Shown here piece after piece: positions 1 to 42,453 of a stretch of DNA of 42,453 nt; position 1 is the stretch's first letter, and every line of letters starts with the position of its first letter. The notes beneath the pieces are model-generated. The model was given only the letters and a program-made list of their open reading frames with translations. It was not told where the DNA came from and made no database searches. Origin of the DNA: Candidatus Coproplasma avistercoris. GTDB taxonomy: Bacteria; Bacillota; Clostridia; Christensenellales; Borkfalkiaceae. The stretch is from contig DVIK01000028.1 of assembly GCA_018711385.1 (NCBI GenBank), positions 1-42,453 of the forward strand, written 5' to 3'. Made by a program: the position numbers and the translations under genes.

Positions 1-59
1 CAAACGCAAATTCCGCGGCCTTTTTTTATGTAATTTTTATATTTTGCGGCAAAACAGCC

Positions 60-69
60 GCATATATGC
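60..69. repeat. Intergenic palindrome GCATATATGC, copy 1
   Basis: Perfect 10-bp self-complementary site lying just beyond the 3' end of the small minus-strand gene. The same 10-mer recurs at 9361, 20412 and 24488, every time outside coding sequence. Function unknown. Confidence 0.6.
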
Positions 70-74
70 CGTGT

Positions 75-257
75 TTATCGTTCATTCAATGCCAACATGA
101 ACAGCTGTCCGTTTTTAAGATGCAGCATGGCGCGGTTTTCCGTTTGATTGGCAACCATGTCAAAATAGTCTTGTATTATCGGAAGAATTTCTTCCAAAAG
201 CTCCTTTGCTCTCGCCCTGTAATCAAATACGGGTTGCGTTTCAAAAAAATTGTCCAT
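75..257 (-). CDS. Small hypothetical protein (60 aa)
   Basis: No family is recognised. The start is supported by a strong AAGGAGA ribosome binding site about eight bases before the ATG on the minus strand, so this short frame is probably translated. The product is acidic in its first half, predicted mostly helical (a run like RARAKELLEEILPIIQDYF could form an amphipathic helix or coiled coil), and has no signal peptide or membrane segment. It is divergent from the HTH regulator remnant at 394, with a 136-bp shared upstream region containing an inverted repeat (CCGACA...TGTCGG, 331-354) that could be an operator. It may be a partner or target of that regulator; this is inference from position only. 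Confidence 0.6.
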   Translation of the reverse strand: MDNFFETQPVFDYRARAKELLEEILPIIQDYFDMVANQTENRAMLHLKNGQLFMLALNER

Positions 258-330
258 AAACGTGCGTTCTCCTTTGAATTATTAAAGCCGTGCGCATTGC
301 CTTTGTACACACAATTATATCTATTCTTTT

Positions 331-354
331 CCGACACGGCAAGAAATTTGTCGG
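331..354. promoter_or_regulatory. Inverted repeat, possible operator
   Basis: CCGACA and TGTCGG arms separated by 12 bp lie between the divergent small gene and the HTH regulator. XRE-family repressors often bind such sites near their own promoter. No binding evidence; arms are only six bases. Confidence 0.25.
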
Positions 355-393
355 GTTTCAGAAGAGAATAGATTGTGGAAAAAGGTCTGTTTT

Positions 394-833
394 ATGGTAA
401 ATTTGTCGAAAATCTCTGAAAACCTCAAAGAGCTTATGGCGGAACATGAAATAAGCCAGAAGGAGCTTGCGGAAAAGCGAATACGGGGCGCACAAAACTT
501 TCGGATATACTCGGCGGCAAGAATGCGCCGAGCTATAACACATTTGTCGCACTTGCCGAATACTTCAACTGTTCCGCGGATTTTTTGCTCGGGCTCGATG
601 ATTACCCGCATGAAGATGTCGCCTACGCGCCCGTCCGGCCCTTTTGCCGGTCGCTACGGCTCTTATTGGAGCAGAGTGGCACCACCGTATATGCATTTCA
701 GAAGGGCACAAAACTTTCATGGAGCGTAATTTACGGCTGGCTCAACGGCAAAACTCTGCCCTCGTGTTATAATCTTGCAAAGGTGGCGGCGTTTTTCGGC
801 TGTTCGGCGGACTGCCTGCTTGGCAGACGGTAA
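394..833 (+). pseudogene. XRE-type regulator with two HTH domains, frameshifted
   Basis: The reading frame begins at ATG 394, preceded by an AAAAAGG ribosome binding site, and encodes a typical XRE helix-turn-helix N-terminus (ISENLKELMAEHEISQKELAEK). At the A-run near 472-477 the frame is lost: one missing A (GAAAAG where GAAAAAG would fit) shifts it. In the other frame the protein continues as ANTGRTKLSDILGGKNAPSYNTFVALAEYF through to a TAA at 831-833. Restored, it would be about 146 aa with two HTH units; each ends in CSAD(F/C)LLG, suggesting an internal duplication. The coordinates span both frames. It could be a true pseudogene, a phase-variable homopolymer, or an assembly error in a 4-5 A tract. 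The neighbouring minus-strand small gene may have been regulated by it. Confidence 0.75.
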
Positions 834-840
834 CGCAGAG

Positions 841-914
841 GTTATGAGCTGCGCTCTGCGCAGCGCGATGGGTGATGATTGCGCTTTGCGCAAGTTATGA
901 GCTGCCTGCGGCAG
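841..914 (+). repeat. Three small hairpins with a direct repeat after the HTH gene
   Basis: Directly behind the regulator stop codon lie three compact stem-loops, each with a three-base loop: GCTGCGC/GCGCAGC (848-864), TTGCGC/GCGCAA (879-893) and CTGCC/GGCAG (902-914). The 12-mer GTTATGAGCTGC precedes or overlaps the first and third (841-852 and 894-905), 53 bp apart. None is followed by a convincing T-tract. The rest of the 834-1142 gap is the L10 promoter and leader. Confidence 0.55.
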
Positions 915-959
915 TGCTTACAGCCTCATAAAAATTTTTGCATAATTGCATAAAATCGG

Positions 960-988
960 TTGACAATTCCTTTCCCATGACATATAAT
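960..988 (+). promoter_or_regulatory. Sigma-A promoter for rplJL
   Basis: Consensus TTGACA (960-965), a 17-bp spacer and consensus TATAAT (983-988). Transcription would start near 995, just ahead of the L10 leader, so the leader is the first thing transcribed. Confidence 0.9.
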
Positions 989-1003
989 ATCAGCGCAAAA
1001 CAA

Positions 1004-1119
1004 GATATGCCGCAGACAGCAGGTGCGCTTGCGCTCAATATCCTGCCGAGGTGTTAAGGAATAAAGATCATAAAGCTGTTCTTACGTTGTCCTTATGCCG
1101 CGCGGCATAAGGGCTTTTT
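1004..1119 (+). ncRNA. Ribosomal protein L10 leader with attenuator
   Basis: The transcript between the promoter and rplJ carries the conserved L10-leader segments (GCCGCAGACAGCAGGTG and CCTGCCGAGGTGTTAAGGA), which in Firmicutes fold into the mRNA site bound by the L10(L12) complex. It ends in an intrinsic terminator (1091-1119), consistent with attenuation: bound L10 would favour termination before rplJ. This matches the known family (Rfam L10_leader); the exact fold was not computed. Confidence 0.85.
1091..1119 (+). terminator. Attenuator of the L10 leader
   Basis: Perfect 9-bp stem CCTTATGCC/GGCATAAGG with a GCGC loop, followed by GGGC-TTTTT. It sits between the leader and the rplJ ribosome binding site, so it acts before the genes. 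Confidence 0.85.
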
Positions 1120-1142
1120 AATTCTTAAAGGAGGTACACGGT

Positions 1143-1664
1143 TTGTCAGCTAATTTCGAAGCCAAGAAGGCCGTTGTCGAGGAGATCGTCTCCAAGATCA
1201 AGGCGGCAAAGTCGGTGGTGTTCGTAGATTACAACAAGCTCACCGTTGCAGAAGTTTCCGAACTCAGGAACAAGTGCAGGGAAGCGGGCTGCGAATATAA
1301 GGTCTACAAGAACACGCTGGTAAGAAAGGCGTTCAACGATCTCGGTTTCAATCAGTTCGACGAAGCCCTCAACGGCCCCACGGCTGTGGCGTTCAGCGCG
1401 GATGAAGTAACCGCCGCCAAGCTCATGACCAAGGCCGCAAAGGACTACGACGGCAAGATCGTTCTCAAATGCGCGTTTTCCGACAATGCTTACGTTGACA
1501 AGAAGGGTGTGGAAGCACTTGCAACTATGCCCTCGAAGGAAGAGCTCGTCGCAAAGATGCTCGGCTCTATGCAGGCGCCCCTTTCCAACTTTGCAGGCGT
1601 TCTGGGCAATCTCGTCTCCGGGATCGTCCGCGTGCTTGCCAGGGTGGCGGAGAGCAAGGCGTAA
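1143..1664 (+). CDS. rplJ: Ribosomal protein L10
   Basis: L10 (uL10) anchors the L7/L12 dimers to 23S rRNA and forms the base of the ribosomal stalk. The 173-aa product has the family N-terminus (KAAVVEEIVSKIKAAKSVVFVDY-type start), the NTL(V/L)RKA segment and the C-terminal helix that recruits L7/L12. The start is a TTG at 1143, chosen because an AAAGGAGG site ends eight bases upstream and no ATG fits; the ORF track agrees. It is the first gene after the L10 leader and is followed by rplL after 114 bp. Expression is likely autoregulated through the leader attenuator. Confidence 0.97.
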   Translation: MSANFEAKKAVVEEIVSKIKAAKSVVFVDYNKLTVAEVSELRNKCREAGCEYKVYKNTLVRKAFNDLGFNQFDEALNGPTAVAFSADEVTAAKLMTKAAKDYDGKIVLKCAFSDNAYVDKKGVEALATMPSKEELVAKMLGSMQAPLSNFAGVLGNLVSGIVRVLARVAESKA

Positions 1665-1778
1665 ACTTACCGCTTAAAGCGGCAGAACACGGCATTTCCC
1701 GCGCCGCATAAGGCGGGTAAGCGCTGCCCGCGCTCAAGGGGCACAAATAACATCAAAAAAAATCGGAGGAACTTAAAA

Positions 1779-2156
1779 ATGGCAGATATCAATAAGTTTA
1801 TCGAAGAAATCGGCAACATGACCGTTATAGAGCTCAACGAGCTCGTAAAGGCACTCGAAGAGAAGTTCGGCGTATCCGCAGCCGCTCCCGTAGCAGTTGC
1901 AGCCGCTCCCGCAGCAGGCGCGGCAGCCGCTCCCGCAGCTGAGGAGAAGACCGAGTTCAACGTAGTTCTCAAGGACGTAGGCGCCAAGAAGATCGACGTT
2001 ATCAAGGTCGTACGCGGCTTCACCGGCCTCGGCCTTGTAGAGGCAAAGGCAGCCGTAGAAAAGGGCGGCGTGCTCAAAGAGAACGTTGCCAAGGAAGAGG
2101 CTGAAAAGATCGTTGCGGAGCTCAAGGCGGCAGGCGCAACGGCAGCCATGGAATAA
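1779..2156 (+). CDS. rplL: Ribosomal protein L7/L12
   Basis: L7/L12 (bL12) forms the mobile stalk that recruits GTPase translation factors. The 125-aa protein has the N-terminal dimerisation domain, an Ala/Pro-rich hinge ([20 protein letters not shown]) and the conserved C-terminal domain with KTEFNVVL...[10 protein letters not shown]...[18 protein letters not shown] site lies before ATG 1779. It shares the rplJ transcript and ends in a strong terminator. Unlike most bacteria, rpoB does not follow. Confidence 0.98.
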
Positions 2157-2174
2157 TTTAAGAATTAAAAGCCG

Positions 2175-2207
2175 AAGCCGCGGGCAGTCATTCTGCCCGC
2201 GGCTTTT
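2175..2207 (+). terminator. Terminator after rplL
   Basis: AAGCCGCGGGCAG pairs perfectly with CTGCCCGCGGCTT around a TCATT loop and runs into TTTTT. It closes the rplJL operon. Confidence 0.9.
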
Positions 2208-2302
2208 TGCGCGGCTTTACCGCAATGCCGCGCGCCGGCGGCCCTGCCTGCGCTATTTTAGGTGGCAAAGCGGTGAAATTTGTCCGCCGCGGCGCAAATT
2301 GC

Positions 2303-2331
2303 TTGACTGTCCGCGCAAAATTAAGTAAAAT
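2303..2331 (+). promoter_or_regulatory. Promoter for the cyclophilin-like lipoprotein
   Basis: TTGACT (2303-2308), 17-bp spacer, TAAAAT (2326-2331), about 60 bp before the ATG at 2393. Confidence 0.7.
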
Positions 2332-2392
2332 GGGATAGTATCAGCAAAAATATAAATATTGCGGAAGATCTGTTCTTCCCGAGGCGGCAGAT

Positions 2393-3349
2393 ATGTCATT
2401 CAGAAAGATAAAATATGCTGCGGCGGGCGTGGCCGTCGCTGCGGTAGTGGGCGTAACGGCAGCGCTTTCGGGCTGCACCATCGAAACGGGCAGGCCCCGC
2501 GCAAGGATCACCGTCGAGTTCAACGGGACGGAGTACGTCACCGATTTCGAACTCTACAGGGACATGTATCCCCAGACGGTGCGTCACTTCATAGAACTTG
2601 CCGATGAAGGCTTCTACGACGATACCGTTATCCACGACTATACCTCCAACGATATATACGGCGGCGGGTATAAGTATGATCAGGAGAAGTACGAGGAGAG
2701 CATTGGCGGCGGTTCGCCCGAAGATTACCTCGACGACTCCGAGATCTACCTCGAAGACGACTACTATGCGCTCGCCACACGCGAAGACAGCCCCATCACG
2801 CCTTCGGTGTTCGACGACGCGGGCTATACCTACGATGACGAGGGCAACATGCTTCCCGAAGAGGGCGACGCCCTTCCCACGCTGTACGGCGAATTTTCCG
2901 AAAACGGCCATACCGTGGAAAACGGCCAGCGCGGGGCGGAATACGGCTCGCTCAAGATGTATTACAGCGAAAAGGTCATCTCCGATACCGCCGGCGCGCA
3001 GGTGCTCGTGAGGACGGGCAGCGGCGAAACGCTGCTGCGCGAGTATCAGTATAACAGTGCCACCAGCCTGTTCGCCATTCAGACGAGCGCTTCCACCGCG
3101 CTCGACGCCGACGAATATGCCACGTTCGGCTACCTTCTGAACGACGATGCCGAGGCCGTGCTCGACAGCCTGATGGACGCCATCGACGACTACATCGACG
3201 AGGAGTACAACTCGTCGAGAGACTTCACCGTAAACGCGGGCACCGAGATCGACAGGTTCGAACAGGTCGCCGAACAGGCCACCGCCGCAGATTTCGATCT
3301 TCCCAAACTCGCCATAATAATAAGGTCTGTAGAGATCACGAGATACTGA
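2393..3349 (+). CDS. Cyclophilin-like lipoprotein, probably not an active isomerase
   Basis: A 318-aa exported lipoprotein: a charged N-terminus, a hydrophobic stretch and the lipobox LSGC near residue 28. The mature part follows the cyclophilin peptidyl-prolyl isomerase fold in order: VEFNGTEYVTDFELYRDMYPQTVRHFIELADEGFYDDTVIH, then GEFSENG, then LFAI...LDADEYATFGYLL...VLDSL, matching FFI...LDGxYAxFGxV...VVD of the family. However, the FHRV segment with the catalytic Arg reads IHDY, and the MIQGGD loop reads DIYGGG, and the insert between is very acidic. It may be a surface foldase relative that has lost catalysis and binds peptides or metal instead. It has its own promoter and terminator. 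The fold call is fairly sure, the activity call is inference. Confidence 0.72.
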   Translation: MSFRKIKYAAAGVAVAAVVGVTAALSGCTIETGRPRARITVEFNGTEYVTDFELYRDMYPQTVRHFIELADEGFYDDTVIHDYTSNDIYGGGYKYDQEKYEESIGGGSPEDYLDDSEIYLEDDYYALATREDSPITPSVFDDAGYTYDDEGNMLPEEGDALPTLYGEFSENGHTVENGQRGAEYGSLKMYYSEKVISDTAGAQVLVRTGSGETLLREYQYNSATSLFAIQTSASTALDADEYATFGYLLNDDAEAVLDSLMDAIDDYIDEEYNSSRDFTVNAGTEIDRFEQVAEQATAADFDLPKLAIIIRSVEITRY

Positions 3350-3363
3350 TCCCCGAATCCGAG

Positions 3364-3388
3364 GGGCGGCGCAACGCGCCGCCCTTTT
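3364..3388 (+). terminator. Terminator after the cyclophilin-like gene
   Basis: GGGCGGCGC/GCGCCGCCC stem with an AAC loop, then TTTT. It separates this gene from the convergent minus-strand gene that ends at 3412. Confidence 0.85.
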
Positions 3389-3411
3389 CTGTTGCAAAAA
3401 TTGTCCGCGTG

Positions 3412-4296
3412 CTATTCCGCCGGGAATATGTTCGAAACAAGTCCGTCTTCGAGCTCTGCGCGGAACCACTTTATATCGTACAGCCCCTCTTCAAGGCGGT
3501 ATACAAGCCCCGCGGCGGCGTCACCGTATTTTTGCCGCGCGCTCTCCGTGGGCGGCACCACCGCGCAGAAGTCGCCCAGGTATCCTTTAAGTTCGCCCGC
3601 GCGGCCTTTAAGGCTTTTGCACAGGCAGTCCGAGCAGTCGGCGCCGTGCAGCACGCGCTCGAACAGCGCTATGTGCCTCACTGCAGGCAAGGCTGCGCGC
3701 CGCGCCGCAACGCTGCGCTCTTGCGGGTGCAGTATATCGAAGGTAAGCACGCTGTCCTCGCAGTCGCGCAGGCATACCGTCACCTTTCCGCCGGCTTCGT
3801 CAAATCCGTCGGCCGCGCCCTCGTAAAGCAGTTCCGTCCCTCGCGCAATTGCCAGCGTGCCCTCGCCGCGCAGCAGAAGCAGCTGTTCGCCGCGCAGCGT
3901 CAGTTCATGCATATCCGCGCCCGTATAGCTGTTTTTCAGCCTTATCAGCGCACAGTCGGGGCCGTCGCACGCAAGGTATGTTCCGCCGAATCGCAGCAGC
4001 GAATACAGCGTTCCGCCCGCCCTCAGCTGCGCCTCCACGCCCTGCCCGGCGCACTTTTTGCGCGGCCTCAGCAGCAGGAACCGCTCTTCGCCCGCCCGGG
4101 CGGCGCAGACGTCTTCGTGCGGAGCGCCGAAGAATGCGTCGTCGATGTAAAAATGCACCGCCTCGCCCGAAAAGGGCAACCACTCCGCAAAGGCGGATCC
4201 GAATTCGGCAAATCGCGGGTAACCGTCGGTGATCCCCGCATATTCCCCGTCCAATTTCAGCCAGGCCCTGCCTTCTGAAAAGAAATATATCCTCAT
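3412..4296 (-). CDS. Hypothetical protein (294 aa)
   Basis: Not recognised. The start is supported by a GGAGGG site six bases upstream of the ATG on the minus strand. There is no signal peptide or membrane helix, so it should be cytoplasmic. The composition alternates beta-like strands (IYFFSEGRAWLKLDGEYAGIT; ERFLLLRP; GTLYSLLRFGGTYLAC) in the first two thirds, suggesting an all-beta domain, followed by a helical C-terminal third with a CSDCLCKSLK cysteine cluster that could bind a metal. It is divergent from the RsfA-like regulator gene at 4403, which might control it. Function unknown. Confidence 0.75.
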   Translation of the reverse strand: MRIYFFSEGRAWLKLDGEYAGITDGYPRFAEFGSAFAEWLPFSGEAVHFYIDDAFFGAPHEDVCAARAGEERFLLLRPRKKCAGQGVEAQLRAGGTLYSLLRFGGTYLACDGPDCALIRLKNSYTGADMHELTLRGEQLLLLRGEGTLAIARGTELLYEGAADGFDEAGGKVTVCLRDCEDSVLTFDILHPQERSVAARRAALPAVRHIALFERVLHGADCSDCLCKSLKGRAGELKGYLGDFCAVVPPTESARQKYGDAAAGLVYRLEEGLYDIKWFRAELEDGLVSNIFPAE

Positions 4297-4402
4297 TGTT
4301 CCCTCCGTAAATTTTGCCTTTTTTATATTTTAACGTATCGCCGGCGCAATATATGTCAATATAAAGTAGGCAAGCAAGTGAAAAACAGGAGGTAACTTTG
4401 CC

Positions 4403-4987
4403 ATGAACAAGATAAACGGCTATACCGAGGACGAGGCGCGCTCCTTCGTACAGTACATCTATGCGGGCAGGCGCGCGGGGTCGACCCTCACTTCGCTGTT
4501 CGAAGGCTATGCAAGGCAGTCGGGCAGGGCAAAGGGCAGCGTGCGCAACTACTACTATGCGCTGCTGCGCAGCACGGGAGACGAAAAAGTGCGCGCGCTG
4601 TTGCGGGGCACGGGGCTCAAGGCAGAGCCCATCCACGCCTTCTCCGACGAGGAGACCGACAGGCTGCTGCGCGCCATACTCACCGAAAAGAGCAAGGGCA
4701 TATCGGTGCGCCGCGCCGTGCTCAACCTCGCAGGCGGTGACGACAGGCTGATGCTGCGCTATCAGAACAAGTATCGCAACGTGCTCGCAAAGCAGCCGGA
4801 GCGCATCGAAAAGCTCATGGAGGAGTGCGGCGGGGCAAAGCGCCGGGTCGAGCGCGCCATCGACGGGCTGTACGACAGGTTAGCCCTCTCGTTGCGGCGT
4901 GAAAACGCCAGGCTGCGCGCCAAAGTGAAAAAACTTTGCGAGGAAAATTCCCGCCTGAAAGAGCAGATGAAAAATTTACATTCATAA
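4403..4987 (+). CDS. Putative RsfA-like (Myb/SANT-type) DNA-binding regulator
   Basis: A 194-aa soluble protein with an AGGAGG site before ATG 4403. The N-terminal 55 residues (TLTSLFEGYARQSGRAKGSVRNYYYALLR) resemble the Myb/SANT-like helix-turn-helix of the Firmicutes RsfA family, where large repetitive steps of 'all cells act the same way' segment into recognition helix GSVRNYYY. The C-terminal 30 residues (RRENARLRAKVKKLCEENSRLKEQMKNL) form a clear leucine-zipper-like coiled coil, suggesting dimerisation. RsfA in Bacillus is a prespore regulator; whether this protein is sporulation-related is inference, although a spoVM candidate lies in the same window. It is divergent from the unknown gene 3412-4296. 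A generic coiled-coil regulator is the alternative. Confidence 0.5.
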   Translation: MNKINGYTEDEARSFVQYIYAGRRAGSTLTSLFEGYARQSGRAKGSVRNYYYALLRSTGDEKVRALLRGTGLKAEPIHAFSDEETDRLLRAILTEKSKGISVRRAVLNLAGGDDRLMLRYQNKYRNVLAKQPERIEKLMEECGGAKRRVERAIDGLYDRLALSLRRENARLRAKVKKLCEENSRLKEQMKNLHS

Positions 4988-5082
4988 TTTTCCGCGCATG
5001 CCGCATACTGCTTACAAAGGCGGCGGTAACGGCTTAAACGGGCCGCGGCCCTTGCCGCGCCGCGCTTTTAAGGAGCGTTTTT

Positions 5083-5283
5083 GTGAAAGAATTTGTAATG
5101 GGCATAGCACTGGGCATGGCGGGCGGCGCGCTCGTCGTTGCCAACAGCTGTAAGCTGAGGAAGATGATCAGAAAGAACCAGGAAGAGATAATGCAGAAGG
5201 CCGAAAGTTACATCGACCGGCAGCTGGAAAAGGCTTCCTGCAAGGCATCGGACGGCGCGTCTGCCGCCGAAGGCTTACAGTAA
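5083..5283 (+). CDS. Small single-pass membrane protein (YtxH-like)
   Basis: A 66-aa protein with one N-terminal hydrophobic segment (VMGIALGMAGGALVVA) followed by a basic stretch (KLRKMIRK) and a helical tail, an arrangement like YtxH/DUF-type envelope proteins. The GTG start at 5083 has AAGGAG seven bases upstream. It is followed by a strong terminator, so it is probably transcribed alone or with the upstream regulator. In many Clostridia ireB precedes ruvX; this protein is not IreB. Function unknown. Confidence 0.65.
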   Translation: MKEFVMGIALGMAGGALVVANSCKLRKMIRKNQEEIMQKAESYIDRQLEKASCKASDGASAAEGLQ

Positions 5284-5284
5284 A

Positions 5285-5320
5285 ACTCTCTCCCTGCCGC
5301 ACCGCGGCGGGGAGTTTTTA
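5285..5320 (+). terminator. Terminator before ruvX
   Basis: CTCCCTGCCGC pairs with GCGGCGGGGAG around ACC, with A-rich left and TTTTT right flanks. Confidence 0.9.
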
Positions 5321-5338
5321 TAAATTTTCCGTCTGCGC

Positions 5339-5367
5339 TTGTAAAATGCGCCTGCGCATGATATAAT
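5339..5367 (+). promoter_or_regulatory. Promoter for ruvX-DUF1292
   Basis: TTGTAA (5339-5344), 17-bp spacer, TATAAT (5362-5367). The ORF-track start codon at 5366 lies inside this -10 box, so translation must begin further downstream at GTG 5393. Confidence 0.8.
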
Positions 5368-5392
5368 GTATGTGCCGCAGCAAGGAGGCAAC

Positions 5393-5824
5393 GTGGAGAG
5401 ATACATAGCATTCGACATAGGCGACAGACGCATAGGCGTCGCCGTTTCAGATCCGTTCAACAGCTACGCGCTGCCCTCTTCAACGTACGTGCGCACGGGG
5501 TTTGAAAAGGATATCGCCGCGCTCGTCGCGCTGATAAGGGAAAAGGGAGCAACAAAGGCGGTGTGCGGGCTGCCCGTCAATGCCGACGGCACCCCCTCGG
5601 AGCAGACGGAAAAGACCGAACGGTTCATTCGTGCGCTGGAGGAGGCTTCGGGCATGCAGGTGATACGCGCCGACGAGCGCTATACCTCGCTTGCCGCGCA
5701 CGAACAGCTGCACGAGAGCGGACGGCGCGCGAAGGAGCACAAAAAGTATGTCGACGCCCTCGCCGCGGCGAGCATCTTAGACGGCTATCTTTCAAAAATA
5801 AACAGCAAAGGAGCAAATTCATGA
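5393..5824 (+). CDS. ruvX: RuvX/YqgF family putative Holliday junction resolvase, pre-16S nuclease
   Basis: RNase H-fold nuclease of the YqgF family, essential in many bacteria and implicated in 16S rRNA 5'-end maturation; the resolvase name is historical. The 143-aa product shows the family motifs in order: AFDIGDRRIGVAVSDP near the N-terminus, GLPVNADGTPSEQ, DERYTSLAAHE and a C-terminal KYVDALAAASILDGYL, supplying the acidic active site. GTG 5393 is chosen over the track's ATG because AAGGAGG ends four bases before it and the ATG is inside the promoter. Its stop overlaps the next start (ATGA), indicating translational coupling with the DUF1292 gene. Confidence 0.93.
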   Translation: MERYIAFDIGDRRIGVAVSDPFNSYALPSSTYVRTGFEKDIAALVALIREKGATKAVCGLPVNADGTPSEQTEKTERFIRALEEASGMQVIRADERYTSLAAHEQLHESGRRAKEHKKYVDALAAASILDGYLSKINSKGANS

Positions 5825-6129
5825 ACAGCGAAAAGCAACCCGAAAACGAGGAGCTCACCCCCGAGGAGGAGCTTGAAGACGGAATAATAGAACTTGTCGA
5901 CGAGGACGAAAACGTCGTAAAGTTCAGGCTGCTCGGCGTAACCGAATACAAGGGCGCAAAGTACACCCTGCTGCTGCCCGCCGAGCCCAACGACGACGTG
6001 GAGGAGGACGAGGTGGTCATCTTCACGCTCAACGAAGAAGAGCAGACGCTCGACCCCATCGAGGACGAGCAGCTCTTGCAGGAAGTGTTCGACTTCTACC
6101 TTTCGGAACAGGACGAAGAGGAGAACTGA
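5821..6129 (+). CDS. DUF1292 (YrzB-type) protein
   Basis: A 102-aa very acidic cytoplasmic protein of the DUF1292 family that usually accompanies ruvX in Firmicutes. The core is EDENVVKFRLLGVTEYKGAKYTLLLPAE...EDEVVIFTLNEEE...IEDEQLLQEVFDFYL, typical of the family. The start ATG 5821 overlaps the ruvX stop; the longer frame in the ORF track is an extension through ruvX. Biochemical function is unknown. Confidence 0.9.
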   Translation: MNSEKQPENEELTPEEELEDGIIELVDEDENVVKFRLLGVTEYKGAKYTLLLPAEPNDDVEEDEVVIFTLNEEEQTLDPIEDEQLLQEVFDFYLSEQDEEEN

Positions 6130-6138
6130 GCCGCCGGT

Positions 6139-6660
6139 ATGAAGAGGTTTGTTTCGGTCATATGTGCCGCTCTTTCTGCGGCGGCGTGTCTGCTTCCGCT
6201 CTCCGCATGCGGCTCAAACGGCGATCTTGCCATGTTGTTCGGGTATGCCATGGGCAGCTCGATGGACCGGATAATAGCCGGTGAGGCGGCGGACACGGGC
6301 GAAGATAACGAAGAAGTGCCCGCCGAACCCTTCGCCGATATCGCCGGCGATTATATCCTCGACTACGTCACGCAGGGAGACGTAACTGTGTATGGCGACG
6401 AACCGGTCGGCGACTATTCCGCTGCCGCCGAAATATTCACGCTGAGCATCGACGAGGACGGGTATATCGACATATGGGTGCCGTGGCACGATTTTCGCAT
6501 TTTAAGGCATCTTTGGGGGGATGCCGTGCGCTCCGGCGACAGCTTTACCTTTACATGCGAAGAGGTGACTTTAAGCGGCTCGGTGAGCGGCAACACGGTA
6601 ACTTTCAGCGGCGATTTGAACGGGAAATATACCGTTTTGCAGTTTACTATGGCAGATTGA
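6139..6660 (+). CDS. Lipoprotein with one lipocalin-like beta domain
   Basis: 173-aa exported lipoprotein: signal MKRFVSVICAALSAAACLLP and lipobox LSAC near residue 24. After a linker rich in acidic residues comes one beta-rich domain beginning AGDYILDYV and containing EIFTLSIDEDG, FTCEEVTLSGSVSGNTVTFSG and a final YTVLQFTM strand. This pattern (G-Y-x-L ... EExFTLxLxxDG ... GTW ... L) is shared with the next two genes, so the three are a local family. The start is ten bases after the DUF1292 stop, but a clear close ribosome binding site is missing; the preceding GAGGAGA is about 17 bases away. Ligand unknown. Confidence 0.75.
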   Translation: MKRFVSVICAALSAAACLLPLSACGSNGDLAMLFGYAMGSSMDRIIAGEAADTGEDNEEVPAEPFADIAGDYILDYVTQGDVTVYGDEPVGDYSAAAEIFTLSIDEDGYIDIWVPWHDFRILRHLWGDAVRSGDSFTFTCEEVTLSGSVSGNTVTFSGDLNGKYTVLQFTMAD

Positions 6661-6664
6661 ACAA

Positions 6665-6696
6665 GCGGCGCGCCCTTTTCGGCGCGCCGCTCTTTT
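6665..6696 (+). terminator. Terminator after first lipoprotein
   Basis: GCGGCGCGCC/GGCGCGCCGC stem, CTTTTC loop, then TCTTTT. Confidence 0.85.
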
Positions 6697-6726
6697 GCAC
6701 GAGGCGGATTATTTTTATGCATAGTG

Positions 6727-6755
6727 TTGACAAATATACAAATCTGTTGTATCAT
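6727..6755 (+). promoter_or_regulatory. Promoter for second lipoprotein
   Basis: TTGACA (6727-6732), 17-bp spacer, TATCAT (6750-6755), 40 bp before ATG 6795, in an AT-rich stretch. Confidence 0.75.
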
Positions 6756-6794
6756 TATAACACAATATGAAAATTTTCAACATGGAGGGAAATT

Positions 6795-7214
6795 ATGAAA
6801 AAGTTTATCGCAGCGCTCTGTGCCGCGCTCGTCGCGGCGGTCATCTCCGTAACGCTCGCCGCGTGCGGCGGCGGAGGCGTGGCGGGCACCTATAAGCTGG
6901 CGTCAATGTCCATGGCGCTCAGTCCCGGCGAAGACCCCGTCGTTCTGGAAGTGGGCGACGAATACATGGGGGAGATCCTCTCCGAAGATTTCTATACCCT
7001 GGAGCTTAAAGACGACAACACCTTTACAATGCATATAAACGTCGGCTCGGGCGAAACGTCATTCAGCCATGAGCAGGACGGCACGTGGGAGCTTGACGGG
7101 AACAAGCTCAGCCTGACCGCCGAGGGCGAAACCGTCGAGGGTACCCTGGAAGACGGGACCATCACCATGACGATGGGCGGCGAGGGTGCGCCCACTATAG
7201 TCATGAAAAAGTAA
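6795..7214 (+). CDS. Lipoprotein, single lipocalin-like domain
   Basis: 139-aa lipoprotein with signal MKKFIAALCAALVAAVISVTL and lipobox LAAC near residue 24. The mature domain reads GTYKLASM...VGDEYMGEILSEDFYTLELKDDNTFTMHINVG...DGTWELDGNKLSLTAEGETVEGTLEDGTITMTM, the classic repetitive beta pattern of small lipocalin-like lipoproteins common in gut Clostridia. GGAGGG lies before the ATG. It has its own promoter and terminator. It is about the size of one domain of the following protein, so it may represent the ancestral single-domain form. Function unknown; extracellular ligand binding is a guess. Confidence 0.8.
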   Translation: MKKFIAALCAALVAAVISVTLAACGGGGVAGTYKLASMSMALSPGEDPVVLEVGDEYMGEILSEDFYTLELKDDNTFTMHINVGSGETSFSHEQDGTWELDGNKLSLTAEGETVEGTLEDGTITMTMGGEGAPTIVMKK

Positions 7215-7224
7215 CAGTTATCGC

Positions 7225-7260
7225 GGCTGCGCGCGGTTTTCCGCGCGCAGCCTGTTTTTT
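7225..7260 (+). terminator. Terminator after second lipoprotein
   Basis: GGCTGCGCGCGG/CCGCGCGCAGCC perfect stem with TTTT loop, followed by TGTTTTTT. Confidence 0.9.
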
Positions 7261-7315
7261 AGCGGCGCGGCCCGCCGCGGCCGTCGCGTTTATCTTAAAA
7301 TAAGGAGGAGAAATC

Positions 7316-9082
7316 ATGAAGAAGTTTATCTTGGCGGCATTTGCCTGCACGGCAGTTGCGGGCGCGTGCGTGCTGGGCGCCTGCGGAGACATGTCCGGAG
7401 GGGCCGATGAGGTCGCGGGGAGGAAGTACAGGCTCACCGACTACGAGCTGACGTACGAAGGCGACTTTATCGAGAGCTTGCTGGACGGCATCGACATCGA
7501 CTCCATTTTGCGGCCGGCGCTCGAGCAGGGCGCGTGGTATGCCTTCGGCGAGGACGGTTATCTGTATTCGATAGGCGGCACCGCCGTTCCCGATGCGGCG
7601 CTGCCCGTTGCGGAACAGATCGCGGGAGAGCGCGAAACGGCGTATAAGTATTACAGGTACGAACAGAACGGCAAGGATATAACCTTCGACGTGCCGCAAA
7701 TGAGTGAAATTTACGGCGTCGGAATGCAGATCGATTTTACCGCAGAGATAGACGGCGGCATATTGAGCTGCAACTATGACGCAGCCATCACCTTTCCCGA
7801 CGACTACATAGGCACCGTGGCGCAGGATAAAGTGCAGACGTTTTCTATAAGCTGCGAGGGTGAGGACGACGGAGCGTTCGACCCCGCCGACTACGATATC
7901 GAGGATATGGGTTACGACGATACGGGCGAAGATGACGCCGGGATCACGGGCATATATGTGCTGGACTATCTCGAAACAGGCGGGGTGCGCTACGGGATCG
8001 GCGACGAGTACGTGCAGGGCGGTCAGTCGGTCACGCTCACCGAGGAGATGTTCACGCTGGCCCTCGCAGAGGACGGCACCCTGCGCGGCTCCGGATACGG
8101 CACTCCGTTCAGCGGCACGTGGAGCATGGACGGCGACGGCATAGTGATAGTTTCGGAAAGCACTCTGAGCGGCACGTTCGGCGACGGCGGCACGCTCGTC
8201 CTGGTGTCGGGGTCGACTACCATAGGCCTCGTAAAGACGGACATGAGCGAACTGCCCGACTACGCGCCCCCTGCGGAGCAGTTCGAAGGGACGTATTACT
8301 TTGTGTCCATCACCACTATGGACGGCAACACGGTGGAGATGGGCGACGAGATAAACGGCATGCCCGTCACCGACGAATACTATGTGCTGCAAATCAACGC
8401 CGACGGCACGTTTGACTTTACGTACAACCCCCTCGACGGTTCGGACGGCATGCCCATGGAGGGCACGTGGGAGGTAACCGACGGCACCATCGACATGACT
8501 GCCGAACTCGGCACCATGTCGGGGCAGCTCTCGGGCTCCGCGCTCACGCTCACCGCAAACGACGGGACGGTGCTCGAATTCACCCGGAACAGGGGCGGAT
8601 CGCCCGAACCCGATGACCCCGGCGGCGAAGCGCACGACCGGTGGGCGCAGCTGTTTTTCTTCCGCTCCATGACCGTGTCTGACGGGAACGGCGGGGAGAA
8701 CACATACCGCGTCGGCGACGAGCCGACGCCCGGCTACGTTATCGACGAGTTCCTCTTTGTACTGCGCATAACTGAGGACGGCGGGTTTGAACTTACGCTC
8801 GCGTCTGCGGACGGCAATGATACCGCCGTCAGCGGCACCTGGGAATACGACGGCGACGGCATACTGCTGCTCACGGACGACGGACAGGAGATCGGCGCCG
8901 TCATAGATGGCGACCCGAAGACCGGCGGCACGGTCACGCTCACGATCGGCAGCATCACCGTTATTTTAAGTTCGGACGATCCGGAGATGGCCGAGGCTGC
9001 CGGCAGGTACGAGCTGTATTCCGTAACGTATAACGGCATCACCTATCAGGCGACCTGTTCGATCAGGACGGTCAGTCCATAA
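7316..9082 (+). CDS. Multi-domain lipoprotein with repeated lipocalin-like units, C-terminally frameshifted
   Basis: 588-aa lipoprotein (signal MKKFILAAFACTAVAGACV, lipobox LGAC near residue 23; AAGGAGG-type site before ATG 7316). After a divergent N-terminal domain (about 38-205) come tandem beta domains of roughly 95-115 aa starting near residues 212 (GIYVLDYLETGG), 325 (GTYYFVSITTMDG) and 445 (LFFFRSMTVSDG), each with a TEExFTLxL..DGT and GTW signature. A further copy starts at 563 (GRYELYSVTYNG) but the frame breaks near 9050 and the protein ends in the unrelated tail CSIRTVSP. The rest of that domain survives in another frame (next entry). Likely a surface protein that grew by domain duplication and recently lost its last unit. 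Confidence 0.8.
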   Translation: MKKFILAAFACTAVAGACVLGACGDMSGGADEVAGRKYRLTDYELTYEGDFIESLLDGIDIDSILRPALEQGAWYAFGEDGYLYSIGGTAVPDAALPVAEQIAGERETAYKYYRYEQNGKDITFDVPQMSEIYGVGMQIDFTAEIDGGILSCNYDAAITFPDDYIGTVAQDKVQTFSISCEGEDDGAFDPADYDIEDMGYDDTGEDDAGITGIYVLDYLETGGVRYGIGDEYVQGGQSVTLTEEMFTLALAEDGTLRGSGYGTPFSGTWSMDGDGIVIVSESTLSGTFGDGGTLVLVSGSTTIGLVKTDMSELPDYAPPAEQFEGTYYFVSITTMDGNTVEMGDEINGMPVTDEYYVLQINADGTFDFTYNPLDGSDGMPMEGTWEVTDGTIDMTAELGTMSGQLSGSALTLTANDGTVLEFTRNRGGSPEPDDPGGEAHDRWAQLFFFRSMTVSDGNGGENTYRVGDEPTPGYVIDEFLFVLRITEDGGFELTLASADGNDTAVSGTWEYDGDGILLLTDDGQEIGAVIDGDPKTGGTVTLTIGSITVILSSDDPEMAEAAGRYELYSVTYNGITYQATCSIRTVSP

Positions 9083-9291
9083 TCGTCACCGAGGAGACGT
9101 TTTGGGTCGTGCTCGCAGAGGACGGCACAATGCACGGCATCAATAACAACTTGCCTTTTTAGGGCGAACGGACTCTCGATGAGGACGGCAGGACAGAACT
9201 GTACTGCGATCGGGTCACCGTTGCCGGCATATACCTCGGCGATGAACTCATGCTCGGCACCGATCCCGGGATGGTGCCGGTGCGGGCATAG
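9052..9291 (+). pseudogene. Out-of-frame remnant of the last lipoprotein domain
   Basis: Read in the frame starting at 9052, the sequence gives DLFDQDGQSIIVTEETFWVVLAEDGTMHG, which aligns with an intact copy inside the upstream gene (DEYVQGGQSVTLTEEMFTLALAEDGTLRG). A TAG at 9160-9162 falls exactly where the intact copy has Ser in PFSGTW (a one-base TCG to TAG change would explain it). The frame then continues to TAG 9289-9291. So this domain has both a frameshift (net loss of one or four bases near 9050) and a stop. It is the decayed tail of the 7316 gene, not a separate gene. Confidence 0.8.
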
Positions 9292-9321
9292 GACGGCGGC
9301 ATAAATTTTTTTGCAGGCAGG

Positions 9322-9348
9322 CGCCGCCCGCCGGCTGTGCGGGCGGCG
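9322..9348. other. GC-rich hairpin between lipoprotein remnant and TPR gene
   Basis: CGCCGCCCGC pairs with GCGGGCGGCG around a seven-base loop. No T-tract follows, so it may be a weak or factor-assisted terminator for the lipoprotein transcript. Confidence 0.4.
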
Positions 9349-9360
9349 CGCGGTTATACC

Positions 9361-9370
9361 GCATATATGC
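9361..9370. repeat. Intergenic palindrome GCATATATGC, copy 2
   Basis: Exact copy of the 10-mer at 60-69, here 55 bp upstream of the TPR-protein start codon. It could be part of that gene's control region. Confidence 0.6.
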
Positions 9371-9424
9371 CGCGGCCAAAGCGGCGCGCAATGTCCGTGC
9401 TGCCGTGTTTTCAGGAAAAAATAC

Positions 9425-12148
9425 ATGAAAGATACGATAAAAGTGTTCATCGCCTCGTCGATAGTGGAATTTGCCGACGTGCGCGACGACATAGAAAATT
9501 TTCTGTGGAGGCTGCGCGCGGAGCGCGGCCTGGACGTGGCGCCCGTGAGGTGCGAAACGGCAGACCCGTCGATGAGCGTCACCCGCAAGGAGGACGACTA
9601 CTGCGGCCTGATAAGGGACAGCGACATCTGCCTGTTCCTGTTCGATAAAAAGCTGGGCGCCTATTCGCTGGAAGAGTACGAATTTGCAAGGCGCCTCAAC
9701 GGCGAGGGCGCAGGTCCCGAGGTGATGCTGTTCTTCCGCGGCGACGCGCTGTCCGGTTTCCGCAGCCGTGCCGAAGAGGAGGGGTGCGCCGTATACGGCT
9801 TTAGCGACGCCCGCGACGTGTGCGCGCTGCTCGGGGAAAAGCTGAAAAAGGAGGCGGGCTCCTGCCCGCAGTCGGCCGTACGCGCGCCCGTCAACATCTT
9901 TCTCGCCTCGTCGATAAAGGACGACGAACGGCGGCGGATAAAGATAGAGAACTTCATCTGGAAGATGAACTTCGAGTTCGTAAGCGCATACGGCCTCTCC
10001 GTGCGCCCCCTCGTGCCCGGCGCGGACGGCGGCCTCGGCGAGATAATAGGCAGCAGCCGGATGTGCTTCTTCATTGTGTTCACGCGCGTCGGCGACGAGG
10101 CGCGCAGAGAGCTGGAGTTTGCAAAAAAATATTTCGACCGCACCGGCTATCCCAAGATATATGTCTATTTCAACGCCGTCCCGGACGGCAGGAGCGAAGA
10201 GCGGTCTGTCGCCGAATTCAAGGATTATCTCGACAGGGAGCTCAAGCATTTTTACGGCACGTTCGACGGCATCGACACGATAAAGCTGCGCATACTGCTC
10301 AACCTCGCCATACAGGAGACCGGCTCCAAGGCGGTGTCTTTCAAAGACGGCAAGTGTTTTTTCGGCGGCGACGCGCTCTTTTCCGTGGACAACGTTTCGG
10401 AGTTTGCCAACAACAAAAAACTCGCCGAGCTCAAGGCGCAGTTTCCCGCCGTCTCCGAAGAATACCACGTCTGCAGGCGCGAATACGAAAGGGACCGCGC
10501 CGACAGCGCGCTGTGCGAAAGGTTCTACGAGGCGGGCACAAGATATAACAGCCTCAAAAAGCAGATAGAGGACCTGGAAGACAAGATATTCGGCGTGGCG
10601 CTCTCCATGAGCAGGGACGAAGTGGGCGGGCATATAACCGAACGGCAGAAGCGCGCCTACAGGTATTTCGAGGCGGGCGACGTGGAAAACGCCGTGGCGA
10701 TACTCGACGTGGACGAGGCGCTGGAAGAATACCGCCGCGCCGAAAAATATGCCGCTGCCAAGGCGGCGGAGGTCATCGCCGAAGGCAGGCTGAAAATAGG
10801 CTTTCTGAGGACTATGTTCAGATACAGGGAAAGATTCGGCATCATGGAACAGACCTACGAAAAGCTGTTGCCCGTGGCGGCCGCGCAGCAGATATGCCTG
10901 GACATATATAACGATTACGCCCTCTTCCTTGCGGAAAGGGACAGGCACCGCGAGGCGCTTGAAAAGGCGCTCATGCTCAAAACGTTATATACCGTATTTC
11001 CCGCAGCGGGCGATGCCGCGGGGCGGGCGGACAACCTCACCGTGCTCGCCGCCGTCAGCGCAAAGATGTCCGATATGCAGAGGCAGACCGAGGAATATTC
11101 CCTGCAATCGCTCGCGCTGCGCGAAGAGATATATTCGAAGGCCCCCTCGGACGAGTCCAACAACGCGGGCATGGCAAGTTCGTGCATGATACTCGGCGAA
11201 ATATGCCGCAAGGCCCAGCGCACGGAGGAGGCGGCGGAATACCTCGAACGTGCGGACGGGATATTCGCAGGGCTGGAAGCGTCTTCCGACAGGTACATAA
11301 CCGAACACGCCCGCGCGCTCATCTTCATGGGGCAGATCAGTTACGACAGGTATATGGCCGGGGAGGCGCTCGCCTGCTACCGCAGGGCGGAGGAGCTTCT
11401 GCGCAGGCTGCCTTTGAACGATCCCGCGGAGAAGTACCTGCTTTCATCATGCTGGCAGAACGGCGCGTCCATCTGTAAAAAGATCGGCAGGCGGGACGAG
11501 GCGTTGCGGCTGTTCGCCCGGTCGCGCGACGTGCGCGAGGAACTGGCGGACGAGGATCCGGCAGGCTATATGCCCGCTCTCGCCTATGCCTGTCAGGGGA
11601 TGGGCAACCTGCTGCGCGCGATGGGGAAGTATGGAGAGGCGCTGGATAATTTCATCCGCGCATACAGCATGCGCAAAGCCATGTGCGCCCGCAATAACGG
11701 CGCGCACGAGGTGGAACTCTCCGATTCGTGCGTAAAGCTCGCCGGTACTTATCTCGACGAGGGCAGGGCGGACGAGGCTTTCAGGTATATCTCTGAGGCC
11801 GAGGCCATCCGCGGGCGGCTGAACGGCGTAAGCCCGCAGACCTACCGCAAGGGATACGCACAGGTACTGTTCGAGTACGGCAGATATTACGAGGCCGCGG
11901 GCGACGCGGCCGCAGCCGAAAGGTACTACGAGCGCGCGCTGGAGCTGCGCACGCAGGGCGACGTTGACGTTGCCGTGAATGCAGAGGCGCTGCACGACAG
12001 CTTCACCAAGATGAAGCAGCTCTGCGGCGAAAATTACGCCGAAAAGCTGGACCCCGCGGCGAGAAGAGTGCACGACGCGCTCTACGGCTACAACCGTTCC
12101 CGCCCCGAGGGCGGGCGCATAGTCCTTGAAACGTCCTACCGCGTATGA
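9425..12148 (+). CDS. Large signalling-type protein: two TIR-like/DUF4062-like domains plus TPR array
   Basis: 907-aa soluble protein. ATG 9425 is preferred over the track start because CAGGA lies eight bases upstream. Domain 1 (about 1-140) has VFIASSIVEFADVRDDIENFLWRL ... DYCGLIRDSDICLFLFDKKLGAYSLEEYEFARRL; domain 2 (about 155-310) repeats the plan: NIFLASSIKDDERRRIKIENFIWKM ... GSSRMCFFIVFTRVGDEARRELEFAKKYF. Both look like DUF4062-type Rossmann-like modules related to TIR/nucleoside-processing folds, each with a Glu in the (L)E(Y/L)EFA helix. A charged helical linker follows, then from about 490 to 870 a series of TPR-like repeats (EEAAEYLERADGIF, EALACYRRAEELL, DEALRLFARSRDV, GEALDNFIRAYSM, AAERYYERALEL). 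It stands alone between decayed lipoprotein sequence and rpsB, which suggests an acquired accessory gene. A role in stress sensing or phage defence is inference; no catalytic activity is shown. Confidence 0.65.
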   Translation: MKDTIKVFIASSIVEFADVRDDIENFLWRLRAERGLDVAPVRCETADPSMSVTRKEDDYCGLIRDSDICLFLFDKKLGAYSLEEYEFARRLNGEGAGPEVMLFFRGDALSGFRSRAEEEGCAVYGFSDARDVCALLGEKLKKEAGSCPQSAVRAPVNIFLASSIKDDERRRIKIENFIWKMNFEFVSAYGLSVRPLVPGADGGLGEIIGSSRMCFFIVFTRVGDEARRELEFAKKYFDRTGYPKIYVYFNAVPDGRSEERSVAEFKDYLDRELKHFYGTFDGIDTIKLRILLNLAIQETGSKAVSFKDGKCFFGGDALFSVDNVSEFANNKKLAELKAQFPAVSEEYHVCRREYERDRADSALCERFYEAGTRYNSLKKQIEDLEDKIFGVALSMSRDEVGGHITERQKRAYRYFEAGDVENAVAILDVDEALEEYRRAEKYAAAKAAEVIAEGRLKIGFLRTMFRYRERFGIMEQTYEKLLPVAAAQQICLDIYNDYALFLAERDRHREALEKALMLKTLYTVFPAAGDAAGRADNLTVLAAVSAKMSDMQRQTEEYSLQSLALREEIYSKAPSDESNNAGMASSCMILGEICRKAQRTEEAAEYLERADGIFAGLEASSDRYITEHARALIFMGQISYDRYMAGEALACYRRAEELLRRLPLNDPAEKYLLSSCWQNGASICKKIGRRDEALRLFARSRDVREELADEDPAGYMPALAYACQGMGNLLRAMGKYGEALDNFIRAYSMRKAMCARNNGAHEVELSDSCVKLAGTYLDEGRADEAFRYISEAEAIRGRLNGVSPQTYRKGYAQVLFEYGRYYEAAGDAAAAERYYERALELRTQGDVDVAVNAEALHDSFTKMKQLCGENYAEKLDPAARRVHDALYGYNRSRPEGGRIVLETSYRV

Positions 12149-12198
12149 CGCGGCGGCGCCCGCGCCTGCTATATTTTGGCATGCGCGTGCAAAAACGC

Positions 12199-12227
12199 TT
12201 TACAACGGCGAGTTTTTCTGCTAAAAT
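12199..12227 (+). promoter_or_regulatory. Promoter for rpsB-tsf
   Basis: TTTACA (12199-12204), 17-bp spacer, TAAAAT (12222-12227). The start site would be near 12234, giving a leader of about 113 nt. Confidence 0.8.
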
Positions 12228-12233
12228 ATCAAC

Positions 12234-12311
12234 GCTGTAAAAATTCACACCCGCGGGGCACGCGCTCCGTGGCGGCAAAATCTTTCAGTGCCGCCGTAAG
12301 CGCCTTACAGC
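12234..12311 (+). promoter_or_regulatory. Structured rpsB leader (three-way junction)
   Basis: The extreme 5' end of the transcript, GCTGTAA (12234-12240), is exactly complementary to TTACAGC (12305-12311). Enclosed are two more stems: GGGGC/GCTCC (12255-12268) and GGCGGCA/TGCCGCC (12271-12295). Together they form a compact three-way junction ending about 23 bases before the rpsB ribosome binding site. Autoregulation of rpsB by S2 is known in enterobacteria; a similar role here is inference. Confidence 0.55.
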
Positions 12312-12346
12312 TGCGCCTGCGGGGAGGTAAAACGGAGGAATTAAAT

Positions 12347-13111
12347 ATGGCAGTTATAACCATGAAGCAGCTGCTCGAAGCCGGCGTTCATTTCGGCCAC
12401 CAGACCAGAAAGTGGAACCCCAAGATGAGCCGCTACATCTACGCAGCGCGCAACGACATTCACATCATCGACCTTCAGCTCACCGTGAACCTTATCGAAA
12501 AGGCTTACAACTATGTTGCGGAGAGCGTAAAGGAGGGCAAGACGGTGCTCTTCGTCGGCACCAAGAAGCAGGCTCAGGAGGCCATCAGGGAAGAGGCCGA
12601 GCGCTGCGGACAGTTCTATGTGAACTCCCGCTGGCTGGGCGGCACGCTCACCAATTTCAAGACCATACGTTCGCGCATCGACCGCATGGTAAAACTTGAA
12701 AAGATGGAGGAAAACGGCGAATTCGACCTTCTGCCCAAGAAGGAAGTGGCAAAGCTCAAGGAAGAGATGGGCAAGCTGCAGACCAACCTCAACGGCATAC
12801 GCAACATGAACAAGCTGCCCGGCATAATGTTCGTCGTGGATCCTCACAACGAGGACATCGCCGTTGCCGAGGCGCGCAAGCTCAACATCCCCATCGTTGC
12901 CATAACCGACACCAACTGCGATCCCGACCTCATCGACTATGTTATCCCCGGCAACGACGACGCGATAAGGGCAATCAAGCTCATATCCTCGGTAATAGCC
13001 AACGCCGTCATCGAGGCAAACCAGGGCGAGACCGCCGAAATTGCCGCCGAAGAGGGTGCAGAAGAAGTGCAGGCGCAGGAGGAAGCTCCCGCCGAAGAGC
13101 AGGCCGAGTAA
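12347..13111 (+). CDS. rpsB: Ribosomal protein S2
   Basis: S2 (uS2) is a late-binding 30S protein. The 254-aa product contains the family signatures ([103 protein letters not shown]) and an acidic C-terminal tail. ATG 12347 is chosen because of GGAGG at 12334-12338; the track extends upstream without support. It is followed by tsf after 35 bp, the standard pairing. The structured leader upstream probably controls it. Confidence 0.98.
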
Positions 13112-13146
13112 CTTTTATCACGGAATAATTGAAAGAGGTTAAATAT

Positions 13147-14043
13147 ATGGCATTCACAGCAAAAGACGTTATGAATCTCCGCGAAAAGAGCGGCGCCGGC
13201 ATGCTCGACTGCAAGAAGGCGCTTCAGGACGCGGACGGCGATATGGAGAAGGCTGCGGAGCTCCTGCGCGAGCGCGGCATAGCCAAGGCCGTAAAGAAGG
13301 AAGGCAGGATAGCTGCAGAGGGCGTAGTCGGCGCATATGTAAGCGGCAATACCGGCGTTCTGCTTGAGATCAACTGCGAATCCGACTTCGTGTCCAAGGG
13401 CGAAAAGTTCCACGGCATAGTCGACGCGGTGGCGAAGGTTGCCGCCGGAAACAAGCCCGCCGACGTAGAGGCGCTGAACGCCTGCCCCATGGAAGGCGGC
13501 ACGGTAAAGGATTTCATCACCGCCCAGACCGCCGTCATCGGCGAAAAGATCTCCATCCGCAGGTTCGAGATAATCGAAACGGCGGGCAGGATAGAGACCT
13601 ACATCCACATGGGCGGCAAGGTCGGCGTAATGGTCGAGGCGCTCGACTGCAAGGACGGCTGCGAGGAGACCCTTCACGACGTAGCTCTTCAGATAGCGGC
13701 GTCCCGCCCCTCCTATATCACCAAGGAGGAAGTTCCCGCCGAGGTGCTCGAAAAGGAGAAGGAGATACTGCTCGTTCAGATGCAGAACGACGAAAAGAAT
13801 GCCAAGAAGCCCAAGGAGATACTCGAAAAGATAGTAATGGGCAAGCTCGGCAAGTTCTATTCGGAAAACTGCCTGCTGCTGCAGCCGTTCGTAAAGGACG
13901 ACTCCAAAACCGTCGGCGAAGTCATCGGCAGCAAGTTCAAGGTAAACAAGTTCGTCCGCTACGAAATGGGCGAAGGCCTTGAAAAGAAGAGCGAGGACCT
14001 TTCGGAAGAGGTGGCCAAGCAGGTCGCAGCAATGAAGAAGTAA
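13147..14043 (+). CDS. tsf: Elongation factor Ts
   Basis: EF-Ts is the guanine nucleotide exchange factor for EF-Tu. The 298-aa protein starts MAFTAKDVMNLREKSGAGMLDCKKAL with the conserved TDF-like N-terminal UBA domain, then HDVALQIAASRPSYITKEEVP and LLLQPFVKDDSKTVGEVI. ATG 13147 follows an AAAGAGG site; the track's start 18 bases earlier has none. Second gene of the rpsB operon, ending in a strong terminator. Confidence 0.98.
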   Translation: MAFTAKDVMNLREKSGAGMLDCKKALQDADGDMEKAAELLRERGIAKAVKKEGRIAAEGVVGAYVSGNTGVLLEINCESDFVSKGEKFHGIVDAVAKVAAGNKPADVEALNACPMEGGTVKDFITAQTAVIGEKISIRRFEIIETAGRIETYIHMGGKVGVMVEALDCKDGCEETLHDVALQIAASRPSYITKEEVPAEVLEKEKEILLVQMQNDEKNAKKPKEILEKIVMGKLGKFYSENCLLLQPFVKDDSKTVGEVIGSKFKVNKFVRYEMGEGLEKKSEDLSEEVAKQVAAMKK

Positions 14044-14055
14044 ATGCAATATGTC

Positions 14056-14085
14056 TCCGCGGCGCGTCTGCGCCGCGGAATTTTT
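14056..14085 (+). terminator. Terminator of rpsB-tsf
   Basis: TCCGCGGCGC/GCGCCGCGGA stem with GTCT loop, then ATTTTT. Confidence 0.9.
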
Positions 14086-14137
14086 ATGCCCGCGGCGGCG
14101 CAATTTGCGCCTGCACGATATTGTTGTCTGTATTTTG

Positions 14138-14166
14138 TTGAATTTTTTTTGTTTTGGTGCTATAAT
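14138..14166 (+). promoter_or_regulatory. Promoter for the 14220 membrane protein
   Basis: TTGAAT (14138-14143), 17-bp T-rich spacer, TATAAT (14161-14166). Confidence 0.8.
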
Positions 14167-14219
14167 TTTGGTAAATGGTGTAAGGCATTGTATCGCCTCA
14201 CACAGGGGAGGGCCCGGCA

Positions 14220-14768
14220 ATGAACAACGAACTGAAGCAGATAAAACTTGAAAGCGTGTATAAGGACGCATACATCGACAGGTACCGCCGCCTCGGCTAT
14301 TCGCTCGTGAGCGACATCTCCGTCGCGGAGCATGGCGAGGACTATTCGCTGCTCGTGTTCCGGCGCGACAGGTCGCAGCCCAACTACGCCAGGCTCGCCG
14401 AAATAGAGAAGGAGGTCGACGAACTGTGCGTAAAGGCAAAGCAGGAGCAGTCCGTCGTGGACGAAACTAAACTGCACCGCAGGGCGGCGCTCGGCTCGCT
14501 CATGTCGTTCGGGATCATCCTGATGTGCATAGGCGTCGTGCTCACGGTGACGGGGCTGGTATATTCCGAACTCTATGCGGCGTTTGCCGGCTGGGCGGGC
14601 GTATTCGCGGGCGCGGTACTCATAATCATATTCGCCCTGCTGCGCGAAAAGTGGCGCATGCGCGCCGTCGACAGGCGCGACGACGCCGAGCACCCCGGCT
14701 TCGGCATAGACAGATATTCTAAGGAAGTGGAAAACAAACTCAAAGAGGCTGAACTGCTCGCGGCGTAA
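14220..14768 (+). CDS. Two-pass membrane protein of unknown function
   Basis: 182-aa protein with a GGGGAGGG site before ATG 14220. A soluble N-terminal part (about 1-85) reads DAYIDRYRRLGYSLVSDISVAEHGEDYSLLVFRRDRS, followed by a charged helix, two adjacent hydrophobic segments (SFGIILMCIGVVLTVTGLVY and AAFAGWAGVFAGAVLIIIFALL) with a very short turn between them, and a cytosolic tail. Both ends are therefore likely cytoplasmic. It has its own promoter and terminator and sits between tsf and pyrH, where no gene normally lies. No family recognised. Confidence 0.75.
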   Translation: MNNELKQIKLESVYKDAYIDRYRRLGYSLVSDISVAEHGEDYSLLVFRRDRSQPNYARLAEIEKEVDELCVKAKQEQSVVDETKLHRRAALGSLMSFGIILMCIGVVLTVTGLVYSELYAAFAGWAGVFAGAVLIIIFALLREKWRMRAVDRRDDAEHPGFGIDRYSKEVENKLKEAELLAA

Positions 14769-14793
14769 GCTGCGGATCGCAGGCAAGCGAAAG

Positions 14794-14817
14794 CGGCGGA
14801 GGCATCCGCCGTTTTTT
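14794..14817 (+). terminator. Terminator after the membrane protein
   Basis: CGGCGGA/TCCGCCG stem with GGCA loop followed by TTTTTT. Confidence 0.9.
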
Positions 14818-14858
14818 GCTTTTTTTGCCTTTCGGGCGCATTATTTTGCCGCAGGTTA

Positions 14859-14887
14859 TTGTAATTTGCCCGCTTGTGTGATATAAT
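14859..14887 (+). promoter_or_regulatory. Promoter for pyrH operon
   Basis: TTGTAA (14859-14864), 17-bp spacer, TATAAT (14882-14887); the same two hexamers as the ruvX promoter. Confidence 0.8.
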
Positions 14888-14932
14888 TCTGAAAGACGGG
14901 GCCATTGCCCGCAAATCGGAGGTATAATTCAA

Positions 14933-15643
14933 ATGCAGGCTAAGTATAAGCGCGTGCTCATCAAACTTTCCGGCGAAGCTCTTGCGGGCGAAAAGGGGCA
15001 CGGCCTCGACGAAGCGGTGATAGCCCGCGTAGTAGACCAGATAGTCACCGTAAAGAATATGGGCGTGGAAGTCGCGCTCGTCATAGGCGGCGGCAACTTC
15101 TGGCGCGGCAGGCAGGGCACGCACATGGAGCGCACCACCGCCGACCAGATGGGAATGCTCGCAACGGTAATGAATTCGCTCGCCATGATGGACGCCATCG
15201 AAAGCAGGGGCATCCCCACCAGGGTGCAGACCGCGCTCATCATGACTTCGGTGGCGGAACCCTACATCCTTCGCAAGGCGCTGCACCACTTCGAAAAGGG
15301 CAGGGTGGTGATAATGGCTTGCGGCACGGGCAACCCCTATTGCTCCACCGATACCGCCGCGGCGCAGCGCGCGTGCGAGATCCAGGCCAACGTGCTGCTC
15401 ATGGCAAAGAACATCGACGGCATTTACGACAGCGACCCCAAGCTCAACCCCGATGCAAAAAAATACGATCATCTCAACTACCTCGACATAATCAAGAACG
15501 GCATCCGCGCGATGGACGCCACCGCCGCCACCATGTGCATGGAAAACAACATACCCGTGCTGGCGTTCGGGCTGGACGAGGAGAATTCCATAGTAAAGGC
15601 GGTGTGCGGCGAAAAGATCGGCACGCTTATAGACAACAATTGA
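14933..15643 (+). CDS. pyrH: UMP kinase
   Basis: Bacterial UMP kinase (amino acid kinase family) phosphorylates UMP to UDP with ATP, feeding RNA and cell-wall nucleotide sugars. 236 aa with LIKLSGEALAG at the N-terminus, the nucleotide loop VIGGGNFWRG, MGMLATVMNSLAM, and ACGTGNPYCSTDTAAAQRACEI before NIDGIYDSDPKLNP. GGAGG precedes ATG 14933. First gene of pyrH-frr-uppS-cdsA-dxr-rseP, the usual Firmicutes order. Confidence 0.98.
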   Translation: MQAKYKRVLIKLSGEALAGEKGHGLDEAVIARVVDQIVTVKNMGVEVALVIGGGNFWRGRQGTHMERTTADQMGMLATVMNSLAMMDAIESRGIPTRVQTALIMTSVAEPYILRKALHHFEKGRVVIMACGTGNPYCSTDTAAAQRACEIQANVLLMAKNIDGIYDSDPKLNPDAKKYDHLNYLDIIKNGIRAMDATAATMCMENNIPVLAFGLDEENSIVKAVCGEKIGTLIDNN

Positions 15644-15742
15644 AGCGCGGCCCGCTGCCGGCGGACGCCCGGCTTTGCGCGATATGAAATAATTTGCGCC
15701 TTGCGGCGCTCATTCCCATAAAAATATTCAAGGAGACAATTT

Positions 15743-16315
15743 ATGATAGACAACGAACAGGTCGAAGAAATCATGCTCGTTCTGGACGACAAGCTCGCCA
15801 AAACGGTGTCCGTGCTCAAAGAGGACTTCACGGTCATCCGCGCGGGCAGGGCCAATCCCCACATACTCGACAGGGTAAACGTCGATTACTACGGCGCGCC
15901 CACACCCATAAACCAGACCGCCAATATCTCCGTACAGGAGGGCAGGTGCCTGGTCATCTCCCCGTGGGACGTGTCCATACTCAAAAACATCGAAAAGGCC
16001 ATACTCGTGTCCGATATCGGCCTTACGCCAACCAACGACGGCAAGGTGATACGCCTCGTGTTCCCCGAACTCACCGAGGAGCGCCGCAAGGAGCTGGTGA
16101 AAAAGATACGCAAGATGGGCGAGGACGCCAAGGTTGCCGAGCGCAACGTGCGCAGGGAGGCAATGGAGGCGCTTAAAAAGCTGAAGGCGGATAAGGCCAT
16201 TTCGGAAGACGAATTCGCTCTTTTTGAAAAGGACGTCGAAAAGCAGGTAGCCGACGCCGTCGCAAAGACGGACGCCGCCGTATCCGAAAAGGAAAAGGAA
16301 ATAATGACCGTCTGA
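15743..16315 (+). CDS. frr: Ribosome recycling factor
   Basis: RRF, with EF-G, splits post-termination ribosomes. The 190-aa protein has the expected length and motifs: VLKEDFTVIRAGRANPHILD, VDYYGAPTPINQTANISV, RCLVISPWD and the LTEERRKELVKKIRKMGEDAKVAERNVRREA helix. An AAGGAG site precedes ATG 15743. Its TGA stop overlaps the uppS ATG by one base, indicating coupling. Confidence 0.98.
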   Translation: MIDNEQVEEIMLVLDDKLAKTVSVLKEDFTVIRAGRANPHILDRVNVDYYGAPTPINQTANISVQEGRCLVISPWDVSILKNIEKAILVSDIGLTPTNDGKVIRLVFPELTEERRKELVKKIRKMGEDAKVAERNVRREAMEALKKLKADKAISEDEFALFEKDVEKQVADAVAKTDAAVSEKEKEIMTV

Positions 16316-16995
16316 TGGCAGACAAGGTTCCCGCAAGCGTAGGCATAATAATGGACGGCAACGGGAGGTGGGCAAAGCGCCGCCTTCTGCCCCGTTCGGC
16401 CGGTCACGAGGCCGGCATGAAGCGCATACTCGGGCTTGTGGAACACGCCCGCGCGCGCGGGGTGAAATACCTCACGCTGTATGCGCTGTCCACCGAAAAC
16501 CTCTCCCGCCCCCGGGAGGAGCTGGAGGGGCTGTATTCGCTGTTCCGCAAATACTTTGCGCAATACGCGCCGCGGCTTTCCGGTTCCGGCGCGGCGGTAA
16601 AGGTGATAGGCGACATTTCGGTGCTTCCGCGGGACGTGCGGCAGAGCATCGCGGACGTCTGCTCGCAGGCGCCCGTGCAGGCGGAGTTCACGCTGGTGTT
16701 TGCCATCAACTACGGCAGCCGTGCAGAAATCGTGCGCGCGGCCAACCTTGCCGCGGGGCGGGGCAGTCTTACCGAGCGCGACTTTGCACAGCTTTTGTAT
16801 ACGGCGGACGTGCCCGATCCGGACCTGATAATAAGGACGGGCGGCGAGCTGCGCCTTTCCAACTTTCTGCTGTGGCAGTCGGCGTATGCCGAGCTGTATT
16901 TTTCCAAAGTGCTCTTCCCGGATTTCGACGATCGCCGCCTGGACGAAGCGCTCAAAGAATATTCACGGCGCAACCGCCGTTTCGGCAGGGTGTGA
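16315..16995 (+). CDS. uppS: Undecaprenyl diphosphate synthase (cis-prenyltransferase)
   Basis: Condenses isopentenyl diphosphate units onto farnesyl diphosphate to make the C55 carrier lipid for peptidoglycan. The 226-aa protein has GIIMDGNGRWAKRR with the catalytic Asp, GHEAGMKR, LTLYALSTENLSRP, and the C-terminal DLIIRTGGELRLSNFLLWQSAYAELYF...LFPDF. Its start overlaps the frr stop. Works with dxr (isoprenoid precursors) two genes downstream. Confidence 0.97.
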   Translation: MADKVPASVGIIMDGNGRWAKRRLLPRSAGHEAGMKRILGLVEHARARGVKYLTLYALSTENLSRPREELEGLYSLFRKYFAQYAPRLSGSGAAVKVIGDISVLPRDVRQSIADVCSQAPVQAEFTLVFAINYGSRAEIVRAANLAAGRGSLTERDFAQLLYTADVPDPDLIIRTGGELRLSNFLLWQSAYAELYFSKVLFPDFDDRRLDEALKEYSRRNRRFGRV

Positions 16996-17044
16996 CGGGC
17001 TGCTGTGAAAGATCCGCATATATATTGCATTTACCAAGGTTTAT

Positions 17045-17917
17045 ATGAAGACAAGAGTTATAACTAGCACCGTCTATATGCTGGCGGTGGCGGCGCTGTG
17101 CGCCGCAAAATGGTTTATACCCGACGGCTGGGGCGCGCTGCTTTTCGACGCGCTCTTTCTCGCGGTGGCGGCAATAGGTTCGTTTGAACTTTTAAGGGCG
17201 TTCGGCGGCGTATCGGTCGTCCAGCGCGCGGTGGCGTGCACGTTCTGCGCGCTCTCAGCGCCCATGTACGCGCTCACGGCCATGCTCATGGGCAGCGGCT
17301 GGACAGGCGCGGCGGTGGCGCTTTGCCTGGGGCTTTTAGGCGTGTTCTTCGCCTTTGTGGCGGATCATTCCCGTTCCGACGCGAACAGTACGCTCCGTTC
17401 GGCATTCGCGCTCGTATATGTGGGGTTGCTTTCCGCCGTGCTCGCGGCCTCCAACCACCTCACTGCGGGCGATAACTCCATGTTTGCCATGCTGTTCCTG
17501 TTTTTAAGCGTGCCCTTCTCCGATGCCGGCGCCTACCTCATCGGCATTGCGCTCGGCAAAAAACTGCCCGCAAAGCTCGCGCCCGCGATCAGTCCCAACA
17601 AGACGGTCATAGGCGCCGTCGGCGGACTGATAGGCGGAATGGCGGGCGGTGTGGCCGCCTACTACATCCTCGTGGCGCTCGGCGGCACGTTCGCGTCCTC
17701 CTCGGCGCTGCCCGGCTGGGCGTTTGCGCTGATAATAGGGCTTGCGGTATCGGTCTGCGAGCAGTTCGGCGATCTGTTCGAAAGCGCGATAAAGCGCTCG
17801 TGCGGGGTAAAGGACATGGGCAATCTGCTGCCGGGTCACGGCGGCGTGCTCGACCGCTTCGACGGCACTTTGTTCGCGGGCATAGTCATATTCCTCGCGT
17901 TCACGTTCGTCGCCTGA
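17045..17917 (+). CDS. cdsA: Phosphatidate cytidylyltransferase (CDP-diglyceride synthase)
   Basis: Integral membrane enzyme making CDP-diacylglycerol from phosphatidate and CTP. 290 aa with about seven or eight hydrophobic segments and the CDS signature near the C-terminus: SAIKRSCGVKDMGNLLPGHGGVLDRFD, plus SPNKTVIGAVGG. The ribosome binding site (AAGG) is weak. It lies 49 bp after uppS and is followed by a terminator, so dxr starts a new unit. Confidence 0.96.
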   Translation: MKTRVITSTVYMLAVAALCAAKWFIPDGWGALLFDALFLAVAAIGSFELLRAFGGVSVVQRAVACTFCALSAPMYALTAMLMGSGWTGAAVALCLGLLGVFFAFVADHSRSDANSTLRSAFALVYVGLLSAVLAASNHLTAGDNSMFAMLFLFLSVPFSDAGAYLIGIALGKKLPAKLAPAISPNKTVIGAVGGLIGGMAGGVAAYYILVALGGTFASSSALPGWAFALIIGLAVSVCEQFGDLFESAIKRSCGVKDMGNLLPGHGGVLDRFDGTLFAGIVIFLAFTFVA

Positions 17918-17927
17918 AAAAATGCGG

Positions 17928-17959
17928 AAATTTCCCTCCCGTAAGCGGAGGGATTTTTT
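17928..17959 (+). terminator. Terminator after cdsA
   Basis: TCCCTCC/GGAGGGA stem with CGTAAGC loop, A-rich left arm and TTTTTT tail. A TATAAT at 18003-18008 downstream may be the -10 of a dxr promoter, although its -35 is poor. Confidence 0.85.
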
Positions 17960-18034
17960 ATGGGCAAACCGGAATATTGTCATTAAACGGCGCGCGGCCG
18001 GGTATAATATTTTTAGCCGCGCCATAGGTGTGTT

Positions 18035-19198
18035 ATGAAGAGGATCGCGCTCATAGGCAGCACGGGCAGCATAGGCCGGCAGACGATAGAGGTCGCGCTC
18101 GCCTCGCCCGATGAATTCAGAATAGTTGCGATGGCGGCGGGCAGTTCCCATGCGGAGTTTTCCCGTCAGGTTGCCGCGATAAAGCCGGAGTATGCCGCCC
18201 TGGCAGACGGCGCCGCCGCGCGCAAGGTCACCGAAATTCCCGCGTGCACGGCGTTTGCCGGCGGAGAGGAGGCCGCGCTTGCGGCCGCCGCCTGGGATAC
18301 TGCGGACGTGGTGCTCGTGGCGGCGGGCGGCTTTGCCGGGCTGAAATATTCGCTCGCGGCGATAAGGGCCGGCAAGACTCTCGCCCTCGCCAATAAAGAG
18401 ACTCTGGTGTGCGGCGGCGACTGCGTCATGCCGCTTGCGGAGCGCGCCGGGGTGGAGATACTGCCCGTAGACAGCGAACATTCGGCCATATGGCAGTGCC
18501 TGGGCCTGAACAGGCGCGCGCCGTTCAGGCGGCTTATAATCACGGCGAGCGGCGGGCCGTTCAGGGGATATACCGCGGAACAGCTCAGATCCGTCACGCC
18601 GCAGATGGCGCTCAGGCACCCCACGTGGAGCATGGGCGCAAAGATCACGGCCGACAGCGCCACCATGCTCAACAAGGGATTCGAGATCATCGAAGCTCAC
18701 CACCTGTTCGGTGCGGAATATACCGCGATCAACGTTGTGATCCACCCGCAGAGCATAGTCCACTCCATGGTGGAACTGTGCGACGGCGCGGTGCTTGCGC
18801 AGCTCTCGCGGCCAACCATGAAGCTGCCCATACAGCTGGCGCTCTCCTACCCGCAGCGGCTGCCGCTCGCGGATGCGCGGCTCGATTTTTCAAAGGCGCT
18901 CTCGCTGGAATTTCTGCCGCTCGAACGGGGCATGTATCCCTGTTTCGACATCGCCTTGCAGTGCGCAAGGGAGGGCGGAACGCTGCCCTGCGCGCTCAAC
19001 GCCGCAGGCGAAGTGGCGGTGCGGGCCTTCCTCGAAGGGGAAATAGCTTTCACGCAGATCGCCGACGTGCTCTCCGGCGTGCTCTGCCATACGGTGCGCG
19101 GCGAGGCCGACTGTTACGAGGCGCTGTGCGAGGCCGACGGGCGCGCGCGCATTGCGGCGGGGGAGCTCGTCCGCAGGCTGGCGGGGCGGCCTACATAA
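18035..19198 (+). CDS. dxr: 1-deoxy-D-xylulose 5-phosphate reductoisomerase
   Basis: Second enzyme of the MEP isoprenoid pathway: converts DXP to MEP with NADPH and a divalent metal. 387 aa with NADPH loop IGSTGSIGRQTIEV, LANKETLVCGGD, VDSEHSAIWQCL, ITASGGPFRG, HPTWSMGAKITADSATMLNKGFEIIEAHHLF and IHPQSIVHSMVE. The usual HPNWSMG reads HPTWSMG here. Shows that this organism uses the MEP route, and together with uppS supplies the cell-wall lipid carrier. Confidence 0.97.
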   Translation: MKRIALIGSTGSIGRQTIEVALASPDEFRIVAMAAGSSHAEFSRQVAAIKPEYAALADGAAARKVTEIPACTAFAGGEEAALAAAAWDTADVVLVAAGGFAGLKYSLAAIRAGKTLALANKETLVCGGDCVMPLAERAGVEILPVDSEHSAIWQCLGLNRRAPFRRLIITASGGPFRGYTAEQLRSVTPQMALRHPTWSMGAKITADSATMLNKGFEIIEAHHLFGAEYTAINVVIHPQSIVHSMVELCDGAVLAQLSRPTMKLPIQLALSYPQRLPLADARLDFSKALSLEFLPLERGMYPCFDIALQCAREGGTLPCALNAAGEVAVRAFLEGEIAFTQIADVLSGVLCHTVRGEADCYEALCEADGRARIAAGELVRRLAGRPT

Positions 19199-19206
19199 AA
19201 ATATGC

Positions 19207-19231
19207 GCGCCCGCCGCATCGCGGCGGGCGC
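19207..19231 (+). terminator. Hairpin between dxr and rseP
   Basis: GCGCCCGCCGC/GCGGCGGGCGC perfect 11-bp stem with ATC loop followed only by TCTTCA. Weak U-tract, so partial termination at most. Confidence 0.5.
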
Positions 19232-19246
19232 TCTTCAAGGGGTAAG

Positions 19247-20350
19247 ATGTATCTGCTTTTGTCCTCCGCGCTCGGCGGGATAGGTTCCGTGTTGCTCGCC
19301 GTGCTGATATTGCTCGCAATGATAACCGTGCACGAATTCGGCCACTACCTTTCGGGCAGGGCGCTCGGGTTCGCTGTGGAGGAATTTTCCGTGGGCTTCG
19401 GGCCGGCGCTGTTCAAACGCAAAAGCAGGCGCACGGGCGAGCTGTTCAGCATACGCGCCGTGCCGCTCGGCGGCTACTGCGCATTTGCGGGCGAGGAGGG
19501 CGAGAGCGGCTTCAACGCAAAGCCGCCGTGGAAGCGGATAATAGTGCTCGTCTCGGGCGCGCTGGCAAACTACCTGCTCGCCGTCGCGCTCATCATGGTC
19601 GCGTTTGCCGCCTTCGGCCAGACAGCGCTGCGCATAGACGGCGTGACCTATCCCGACGGGTACGACAGCTCCGACAGCTTCGTCGCGGGCGACGTGCTGT
19701 TGCGGGCGGAGGGCAGGGGCATATACCTCACCACCGACATAATGGATGCGCTCGCGGGGAAGAGCGCCGGCGAAAGGGTTGATTTCACCGTCAGCCGCGG
19801 CGGCAAAGAGACGGATATAGGCGTGGAGCTGCGCGCCGACTGCAATTTTTCCGGCTCGGCCGACACCTCGCTCATGTGGGAGGCGCTCGGGGTGGACAGC
19901 GCCGTGGGTGAAGACGGCGTGGAATATCTGATGCTCAGTTCGGTCAATGTGCGCTTCCCGTTCTTCGAAAGCGTGGGCCGCAGCTTTGCCTATTCGGTAA
20001 AGATAGGCGGCACCATCTTCCGCGTGCTGGGCGAACTGATAACCGGCAATCTTTCGCTGAACGCCGTGGGCGGGCCCGTGACTACCATAAAACTCACCTC
20101 GCAGCTGGCGGCGCAGGGGGTGCAGAGCATGCTGGAGATCGCGGCATATATAGGGGTCAATCTTGCCGTGTTCAACCTTCTGCCAATACCCGCGCTCGAC
20201 GGCAGCAAGGTCGTTTTCTGCCTGATAGAGCAGGTGCGCGGCAGGCCCGTGTCCCGAAAGGTGGAATCGGCGATCCACTTCGTCGGATTCATTTTCATCT
20301 TAGGCTTTGCGCTGCTTGCCGACCTTCTGCAGTTCGTCAGGTGCGGATAA
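19247..20350 (+). CDS. rseP: Site-2 intramembrane zinc metalloprotease (RseP/RasP)
   Basis: Intramembrane protease that cleaves anti-sigma factors and leftover signal peptides. 367 aa: zinc motif HEFGHY in the first membrane helix (about residue 26), VGFGPALF, AVPLGGYCAF, a central PDZ-type region (DVLLRAEGRGIYLTTDIMDALAGKSAG), and the second zinc-binding NLLPIPALDG near the C-terminus followed by two helices. AAGGGG precedes the ATG. Last gene of the operon, convergent with thiT. Confidence 0.95.
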   Translation: MYLLLSSALGGIGSVLLAVLILLAMITVHEFGHYLSGRALGFAVEEFSVGFGPALFKRKSRRTGELFSIRAVPLGGYCAFAGEEGESGFNAKPPWKRIIVLVSGALANYLLAVALIMVAFAAFGQTALRIDGVTYPDGYDSSDSFVAGDVLLRAEGRGIYLTTDIMDALAGKSAGERVDFTVSRGGKETDIGVELRADCNFSGSADTSLMWEALGVDSAVGEDGVEYLMLSSVNVRFPFFESVGRSFAYSVKIGGTIFRVLGELITGNLSLNAVGGPVTTIKLTSQLAAQGVQSMLEIAAYIGVNLAVFNLLPIPALDGSKVVFCLIEQVRGRPVSRKVESAIHFVGFIFILGFALLADLLQFVRCG

Positions 20351-20361
20351 AAGAAAGTAAA

Positions 20362-20398
20362 GGCGGGCTGCACTATAGTTGCAGCCCGCCCTTATGTT
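20362..20398. terminator. Bidirectional terminator between rseP and thiT
   Basis: GGCGGGCTGCA pairs with TGCAGCCCGCC around CTATAGT; CTTATGTTT follows on the plus strand and TTTACTTT on the minus strand. It can end both convergent transcripts. Confidence 0.75.
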
Positions 20399-20411
20399 TG
20401 CGCTATTTAAG

Positions 20412-20421
20412 GCATATATGC
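20412..20421. repeat. Intergenic palindrome GCATATATGC, copy 3
   Basis: Exact copy of the 10-mer, 15 bp beyond the 3' end of the minus-strand thiT gene. Confidence 0.6.
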
Positions 20422-20435
20422 AGGGGTATTTGTAT

Positions 20436-21653
20436 TTAAGCGTTGCTGCCGGCCTGCTGCGTCTGCGTGGCGGCGGGCTTTTCGAACTCGCCGTAGCGCA
20501 TTATCTCGCGCCTTAAATTGCCCGAAGAGAGCAGCAGCGTGCCCACTGCTATGACAATTATCATTTCGGGTATTATGTAGAGCGACTGATACACGAACGA
20601 ATAGAAGTAGGGGTTGGCGAGAGCGGATATCCCGTATTCCTCGGCATAGTCTGCGCCGAACACGCCGAAGGCGAACACGCCCGAGAAGAAGTGCGAAAGA
20701 TAGCGCGTCACGCCCGCTATCGTCCCTCCGAGCGCGAACTGCGTGCGCATCCTGCCCTTTAAGGCGGGCACATTCCTCAGACATCCCGTCAGCGCTATCG
20801 CCATGAACGCCGTTACATAGTCGAGCACGAACTGTGCGGGGTGCAGTATCCACGCGTCCTGTATCGCCTGCAGGAAGCCGTACACCACGCCCGCGACCAG
20901 GCCCTTTTTGCAACCGAACATGTAGCTGTACAGCATGAGCGGCAGCAGCGAAGCCAGCGTTATCGAGCCGCCCATGGGCATGCGGATTATCCTTATGTAG
21001 GAGAGCGCGAAAGACAGCGCTATGCACACCCCGCCGAAGGTTATCGCGCGCGTATCGAATCCCTTCGTGCGGTCGGCAAAAAAGCTCGCGCCTATTATTG
21101 CGGCGGTCAGCGCTATCGCGCATATATACATGGCCGCACTGTTTCCCGGGTCGTTTTCGACGCCGTTCCACTCGCCCGCCGCGCCGCTCGAATAGTAGAC
21201 GATAAGGCATACTATTGCGGCAATGAGCGCCGCGCCCGCAACCGAGACGGCGGCTGTCTTCACCGCCTTTACAGGTTTAAGCGCCACCGCAAACCCGCCC
21301 GCAACGGCGGCGACGGCAAACACCAGCAGCGGGTAAAAGGTGATGGGCACAAGGCTCTCTTCTCCCTTGGCGACGTCGCTGAAATAGCACGCCGCAAAGG
21401 TGATTATGGCGGCCGCGGCGTAGCCGAGCAGGGTGAACAGAGCTATCCTGTTGGCCTTTTTCTGCCTTGCGTCCGTGCCCTCTGCGGGGGCGGTGCGCCA
21501 CAGCACCAGCTTTGTTACGGCAAACGCTATAAGCAGGGCTATCGCCAGCCACAGCGCAACCGTGCGGCAGCCGTCGGTGGCAGTTTCGAAGTTGGCGAAA
21601 TAATTCACCACGTCATTCATCATGTCGCCGAAGGCAAGCAACGAAGTATTCAT
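20436..21653 (-). CDS. thiT: Thiamine ECF transporter S component (ThiT) with N-terminal membrane extension
   Basis: Substrate-binding membrane subunit that works with the shared ECF energising module (not in this window). The C-terminal half (about 200-385) carries the ThiT signature ITFGGVCIALSFALSYIRIIRMPMGGSITLASLLP and YGFLQAIQDAWILHPAQFVLDY. The protein is 405 aa, about twice the usual ThiT length: the first 190 residues hold about five extra membrane segments (VALWLAIALLIAFAVTKLVLW; IALFTLLGYAAAAIITFAACY; FYPLLVFAVAAVAGGFAVAL; AAVSVAGAALIAAIVCLIVYY; MYICAIALTAAIIGASFF). AAGGAGG precedes the start. The TPP riboswitch upstream supports the thiamine assignment. Confidence 0.9.
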   Translation of the reverse strand: MNTSLLAFGDMMNDVVNYFANFETATDGCRTVALWLAIALLIAFAVTKLVLWRTAPAEGTDARQKKANRIALFTLLGYAAAAIITFAACYFSDVAKGEESLVPITFYPLLVFAVAAVAGGFAVALKPVKAVKTAAVSVAGAALIAAIVCLIVYYSSGAAGEWNGVENDPGNSAAMYICAIALTAAIIGASFFADRTKGFDTRAITFGGVCIALSFALSYIRIIRMPMGGSITLASLLPLMLYSYMFGCKKGLVAGVVYGFLQAIQDAWILHPAQFVLDYVTAFMAIALTGCLRNVPALKGRMRTQFALGGTIAGVTRYLSHFFSGVFAFGVFGADYAEEYGISALANPYFYSFVYQSLYIIPEMIIVIAVGTLLLSSGNLRREIMRYGEFEKPAATQTQQAGSNA

Positions 21654-21676
21654 TGAAATGTCCTCCTTCTACCGCC

Positions 21677-21704
21677 GAAAAGCAAAAGGGCCGCCCTCTT
21701 TTTT
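21677..21704 (-). terminator. Possible riboswitch expression-platform terminator
   Basis: On the minus strand AAGAGGG pairs with CCCTTTT around CGG, followed by GCTTTT. It lies between the TPP aptamer and the thiT ribosome binding site. The stem is short and contains one G-T pair, so the platform assignment is tentative. Confidence 0.4.
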
Positions 21705-21747
21705 ACGCGCAAAAATAAAGAGAACGACCGCAGTTTATTGGTCCTTG

Positions 21748-21819
21748 TACTATCGCTCAAGCATTACCTTGCCGATTCAAAGGGTATGATCTCAGCCTTT
21801 TCAGGCACCCCCGACGGTA
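21748..21819 (-). ncRNA. TPP riboswitch (THI element) controlling thiT
   Basis: Read on the minus strand, this holds the conserved TPP-aptamer core: GGGGTGCC, GGCTGAGATCATACCC, TTTGAA and GGTAATGC followed by GAGCGA. The flanks (TACCGTC/GATAGTA) form an imperfect P1. Binding of thiamine pyrophosphate should reduce thiT expression when thiamine is plentiful. Confidence 0.88.
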
Positions 21820-21858
21820 TTACGTTGTAAATTTGCGGGCAATGCCCGACTACAAAAA

Positions 21859-21887
21859 ATTATATTACGTATGCCCCTTTAAGTCAA
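21859..21887 (-). promoter_or_regulatory. Promoter for the TPP riboswitch-thiT transcript
   Basis: On the minus strand TTGACT (21887-21882), 17-bp spacer, TATAAT (21864-21859), placing the start just ahead of the aptamer. Confidence 0.85.
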
Positions 21888-21916
21888 TTGAATTTGAGCG
21901 GAAAATGTATTATAAT
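21888..21916 (+). promoter_or_regulatory. Promoter for yfbR
   Basis: TTGAAT (21888-21893), 17-bp spacer, TATAAT (21911-21916). Its -35 box directly abuts that of the divergent thiT promoter. Confidence 0.85.
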
Positions 21917-21951
21917 GGCAATGGAAAACAGAACAGGACAGGGAGGACGCA

Positions 21952-22542
21952 ATGCCTTACAATTTTTATGCCTTCATGGACAGGATGAAATATATAAAGC
22001 GCTGGTCGCTCATGCGCTCGGTGCGGGAAGAGAATATAATGGAACATTCCCAGCAGGTCACGGTGATAGCGCACGCGCTCGCCGTCATCGAAAACAAGCT
22101 GTTCGGCGGCAGGCTGGACGCGGGCAAGTGCGTGCTGTACGCGCTCTATCACGAGTGCCCCGAGGTGCTCACGGGCGACCTGCCCACGCCCATAAAGTAT
22201 TTCAACGGCTCCATCACGGGCGCATACAAGGATATCGAGGACGTCGCGTGCGACAGGTTGCTCTCTACCCTGCCCGAGGAGCTCAGAGATGAGCTTTCGC
22301 CCTGGGTAAAGGCCGATACCTCCTGCGCGGAGTGGAAGGTCGTAAAGGCTGCAGACAGGCTCTCGGCGTACATAAAATGCCTCGAAGAGCGCCGCTGCGG
22401 CAACACAGAGTTCGAAAAGGCGGAAAAGTCCATAAGGGAGGATATCCTCTCGCGCGGGCTTAAAAGCGCGGAATATTTCATGGAAAACTTCATTCCACCG
22501 TTCACGCTCACGCTCGATGAGTTGGAAAAGGGGATAATGTAG
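21952..22542 (+). CDS. yfbR: HD-domain 5'-deoxynucleotidase YfbR-like
   Basis: Metal-dependent phosphohydrolase that dephosphorylates deoxynucleoside 5'-monophosphates. 196 aa with the family block NIMEHSQQVTVIAHALAVI (HD-type His), YHECPEVLTGDLPTPIKYFN (His/Glu/Asp of the metal site), AYKDIE and the late VKAADRLSAYIKCLEE (Asp). GGGAGG precedes the ATG. Followed nine bases later by the TIGR04076 gene, probably cotranscribed. Confidence 0.92.
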   Translation: MPYNFYAFMDRMKYIKRWSLMRSVREENIMEHSQQVTVIAHALAVIENKLFGGRLDAGKCVLYALYHECPEVLTGDLPTPIKYFNGSITGAYKDIEDVACDRLLSTLPEELRDELSPWVKADTSCAEWKVVKAADRLSAYIKCLEERRCGNTEFEKAEKSIREDILSRGLKSAEYFMENFIPPFTLTLDELEKGIM

Positions 22543-22550
22543 GAGGATGC

Positions 22551-22886
22551 ATGAAGAAGGTAAAGATAACCATATTAAAGACCACGCTCGATAAGGGGCT
22601 TGCGGCGGAGTACGGCATAGCGGGGCTCACCCGCTGCCCGCTGATGAAGAAGGGGCAGGTGTTCTATGCGGACTACGCAAAGCCGGAGGGCTTCTGCGAC
22701 GAGGCGTGGAAGGCCGTCTATCAGTATGTATTTGCGCTGGCGCACGGCGCGGGCTCAGGCGGCGGGCTGTTCTATTACGGCGACTGGATAAGAAAGCCGG
22801 GCGTCGCCATATGCAGCTGCAACGACGGGCTGCGCCCCGTCATCATGAAGCTGGAGGTCGAGGACGCGCCCTCTGCAGATTTTTAA
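22551..22886 (+). CDS. TIGR04076-family protein
   Basis: 111-aa small soluble protein of the TIGR04076 family (unknown function) recognised from KKVKITILKTTL...LAAEY...CPLMKKGQVFYAD...KPEGFCDEAWKAVYQYVFAL..GAG...WIRKPGVAICSCNDGLRPVIMKLE. Two conserved Cys (CP near the N-terminus, CSCNDGLRPV near the end) suggest metal or thiol chemistry. AGGAGG precedes the ATG; downstream of yfbR and ended by a strong terminator. Confidence 0.88.
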   Translation: MKKVKITILKTTLDKGLAAEYGIAGLTRCPLMKKGQVFYADYAKPEGFCDEAWKAVYQYVFALAHGAGSGGGLFYYGDWIRKPGVAICSCNDGLRPVIMKLEVEDAPSADF

Positions 22887-22891
22887 GCCAT

Positions 22892-22925
22892 AAAAAAATT
22901 CCCGCCTGTCTGCGGGAATTTTTTT
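22892..22925. terminator. Bidirectional terminator
   Basis: AAAAAAATTCCCGC pairs perfectly with GCGGGAATTTTTTT (14 bp, loop CTGTCT). It ends the plus-strand TIGR04076 transcript and the minus-strand corA-fmdB transcript. Confidence 0.92.
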
Positions 22926-22951
22926 GCGGCTTTCGCCGCGCCGTATTGTTT

Positions 22952-23146
22952 TCAGCAGCCGTGGCAGTTCTTGCAGTTGCCGCTGCAGTGCGGGCGCTGT
23001 TTGCCCGTGGCGGAAAACATCTGCCCGCTGTAGCTGCGCTCCGCCCTGCTTCCGCAGCCGGGGCACTTCACCTCGTCGTCGAATCTTTTTACAAGCTCTT
23101 CGAATTCCTTCCCGCAGGAAGGGCACTTATACTGCAAAATAGGCAT
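22952..23146 (-). CDS. FmdB-type zinc ribbon protein
   Basis: 64-aa protein with the FmdB/CxxC_CxxC_SSSS zinc ribbon: MPILQYKCPSCGKEFEELVKRFDDEVKCPGCGSRAERSYSG, then a short Cys/His-rich tail (HCSGNCKNCHGC) that could hold a second metal. Its start is two bases after the corA stop, so it is translationally coupled to corA. FmdB domains are called putative regulatory, but the role is unknown. Confidence 0.88.
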   Translation of the reverse strand: MPILQYKCPSCGKEFEELVKRFDDEVKCPGCGSRAERSYSGQMFSATGKQRPHCSGNCKNCHGC

Positions 23147-23148
23147 GG

Positions 23149-24153
23149 TTACTTTTTATCCTTATCCTTGCGTTTCTTATTGCGGCGCGTCCTTTTTATC
23201 ACGTCGCCGTTTTTCATGAACTTGCCTAAGAATATGCCCACGCCCACGGTGAGCAAAAGCGTGCAGGCGAGTATCACCCAGAACCACAGCCCCGAGTTTG
23301 TGCCCTCGCCTATCTGCCCGGGCACGTAAACGTTCATGCCCCAGAATCCCGCGATCATCGTCGGTATCGCCAGCAGCACGGTGATTATGGTCAGCTTCTT
23401 CATGCTGTTGTTGGCGTTGTTGGAGATCATCGAACCGTAGGCGTCCATCGTCACGGTGAGTATGTCCTTGTATATGTTGCACATCTCCATCGCCTGCTTG
23501 CTCTCTATGGCCACGTCGTCGTACAGGTCCTGATAGTCCTCGCGCGTGGTCACTGCCTCCGCCTTGGAGAGCTTCTCCTGTACGCCGTAGTTGGAGTTGA
23601 GCGACGTGGAGATATATACCAGCGAGTTTTCGAGATCCAGAAGCTGCGCTATCTCCTCGTTCTTCATCGTCTTGCCCAGCTCTGCCTGAACGCGGCGCGA
23701 CTTTCTGTCGATCTGGGTGAGGACGTTCAGAAAGCGCTTTGCGTTGCCCAACATGAAGTTGAGCGTGAATAAAACGGGCTTTTCGGTGAGCACCTTCTGC
23801 CTGCCCGTTATGAAGTCTTTGAGCACGGGGTTGCCTTTAAGGCAGACGGTGACAACGCATTTTGAATTGTATATGACTGCGAGGGGGAGGGTGGAGTATA
23901 CGTCGCCGCTGTCGCCCTCCTCGATGACAGGGCAGTCGAGTATGAACATATAGTTGCCGTCGTCGATCTCGGCACGCGCGCGCTCCTGGTCGTCCAGCGC
24001 CGAGGCGAGCATATCCTCGGAGATGCCCGAAAGCGCGGCGATGTCCTCCATCTCGTCGTCGGTGGGGTTTATCATATCCACCCAGCACAGCGGGCGGAAC
24101 CCTTCGAGCTGCATAAGCGGGCGTTTTTCCGAAGTGCAAAAGAACTGTACCAT
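23149..24153 (-). CDS. corA: CorA-family magnesium/divalent cation transporter
   Basis: Pentameric Mg2+/Co2+ channel. 334 aa from the ATG at 24153, chosen over the longer track start because AAGGCGG lies shortly before it. A large cytosolic domain (VDMINPTDDEMEDIAALSGI; LPLAVIYNSKCVVTV; NVLTQIDRKSRRVQAEL) is followed by two C-terminal membrane helices with the signature GFWGMNV at the pore and a basic tail (KRTRRNKKRKDKDKK). The long leader with a terminator just before the start suggests control in the leader. Confidence 0.93.
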   Translation of the reverse strand: MVQFFCTSEKRPLMQLEGFRPLCWVDMINPTDDEMEDIAALSGISEDMLASALDDQERARAEIDDGNYMFILDCPVIEEGDSGDVYSTLPLAVIYNSKCVVTVCLKGNPVLKDFITGRQKVLTEKPVLFTLNFMLGNAKRFLNVLTQIDRKSRRVQAELGKTMKNEEIAQLLDLENSLVYISTSLNSNYGVQEKLSKAEAVTTREDYQDLYDDVAIESKQAMEMCNIYKDILTVTMDAYGSMISNNANNSMKKLTIITVLLAIPTMIAGFWGMNVYVPGQIGEGTNSGLWFWVILACTLLLTVGVGIFLGKFMKNGDVIKRTRRNKKRKDKDKK

Positions 24154-24366
24154 AGCTTTGTACCGCCTTGAAATTAGTAAAAAAATGCACGGGATAAAAA
24201 CCCGTGCCAAGGAAGGTATGGTACGGAATTTTTATCTCTTAAAGTATTGTGTTACAGTTAAAACTGTAATATGGGTCCATAAAAAACTCCCCGTCCGCGC
24301 GGACGTAATTATTCGGCTGCGCACGCATTTGCGCACGGCAAAAAAGACCGCATATCCGCATCGGTG
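24154..24366 (-). promoter_or_regulatory. Long structured corA leader
   Basis: The corA promoter leaves about 213 nt of untranslated leader. It contains GTGCGCA/TGCGCA (near 24312-24336), CGTCCGCGCGGACG followed by a T-tract, an 18-bp palindrome TTACAGTT-AA-AACTGTAA (24252-24269), and a full terminator right before the gene. By eye it does not match the M-box (ykoK) Mg2+ riboswitch. Its nature is open: new metal leader or ordinary attenuation. Confidence 0.45.
24178..24207 (-). terminator. Leader terminator ahead of corA
   Basis: On the minus strand GCACGGG pairs with CCCGTGC around TTTTTAT and is followed by ATTTTTTTACT, 25 bases before the corA ATG. A terminator inside the leader implies attenuation. 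Confidence 0.75.
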
Positions 24367-24373
24367 TAACCCT

Positions 24374-24402
24374 ATTATAATGTATTATATTCCGTTTGGC
24401 AA
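24374..24402 (-). promoter_or_regulatory. Promoter for corA-fmdB
   Basis: On the minus strand TTGCCA (24402-24397), 17-bp spacer, TATAAT (24379-24374). Confidence 0.7.
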
Positions 24403-24435
24403 GCAAAAGGCAAAAAAATCCGGCAAAATTTAACG

Positions 24436-24465
24436 CCCGCGCGCCCGCGGTTGCGGGCGCGCGGG
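24436..24465 (-). terminator. GC-rich hairpin after the M1 peptidase gene
   Basis: CCCGCGCGCCCGC pairs with GCGGGCGCGCGGG (13 bp) around GGTT; on the minus strand GTTAAATTTTG follows. Probable terminator for the metallopeptidase, with an imperfect U-tract. Confidence 0.55.
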
Positions 24466-24487
24466 GCCGATGCGCGCGTTGTTCAGG

Positions 24488-24497
24488 GCATATATGC
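24488..24497. repeat. Intergenic palindrome GCATATATGC, copy 4
   Basis: Exact copy of the 10-mer, 35 bp beyond the 3' end of the minus-strand metallopeptidase gene. Confidence 0.6.
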
Positions 24498-24531
24498 GGT
24501 GCGATCTGCTGTTTTGCCGCCGGATGCCTTG

Positions 24532-25959
24532 TTAAATTATCACCTTGCCTTCTATAAAACTTTCAAACACGCCCGAAAGGTCGCCGTGCTTTTCAAAGCA
24601 TTTTTGCAGCGCGTCGGCGGTCGCCGTCTTTCCGCGCATGTCTTCGAAGTAACTTTTAAGCGCCCCGAAGAACTTATCGTCGCCTACGGAGGAGCGCAGC
24701 GTCTCGAACAGCAGCAACCCCTTGTTGTAGGCTATGTTAACGTATTCGTAGTCGCTTAAAAAGTCCTTAAGGTGCCTGTTCATCGTGGTGTCGGCATCGC
24801 CGAACAGCTGCCCGTACACCGAATAGAACGCCCTGTACGCCTCGGTGGCGGAGTGTACTATGCCCGCGCGGGTATAGCCGTACTGCGGGTGTTCCTCGAA
24901 AAAGCACAGCGTGCTGTATTCCGCCAGCCCCTCGTCCTGCCATGCGCAGTTCAGCTGGTCGCTGCCCACCATGGCGTACCACCACTGGTGCGCCACCTCG
25001 TGCACGGTCGCATATATGGCATCGTCGCCCGAAAGTTCGTCGCTTATCATCGCCAGCGCGGGATACTCCATGCCGCCCGCGGCAAATCCCGTCTGCACTA
25101 TGTTCAGCTGCGGATATTCGTATTCTCCGAACTTATCTTCGAAGTACGCAAGCGCCTGCGCCGCCGCGTCCAGCACCTCTTCCGCATGCGCGTCGTCGCA
25201 ATGATAGTAATTCACGGGCGTGCCGCCTGCATCCGCCGTCAGCTTTTCAAATCCGTCGGAGAGCACTATGCAGAAGTCGCGCGCGTTTTCCAGCTCGTAA
25301 AACAGCGTATTGCCGTCGGCTCCCGTCTGCATTCCGCTCGCCGCCGCGCCGAAGCCCGCGGGCAGCGTCAGCTCCACCGTATAGTCGGCGCAATCGCTTG
25401 CGAACGGGTCGCCGTCGCTGTAATATTCGCACTGTAAAAATCCGCCGTCCTCCGTGCGCGTGCAGACCGTCGGATAAAAGTTGCCCAGGTTGACCGTGCG
25501 CTGCGTTATCCCCGTGCGGTGGTTTACTTTTGCAAGCGTGAGCTCGTAGCTTAACGTAACGGTAGCGCGCCCGCCCGTCTCAAGCGTGTCGGGCAGCGTT
25601 ACCTGCAGTATATTCTCGTCCGAACCGCAGATCTTCCACTCCTTCGCGCCGTCAACTGCGGTTATCTCCATTCCGCCGTAGCTCGTGCCCGCATAGTATG
25701 CGCGTGAGCGCAGTTCGTCTGAAACGGGCCTGAACTGCGCGCCGCTGCGGTAGGCGTTGGGATAGATGTTGAATTCCAGCGTGCCGGTGGGTGCGGAGGC
25801 GTTGTAGTAGTCGACTTCGCACTCGGCGGTGAGCGTGCCGTTTGAGTACTGTGCGGATATGCGGTAATCGGTGCGCCCGTCGTCGTTTCTGCACGCCGTT
25901 GCGGGCATTGCGCCGCAGCATACCGCCGCGGCTATTATAAGGCAGAATGATCTCTTCAT
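24532..25959 (-). CDS. M1-family zinc metallopeptidase lipoprotein
   Basis: 475-aa exported peptidase of the aminopeptidase N type. The start at 25959 gives a proper signal (MKRSFCLIIAAAVCCGAMP) and a Cys after ATA that may be a non-canonical lipobox; the track start adds 25 residues without a signal. A beta-rich N-domain leads to the substrate-binding GGMEYPALAM (GAMEN equivalent) and the zinc site HEVAHQWW, with the third ligand Glu 18 residues later in DEGLAEY. The C-terminal helical region includes YNKGLLLFETLR. No clear ribosome binding site precedes the ATG. Probably trims peptides at the cell surface. It is divergent from the nitrilase-like gene. Confidence 0.9.
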   Translation of the reverse strand: MKRSFCLIIAAAVCCGAMPATACRNDDGRTDYRISAQYSNGTLTAECEVDYYNASAPTGTLEFNIYPNAYRSGAQFRPVSDELRSRAYYAGTSYGGMEITAVDGAKEWKICGSDENILQVTLPDTLETGGRATVTLSYELTLAKVNHRTGITQRTVNLGNFYPTVCTRTEDGGFLQCEYYSDGDPFASDCADYTVELTLPAGFGAAASGMQTGADGNTLFYELENARDFCIVLSDGFEKLTADAGGTPVNYYHCDDAHAEEVLDAAAQALAYFEDKFGEYEYPQLNIVQTGFAAGGMEYPALAMISDELSGDDAIYATVHEVAHQWWYAMVGSDQLNCAWQDEGLAEYSTLCFFEEHPQYGYTRAGIVHSATEAYRAFYSVYGQLFGDADTTMNRHLKDFLSDYEYVNIAYNKGLLLFETLRSSVGDDKFFGALKSYFEDMRGKTATADALQKCFEKHGDLSGVFESFIEGKVII

Positions 25960-26016
25960 GGTACAATATCGTATGCGTCCGCGGTCGCCGTCTTGACAGG
26001 TTTTGCAAAAAATTTT

Positions 26017-26046
26017 TTCACAAACGCGCGGCAAATCAAATACAAT
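26017..26046 (+). promoter_or_regulatory. Possible promoter for the nitrilase-like gene
   Basis: TTCACA (26017-26022), 18-bp spacer, TACAAT (26041-26046). The start site would fall at about 26053, at the ATG itself, implying a leaderless or very short-leader mRNA. Confidence 0.4.
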
Positions 26047-26053
26047 GGATTGT

Positions 26054-26701
26054 ATGAAGGTGTGTGTTGTTACGTCGGGGGCGGCGCGGCTGCCGGAGTG
26101 CGACGTCGCGCTGTTCGGCTTCGAAAGGCTGGGCGCCGTCGATTATGAAAGCGAACTTTCGGGCAAGAGCGAAAAGTTCGAAGAGGTCGCGCGCCTCTCG
26201 CGCGCGGCGGGCTGCGGCGTGGTGTGCGGCTGCATAACTTCATCGCGCGGGGCGGTGCGCAAGTCTGCCGCGGCGGCGTGTTCGGGCAAACTGCTCGGCA
26301 TATCCGATATGTGCCGCGTATTCGGCGACGAGAAGTATAAGAGCGGCGCCTCGCTCGGGCTGTATATGCTGGGCGGATGCAGGGCGGGCGTGCTTATAGA
26401 AAACGATATATATTTCCCCGAATGCATGCGCTCGCTGGCGGCGTGCGGCTGTTCGATCGTGTTGTTTTTAAGCGAGGGGCTGCGCCCCGTCCACTCCGTG
26501 CTCATGCGTGCCTACGCGTATCTATACGGCGTTCCGGTCATCGGCTGCGCGGGCAGGACGGCGCTGTTTGCCGAAACTTCGGGCGGGCTGGCCACTTCCA
26601 ATCTGCCGCTCACGCTGTTCGAAACTTCCCGCGTCCCGTGCTGGCGCACGGTCACCTCGCGCATGCGCGGCGCCGCGGAGGACGACGACGCCGATTTTTA
26701 A
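26054..26701 (+). CDS. Nitrilase-superfamily-like protein lacking the catalytic cysteine
   Basis: 215-aa protein resembling the carbon-nitrogen hydrolase fold: RLSRAAGCGVVCGCITSSRG, YMLGGCRAGVLIENDIYFPECMRSLAACGCSIVLFLSE, and a C-terminal AYLYGVPVIGCAGRTALFAETSGG. The segment AGVLIENDIYFPE aligns with the family's GvlICyDlxFPE, but the catalytic Cys is Glu. It is therefore likely a pseudoenzyme or a protein with a changed role. The start ATG 26054 (MKVCVV) fits the fold; an ATG nine bases earlier is possible. No ribosome binding site is visible. It lies just upstream of yicC. Confidence 0.55.
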   Translation: MKVCVVTSGAARLPECDVALFGFERLGAVDYESELSGKSEKFEEVARLSRAAGCGVVCGCITSSRGAVRKSAAAACSGKLLGISDMCRVFGDEKYKSGASLGLYMLGGCRAGVLIENDIYFPECMRSLAACGCSIVLFLSEGLRPVHSVLMRAYAYLYGVPVIGCAGRTALFAETSGGLATSNLPLTLFETSRVPCWRTVTSRMRGAAEDDDADF

Positions 26702-26749
26702 CCGTTTGTAAAATCAGTGCGCAAAAATTGCCGTAACGGGGCAAACCGC

Positions 26750-26778
26750 TTGAAATTTTTTGCACGGTTTGCTATAAT
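26750..26778 (+). promoter_or_regulatory. Promoter for yicC-gmk-rpoZ
   Basis: TTGAAA (26750-26755), 17-bp spacer, TATAAT (26773-26778). The first promoter of the large conserved cluster. Confidence 0.85.
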
Positions 26779-26851
26779 GTAGTCTGCAGTAATGTCGGCG
26801 GCTATGCCGGCGGCTGCAAATTTACGGTATTTGCAAAAGGGGTTTGCGCAT

Positions 26852-27736
26852 ATGCTCAGCATGACGGGTTACGGCAGAGGCGGATACAGCGGCGGAGGAA
26901 TAGAGCTCTCCGTGGAGATCAAGACGGTGAATAACCGCTATCTCGACGTATCGGTAAAGGCGCCGCGCGTATTTGCCGCCTATGAAGAGGCCGTGCGCAA
27001 CGCCATCCGCAAAAAATTCACGCGCGGCCATGCCGACGTCTACGTCAATCTTACGGACAAGCGCGAAGAAAAGTGCGGCGCCCGCCTGGACGAGGGCGTT
27101 GCGACCGCCTGCCTGAACGCGCTCAGAAGGCTGAAAGAGCTCGCGGCGGACATCGTGCCCTCCGCGGCCTGCGGCGATCTCGTTTCCCTGCTGCGCATGC
27201 CCGATATGCTGGTGCAGGGCGAGGCGCAGGCGGCCGACGAGCAGTTGACCGGAGCGCTCGACAACGCGCTGGACGCGGCGCTCGATAACCTCAACGCCAT
27301 GCGCCTGAAAGAGGGCGAAAAGCTCAGGGCAGACATGCTCTCGCGCATGGACAGGATAGAGGCGCTCGTGGGCGAAGTTTCCGCCCGTGCGCCCCTCGTT
27401 GCCGAGGATTACAGGGCAAAGCTCAAAGAGAAGGTGGAAAAGTACCTCGCGGATGCAACGGTGGACGAGGGCAAGCTGCTCACCGAGGTGGCGCTGTTTG
27501 CCGACAAGTCGAACATAGACGAAGAGCTCACCCGCCTGCGCTCGCACATAGAGCAGTTCAGGGAGATCTGCGGGGCCGGGGTAGTGGGCAGGAAGCTCGA
27601 CTTCCTCGTGCAGGAGTTCAACAGGGAGACCAACACGATATGCTCCAAGAGCAACGATCTGACCATCACCCGCTGCGGGTTGGAGCTCAAAAACGAGATA
27701 GAAAAAATACGCGAACAGGTGCAGAACGTTGAATAG
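26852..27736 (+). CDS. yicC: YicC/YloC family endoribonuclease
   Basis: 294 aa from ATG 26852 (AAAAGGGG upstream); the track start is 60 bases too early. Family markers: MLSMTGYGRG at the very start, VEIKTVNNRYLDVSVKAPR, NLTDKRE, and a C-terminal DFLVQEFNRETNTICSKSNDLTITRCGLELKNEIEKIREQVQNVE. YicC proteins are implicated in RNA decay. It precedes gmk as in most Firmicutes, but the small remA gene usually between them is missing. Confidence 0.95.
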   Translation: MLSMTGYGRGGYSGGGIELSVEIKTVNNRYLDVSVKAPRVFAAYEEAVRNAIRKKFTRGHADVYVNLTDKREEKCGARLDEGVATACLNALRRLKELAADIVPSAACGDLVSLLRMPDMLVQGEAQAADEQLTGALDNALDAALDNLNAMRLKEGEKLRADMLSRMDRIEALVGEVSARAPLVAEDYRAKLKEKVEKYLADATVDEGKLLTEVALFADKSNIDEELTRLRSHIEQFREICGAGVVGRKLDFLVQEFNRETNTICSKSNDLTITRCGLELKNEIEKIREQVQNVE

Positions 27737-28301
27737 GCAGAGAAATGTGCTCGCCGTCATCTCCGGGCCGTCCGGGGTGGGCAAGGGCACCGTCATAAAG
27801 GAGATGTTCAGGCTGCGCCCCTCGCTCAAAGAGAGCGTGTCGTGCACCACGCGCGCGCCGCGCGCGGGCGAGCGGGACGGCGTGGATTACTTCTTCGTCA
27901 GCCGCGAACGCTTCCTGCAGATGATCGAAGGCGGCGAGCTTCTGGAATACTCCGAACACTTCGAAAATTACTACGGCACGCCGCGCGCCTTTGTGGAAAA
28001 GACGCTGCTCTCGGGCGATATCATCCTCGAAATAGACGTCGACGGCGCGCTCTCGGTAAAGGCGGCGCACCCTTCGGCGGTGCTCATCATGATAGAGCCG
28101 CCCGACATGGACGAGCTGAAAAGGCGGCTGGAAAAGCGCGGCACGGAGAGCGGGGAAAAGGTCGCCCTGCGCATATCCCGCGCCGAATACGAACTTTCAA
28201 AGAAAGATAAATACGATTACTGCGTGGTGAACGAAGACGTCACTGCCGCGGCTAAGCGTATTCTGGAAATAATAGATGCAGAAAAGGAGGTTTTGCTATG
28301 A
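27729..28301 (+). CDS. gmk: Guanylate kinase
   Basis: Phosphorylates GMP to GDP, also limiting (p)ppGpp precursors. 190 aa with P-loop GPSGVGKGT, SCTTRAPRAGERDGVDYFFVS, LLEYSEHFENYYGTPRAFVE and EIDVDGALSV. The start is a TTG (27729) that overlaps the yicC stop, with AGGTG about eight bases before it; GTG 27747 is an alternative but would truncate the first strand. Its stop overlaps the rpoZ start. Confidence 0.96.
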   Translation: MNRQRNVLAVISGPSGVGKGTVIKEMFRLRPSLKESVSCTTRAPRAGERDGVDYFFVSRERFLQMIEGGELLEYSEHFENYYGTPRAFVEKTLLSGDIILEIDVDGALSVKAAHPSAVLIMIEPPDMDELKRRLEKRGTESGEKVALRISRAEYELSKKDKYDYCVVNEDVTAAAKRILEIIDAEKEVLL

Positions 28302-28510
28302 TAAATAAACCTGCGGTAGACCAACTTATCGGAAAACTTTCGGCAGACGGCCACGATGCCTCGCGCTACGAACTGTGTGTGGTCGCTTCGAAGCGCGCCC
28401 GCCAGATAATCGAGCAGAACAACGGCAGGGAGCTGCCGGGCAAGATGAAACCCATAACCGTTGCCTGCAACGAGATCGCGGCAGGCAAGGTGATAAGCGC
28501 AAAGGATTAA
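28298..28510 (+). CDS. rpoZ: RNA polymerase omega subunit
   Basis: 70-aa omega subunit that helps assemble beta-prime. Family features: SRYELCVVASKRARQI near the middle and PITVACNEIAAGKV near the end. ATG 28298 overlaps the gmk stop (ATGA) and AGGAGG precedes it. coaBC usually follows in Firmicutes but here priA comes next. Confidence 0.93.
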   Translation: MINKPAVDQLIGKLSADGHDASRYELCVVASKRARQIIEQNNGRELPGKMKPITVACNEIAAGKVISAKD

Positions 28511-28514
28511 CCTG

Positions 28515-28543
28515 TTCAGCCCCGCGCCCCGCGCGGGGCTGAA
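28515..28543. other. GC-rich hairpin between rpoZ and priA
   Basis: TTCAGCCCCGCG pairs with CGCGGGGCTGAA (12 bp) across a five-base loop. No U-tract follows, so it may act as an mRNA processing or stability element rather than a terminator. Confidence 0.5.
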
Positions 28544-28573
28544 TATTACCGGCCGACCGCGGCGGAGCCTTGT

Positions 28574-30745
28574 ATGTATGCACAGGTAATAGTTGATATA
28601 GCCCACAGCCAGGTGGACAGAATTTTTGAATATTCCTGCGAAGACGGCACCCCTGCGGGCAGCCGCGTAAAGGTGCCCTTCGGCGGCAGGACGGTGGACG
28701 GCTTCATAGTGGGGCTGTCCCGCACGAGCGCCTATCCGGCGGAAAAGGTCAAACCTGTCAGCTTCGTATATGAAGAGCCTCCCGCCCTCGTGCCCGAATG
28801 CTTTTCGCTGATGAGCGAGCTTTCGGAACGCTACCGCGTGCCCAAGGCGGTGTGTTTAAGGCTGTTTCTGCCTTCGGAGATGCGCTCTGGCAAGGTGCGC
28901 GAACTCTATAAAAAGGTGCTGAAATTCAGCGGCGCCGCGCTCAGTTTTTCCGGATCGGCAAAAAAGCAGCGGCAGTTTTACGACTTTTTAAGGGAGGCCG
29001 GGCAGGCCGAATACACCCCCTGCTGCGAAAAGTTCGGCCGCGGCGCTGTGAACGCCGTAGTCGAAAAGGGCGGCGCGCTCATGGAGAGGGTGCGCATAAA
29101 CCGCTCTCCCTCGGGGTTTGCAGACGGTGAGGAGGCGGGCAAGGTGCTCACTCCCGCGCAGTCTGCGGCGCTGGACGGCATAGAGCGCGACAGCCGTACC
29201 GTGCAGCTTGTGCACGGCGTCACGGGCAGCGGCAAGACGGAGATATATCTGAACGTCATAAGCCGCGCGCTGCAGCGCGGCAAGACGGCCATCTTCCTCG
29301 TGCCCGAGATCTCGCTCACGCCGCAGATGTTCTCGCAGCTGAAGCGCCGCTTCGGCGAACGGGCCGCCATACTGCACAGCGGGCTTTCGGCGGGCGAGCG
29401 GTTCGACGAGTGGTGGAGGCTGCGCACGGGCGAGGCAAAGATAGCCATAGGCGCCCGCAGCGCCATATTCTCCCCGCTGGAAAACATCGGTGCTATAATC
29501 ATCGACGAGGAGCACGACGGCTCTTACTTTTCCGAATCGGCGCCGCGCTATTCCACTCTGGAAGTGGCGCGCCTGCGCGCCGAACACAACGGCTGCAAAC
29601 TCATCCTCGGCAGCGCCACCCCCTCGGTGGAGAGCTATTCCGCCGCCGTGGAGGGCAGGTACAATCTCATCACGCTCAAAGAGCGCATAAACGGCAAGCC
29701 GCTGCCGCACATAACCATAGCCGACATGCGCAAGGAGGTAAAGCGCGGCAACAACACCGCCTTTTCGTCCGCGCTGCGCGAACAGCTCAAAGACACGCTC
29801 GAAAGCGGCAACCAGGCAATAATCTTCTTAAACCGCCGCGGCTATTCGCGCACTGTCATCTGCCAGGACTGCGGCTATGCCTTGAAGTGCGAAAACTGCG
29901 ACGTGGCGCTCGCTTACCACTCGGAGGAAAACTGCCTTAAATGCCACTATTGCGGCGCAAGGTACCGCATGCCGCGCGCCTGTCCCGAATGCGGCGGGCT
30001 GCACCTGCGCTACGGCGGCACGGGTACCCAGCGCGTGGTGGCCGACCTTAAGCACGACTTCCCCTCGGCGCGCATACTGCGCATGGACAACGACACCACT
30101 TCGGGCAAAGAGGGGCACTATAAGATACTCAGACAGTTTGCCGAAAGGCAGGCGGACATACTCGTGGGCACGCAGATGATAGCCAAGGGGCACGACTTCC
30201 CCGCCGTTACGCTGGTGGGCATACTCGACGCCGACATGAGCCTGCACTTTTCCGACTACCGCGCGGGCGAACGCACCTTTCAGCTCATAACGCAGGTCGC
30301 GGGCCGCAGCGGCAGGGCGGGAGAGGCCGGGCAGGTGGTGCTGCAGACCTACTCCCCCGAAAACGCCGTTTTAAGGTATGCGGTCAACTACGACTACGAG
30401 GGCTTCTTCAAAAACGAGGTCGCGCTGCGTAAGGCCACGCGCTTCCCGCCGTTCTCGCTGATATGCAGGGTGATGGTGACGGCGGAGGAAGACGGCCCCG
30501 CGCTCGAGGCGCTCAGAGGCGTATATTTCGGCGCGGAGGAGCTGCGGCAAAGGCACCCCGAAGAGTTCATCTTTCTCAACAAGATGCACTCGCCCATAAA
30601 AAAGATCCAGGGCCGCGTGCGCTATCAGGTTCTCATGCGGCTGGAGGACGGCGGGCTGCTGCCCGAGATCTACGCGCTTGCGGTAAAGTTTTCCTCGCAA
30701 AAGGCGCTCGTCTATGTCGAGGAAAACCCCGTAAATCTTTCATGA
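28574..30745 (+). CDS. priA: Primosomal protein N' (replication restart helicase PriA)
   Basis: Superfamily 2 helicase that reloads the replisome at stalled forks. 723 aa: an N-terminal DNA-binding domain (IVDIAHSQVDRIFEY...VKVPFGGRTVDGFIVG), Walker A GVTGSGKTE, DEEHDGSYF, GSATPSVES, the zinc cluster CQDCGYALKCENCDVAL...CLKCHYCGARYRMPRACPECGG, and GTQMIAKGHDFPAVTLV with QVAGRSGRAGE. The GGAG upstream and the conserved downstream def support the start. Confidence 0.98.
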   Translation: MYAQVIVDIAHSQVDRIFEYSCEDGTPAGSRVKVPFGGRTVDGFIVGLSRTSAYPAEKVKPVSFVYEEPPALVPECFSLMSELSERYRVPKAVCLRLFLPSEMRSGKVRELYKKVLKFSGAALSFSGSAKKQRQFYDFLREAGQAEYTPCCEKFGRGAVNAVVEKGGALMERVRINRSPSGFADGEEAGKVLTPAQSAALDGIERDSRTVQLVHGVTGSGKTEIYLNVISRALQRGKTAIFLVPEISLTPQMFSQLKRRFGERAAILHSGLSAGERFDEWWRLRTGEAKIAIGARSAIFSPLENIGAIIIDEEHDGSYFSESAPRYSTLEVARLRAEHNGCKLILGSATPSVESYSAAVEGRYNLITLKERINGKPLPHITIADMRKEVKRGNNTAFSSALREQLKDTLESGNQAIIFLNRRGYSRTVICQDCGYALKCENCDVALAYHSEENCLKCHYCGARYRMPRACPECGGLHLRYGGTGTQRVVADLKHDFPSARILRMDNDTTSGKEGHYKILRQFAERQADILVGTQMIAKGHDFPAVTLVGILDADMSLHFSDYRAGERTFQLITQVAGRSGRAGEAGQVVLQTYSPENAVLRYAVNYDYEGFFKNEVALRKATRFPPFSLICRVMVTAEEDGPALEALRGVYFGAEELRQRHPEEFIFLNKMHSPIKKIQGRVRYQVLMRLEDGGLLPEIYALAVKFSSQKALVYVEENPVNLS

Positions 30746-30805
30746 TCCCGCAAATTCTGAAATTTACCCGCACATATGGCGGAAATAATAACAAGAGGTG
30801 AAGTT

Positions 30806-31273
30806 ATGGCACGGAGATATGTGGTGCAGGTGGGCGACCCCATACTGCGCACTGTGTGCAGAGAGGTGAAAACATTCAACGGCGAGCTCGCCGCGCTTTT
30901 GGACGACATGAAGGAGACGGTGCGCGCCGAAGACGGCGCGGGCCTTGCCGCCCCCCAGGTGGGAGTGGACGCGCGCGCGGTCGTTATCGACGTGGAGGAG
31001 GGGTTCTTCGAACTTATCAACCCCGAAATAATCTCGCAGAAGGGCGAACAGACCGGCCCCGAGGGCTGCCTTTCGGTAAAGGGCAAGCAGGGCACCGTCA
31101 CCCGCCCCGAAAAGGTCAAGCTCGTCTACCGCGACAGGCAGGGCAGAAAGCACAAGCTCACCGCCGAAGGTTTCTTTGCGCGCGCGGTCTGCCACGAACT
31201 CGACCACCTCGACGGCGTCATCTACACCGACAAGGCCACGGACGTTGTAGACGTGAAAGAGGAGGAGAGGTGA
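30806..31273 (+). CDS. def: Peptide deformylase
   Basis: Removes the formyl group from new proteins' N-termini with a metal. 155 aa from ATG 30806 (AAGAGGTG upstream); the track's start ten residues earlier lacks support. The three family motifs are present: GAGLAAPQVG, EGCLSV and HELDHLDG. Its TGA overlaps the fmt GTG (GTGA), coupling deformylase with formyltransferase. Confidence 0.97.
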   Translation: MARRYVVQVGDPILRTVCREVKTFNGELAALLDDMKETVRAEDGAGLAAPQVGVDARAVVIDVEEGFFELINPEIISQKGEQTGPEGCLSVKGKQGTVTRPEKVKLVYRDRQGRKHKLTAEGFFARAVCHELDHLDGVIYTDKATDVVDVKEEER

Positions 31274-32187
31274 AGATACTGTATGCCGGCACGCCGCAGT
31301 TTGCGGTGGAGCCGCTCAAAGCGCTCGTAAACAGCGGCGCCGATATAGTCGGCGTGGTCACTCAGGAGGACAGGCCCTTCGGCAGGAAGGGCGTGCTCAC
31401 CCCGCCGCCCGTAAAGAGCTTCGCGCTCGGGCTGGGGCTGCCCGTGTATCAGTTTGCAAGGATACGCGACCACGCCGAAGAGCTGAGAGCGCTCGGCGCC
31501 GACGCCATGTTCACCTGCGCTTACGGCCAGCTGCTCACGCGCGAAGTGCTCGAAGCCTTCCCCGGGGGGGTGTGGAACGCGCATGCCTCGCTGCTGCCTG
31601 CCTTTCGCGGCGCCTCGCCCGTTCAATCGGCAATACTTGCGGGCGAAAAGGTGACGGGCGTCACCATAATGAAGACCGAACTCGCGCTCGACAGCGGGGA
31701 TATCCTGCTCGTAAAGCGCTGCAAAATAGGGGAGGGCGAGACGAGCGGCGAACTCTCGCAGCGGCTCTCCCTGCTCGCCGCCGAGGCGCTGTGCGAGGCG
31801 GCAAAACTGATAGAGAGCGGCGACGAAAACCTGCTCTTGCAGGACGATGGTGCCGCCACCTACTGCAAAAAGATAAAAAAAGAGGACGCAAGGGTAGATT
31901 TTTCGCAGCCTGCGACAAGGGTGTGCGCGCTGATAAACGGCATGAGCCCCTCGCCCGCGGCGTACTGCATGCACGGCGGCAGCCCGCTCAATCTTTTAAG
32001 GGCGTTCGTCCGCGAAGGCGGCGGCGCGGCGGGCAGCGTGCTCGAAGTTGCAAAGGGCGGATTTGCCGTTGCCTGCGGCGAGGGCAGCGTGCTTGTGACC
32101 GAGGCGCAGTTTGCGGGCGGCAAGCGCCTTTCGGCGGCCGACATCTTCAACGGCAGGAAACTCAAAGCGGGGGATATGCTTGAATAA
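31270..32187 (+). CDS. fmt: Methionyl-tRNA formyltransferase
   Basis: Formylates initiator Met-tRNA using 10-formyl-tetrahydrofolate. 305 aa from GTG 31270, which overlaps the def stop. Markers: KILYAGTPQFAVEPLKAL, RPFGRKGVLTPPPVK, and the catalytic WNAHASLLPAFRGASPVQSAI followed by GVTIMKTELALDSGDIL. A C-terminal OB-like domain ends at GRKLKAGDMLE. Confidence 0.97.
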   Translation: MKILYAGTPQFAVEPLKALVNSGADIVGVVTQEDRPFGRKGVLTPPPVKSFALGLGLPVYQFARIRDHAEELRALGADAMFTCAYGQLLTREVLEAFPGGVWNAHASLLPAFRGASPVQSAILAGEKVTGVTIMKTELALDSGDILLVKRCKIGEGETSGELSQRLSLLAAEALCEAAKLIESGDENLLLQDDGAATYCKKIKKEDARVDFSQPATRVCALINGMSPSPAAYCMHGGSPLNLLRAFVREGGGAAGSVLEVAKGGFAVACGEGSVLVTEAQFAGGKRLSAADIFNGRKLKAGDMLE

Positions 32188-33403
32188 CCCGCTTACTGAC
32201 CCCTATCTCGTCCTCTCCGAGGTGTACAGCCGCGGCGCCTACTTGAAGCAGGCGCTCGCCTCGGTGCCCACAGAGCCGCAAAACCGCCCGCAAACTTCCA
32301 AAATCTGCTACGGCGTGCTCGAAAAGGACGTTTATTTAAGCTATATCATAGGGGCAAATTGCCAAAAACAGCCCAAGTCGGCAATACGGCTGATACTCAA
32401 AATAGCGCTGTATATGCTGGAATTCATGGGCAAGCACGGCTACATGGTGGCCGACTGTGCCGTGGAGCTTGCCAAAAAGGCGGGCAAGGGAGGCGCCGCC
32501 GGTTTCGTCAACGCCTTTCTGCGCTCGTACAAGCTCCCCGCGCTGCCCGCGGGCGCCGACGAGCGGCTGTCGGTGGAGGTCAGCGCGCCGCTGTGGCTGG
32601 CAAAGAGGGTGCGCCGCAGCTACAAGCAGGAGGCCGCCGCCATACTCTCCGCCCCCTCGCACGGGGTGTGCGTCCGCTTCGAACGCGGAGCGGAGCGCTA
32701 TCTTGCGCTCCCGCATGAAGAGACGCCCTTCAAAGGCGTATATATCTTCAGAAATTTCGTGCGCGACGGCGGCTACGATGCGGGCGACTACACCTTCCAG
32801 TCGGTCGGCTCGGCAGCCATCTGTTCGGTGGTATCCCCGTGCGGACGCCTGCTCGACGCCTGCGCCGCCCCCGGCGGCAAGAGCGTGCTGCTCGCAAAAA
32901 AGTGCGGCTCGGTCACCGCGCAGGAACTGCACCCTCACCGGGTAGAGCTTATAGGCAGCTATGCCCGCCGCATGGGCGCGGACAACGTGTTTCCCGTTGC
33001 GGGCGACGCCTCTGCATTCAACCCCGAATGGGAGGGGCTGTTCGACGGCGTGCTGTGCGACGTCCCCTGCTCCGGCAGCGGCGTTATAAACGAAAATCCC
33101 GACATAAAGCTGTTCAGGCGGGAGGAGGACATAGCCTCGCTTGCCGCGCTGCAGCTTAAAATACTTGCAAACTGCGCCCGTTACGTAAGGCCGGGCGGCA
33201 GCCTTTACTATTCCACCTGCTCCGTCCTCCCCGAAGAGAACGACAGCGCGGTGCATGGCTTCCTCGCTTCGGTGCAGGGGTTTGAGCTCGACATACCGGA
33301 GTGCGCCCTGCCTTCGCGCCGCACAAAGACGGGGCTGCAGTTCCTGCCGCACATCTCGCAGGGGGCGGGCTTCTTCGTCACGCGTTTCATACGCAAAAGC
33401 TGA
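32180..33403 (+). CDS. rsmB: 16S rRNA m5C967 methyltransferase
   Basis: 407 aa. Starts at TTG 32180 overlapping the fmt stop, with a G-rich GCGGGGGA upstream; the track start lies far inside fmt. The N-terminal 150 residues form the NusB-like RNA-binding domain, and the C-terminal SAM domain has LLDACAAPGGKSVLLA, LCDVPCSGSGVINENPDI (catalytic Cys) and LYYSTCSVLPEEN (second Cys). Confidence 0.95.
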   Translation: MNNPLTDPYLVLSEVYSRGAYLKQALASVPTEPQNRPQTSKICYGVLEKDVYLSYIIGANCQKQPKSAIRLILKIALYMLEFMGKHGYMVADCAVELAKKAGKGGAAGFVNAFLRSYKLPALPAGADERLSVEVSAPLWLAKRVRRSYKQEAAAILSAPSHGVCVRFERGAERYLALPHEETPFKGVYIFRNFVRDGGYDAGDYTFQSVGSAAICSVVSPCGRLLDACAAPGGKSVLLAKKCGSVTAQELHPHRVELIGSYARRMGADNVFPVAGDASAFNPEWEGLFDGVLCDVPCSGSGVINENPDIKLFRREEDIASLAALQLKILANCARYVRPGGSLYYSTCSVLPEENDSAVHGFLASVQGFELDIPECALPSRRTKTGLQFLPHISQGAGFFVTRFIRKS

Positions 33404-33456
33404 TCCCGCGGGCACTGCTGAAAGTTTGTCCGTCGGCACATATGCCGCGTTGAATT

Positions 33457-34506
33457 ATGAAAGAGATACTTGCAGATTACAACTTTACGGAGCTTAAGCG
33501 GCTTGCGGAGGAGATGGGCGAAAGGCCTTTCCGCGCAAAACAGCTCTTCGACGGGGTGATGCGCGGGCACGATATCTCCGGCATCCCCGCCCTGCCCGCG
33601 GCGTTCGTGCAGAGGCTGCTCGGGCGGTTCGAGGACTGCGCGCTGAAGATAGTAAAGACGCTCATTTCTTCCGACGGCACCGAAAAGTACCTCTATAAAC
33701 TTGCCGACGGCAACATAATCGAGGGCGTGTTCATGCGCTATAAGTACGGCAACACGCTGTGCGTATCCACCCAGGCGGGCTGCCGCATGGGCTGTAAGTT
33801 CTGCGCCAGCACCCTCGGCGGGCTGGTGCGCAACCTCACCCCGGGCGAGATGCTCTCTCAGGTGCTCAAGGTAAACGCGCTGCACGGCGGCACGCCTGCA
33901 AAGCGGCAGGTCACCAACGTCGTGCTCATGGGCAGCGGCGAACCGCTCGACAACTACGGCAACGTTATAAAGTTCGTGCGCGACATGGCGGCGGAGGGCG
34001 GCATAAATATCTCGCCGCGCAACGTCAGTCTCTCCACCTGCGGGCTGGTGCCAAGGATGTACGACCTCGCGGAAGAGGGGCTGCCGCTCAACCTCACCGT
34101 CTCGCTGCACAACGTCACCGACGAAGAGCGCGCCCGCACCATGCCCGTCGCCCGCGCCTATAAGATAGAGGACATCCTCGCCGCCTGCGCCAACTACTTT
34201 GCAAAGACGGGCAGGCGCTACATTTTCGAGTATTCGCTCATCGCGGGCGAAAATTCCGACGCGGCGCACGCCCGCGCGCTCGTAAAGCTGCTCAAAGGCA
34301 GGCCGTGCCACGTCAACCTTATAAGGCTGAACGACGTAAAGGAGCGCAAACTTTCCGCCGCCACCGAGCGCGGCGCGCAGGAATTTCTTAAAATACTCAC
34401 CGAGGGCGGCATCTCAGCCACGCTCCGCCGCAGGATGGGCGCCGACATAGGCGGCGCGTGCGGCCAGCTGCGCGCGGGCTACCTCGGCGAAAACGGCAAC
34501 GGCTGA
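33457..34506 (+). CDS. rlmN: Dual 23S rRNA/tRNA adenine-C2 methyltransferase (radical SAM)
   Basis: Methylates A2503 of 23S rRNA and A37 of some tRNAs. 349 aa with the radical-SAM cluster CRMGCKFC, the conserved CVSTQAGC just before it, GSGEPLDNYGNV, and the C-terminal GADIGGACGQL carrying the Cys that forms the methyl adduct. No clear ribosome binding site precedes ATG 33457. In most Firmicutes prpC, prkC and rsgA come next, but here rpe follows after 32 bp. Confidence 0.97.
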   Translation: MKEILADYNFTELKRLAEEMGERPFRAKQLFDGVMRGHDISGIPALPAAFVQRLLGRFEDCALKIVKTLISSDGTEKYLYKLADGNIIEGVFMRYKYGNTLCVSTQAGCRMGCKFCASTLGGLVRNLTPGEMLSQVLKVNALHGGTPAKRQVTNVVLMGSGEPLDNYGNVIKFVRDMAAEGGINISPRNVSLSTCGLVPRMYDLAEEGLPLNLTVSLHNVTDEERARTMPVARAYKIEDILAACANYFAKTGRRYIFEYSLIAGENSDAAHARALVKLLKGRPCHVNLIRLNDVKERKLSAATERGAQEFLKILTEGGISATLRRRMGADIGGACGQLRAGYLGENGNG

Positions 34507-34538
34507 ACGGCCGCGACTAAATTACGGAGTCTATTCAT

Positions 34539-35204
34539 ATGCAGATAAAAATAGCGCCTTCCATACTTTCCGCCGACTTTTCCCGCATGGGCGAGGCGGT
34601 GGAGCTCTGCCGGGCGGGCGGGGCAGACCTCATACACTGCGACGTGATGGACGGCTCCTTCGTGGGGCCGATAACCTTCGGCGGGCAGATGGTAAAGAAT
34701 ATCCGCCCTCACACGAAGCTGCCGCTCGACGTGCATCTCATGATAGAGCATCCCAAGACGCAGATAAAGTTCTTTGCCGAAGCGGGCGCCGACATCATAA
34801 CCGTGCACTACGAGGCGTGCGCAAAGATATCGCAAAGCTACCTTAAAGAGACGCTCGCGCTCATAAGATCGTACGGCGTAAAGTGCGGCGCGGTCATCAA
34901 TCCCGACGTCCCCGCCGAGGCGCTCTTCCCCGTGCTGCCGCTTTGCGACATGGTGCTGGTGATGAGCGTGTTCCCCGGCTACGGCGGACAGAAGTTCATT
35001 CCCGAAGTGCTGCCCAAGATATCGGCGCTCAGGGCGCGTGCGGCGCTTTTTGGCAGGGCGGATATGGATATAGAGATAGACGGCGGCATAAACGCGCAGA
35101 CGGCCCCGCTTGCGGTCGCGGCGGGCGCAAACGTGCTTGTGGCGGGTTCGGCGCTGTTCGGCGCGCCAGATTTTGCCGCGGCGGTAAAGGAGCTGCGCGG
35201 ATGA
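34539..35204 (+). CDS. rpe: Ribulose-phosphate 3-epimerase
   Basis: Interconverts ribulose 5-phosphate and xylulose 5-phosphate in the pentose phosphate pathway. 221 aa TIM barrel: APSILSADFSRMGE, HCDVMDGSFVGPITFG, PLDVHLMIEHP, ITVHYEA, MSVFPGYGGQKFIPEV, EIDGGINAQTAP. ACGGAG is before the start; the stop overlaps thiN (ATGA). Confidence 0.97.
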   Translation: MQIKIAPSILSADFSRMGEAVELCRAGGADLIHCDVMDGSFVGPITFGGQMVKNIRPHTKLPLDVHLMIEHPKTQIKFFAEAGADIITVHYEACAKISQSYLKETLALIRSYGVKCGAVINPDVPAEALFPVLPLCDMVLVMSVFPGYGGQKFIPEVLPKISALRARAALFGRADMDIEIDGGINAQTAPLAVAAGANVLVAGSALFGAPDFAAAVKELRG

Positions 35205-35806
35205 AGGCGCTGCTCCTCCTCAACGGCGAGCCGTATGCGGGCGAGCTTCCGCGCGGGGTGCCCGCCTACTGTTGCGACGGCGCCTACGCCTGGGCAAAGG
35301 GCAGGGCGGACATAGTAAAGAACATAGGCGACTTCGACAGCCTGAAAGAGCCGCCCGTTCCCCCGCCAGAGGAGATCTACCCTTCGGAAAAGAACTTCAC
35401 CGACGGCGAGATAGCGCTGCGCAAGATGATATCCGACGGGGTGACCGAAATAGATTGCTACGGCGCGTTCGGCGGCAGGGCCGACCACTTCCTCGGCAAT
35501 ATCCAGCTGCTGCATTTTGCGCTTTTGCATGGCGTATCCATGCGCCTCATCTCGGAAGATGCCGAAATCTTCGCCGTGCGCGGCACCTTTCGCGCGGGGG
35601 AGTTTGAAGGCAAGACGGTCTCGGTGTTCCCCTTTTCCTCCCCGCTGCATATACTGGATAGCGGGGGAATGAAGTACGGCTATCCGAAGGTGATAGACTA
35701 CGGCGAGTGCAGGGGCGTATCCAACATAGTTTTAAGCCCCTCCGCCTATGTTGCCTTCGGTGAAGGCTGCACTGCCCTCGTAATAATAAACCTCGGGAGC
35801 GTGTAA
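35201..35806 (+). CDS. thiN: Thiamine pyrophosphokinase
   Basis: Converts thiamine and ATP to thiamine pyrophosphate. 201 aa from ATG 35201, overlapping the rpe stop. Markers: YCCDGAYAWAKGR (substrate pocket Asp), VKNIGDFDSL, FTDGEIALRKM and YGAFGGRADHFLGNIQLLHF. It should use thiamine imported by ThiT; no thiamine biosynthesis genes are seen here. Its TAA overlaps the start of the spoVM-like micro-gene (TAATG). Confidence 0.95.
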   Translation: MKALLLLNGEPYAGELPRGVPAYCCDGAYAWAKGRADIVKNIGDFDSLKEPPVPPPEEIYPSEKNFTDGEIALRKMISDGVTEIDCYGAFGGRADHFLGNIQLLHFALLHGVSMRLISEDAEIFAVRGTFRAGEFEGKTVSVFPFSSPLHILDSGGMKYGYPKVIDYGECRGVSNIVLSPSAYVAFGEGCTALVIINLGSV

Positions 35807-35892
35807 TGAAAAAGACCTTCGTCATCTGCGTAAAACCCCCCAAGCCCGTGCGTGCGCTGCTCTCTGCGGCGGTGCGCATAAAGCGCGGCTGA
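35806..35892 (+). CDS. spoVM: Candidate SpoVM spore-coat scaffold micropeptide (28 aa)
   Basis: Too short for the ORF track. The ATG overlaps the thiN stop, and GGGAG sits six bases before it. The 28-residue product is MKKTFVICVKPPKPVRALLS...VRIKRG (a short middle segment omitted). Bacillus SpoVM is 26 aa (MKFYTIKLPKFLGGIVRAML...RKD): both have MK, a short hydrophobic stretch, a Pro-Lys at the same place, VRA(M/L)L and a basic end. SpoVM is an amphipathic helix that recognises the curved forespore membrane and anchors the spore coat. The position, between thiN and rpmB, is that of spoVM in Bacillus. The residues are partly diverged and no domain search was run. Confidence 0.68.
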   Translation: MKKTFVICVKPPKPVRALLSAAVRIKRG

Positions 35893-35920
35893 ACGTATAA
35901 TTTTGCAAAGTTATATTATC

Positions 35921-35962
35921 AAATCGCCCTGCCGCGCCCATTCGGGCGCGGCAGGGCGATTT
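35921..35962. terminator. Long bidirectional terminator after spoVM
   Basis: AAATCGCCCTGCCGCGCCC pairs perfectly with its mirror GGGCGCGGCAGGGCGATTT (19 bp, loop ATTC), with a T-tract on the plus strand. Ends the rlmN-rpe-thiN-spoVM unit. Confidence 0.92.
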
Positions 35963-35996
35963 TATGCCCGCACGCGGCGTGCCCTGTGTTGCGCAC

Positions 35997-36029
35997 AAAA
36001 AAATCCCGCGCCGTTTGTCGGGCACGGGA
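35997..36029 (-). terminator. Second (distal) terminator for rpmB
   Basis: On the minus strand TCCCGTGCC pairs with GGCGCGGGA apart from one mismatch, followed by TTTTTTT. Backs up the proximal rpmB terminator. Confidence 0.75.
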
Positions 36030-36132
36030 AAATTATAACAAGTTATATTGTCACTTTAATGTATCGGGGGTGCGGCTGCGCTCCGCGGCGGCCCGGAGGC
36101 CGCGCTCCGCGGAAGGCGCGAAGTCTTTTCAA

Positions 36133-36162
36133 AGCAAAATAAGCGGGCGGCAATCTGCCGCC
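36133..36162 (-). terminator. Terminator of rpmB
   Basis: On the minus strand GCGGGCGGCA/TGCCGCCCGC stem with GAT loop, then TTATTTTGC. Confidence 0.85.
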
Positions 36163-36195
36163 CGCAAACAAGCCCTATAGCTGCGGAAGGAGGGG

Positions 36196-36381
36196 TTACG
36201 CCCTCTCTACCGTCTTCATGCAACGGGTGCACACATAGCCCGTTACAGCCTTGCCGTTTGCGTCGATATAGCTTATCTTCTGCACGTTGGCCTTGAAAGT
36301 CCTCCTCGTTCTCCTCTTGGAGTGGCTTACGTTGTTGCCGGACGTCTGACCCTTGCCGCATACGCTGCATACTCTCGACAT
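36196..36381 (-). CDS. rpmB: Ribosomal protein L28 (zinc-binding type)
   Basis: 61-aa L28 (bL28): MSRVCSVCGKGQTSGNNVSHSKRRTRRTFKANVQKI...GYVCTRCMKTVERA. Both CxxC pairs are present, so this is the zinc-containing form. GGAGGTG precedes the start on the minus strand. It runs opposite to its neighbours, as in other Firmicutes at this locus. Confidence 0.96.
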   Translation of the reverse strand: MSRVCSVCGKGQTSGNNVSHSKRRTRRTFKANVQKISYIDANGKAVTGYVCTRCMKTVERA

Positions 36382-36424
36382 GATTGAACACCTCCGTGGT
36401 GGAATTTACCTGAAAAAAATGAGC

Positions 36425-36450
36425 AAATAAAAACCGTTTCTCAAAAACGG
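36425..36450 (-). terminator. 5'-end hairpin in the rpmB leader
   Basis: On the minus strand CCGTTT pairs with AAACGG around TTGAG, followed by TTTTTATTT. It starts almost at the predicted transcript start, so it may be a stabilising 5' hairpin or a very early attenuator. Confidence 0.5.
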
Positions 36451-36457
36451 CTATACT

Positions 36458-36486
36458 AATATAGCACCTGTTTTCAAAAAAATCAA
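36458..36486 (-). promoter_or_regulatory. Promoter for rpmB
   Basis: On the minus strand TTGATT (36486-36481), 17-bp spacer, TATATT (36463-36458). Confidence 0.7.
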
Positions 36487-36579
36487 TCAAAAACATGCCG
36501 TTTTGGCAAATTTTTTGCGCGGTGAAAAAATAAATGTTTCCGCTTGCGGGAAAAATCGCTGCAAAAGCGGGGCAAAGGC

Positions 36580-36608
36580 TTGCAAAATAGCGGCAAATGT
36601 TATAAAAT
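36580..36608 (+). promoter_or_regulatory. Promoter for yloU-fakA
   Basis: TTGCAA (36580-36585), 17-bp spacer, TAAAAT (36603-36608). Divergent from rpmB. Confidence 0.7.
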
Positions 36609-36627
36609 GAAACAGACAGGAGTTATT

Positions 36628-36981
36628 ATGTCAGTCAACACAAGCAACGTTTACGGTAAAATTTCAATATCCGACCGGGTTCTCGCCAGGGTTGCGGCAT
36701 ACGCCGCGCTCGATTGTTACGGCATCGTGGAACTCGTATCCCGCCGCTTTATGGATTCCATAACCGAGCTTTTAAGAAAGAAGCCTTCGGAGGGCAAGGG
36801 GATCAAAGTCGTGACGAGCGGCGACAGGATATATATAGACGTTTACGTCATCATCAAATACGGCGTGTCGATAAACGCCGTCGCAGAGGCGCTGAAAGAG
36901 GGAGTCAAGTATAAGGTAGAGCGCTTTTCGGGTATGATAGTGGATACGGTAAACGTAAACATAATGGGGGTCAAGCTCTGA
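36628..36981 (+). CDS. yloU: Asp23/Gls24 family protein (YloU)
   Basis: 117 aa from ATG 36628 (CAGGAG six bases upstream); the track start is too early and crosses the promoter. Asp23/Gls24 domain: GKISISDRVLARVAAYAALDCYGIVELVSRR, then GIKVVTSGDRIYIDVYVIIKYGVSINAVAEALKEGVKYKVE and VDTVNVNIMGVK. Proteins of this family are envelope-stress associated; YloU always accompanies fakA. Confidence 0.93.
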   Translation: MSVNTSNVYGKISISDRVLARVAAYAALDCYGIVELVSRRFMDSITELLRKKPSEGKGIKVVTSGDRIYIDVYVIIKYGVSINAVAEALKEGVKYKVERFSGMIVDTVNVNIMGVKL

Positions 36982-36992
36982 CCTCACTTTAA

Positions 36993-37019
36993 GCGCGCCC
37001 TTCGCGGTCGCGCCTTTTT
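36993..37019 (+). terminator. Imperfect terminator between yloU and fakA
   Basis: GCGCG/CGCGC outer stem with inner CC/GG pairs, one mismatch, then CTTTTTG. Probably partial, letting fakA be made at a lower level. Confidence 0.55.
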
Positions 37020-37036
37020 GAATTTTAAGGAGTCAT

Positions 37037-38686
37037 ATGCAGAAAATCATCAACAGCACCGACTTCCGCAAGATGGTTTCGAGCGGTGCCAGAATGCTTG
37101 AAATAAACAGGGCCAAAGTCGACGCCCTGAACGTATTTCCCGTGCCCGACGGCGATACGGGCACCAACATGTCGCTCACCATGCAGTCGGCGATATCGGA
37201 AATGAACGCCTGCTCCTCCAACCGCTTCCAGGAGATATGCGACGCCGTATCCAAGGGCGCGCTGCGCGGGGCAAGGGGCAATTCGGGCGTAATAACCAGC
37301 CAGATCTTCCGCGGCATCTGCTCTGTGGTGCGCGAGTGCCAGAACGGCATAGATACAAAGACCTTCGCAAAGGCGATGGAGGCTGGCACCAAGGTGGCTT
37401 ACAGCGCCGTGTCCAAGCCCAAGGAAGGCACGATTTTAACGGTAGTCAGGATGATGAGCGAGGCGGCGCCCAAGCTCGCGGGCAAGAACAAGGACTTCGT
37501 CGACTTCTTTACCGCGCTCATCGCGGTCGGCGACGAGGCGCTCGCAAAGACGCCGGAACTTTTGCCCGTGCTAAAAAAGGCGGGCGTGGTCGACAGCGGC
37601 GGCGTCGGCCTCATGACCATAATGCGCGGCTTCCTTGCCGCGGTCTCGGGCGAGGACATCGGCACCGACGACATCCCCACCGACGCCCAGCAGGGCAAAA
37701 AGGAGCCCGAGTTCGGCGACAATTCCGATATAATCAACCTCGACCTCGGCGAGATAGAGTTTGCATACTGCACCGAATATTTCATCATACACTTAAAGCA
37801 GATGACCACGCTTGCCGATATCGACAGGCTCAAAGAAAAGCTCATGCAGATAGGCGACAGCGTCATCTGCATAGGCGATCTGGAGCTCGTCAAGGTGCAC
37901 GTCCACACCAACACTCCCGGCATAGCGCTTTCCTACGCGCTCGAGCTGGGCGAACTCGACAGGATCAAGATAGAGAACATGCTCGAAGAGAACCGCCAGC
38001 TCAAGGCCAAGCTGGAGGCCGAAAAGAAGGAGATGGGCATGCTCGCCATCTGCTCGGGCGACGGCCTTGCCGATATCTTCAAAGACCTGCTGTGCGACAA
38101 GGTCATCGAGGGCGGGCAGACCATGAATCCCTCGGCGCAGGACATTGCCAGCGCCGTGCAGAAGATAAACGCCTCCAACGTGTTCGTCTTCCCCAACAAC
38201 TCCAACATTATCCTCGCGGCGGAGCAGGCAAAGGACCTCGTGACCGGCCGCAACATACATGTGATACCCACTAAAAACGTGCCTCAGGGCTACGCGGCTG
38301 CGCTCGCGTTCAATCCTGAAAGTTCGGTCGCCGTCAACAAGACCAACATGACGCACGCCATCGACAACGTCGTCTCGGGCATGGTCACCTACGCCGTGCG
38401 CAACACCACGATGAACGGCTTCAAGCTCAGGGCGGGCGACATAATCGGCCTCGACAACAAAAAGATCCTCGCCAAGGGCAGCGATATAGCCGAAACCACC
38501 ATCGCCCTTATCGAAAAGCTGAAGAATCCCGACCACGAGATGATTACCCTCTACTACGGCGAGGGCGTCACCGAAGAGGACGCCTCGGCGCTTGCCGACA
38601 AGGTCGCGGAGATGTTCCCCGAATGCGACGTGGATTTCCACTACGGCGGACAGCCTGTATATTATTATATAGTATCGCTTGAATAA
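37037..38686 (+). CDS. fakA: Fatty acid kinase catalytic subunit (DAK-type, YloV)
   Basis: With FakB it phosphorylates fatty acids for phospholipid synthesis. 549 aa: Dha-kinase (DhaL-like) N-domain with NVFPVPDGDTGTNMSLTM and ALRGARGNSGVITSQIFRG, the VVDSGGVGLMTIMRGF segment, and a C-terminal DegV/FakA domain (LAICSGDGLADIFKDLLCD, VFVFPNNSNIILAAEQA, IPTKNVPQGYAAALAF). AAGGAG is before the start. recG follows after a palindrome-rich gap. Confidence 0.95.
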   Translation: MQKIINSTDFRKMVSSGARMLEINRAKVDALNVFPVPDGDTGTNMSLTMQSAISEMNACSSNRFQEICDAVSKGALRGARGNSGVITSQIFRGICSVVRECQNGIDTKTFAKAMEAGTKVAYSAVSKPKEGTILTVVRMMSEAAPKLAGKNKDFVDFFTALIAVGDEALAKTPELLPVLKKAGVVDSGGVGLMTIMRGFLAAVSGEDIGTDDIPTDAQQGKKEPEFGDNSDIINLDLGEIEFAYCTEYFIIHLKQMTTLADIDRLKEKLMQIGDSVICIGDLELVKVHVHTNTPGIALSYALELGELDRIKIENMLEENRQLKAKLEAEKKEMGMLAICSGDGLADIFKDLLCDKVIEGGQTMNPSAQDIASAVQKINASNVFVFPNNSNIILAAEQAKDLVTGRNIHVIPTKNVPQGYAAALAFNPESSVAVNKTNMTHAIDNVVSGMVTYAVRNTTMNGFKLRAGDIIGLDNKKILAKGSDIAETTIALIEKLKNPDHEMITLYYGEGVTEEDASALADKVAEMFPECDVDFHYGGQPVYYYIVSLE

Positions 38687-39081
38687 AGAAGTTCACAATT
38701 TTTTCGTGCCGGCGGGGCGCGAAAAAATTCGTGATTTGAGGGGCCTGCCCCTCTGGCGACGATAATTTGACGCCCTCGTTTATATAATCGTCGCCATTCA
38801 CCCCGCTGAGGCGCAGGTATGCGCAAATTGTGTCGCGCGGCGGCGGGCAACCCGCCTTGCGCCGTAATTATTTTATACGCCCCGTCACGGGCTGAGTGAC
38901 CTCGCATCTTCAAGGGTTGATGTAACCGGGTCGCGCGGCGGCGGGAAATTCGTTTTGCGCCATACATTATTATCTGAAACTCATCATAAAAACATTTTGC
39001 AAAGGGGAAAGGCGGAGTCTTTCCCCGTTTGAATTTGGCGGGCGCGGCATGGCGGCTTCCGCACGGCATGCAGGGGGTGCG
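38687..39081. repeat. Palindrome-rich gap with degenerate direct repeats between fakA and recG
   Basis: 395 bp without a supported gene. It contains: CACAATTTTTTCG/CGAAAAAATTCGTG (38694-38733), GAGGGGC/GCCCCTC (38738-38753), TGGCGACGAT/ATCGTCGCCA (38754-38796) and GGGGAAAG/CTTTCCCC (39004-39026). A roughly 42-bp unit beginning GTCGCGCGGCGGCGGG and containing TTGCGCC and ATTATT occurs at 38832-38873 and again at 38930-38971, 98 bp apart. It may be a decayed mobile or repeat element. No transposase is visible. Confidence 0.6.
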
Positions 39082-41088
<2,007 letters not shown>

Positions 41089-41120
41089 AAGGCCTGAAAA
41101 CAGCTCACAATTATTCCGTA

Positions 41121-41152
41121 AAAACCGCAGGGCGGCCGTCCTGCGGTTTTTT
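41121..41152 (+). terminator. Terminator after recG
   Basis: AAAACCGCAGG/CCTGCGGTTTT stem (11 bp, loop GCGGCCGT) followed by TTT; closes the cluster ahead of the str operon. Confidence 0.9.
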
Positions 41153-41165
41153 TGCGTAAATTTTG

Positions 41166-41194
41166 TTGACAAAGTGACATTCGTTTGGTAAAAT
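41166..41194 (+). promoter_or_regulatory. Promoter for rpsL-rpsG (str operon)
   Basis: TTGACA (41166-41171), 17-bp spacer, TAAAAT (41189-41194). The leader to the rpsL ATG is about 138 nt; it includes GTGC/GCAC pairing and then CCCTTTTTATT near 41228-41262, a weak attenuator candidate. Confidence 0.85.
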
Positions 41195-41338
41195 AGCCTT
41201 TGCGTTACGGTCAGAGTGGGTCGTTGTGCCCGTTCCTGCACCCGCGGCGCCCTTTTTATTCGTATTTGTTTAAGGGAAAATGCGGATAAAGATATATTCC
41301 ACAGGCCGCAAGGCCGAGTAAAACAAGGAGGATGCAAG

Positions 41339-41713
41339 ATGCCCACAATCAACCAGCTTATAAAGCACGGCAGGGAAAAGCAGGTCTACAAATCCAAGTC
41401 GCCCATACTCGACAACTGCCCCCAGAAGCGCGGCGTGTGCCTTTCGGTCACCACCACGACTCCCAAAAAGCCCAACTCTGCTATAAGAAAGATTGCCCGT
41501 GTGCGCCTTACCAACAAGCAGGAAGGTACCGTATATATTCCCGGCGAAGGCCATAACCTTCAGGAACACTCTTCGGTGCTCATCCGCGGCGGCAGGGTAA
41601 GGGACCTTCCCGGCGTCCGTTACCATATCATCCGCGGCGCCCTCGATACGGCAGGCGTGGCAAAGCGCAAGCAGGCGCGTTCGCGCTACGGCGCCAAGAA
41701 GCCCAAGGCGTAA
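41339..41713 (+). CDS. rpsL: Ribosomal protein S12
   Basis: S12 (uS12) shapes the decoding centre. 124 aa from ATG 41339 (AAGGAGG upstream); the track start is too early. Markers: [32 protein letters not shown] and [37 protein letters not shown]. In GGRV-K-DLPG the usual Lys (position 88 in E. coli gene numbering) is Arg (AGG), the residue change known to give streptomycin resistance. The TPKKPNS Lys is normal. Confidence 0.97.
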
Positions 41714-42034
41714 GCCTTGAAATCAGTTAACCTACTTGTTTCGGAATATATCTTCCCTTAACCGATAAAAGTAGGCAGTATTCGCCGAGTGCCTTGAATT
41801 CAAGGCAGACGGGCGGAGAAGGTTTGCTACCAGGATATAATGCCGAAACGCGGCAGCACGAATTTAGTTCGGGCGTCAGGCCGCGTTACGACAAAATAAA
41901 TTTCACGGCAAAAGATTTGCCGAAGGCAAAGATTTTGCGTGAGGTTTTTATTGTGGCAAGCAATAGCTTATTTGGGCCGCGGAATATAAACTCCGCGACC
42001 ACCCTTAAAGAAATAAATAAAAGGAGACAAGAAT
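41714..42034 (+). promoter_or_regulatory. Structured rpsL-rpsG intercistronic region
   Basis: 321 nt without a supported gene (the 85-aa track ORF has a TTG start, no ribosome binding site and overlaps rpsG). Hairpins: AAGGC-GTAA-GCCTT around the rpsL stop (41705-41718, GNRA loop); CCTACTT/AAGTAGG with inner TCGG/CCGA (41731-41775); perfect palindrome TGCCTTGAATTCAAGGCA (41790-41807); AACGCGGC/GCCGCGTT (41846-41886); GCAAAA-GA-TTTGCC/GGCAAA-GA-TTTTGC with a GAA loop (41908-41938); CGCGGA/TCCGCG (41980-41999). A TATAAT at 41836-41841 has no good -35. In E. coli S7 represses via this spacer; a similar role here is inference. Confidence 0.5.
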
Positions 42035-42453
42035 ATGCCCAGAAGAGGTAACGTTCCCAAGAGGGACGTGCTGCCCGATCCCGTGTATAATTCCAAGGTC
42101 GTGACTAAGCTTATCAATCAGATAATGTACGACGGGAACAAGGGTACGGCACAGAACATTGTTTACGACGCGTTCAAAATAATGTCCGAAAAGCTCGGGC
42201 AGGACGCAATGGATATCTTCAATCAGGCAATGAACAACATCATGCCCGTATTGGAAGTAAAGGCAAGGCGCGTAGGCGGCGCCAACTACCAGGTGCCCAT
42301 GGAGATCAGGCCCGAGAGGAGGCAGACCCTTGCCATCCGCTGGCTTGTCATCAACACCAGGAAGCGCTCCGAAAGGGGCATGAGCGCAAAGCTCGCCGCG
42401 GAACTCATGGACGCTTTCAACAACACCGGCGGCACCGTTAAGAAGAAGGAAGA
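42035..42453 (+). CDS. rpsG: Ribosomal protein S7 (partial, runs off the window)
   Basis: N-terminal 139 residues of S7 (uS7): [85 protein letters not shown] and [34 protein letters not shown] precedes ATG 42035. S7 nucleates 30S head assembly. fusA and tuf are expected beyond the window. Confidence 0.97.

What the first reader, a model, noticed from the sequence alone, without database searches (positions are those of the whole stretch)
9425..12148. Solitary protein with two TIR-like/DUF4062-type domains and a TPR array
A 907-aa protein with duplicated Rossmann-like N-terminal modules and a long TPR tail lies between a decayed lipoprotein gene and rpsB, where such a gene is not expected. Similar effector-plus-repeat layouts occur in bacterial defence and death-signalling proteins. 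The second domain lacks the CGLIRDSD run of the first, so one may be catalytic and one regulatory.
Basis: partly seen in the sequence, partly recalled or inferred. Interest (0 to 1): 0.7.

Follow-up and report, generated by a model that had tools for sequence, protein, structure and literature searches.

The report
Two-headed TIR-like NADase sensor protein
A gut bacterium carries an optional gene for a self-contained "alarm" protein whose front end has one apparently working NAD-destroying enzyme domain and one disabled copy of it, joined to a long repeat arm that probably senses a threat; the disabled copy has arisen more than once in relatives, which suggests it has a job of its own.

Summary
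Window 9425-12148 (+) encodes a 907-aa protein with two TIR-like DUF4062-type heads (D1 4-143, D2 155-272), a bridge and helical stalk, and about 290 aa of TPRs. It is accessory cargo between ruvX-DUF1292 and rpsB; that interval is empty in G045 and G003. The tandem form occurs in 3 of 93 species of the genus, and the wider family in about 5% of the order.

A 2026 preprint (PMC13174449) showed DUF4062 to be a TIR-like NADase, with bacterial members (Swarozyc) defending against phage. D1 aligns with canonical DUF4062 and keeps the pocket, including the catalytic-Glu equivalent E84. D2 has lost the BB-loop/alpha-B segment but keeps a Glu (E229) and the bridge to the stalk.

Active head plus degenerate head recurs in three other lineages, either fused or as two neighbouring genes. 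In three of the four lineages the heads divided conserved features cleanly: pocket in one, bridge in the other. D2 evolves more slowly than D1.

Best reading: a solitary TPR-sensor/NADase-effector with a pseudo-enzyme adaptor head, a new variant of the Swarozyc-type kind. NADase activity, trigger and defence role are inferred. Flanking genes show no defence enrichment over a random control.

The parts
9425..12148 (+). Two-headed DUF4062-TPR protein, 907 aa (P0001)
9413..9416 (+). AGGA ribosome-binding-site-like motif, 8 nt before the ATG
   Evidence: sequence
9434..9853 (+). D1: intact TIR-like/DUF4062-type head (residues 4-143)
9551..9601 (+). D1 BB-loop/alpha-B pocket segment (residues 43-59, CETADPSMSVTRKEDDY), invariant in all but one residue of the three tandem proteins; absent from D2
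9674..9676 (+). E84 codon: catalytic-Glu equivalent of D1
   Evidence: aligned with the invariant Glu of canonical DUF4062 proteins
9887..10240 (+). D2: degenerate TIR-like head (residues 155-272), BB-loop segment deleted
10109..10111 (+). E229 codon: Glu retained in D2 at the catalytic position
10241..10429 (+). Bridge (residues 273-335, HFYGTFDGIDTIKLR...), the most conserved part (90% identity)
10430..11104 (+). Helical stalk (residues 336-560)
11105..11968 (+). TPR array, kinesin-light-chain/nephrocystin type (residues 561-848), fastest-evolving part
7316..9082 (+). Neighbouring lipocalin-like lipoprotein gene, decayed at its 3' end; part of the same variable interval
12199..12227 (+). rpsB promoter-like site (TTTACA-17-TAAAAT, extended -10), downstream of the cargo
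   Evidence: the -10 region is also seen upstream of rpsB in G045

Best explanation
A solitary sensor-effector protein that works like Swarozyc-type DUF4062 NADases. The TPR arm recognises a trigger, most likely a phage component (inferred). Binding is passed through the helical stalk and bridge to the heads (inferred). D1 is the enzyme: a TIR-like N-glycosidase that hydrolyses NAD+ using E84, halting the cell's growth so that infection fails (inferred from the family). D2 is a pseudo-enzyme adaptor: it has lost the BB-loop side of the pocket, keeps the conserved bridge to the stalk, and anchors D1 and probably regulates it. The split of features between D1 and D2 is shown by sequence; the biochemistry and the defence role are not.
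For: DUF4062 has been shown to be a TIR-like NADase used in phage defence and acting through one Glu (PMC13174449). D1 matches canonical DUF4062 and keeps all ten pocket columns in all three tandem proteins, allowing E for Q at position 56. D2 keeps 16 of 30 pocket cells but 21 of 21 bridge cells, and D1 1 of 21 bridge cells; single-head relatives keep both sets (212/220 and 148/154). The same pairing occurs in four lineages, in two of them with the heads as separate neighbouring genes in at least one genome. The degenerate heads are not one clade (p-AU 0.001), so degeneration happened at least twice. D2 is under stronger constraint than D1 (dN 0.13-0.16 versus 0.23-0.26) and the TPRs are the most variable part (0.34-0.51), as expected of a sensor. 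Distribution is patchy: 8/93 in the genus, 19/301 in the family, 20/396 in the order. The closest single-domain match of the model among solved structures is an NDT-family N-glycosidase (4jen, TM 0.75 by target length).
Against: D1 falls below the Pfam DUF4062 cut-off. The pocket motif KQ is KE in the tandem group, which may change substrate or activity. Of four human DUF4062 proteins tested in the preprint only TEP1 was active, so the domain alone does not prove catalysis. Neighbours are not enriched for defence genes over a random control, and the gene was not found in phages or viral contigs. Models are of moderate confidence (pLDDT about 64; D2 about 55-60). In G345 the bridge columns are not split between the heads.
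Confidence: 0.5

Rival explanations
1. D1 is a nucleotide N-glycosidase acting on free nucleotides (CMP or deoxynucleotides) rather than on NAD+, so the protein empties a nucleotide pool instead of NAD.
For: The best single-domain solved-structure match is the CMP N-glycosidase BcmB (4jen), and viral matches include nucleoside 2-deoxyribosyltransferases. TIR, NDT and DUF4062 are distant relatives (PMC13174449).
Against: Sequence ties D1 to DUF4062, whose two biochemically active members hydrolyse NAD+. Fold similarity alone cannot separate the two groups.
Confidence: 0.15
2. D1 makes a nucleotide second messenger (an ADP-ribose derivative) that a separate receptor reads, rather than killing by depletion.
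For: Many TIR systems signal this way (summarised in PMC13174449). In G044 the gene overlaps a NUDIX hydrolase gene, and in G017 a single-headed relative lies 14 bp downstream of a gene for an apparent membrane protein.
Against: No partner gene is shared between loci; the window copy has no candidate receptor beside it.
Confidence: 0.13
3. It is not a defence protein: a TPR scaffold or stress sensor with catalytically silent heads serving normal physiology, perhaps translation, since copies lie beside rpsB, lepA-hemW and bipA.
For: Neighbours are mostly housekeeping genes and the defence-gene control is negative. Three of four human DUF4062 proteins tested were inactive.
Against: Rare and patchy distribution and different sites in different genomes; an invariant pocket in D1; fast TPR evolution.
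Confidence: 0.2
4. D2 is not a regulator but a decaying remnant kept only as a spacer.
For: Most pocket residues are lost and a loop is deleted.
Against: D2 is more conserved than D1 (74-77% versus 68-70% identity; lower dN), and degenerate heads persist in several lineages.
Confidence: 0.1

Closest known systems
Swarozyc (bacterial DUF4062 NADase defence, e.g. KpSwz; PMC13174449)
   Same: TIR-like DUF4062-type head with a conserved Glu, helical stalk below the head, C-terminal sensor domain, solitary gene, patchy distribution.
   Different: Two heads, one degenerate; TPR array instead of the HTH/winged auxiliary domain; head below the Pfam cut-off; no activity or defence data. The preprint's main text mentions neither TPR nor tandem heads (its supplement could not be read).
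Animal NPHP3 (DUF4062-NACHT, nephrocystin)
   Same: DUF4062-type head joined to a helical/repeat C-terminus; the window's TPRs are of the kinesin-light-chain/nephrocystin type. NPHP3's own TPRs are from general knowledge.
   Different: No NACHT ATPase here; two heads; NPHP3 was inactive as an NADase in the preprint.
Tandem-TIR protein TirE of Dictyostelium (PMC13142454)
   Same: Two diverged TIR domains in tandem in one protein.
   Different: Eukaryotic, with RCC1 repeats; that paper does not mention DUF4062 or TPR.
Single-headed DUF4062-like TPR proteins of the same order (e.g. G352, G639, G182)
   Same: Homologous over D2, bridge, stalk and TPRs.
   Different: One head that carries both the intact pocket and the bridge; no second head.

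Membership tests
DUF4062 / Swarozyc-type TIR-like NADase | Sequence match to the DUF4062 model | tested here: inconclusive
   E 1.5e-4, 22.3 bits against a cut-off of 24.7; profile comparison of D1 with canonical DUF4062 E 2.5e-5, 75% probability
DUF4062 / Swarozyc-type TIR-like NADase | Conserved catalytic Glu after strand C | tested here: met
   E84 in D1, and E229 in D2, align with the invariant Glu of relatives and canonical proteins
DUF4062 / Swarozyc-type TIR-like NADase | TIR-like five-strand beta/alpha fold | tested here: met
   Predicted topology E-H-E-H-E-H-E-H-E-H for D1, pLDDT about 80 outside the BB loop; single-domain Foldseek match is an NDT-family enzyme, no TIR in the top 50
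DUF4062 / Swarozyc-type TIR-like NADase | NAD+ hydrolysis to ADP-ribose and nicotinamide | not testable with these tools
   needs a biochemical assay
Swarozyc antiphage system | HTH/winged auxiliary domain that binds the phage portal | tested here: not met
   C-terminus is stalk plus TPR
Swarozyc antiphage system | Protects against phage | not testable with these tools
   needs a phage assay
Antiphage defence gene by context | Located among defence genes | tested here: not met
   No enrichment over 95 random genes of the same genomes; window neighbours are ruvX, DUF1292, lipoproteins, rpsB
Accessory (non-core) gene | Present in few relatives, at different sites | tested here: met
   Tandem form in 3 of 93 genomes of the genus, any homologue in 8; empty ruvX-DUF1292-rpsB interval in G045 and G003

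The most novel reading that the evidence does not exclude
A recurrent two-head design in bacterial TIR-like immunity: a catalytic head paired, in cis or in trans, with a pseudo-TIR head that has lost the autoinhibitory BB-loop side but carries the link to the sensor, so that catalysis and signal transmission are divided between two copies. This would parallel kinase/pseudokinase pairs and arose at least twice by complementary loss.
Probability: 0.4. Interest if true: 0.68.

Novelty: new variant of a known kind. Interest (0 to 1): 0.5.

Why it matters
DUF4062 was recognised as a TIR-like NADase only in 2026. This family adds a different sensor (TPR) and natural evidence for how the heads work. 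The conserved features of a single head fall into two sets, a pocket and a bridge to the stalk, and two-headed relatives have divided them between copies more than once. That gives a direct way to test whether TIR-like NADases need a non-catalytic partner head and what the BB loop does.

Tried and rejected
Defence-island context: PADLOC hits among 160 neighbours (Fic, TIR, candidate PDC families) looked suggestive, but 95 random genes from the same genomes gave at least as many families, so it was dropped. Conserved partner gene: the upstream gene shared by six loci proved to be a core translation GTPase (lepA or bipA in the two members scanned), and the downstream pair ogt and hemW. Phage or plasmid carriage: none in phages or viral contigs; plasmid hits cover the TPR part, not the heads. 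Other effector heads on the same stalk: none seen; the one match outside the order, G835, has the same single head. Recent foreign DNA by composition: GC3 0.78 is like its neighbours. Foldseek with the two-head model is dominated by meaningless two-domain matches at rmsd 17-20; only single-domain matches were used. Attempts to enlarge the alignment for AlphaFold through viral contigs failed.

Full report
WHAT IS THERE. The ORF at 9425-12148 (+) is intact and encodes 907 aa, starting at an ATG with AGGA eight bases upstream. Pfam gives TPRs above cut-off and DUF4062 at residues 6-80 slightly below its cut-off; NCBIfam and PADLOC give nothing. A head HMM made from relatives, without any D2 of the window's type, finds two heads: D1 (E 1.1e-47) and D2 (E 1.3e-34). 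D1 and D2 profiles match each other with E 5.5e-12. AlphaFold on a three-member alignment gives D1 as five alternating strands and helices (pLDDT about 80, BB loop low), D2 as the same pattern at lower confidence, then bridge, stalk and a confident TPR superhelix. The single-domain solved-structure match is CMP N-glycosidase BcmB of the NDT family. That fits the statement of Osinski et al. (PMC13174449) that DUF4062 is related to TIR and NDT domains.

WHERE IT SITS. The genome is a 1.38-Mb, 85%-complete assembly in 84 contigs. The nearest named record, 67% identical, is Candidatus Coproplasma, Clostridia. In relatives the core order is ruvX, DUF1292, rpsB, tsf. In G045 and G003 nothing lies between DUF1292 and rpsB; G035 has one lipoprotein there; others have different genes. 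In the window this interval holds a small ORF, two lipocalin-like lipoprotein genes (the second decayed at its 3' end) and the two-headed gene. The rpsB promoter-like site lies downstream of the cargo. G003 carries its own two-headed gene elsewhere, and none of the window's neighbours recurs beside any homologue. The gene is accessory and has changed place, but its codon composition is like the host's.

DISTRIBUTION. Homologues occur in 8 of 93 genomes of the genus, 19 of 301 of the family and 20 of 396 of the order (15 of 142 genera); outside the order the stalk was found once in the class sample. Three of the 93 have the fused two-headed form like the window's: G000, G003, G044. Canonical DUF4062 proteins of about 300-360 aa, and larger ones, are separate genes in other genomes.

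THE TWO HEADS. In 22 single-headed relatives, 36 columns are conserved. They include a pocket set (SSI after strand A, C-E and D in strand B/BB loop, Q of KQ, G and T before helix C, and the Glu) and a bridge set (H-Y-Y and D-T-x-K-L leading into the stalk). Singles keep 212/220 and 148/154 of these cells. In the window's group D1 keeps 30/30 pocket and 1/21 bridge cells, D2 16/30 and 21/21. In G276/G277 the figures are 19/20 and 4/14 for D1, 2/20 and 13/14 for D2; in G599 9/10 and 0/7, 3/10 and 7/7; in G345 9/10 and 3/7, 4/10 and 3/7. The pocket columns were grouped by hand and E was accepted for Q at position 56, where the window's group has KE. Two genomes have the heads in separate genes: G277 has a 152-aa intact head 0.9 kb upstream of the degenerate-head protein, and G599 has a 154-aa intact head 32 bp downstream. 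Holding the degenerate heads together as one clade (G345 left out) is rejected (p-AU 0.001); holding the intact extra heads together is not (p-AU 0.51). These are short, fast domains with long branches, so this supports at least two independent losses without proving the number.

CONSTRAINT. Between the three two-headed proteins, identity is 68-70% in D1, 74-77% in D2, 90-92% in the bridge and 45-58% in the TPRs. dN is 0.23-0.26, 0.13-0.16, 0.06-0.10 and 0.34-0.51 (dS is near saturation). D2 is therefore not junk. The TPR part varies most, as in sensors under changing pressure.

HOW IT PROBABLY WORKS. From PMC13174449: DUF4062 heads hydrolyse NAD+ through a Glu; KpSwz is autoinhibited by BB loops pushed into the pockets; a phage portal bound by the C-terminal auxiliary domain releases it, with helical stalks proposed to transmit the signal. 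Applied here: the TPR arm senses, stalk and bridge transmit, D1 with E84 cuts NAD+, and D2 holds and regulates D1. A head without a BB loop cannot autoinhibit in the way described for KpSwz, so D2 may set how D1 is held off or assembled. Shown: two heads, division of conserved features, recurrence, constraint, accessory status. Inferred: NAD+ as substrate, trigger, defence, and the role of D2.

WHAT SPEAKS AGAINST A FIRM DEFENCE CALL. Neighbours of about 30 homologues carry some defence-like genes, but random genes of the same genomes carry as many by the same test. Single-headed copies lie between lepA and ogt-hemW, or next to bipA. No copy was found in phage or viral collections.

NOVELTY. 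The preprint's main text mentions neither TPR nor tandem heads, and literature searches found no bacterial tandem DUF4062. Its supplement, where domain architectures are drawn, could not be read, so the TPR architecture itself may already be catalogued there. Rated as a new variant of a known kind.

Noticed in passing
window 992-1129 (+): Ribosomal protein L10 leader (Rfam RF00557, 78.8 bits), the only Rfam match in the window.
   Followed up: no
window 12215-12345 and L141 about 12300-12470: The rpsB 5' leader is strikingly conserved between genomes (CTGTAAAAATTCACACCCGC...GCGCTCCGTGGCGGCAAA) yet matches no Rfam family; possibly an undescribed rpsB leader RNA.
   Followed up: no
L039:6613-9758 (G044): The two-headed gene of G044 overlaps the start of a NUDIX hydrolase gene (9345-9758) by a few bases, suggesting coupled translation.
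   Followed up: partly
L038:6029-7072 (G003): A Fic-domain gene lies next to the G003 copy, on the opposite strand.
   Followed up: no
L040:215-2440 (G017): A 741-aa apparent membrane protein with no Pfam match ends 14 bp before a single-headed DUF4062-like TPR gene.
   Followed up: no
L051, L049, L048: Single-headed relatives inserted beside lepA-like GTPase genes and directly before ogt and hemW in three genomes of one genus; in G104 and G120 they lie beside a bipA-like gene.
   Followed up: partly
window 6795-9082: Two lipocalin-like lipoprotein genes in the same variable interval; the longer one is a multi-repeat protein broken near 9060-9160 by a frame change and an internal stop.
   Followed up: partly
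L055:11456-14273 (G277) and L117:8736-11958 (G599): Small stand-alone intact TIR-like head genes beside a degenerate-head TPR gene: possible two-component forms.
   Followed up: yes
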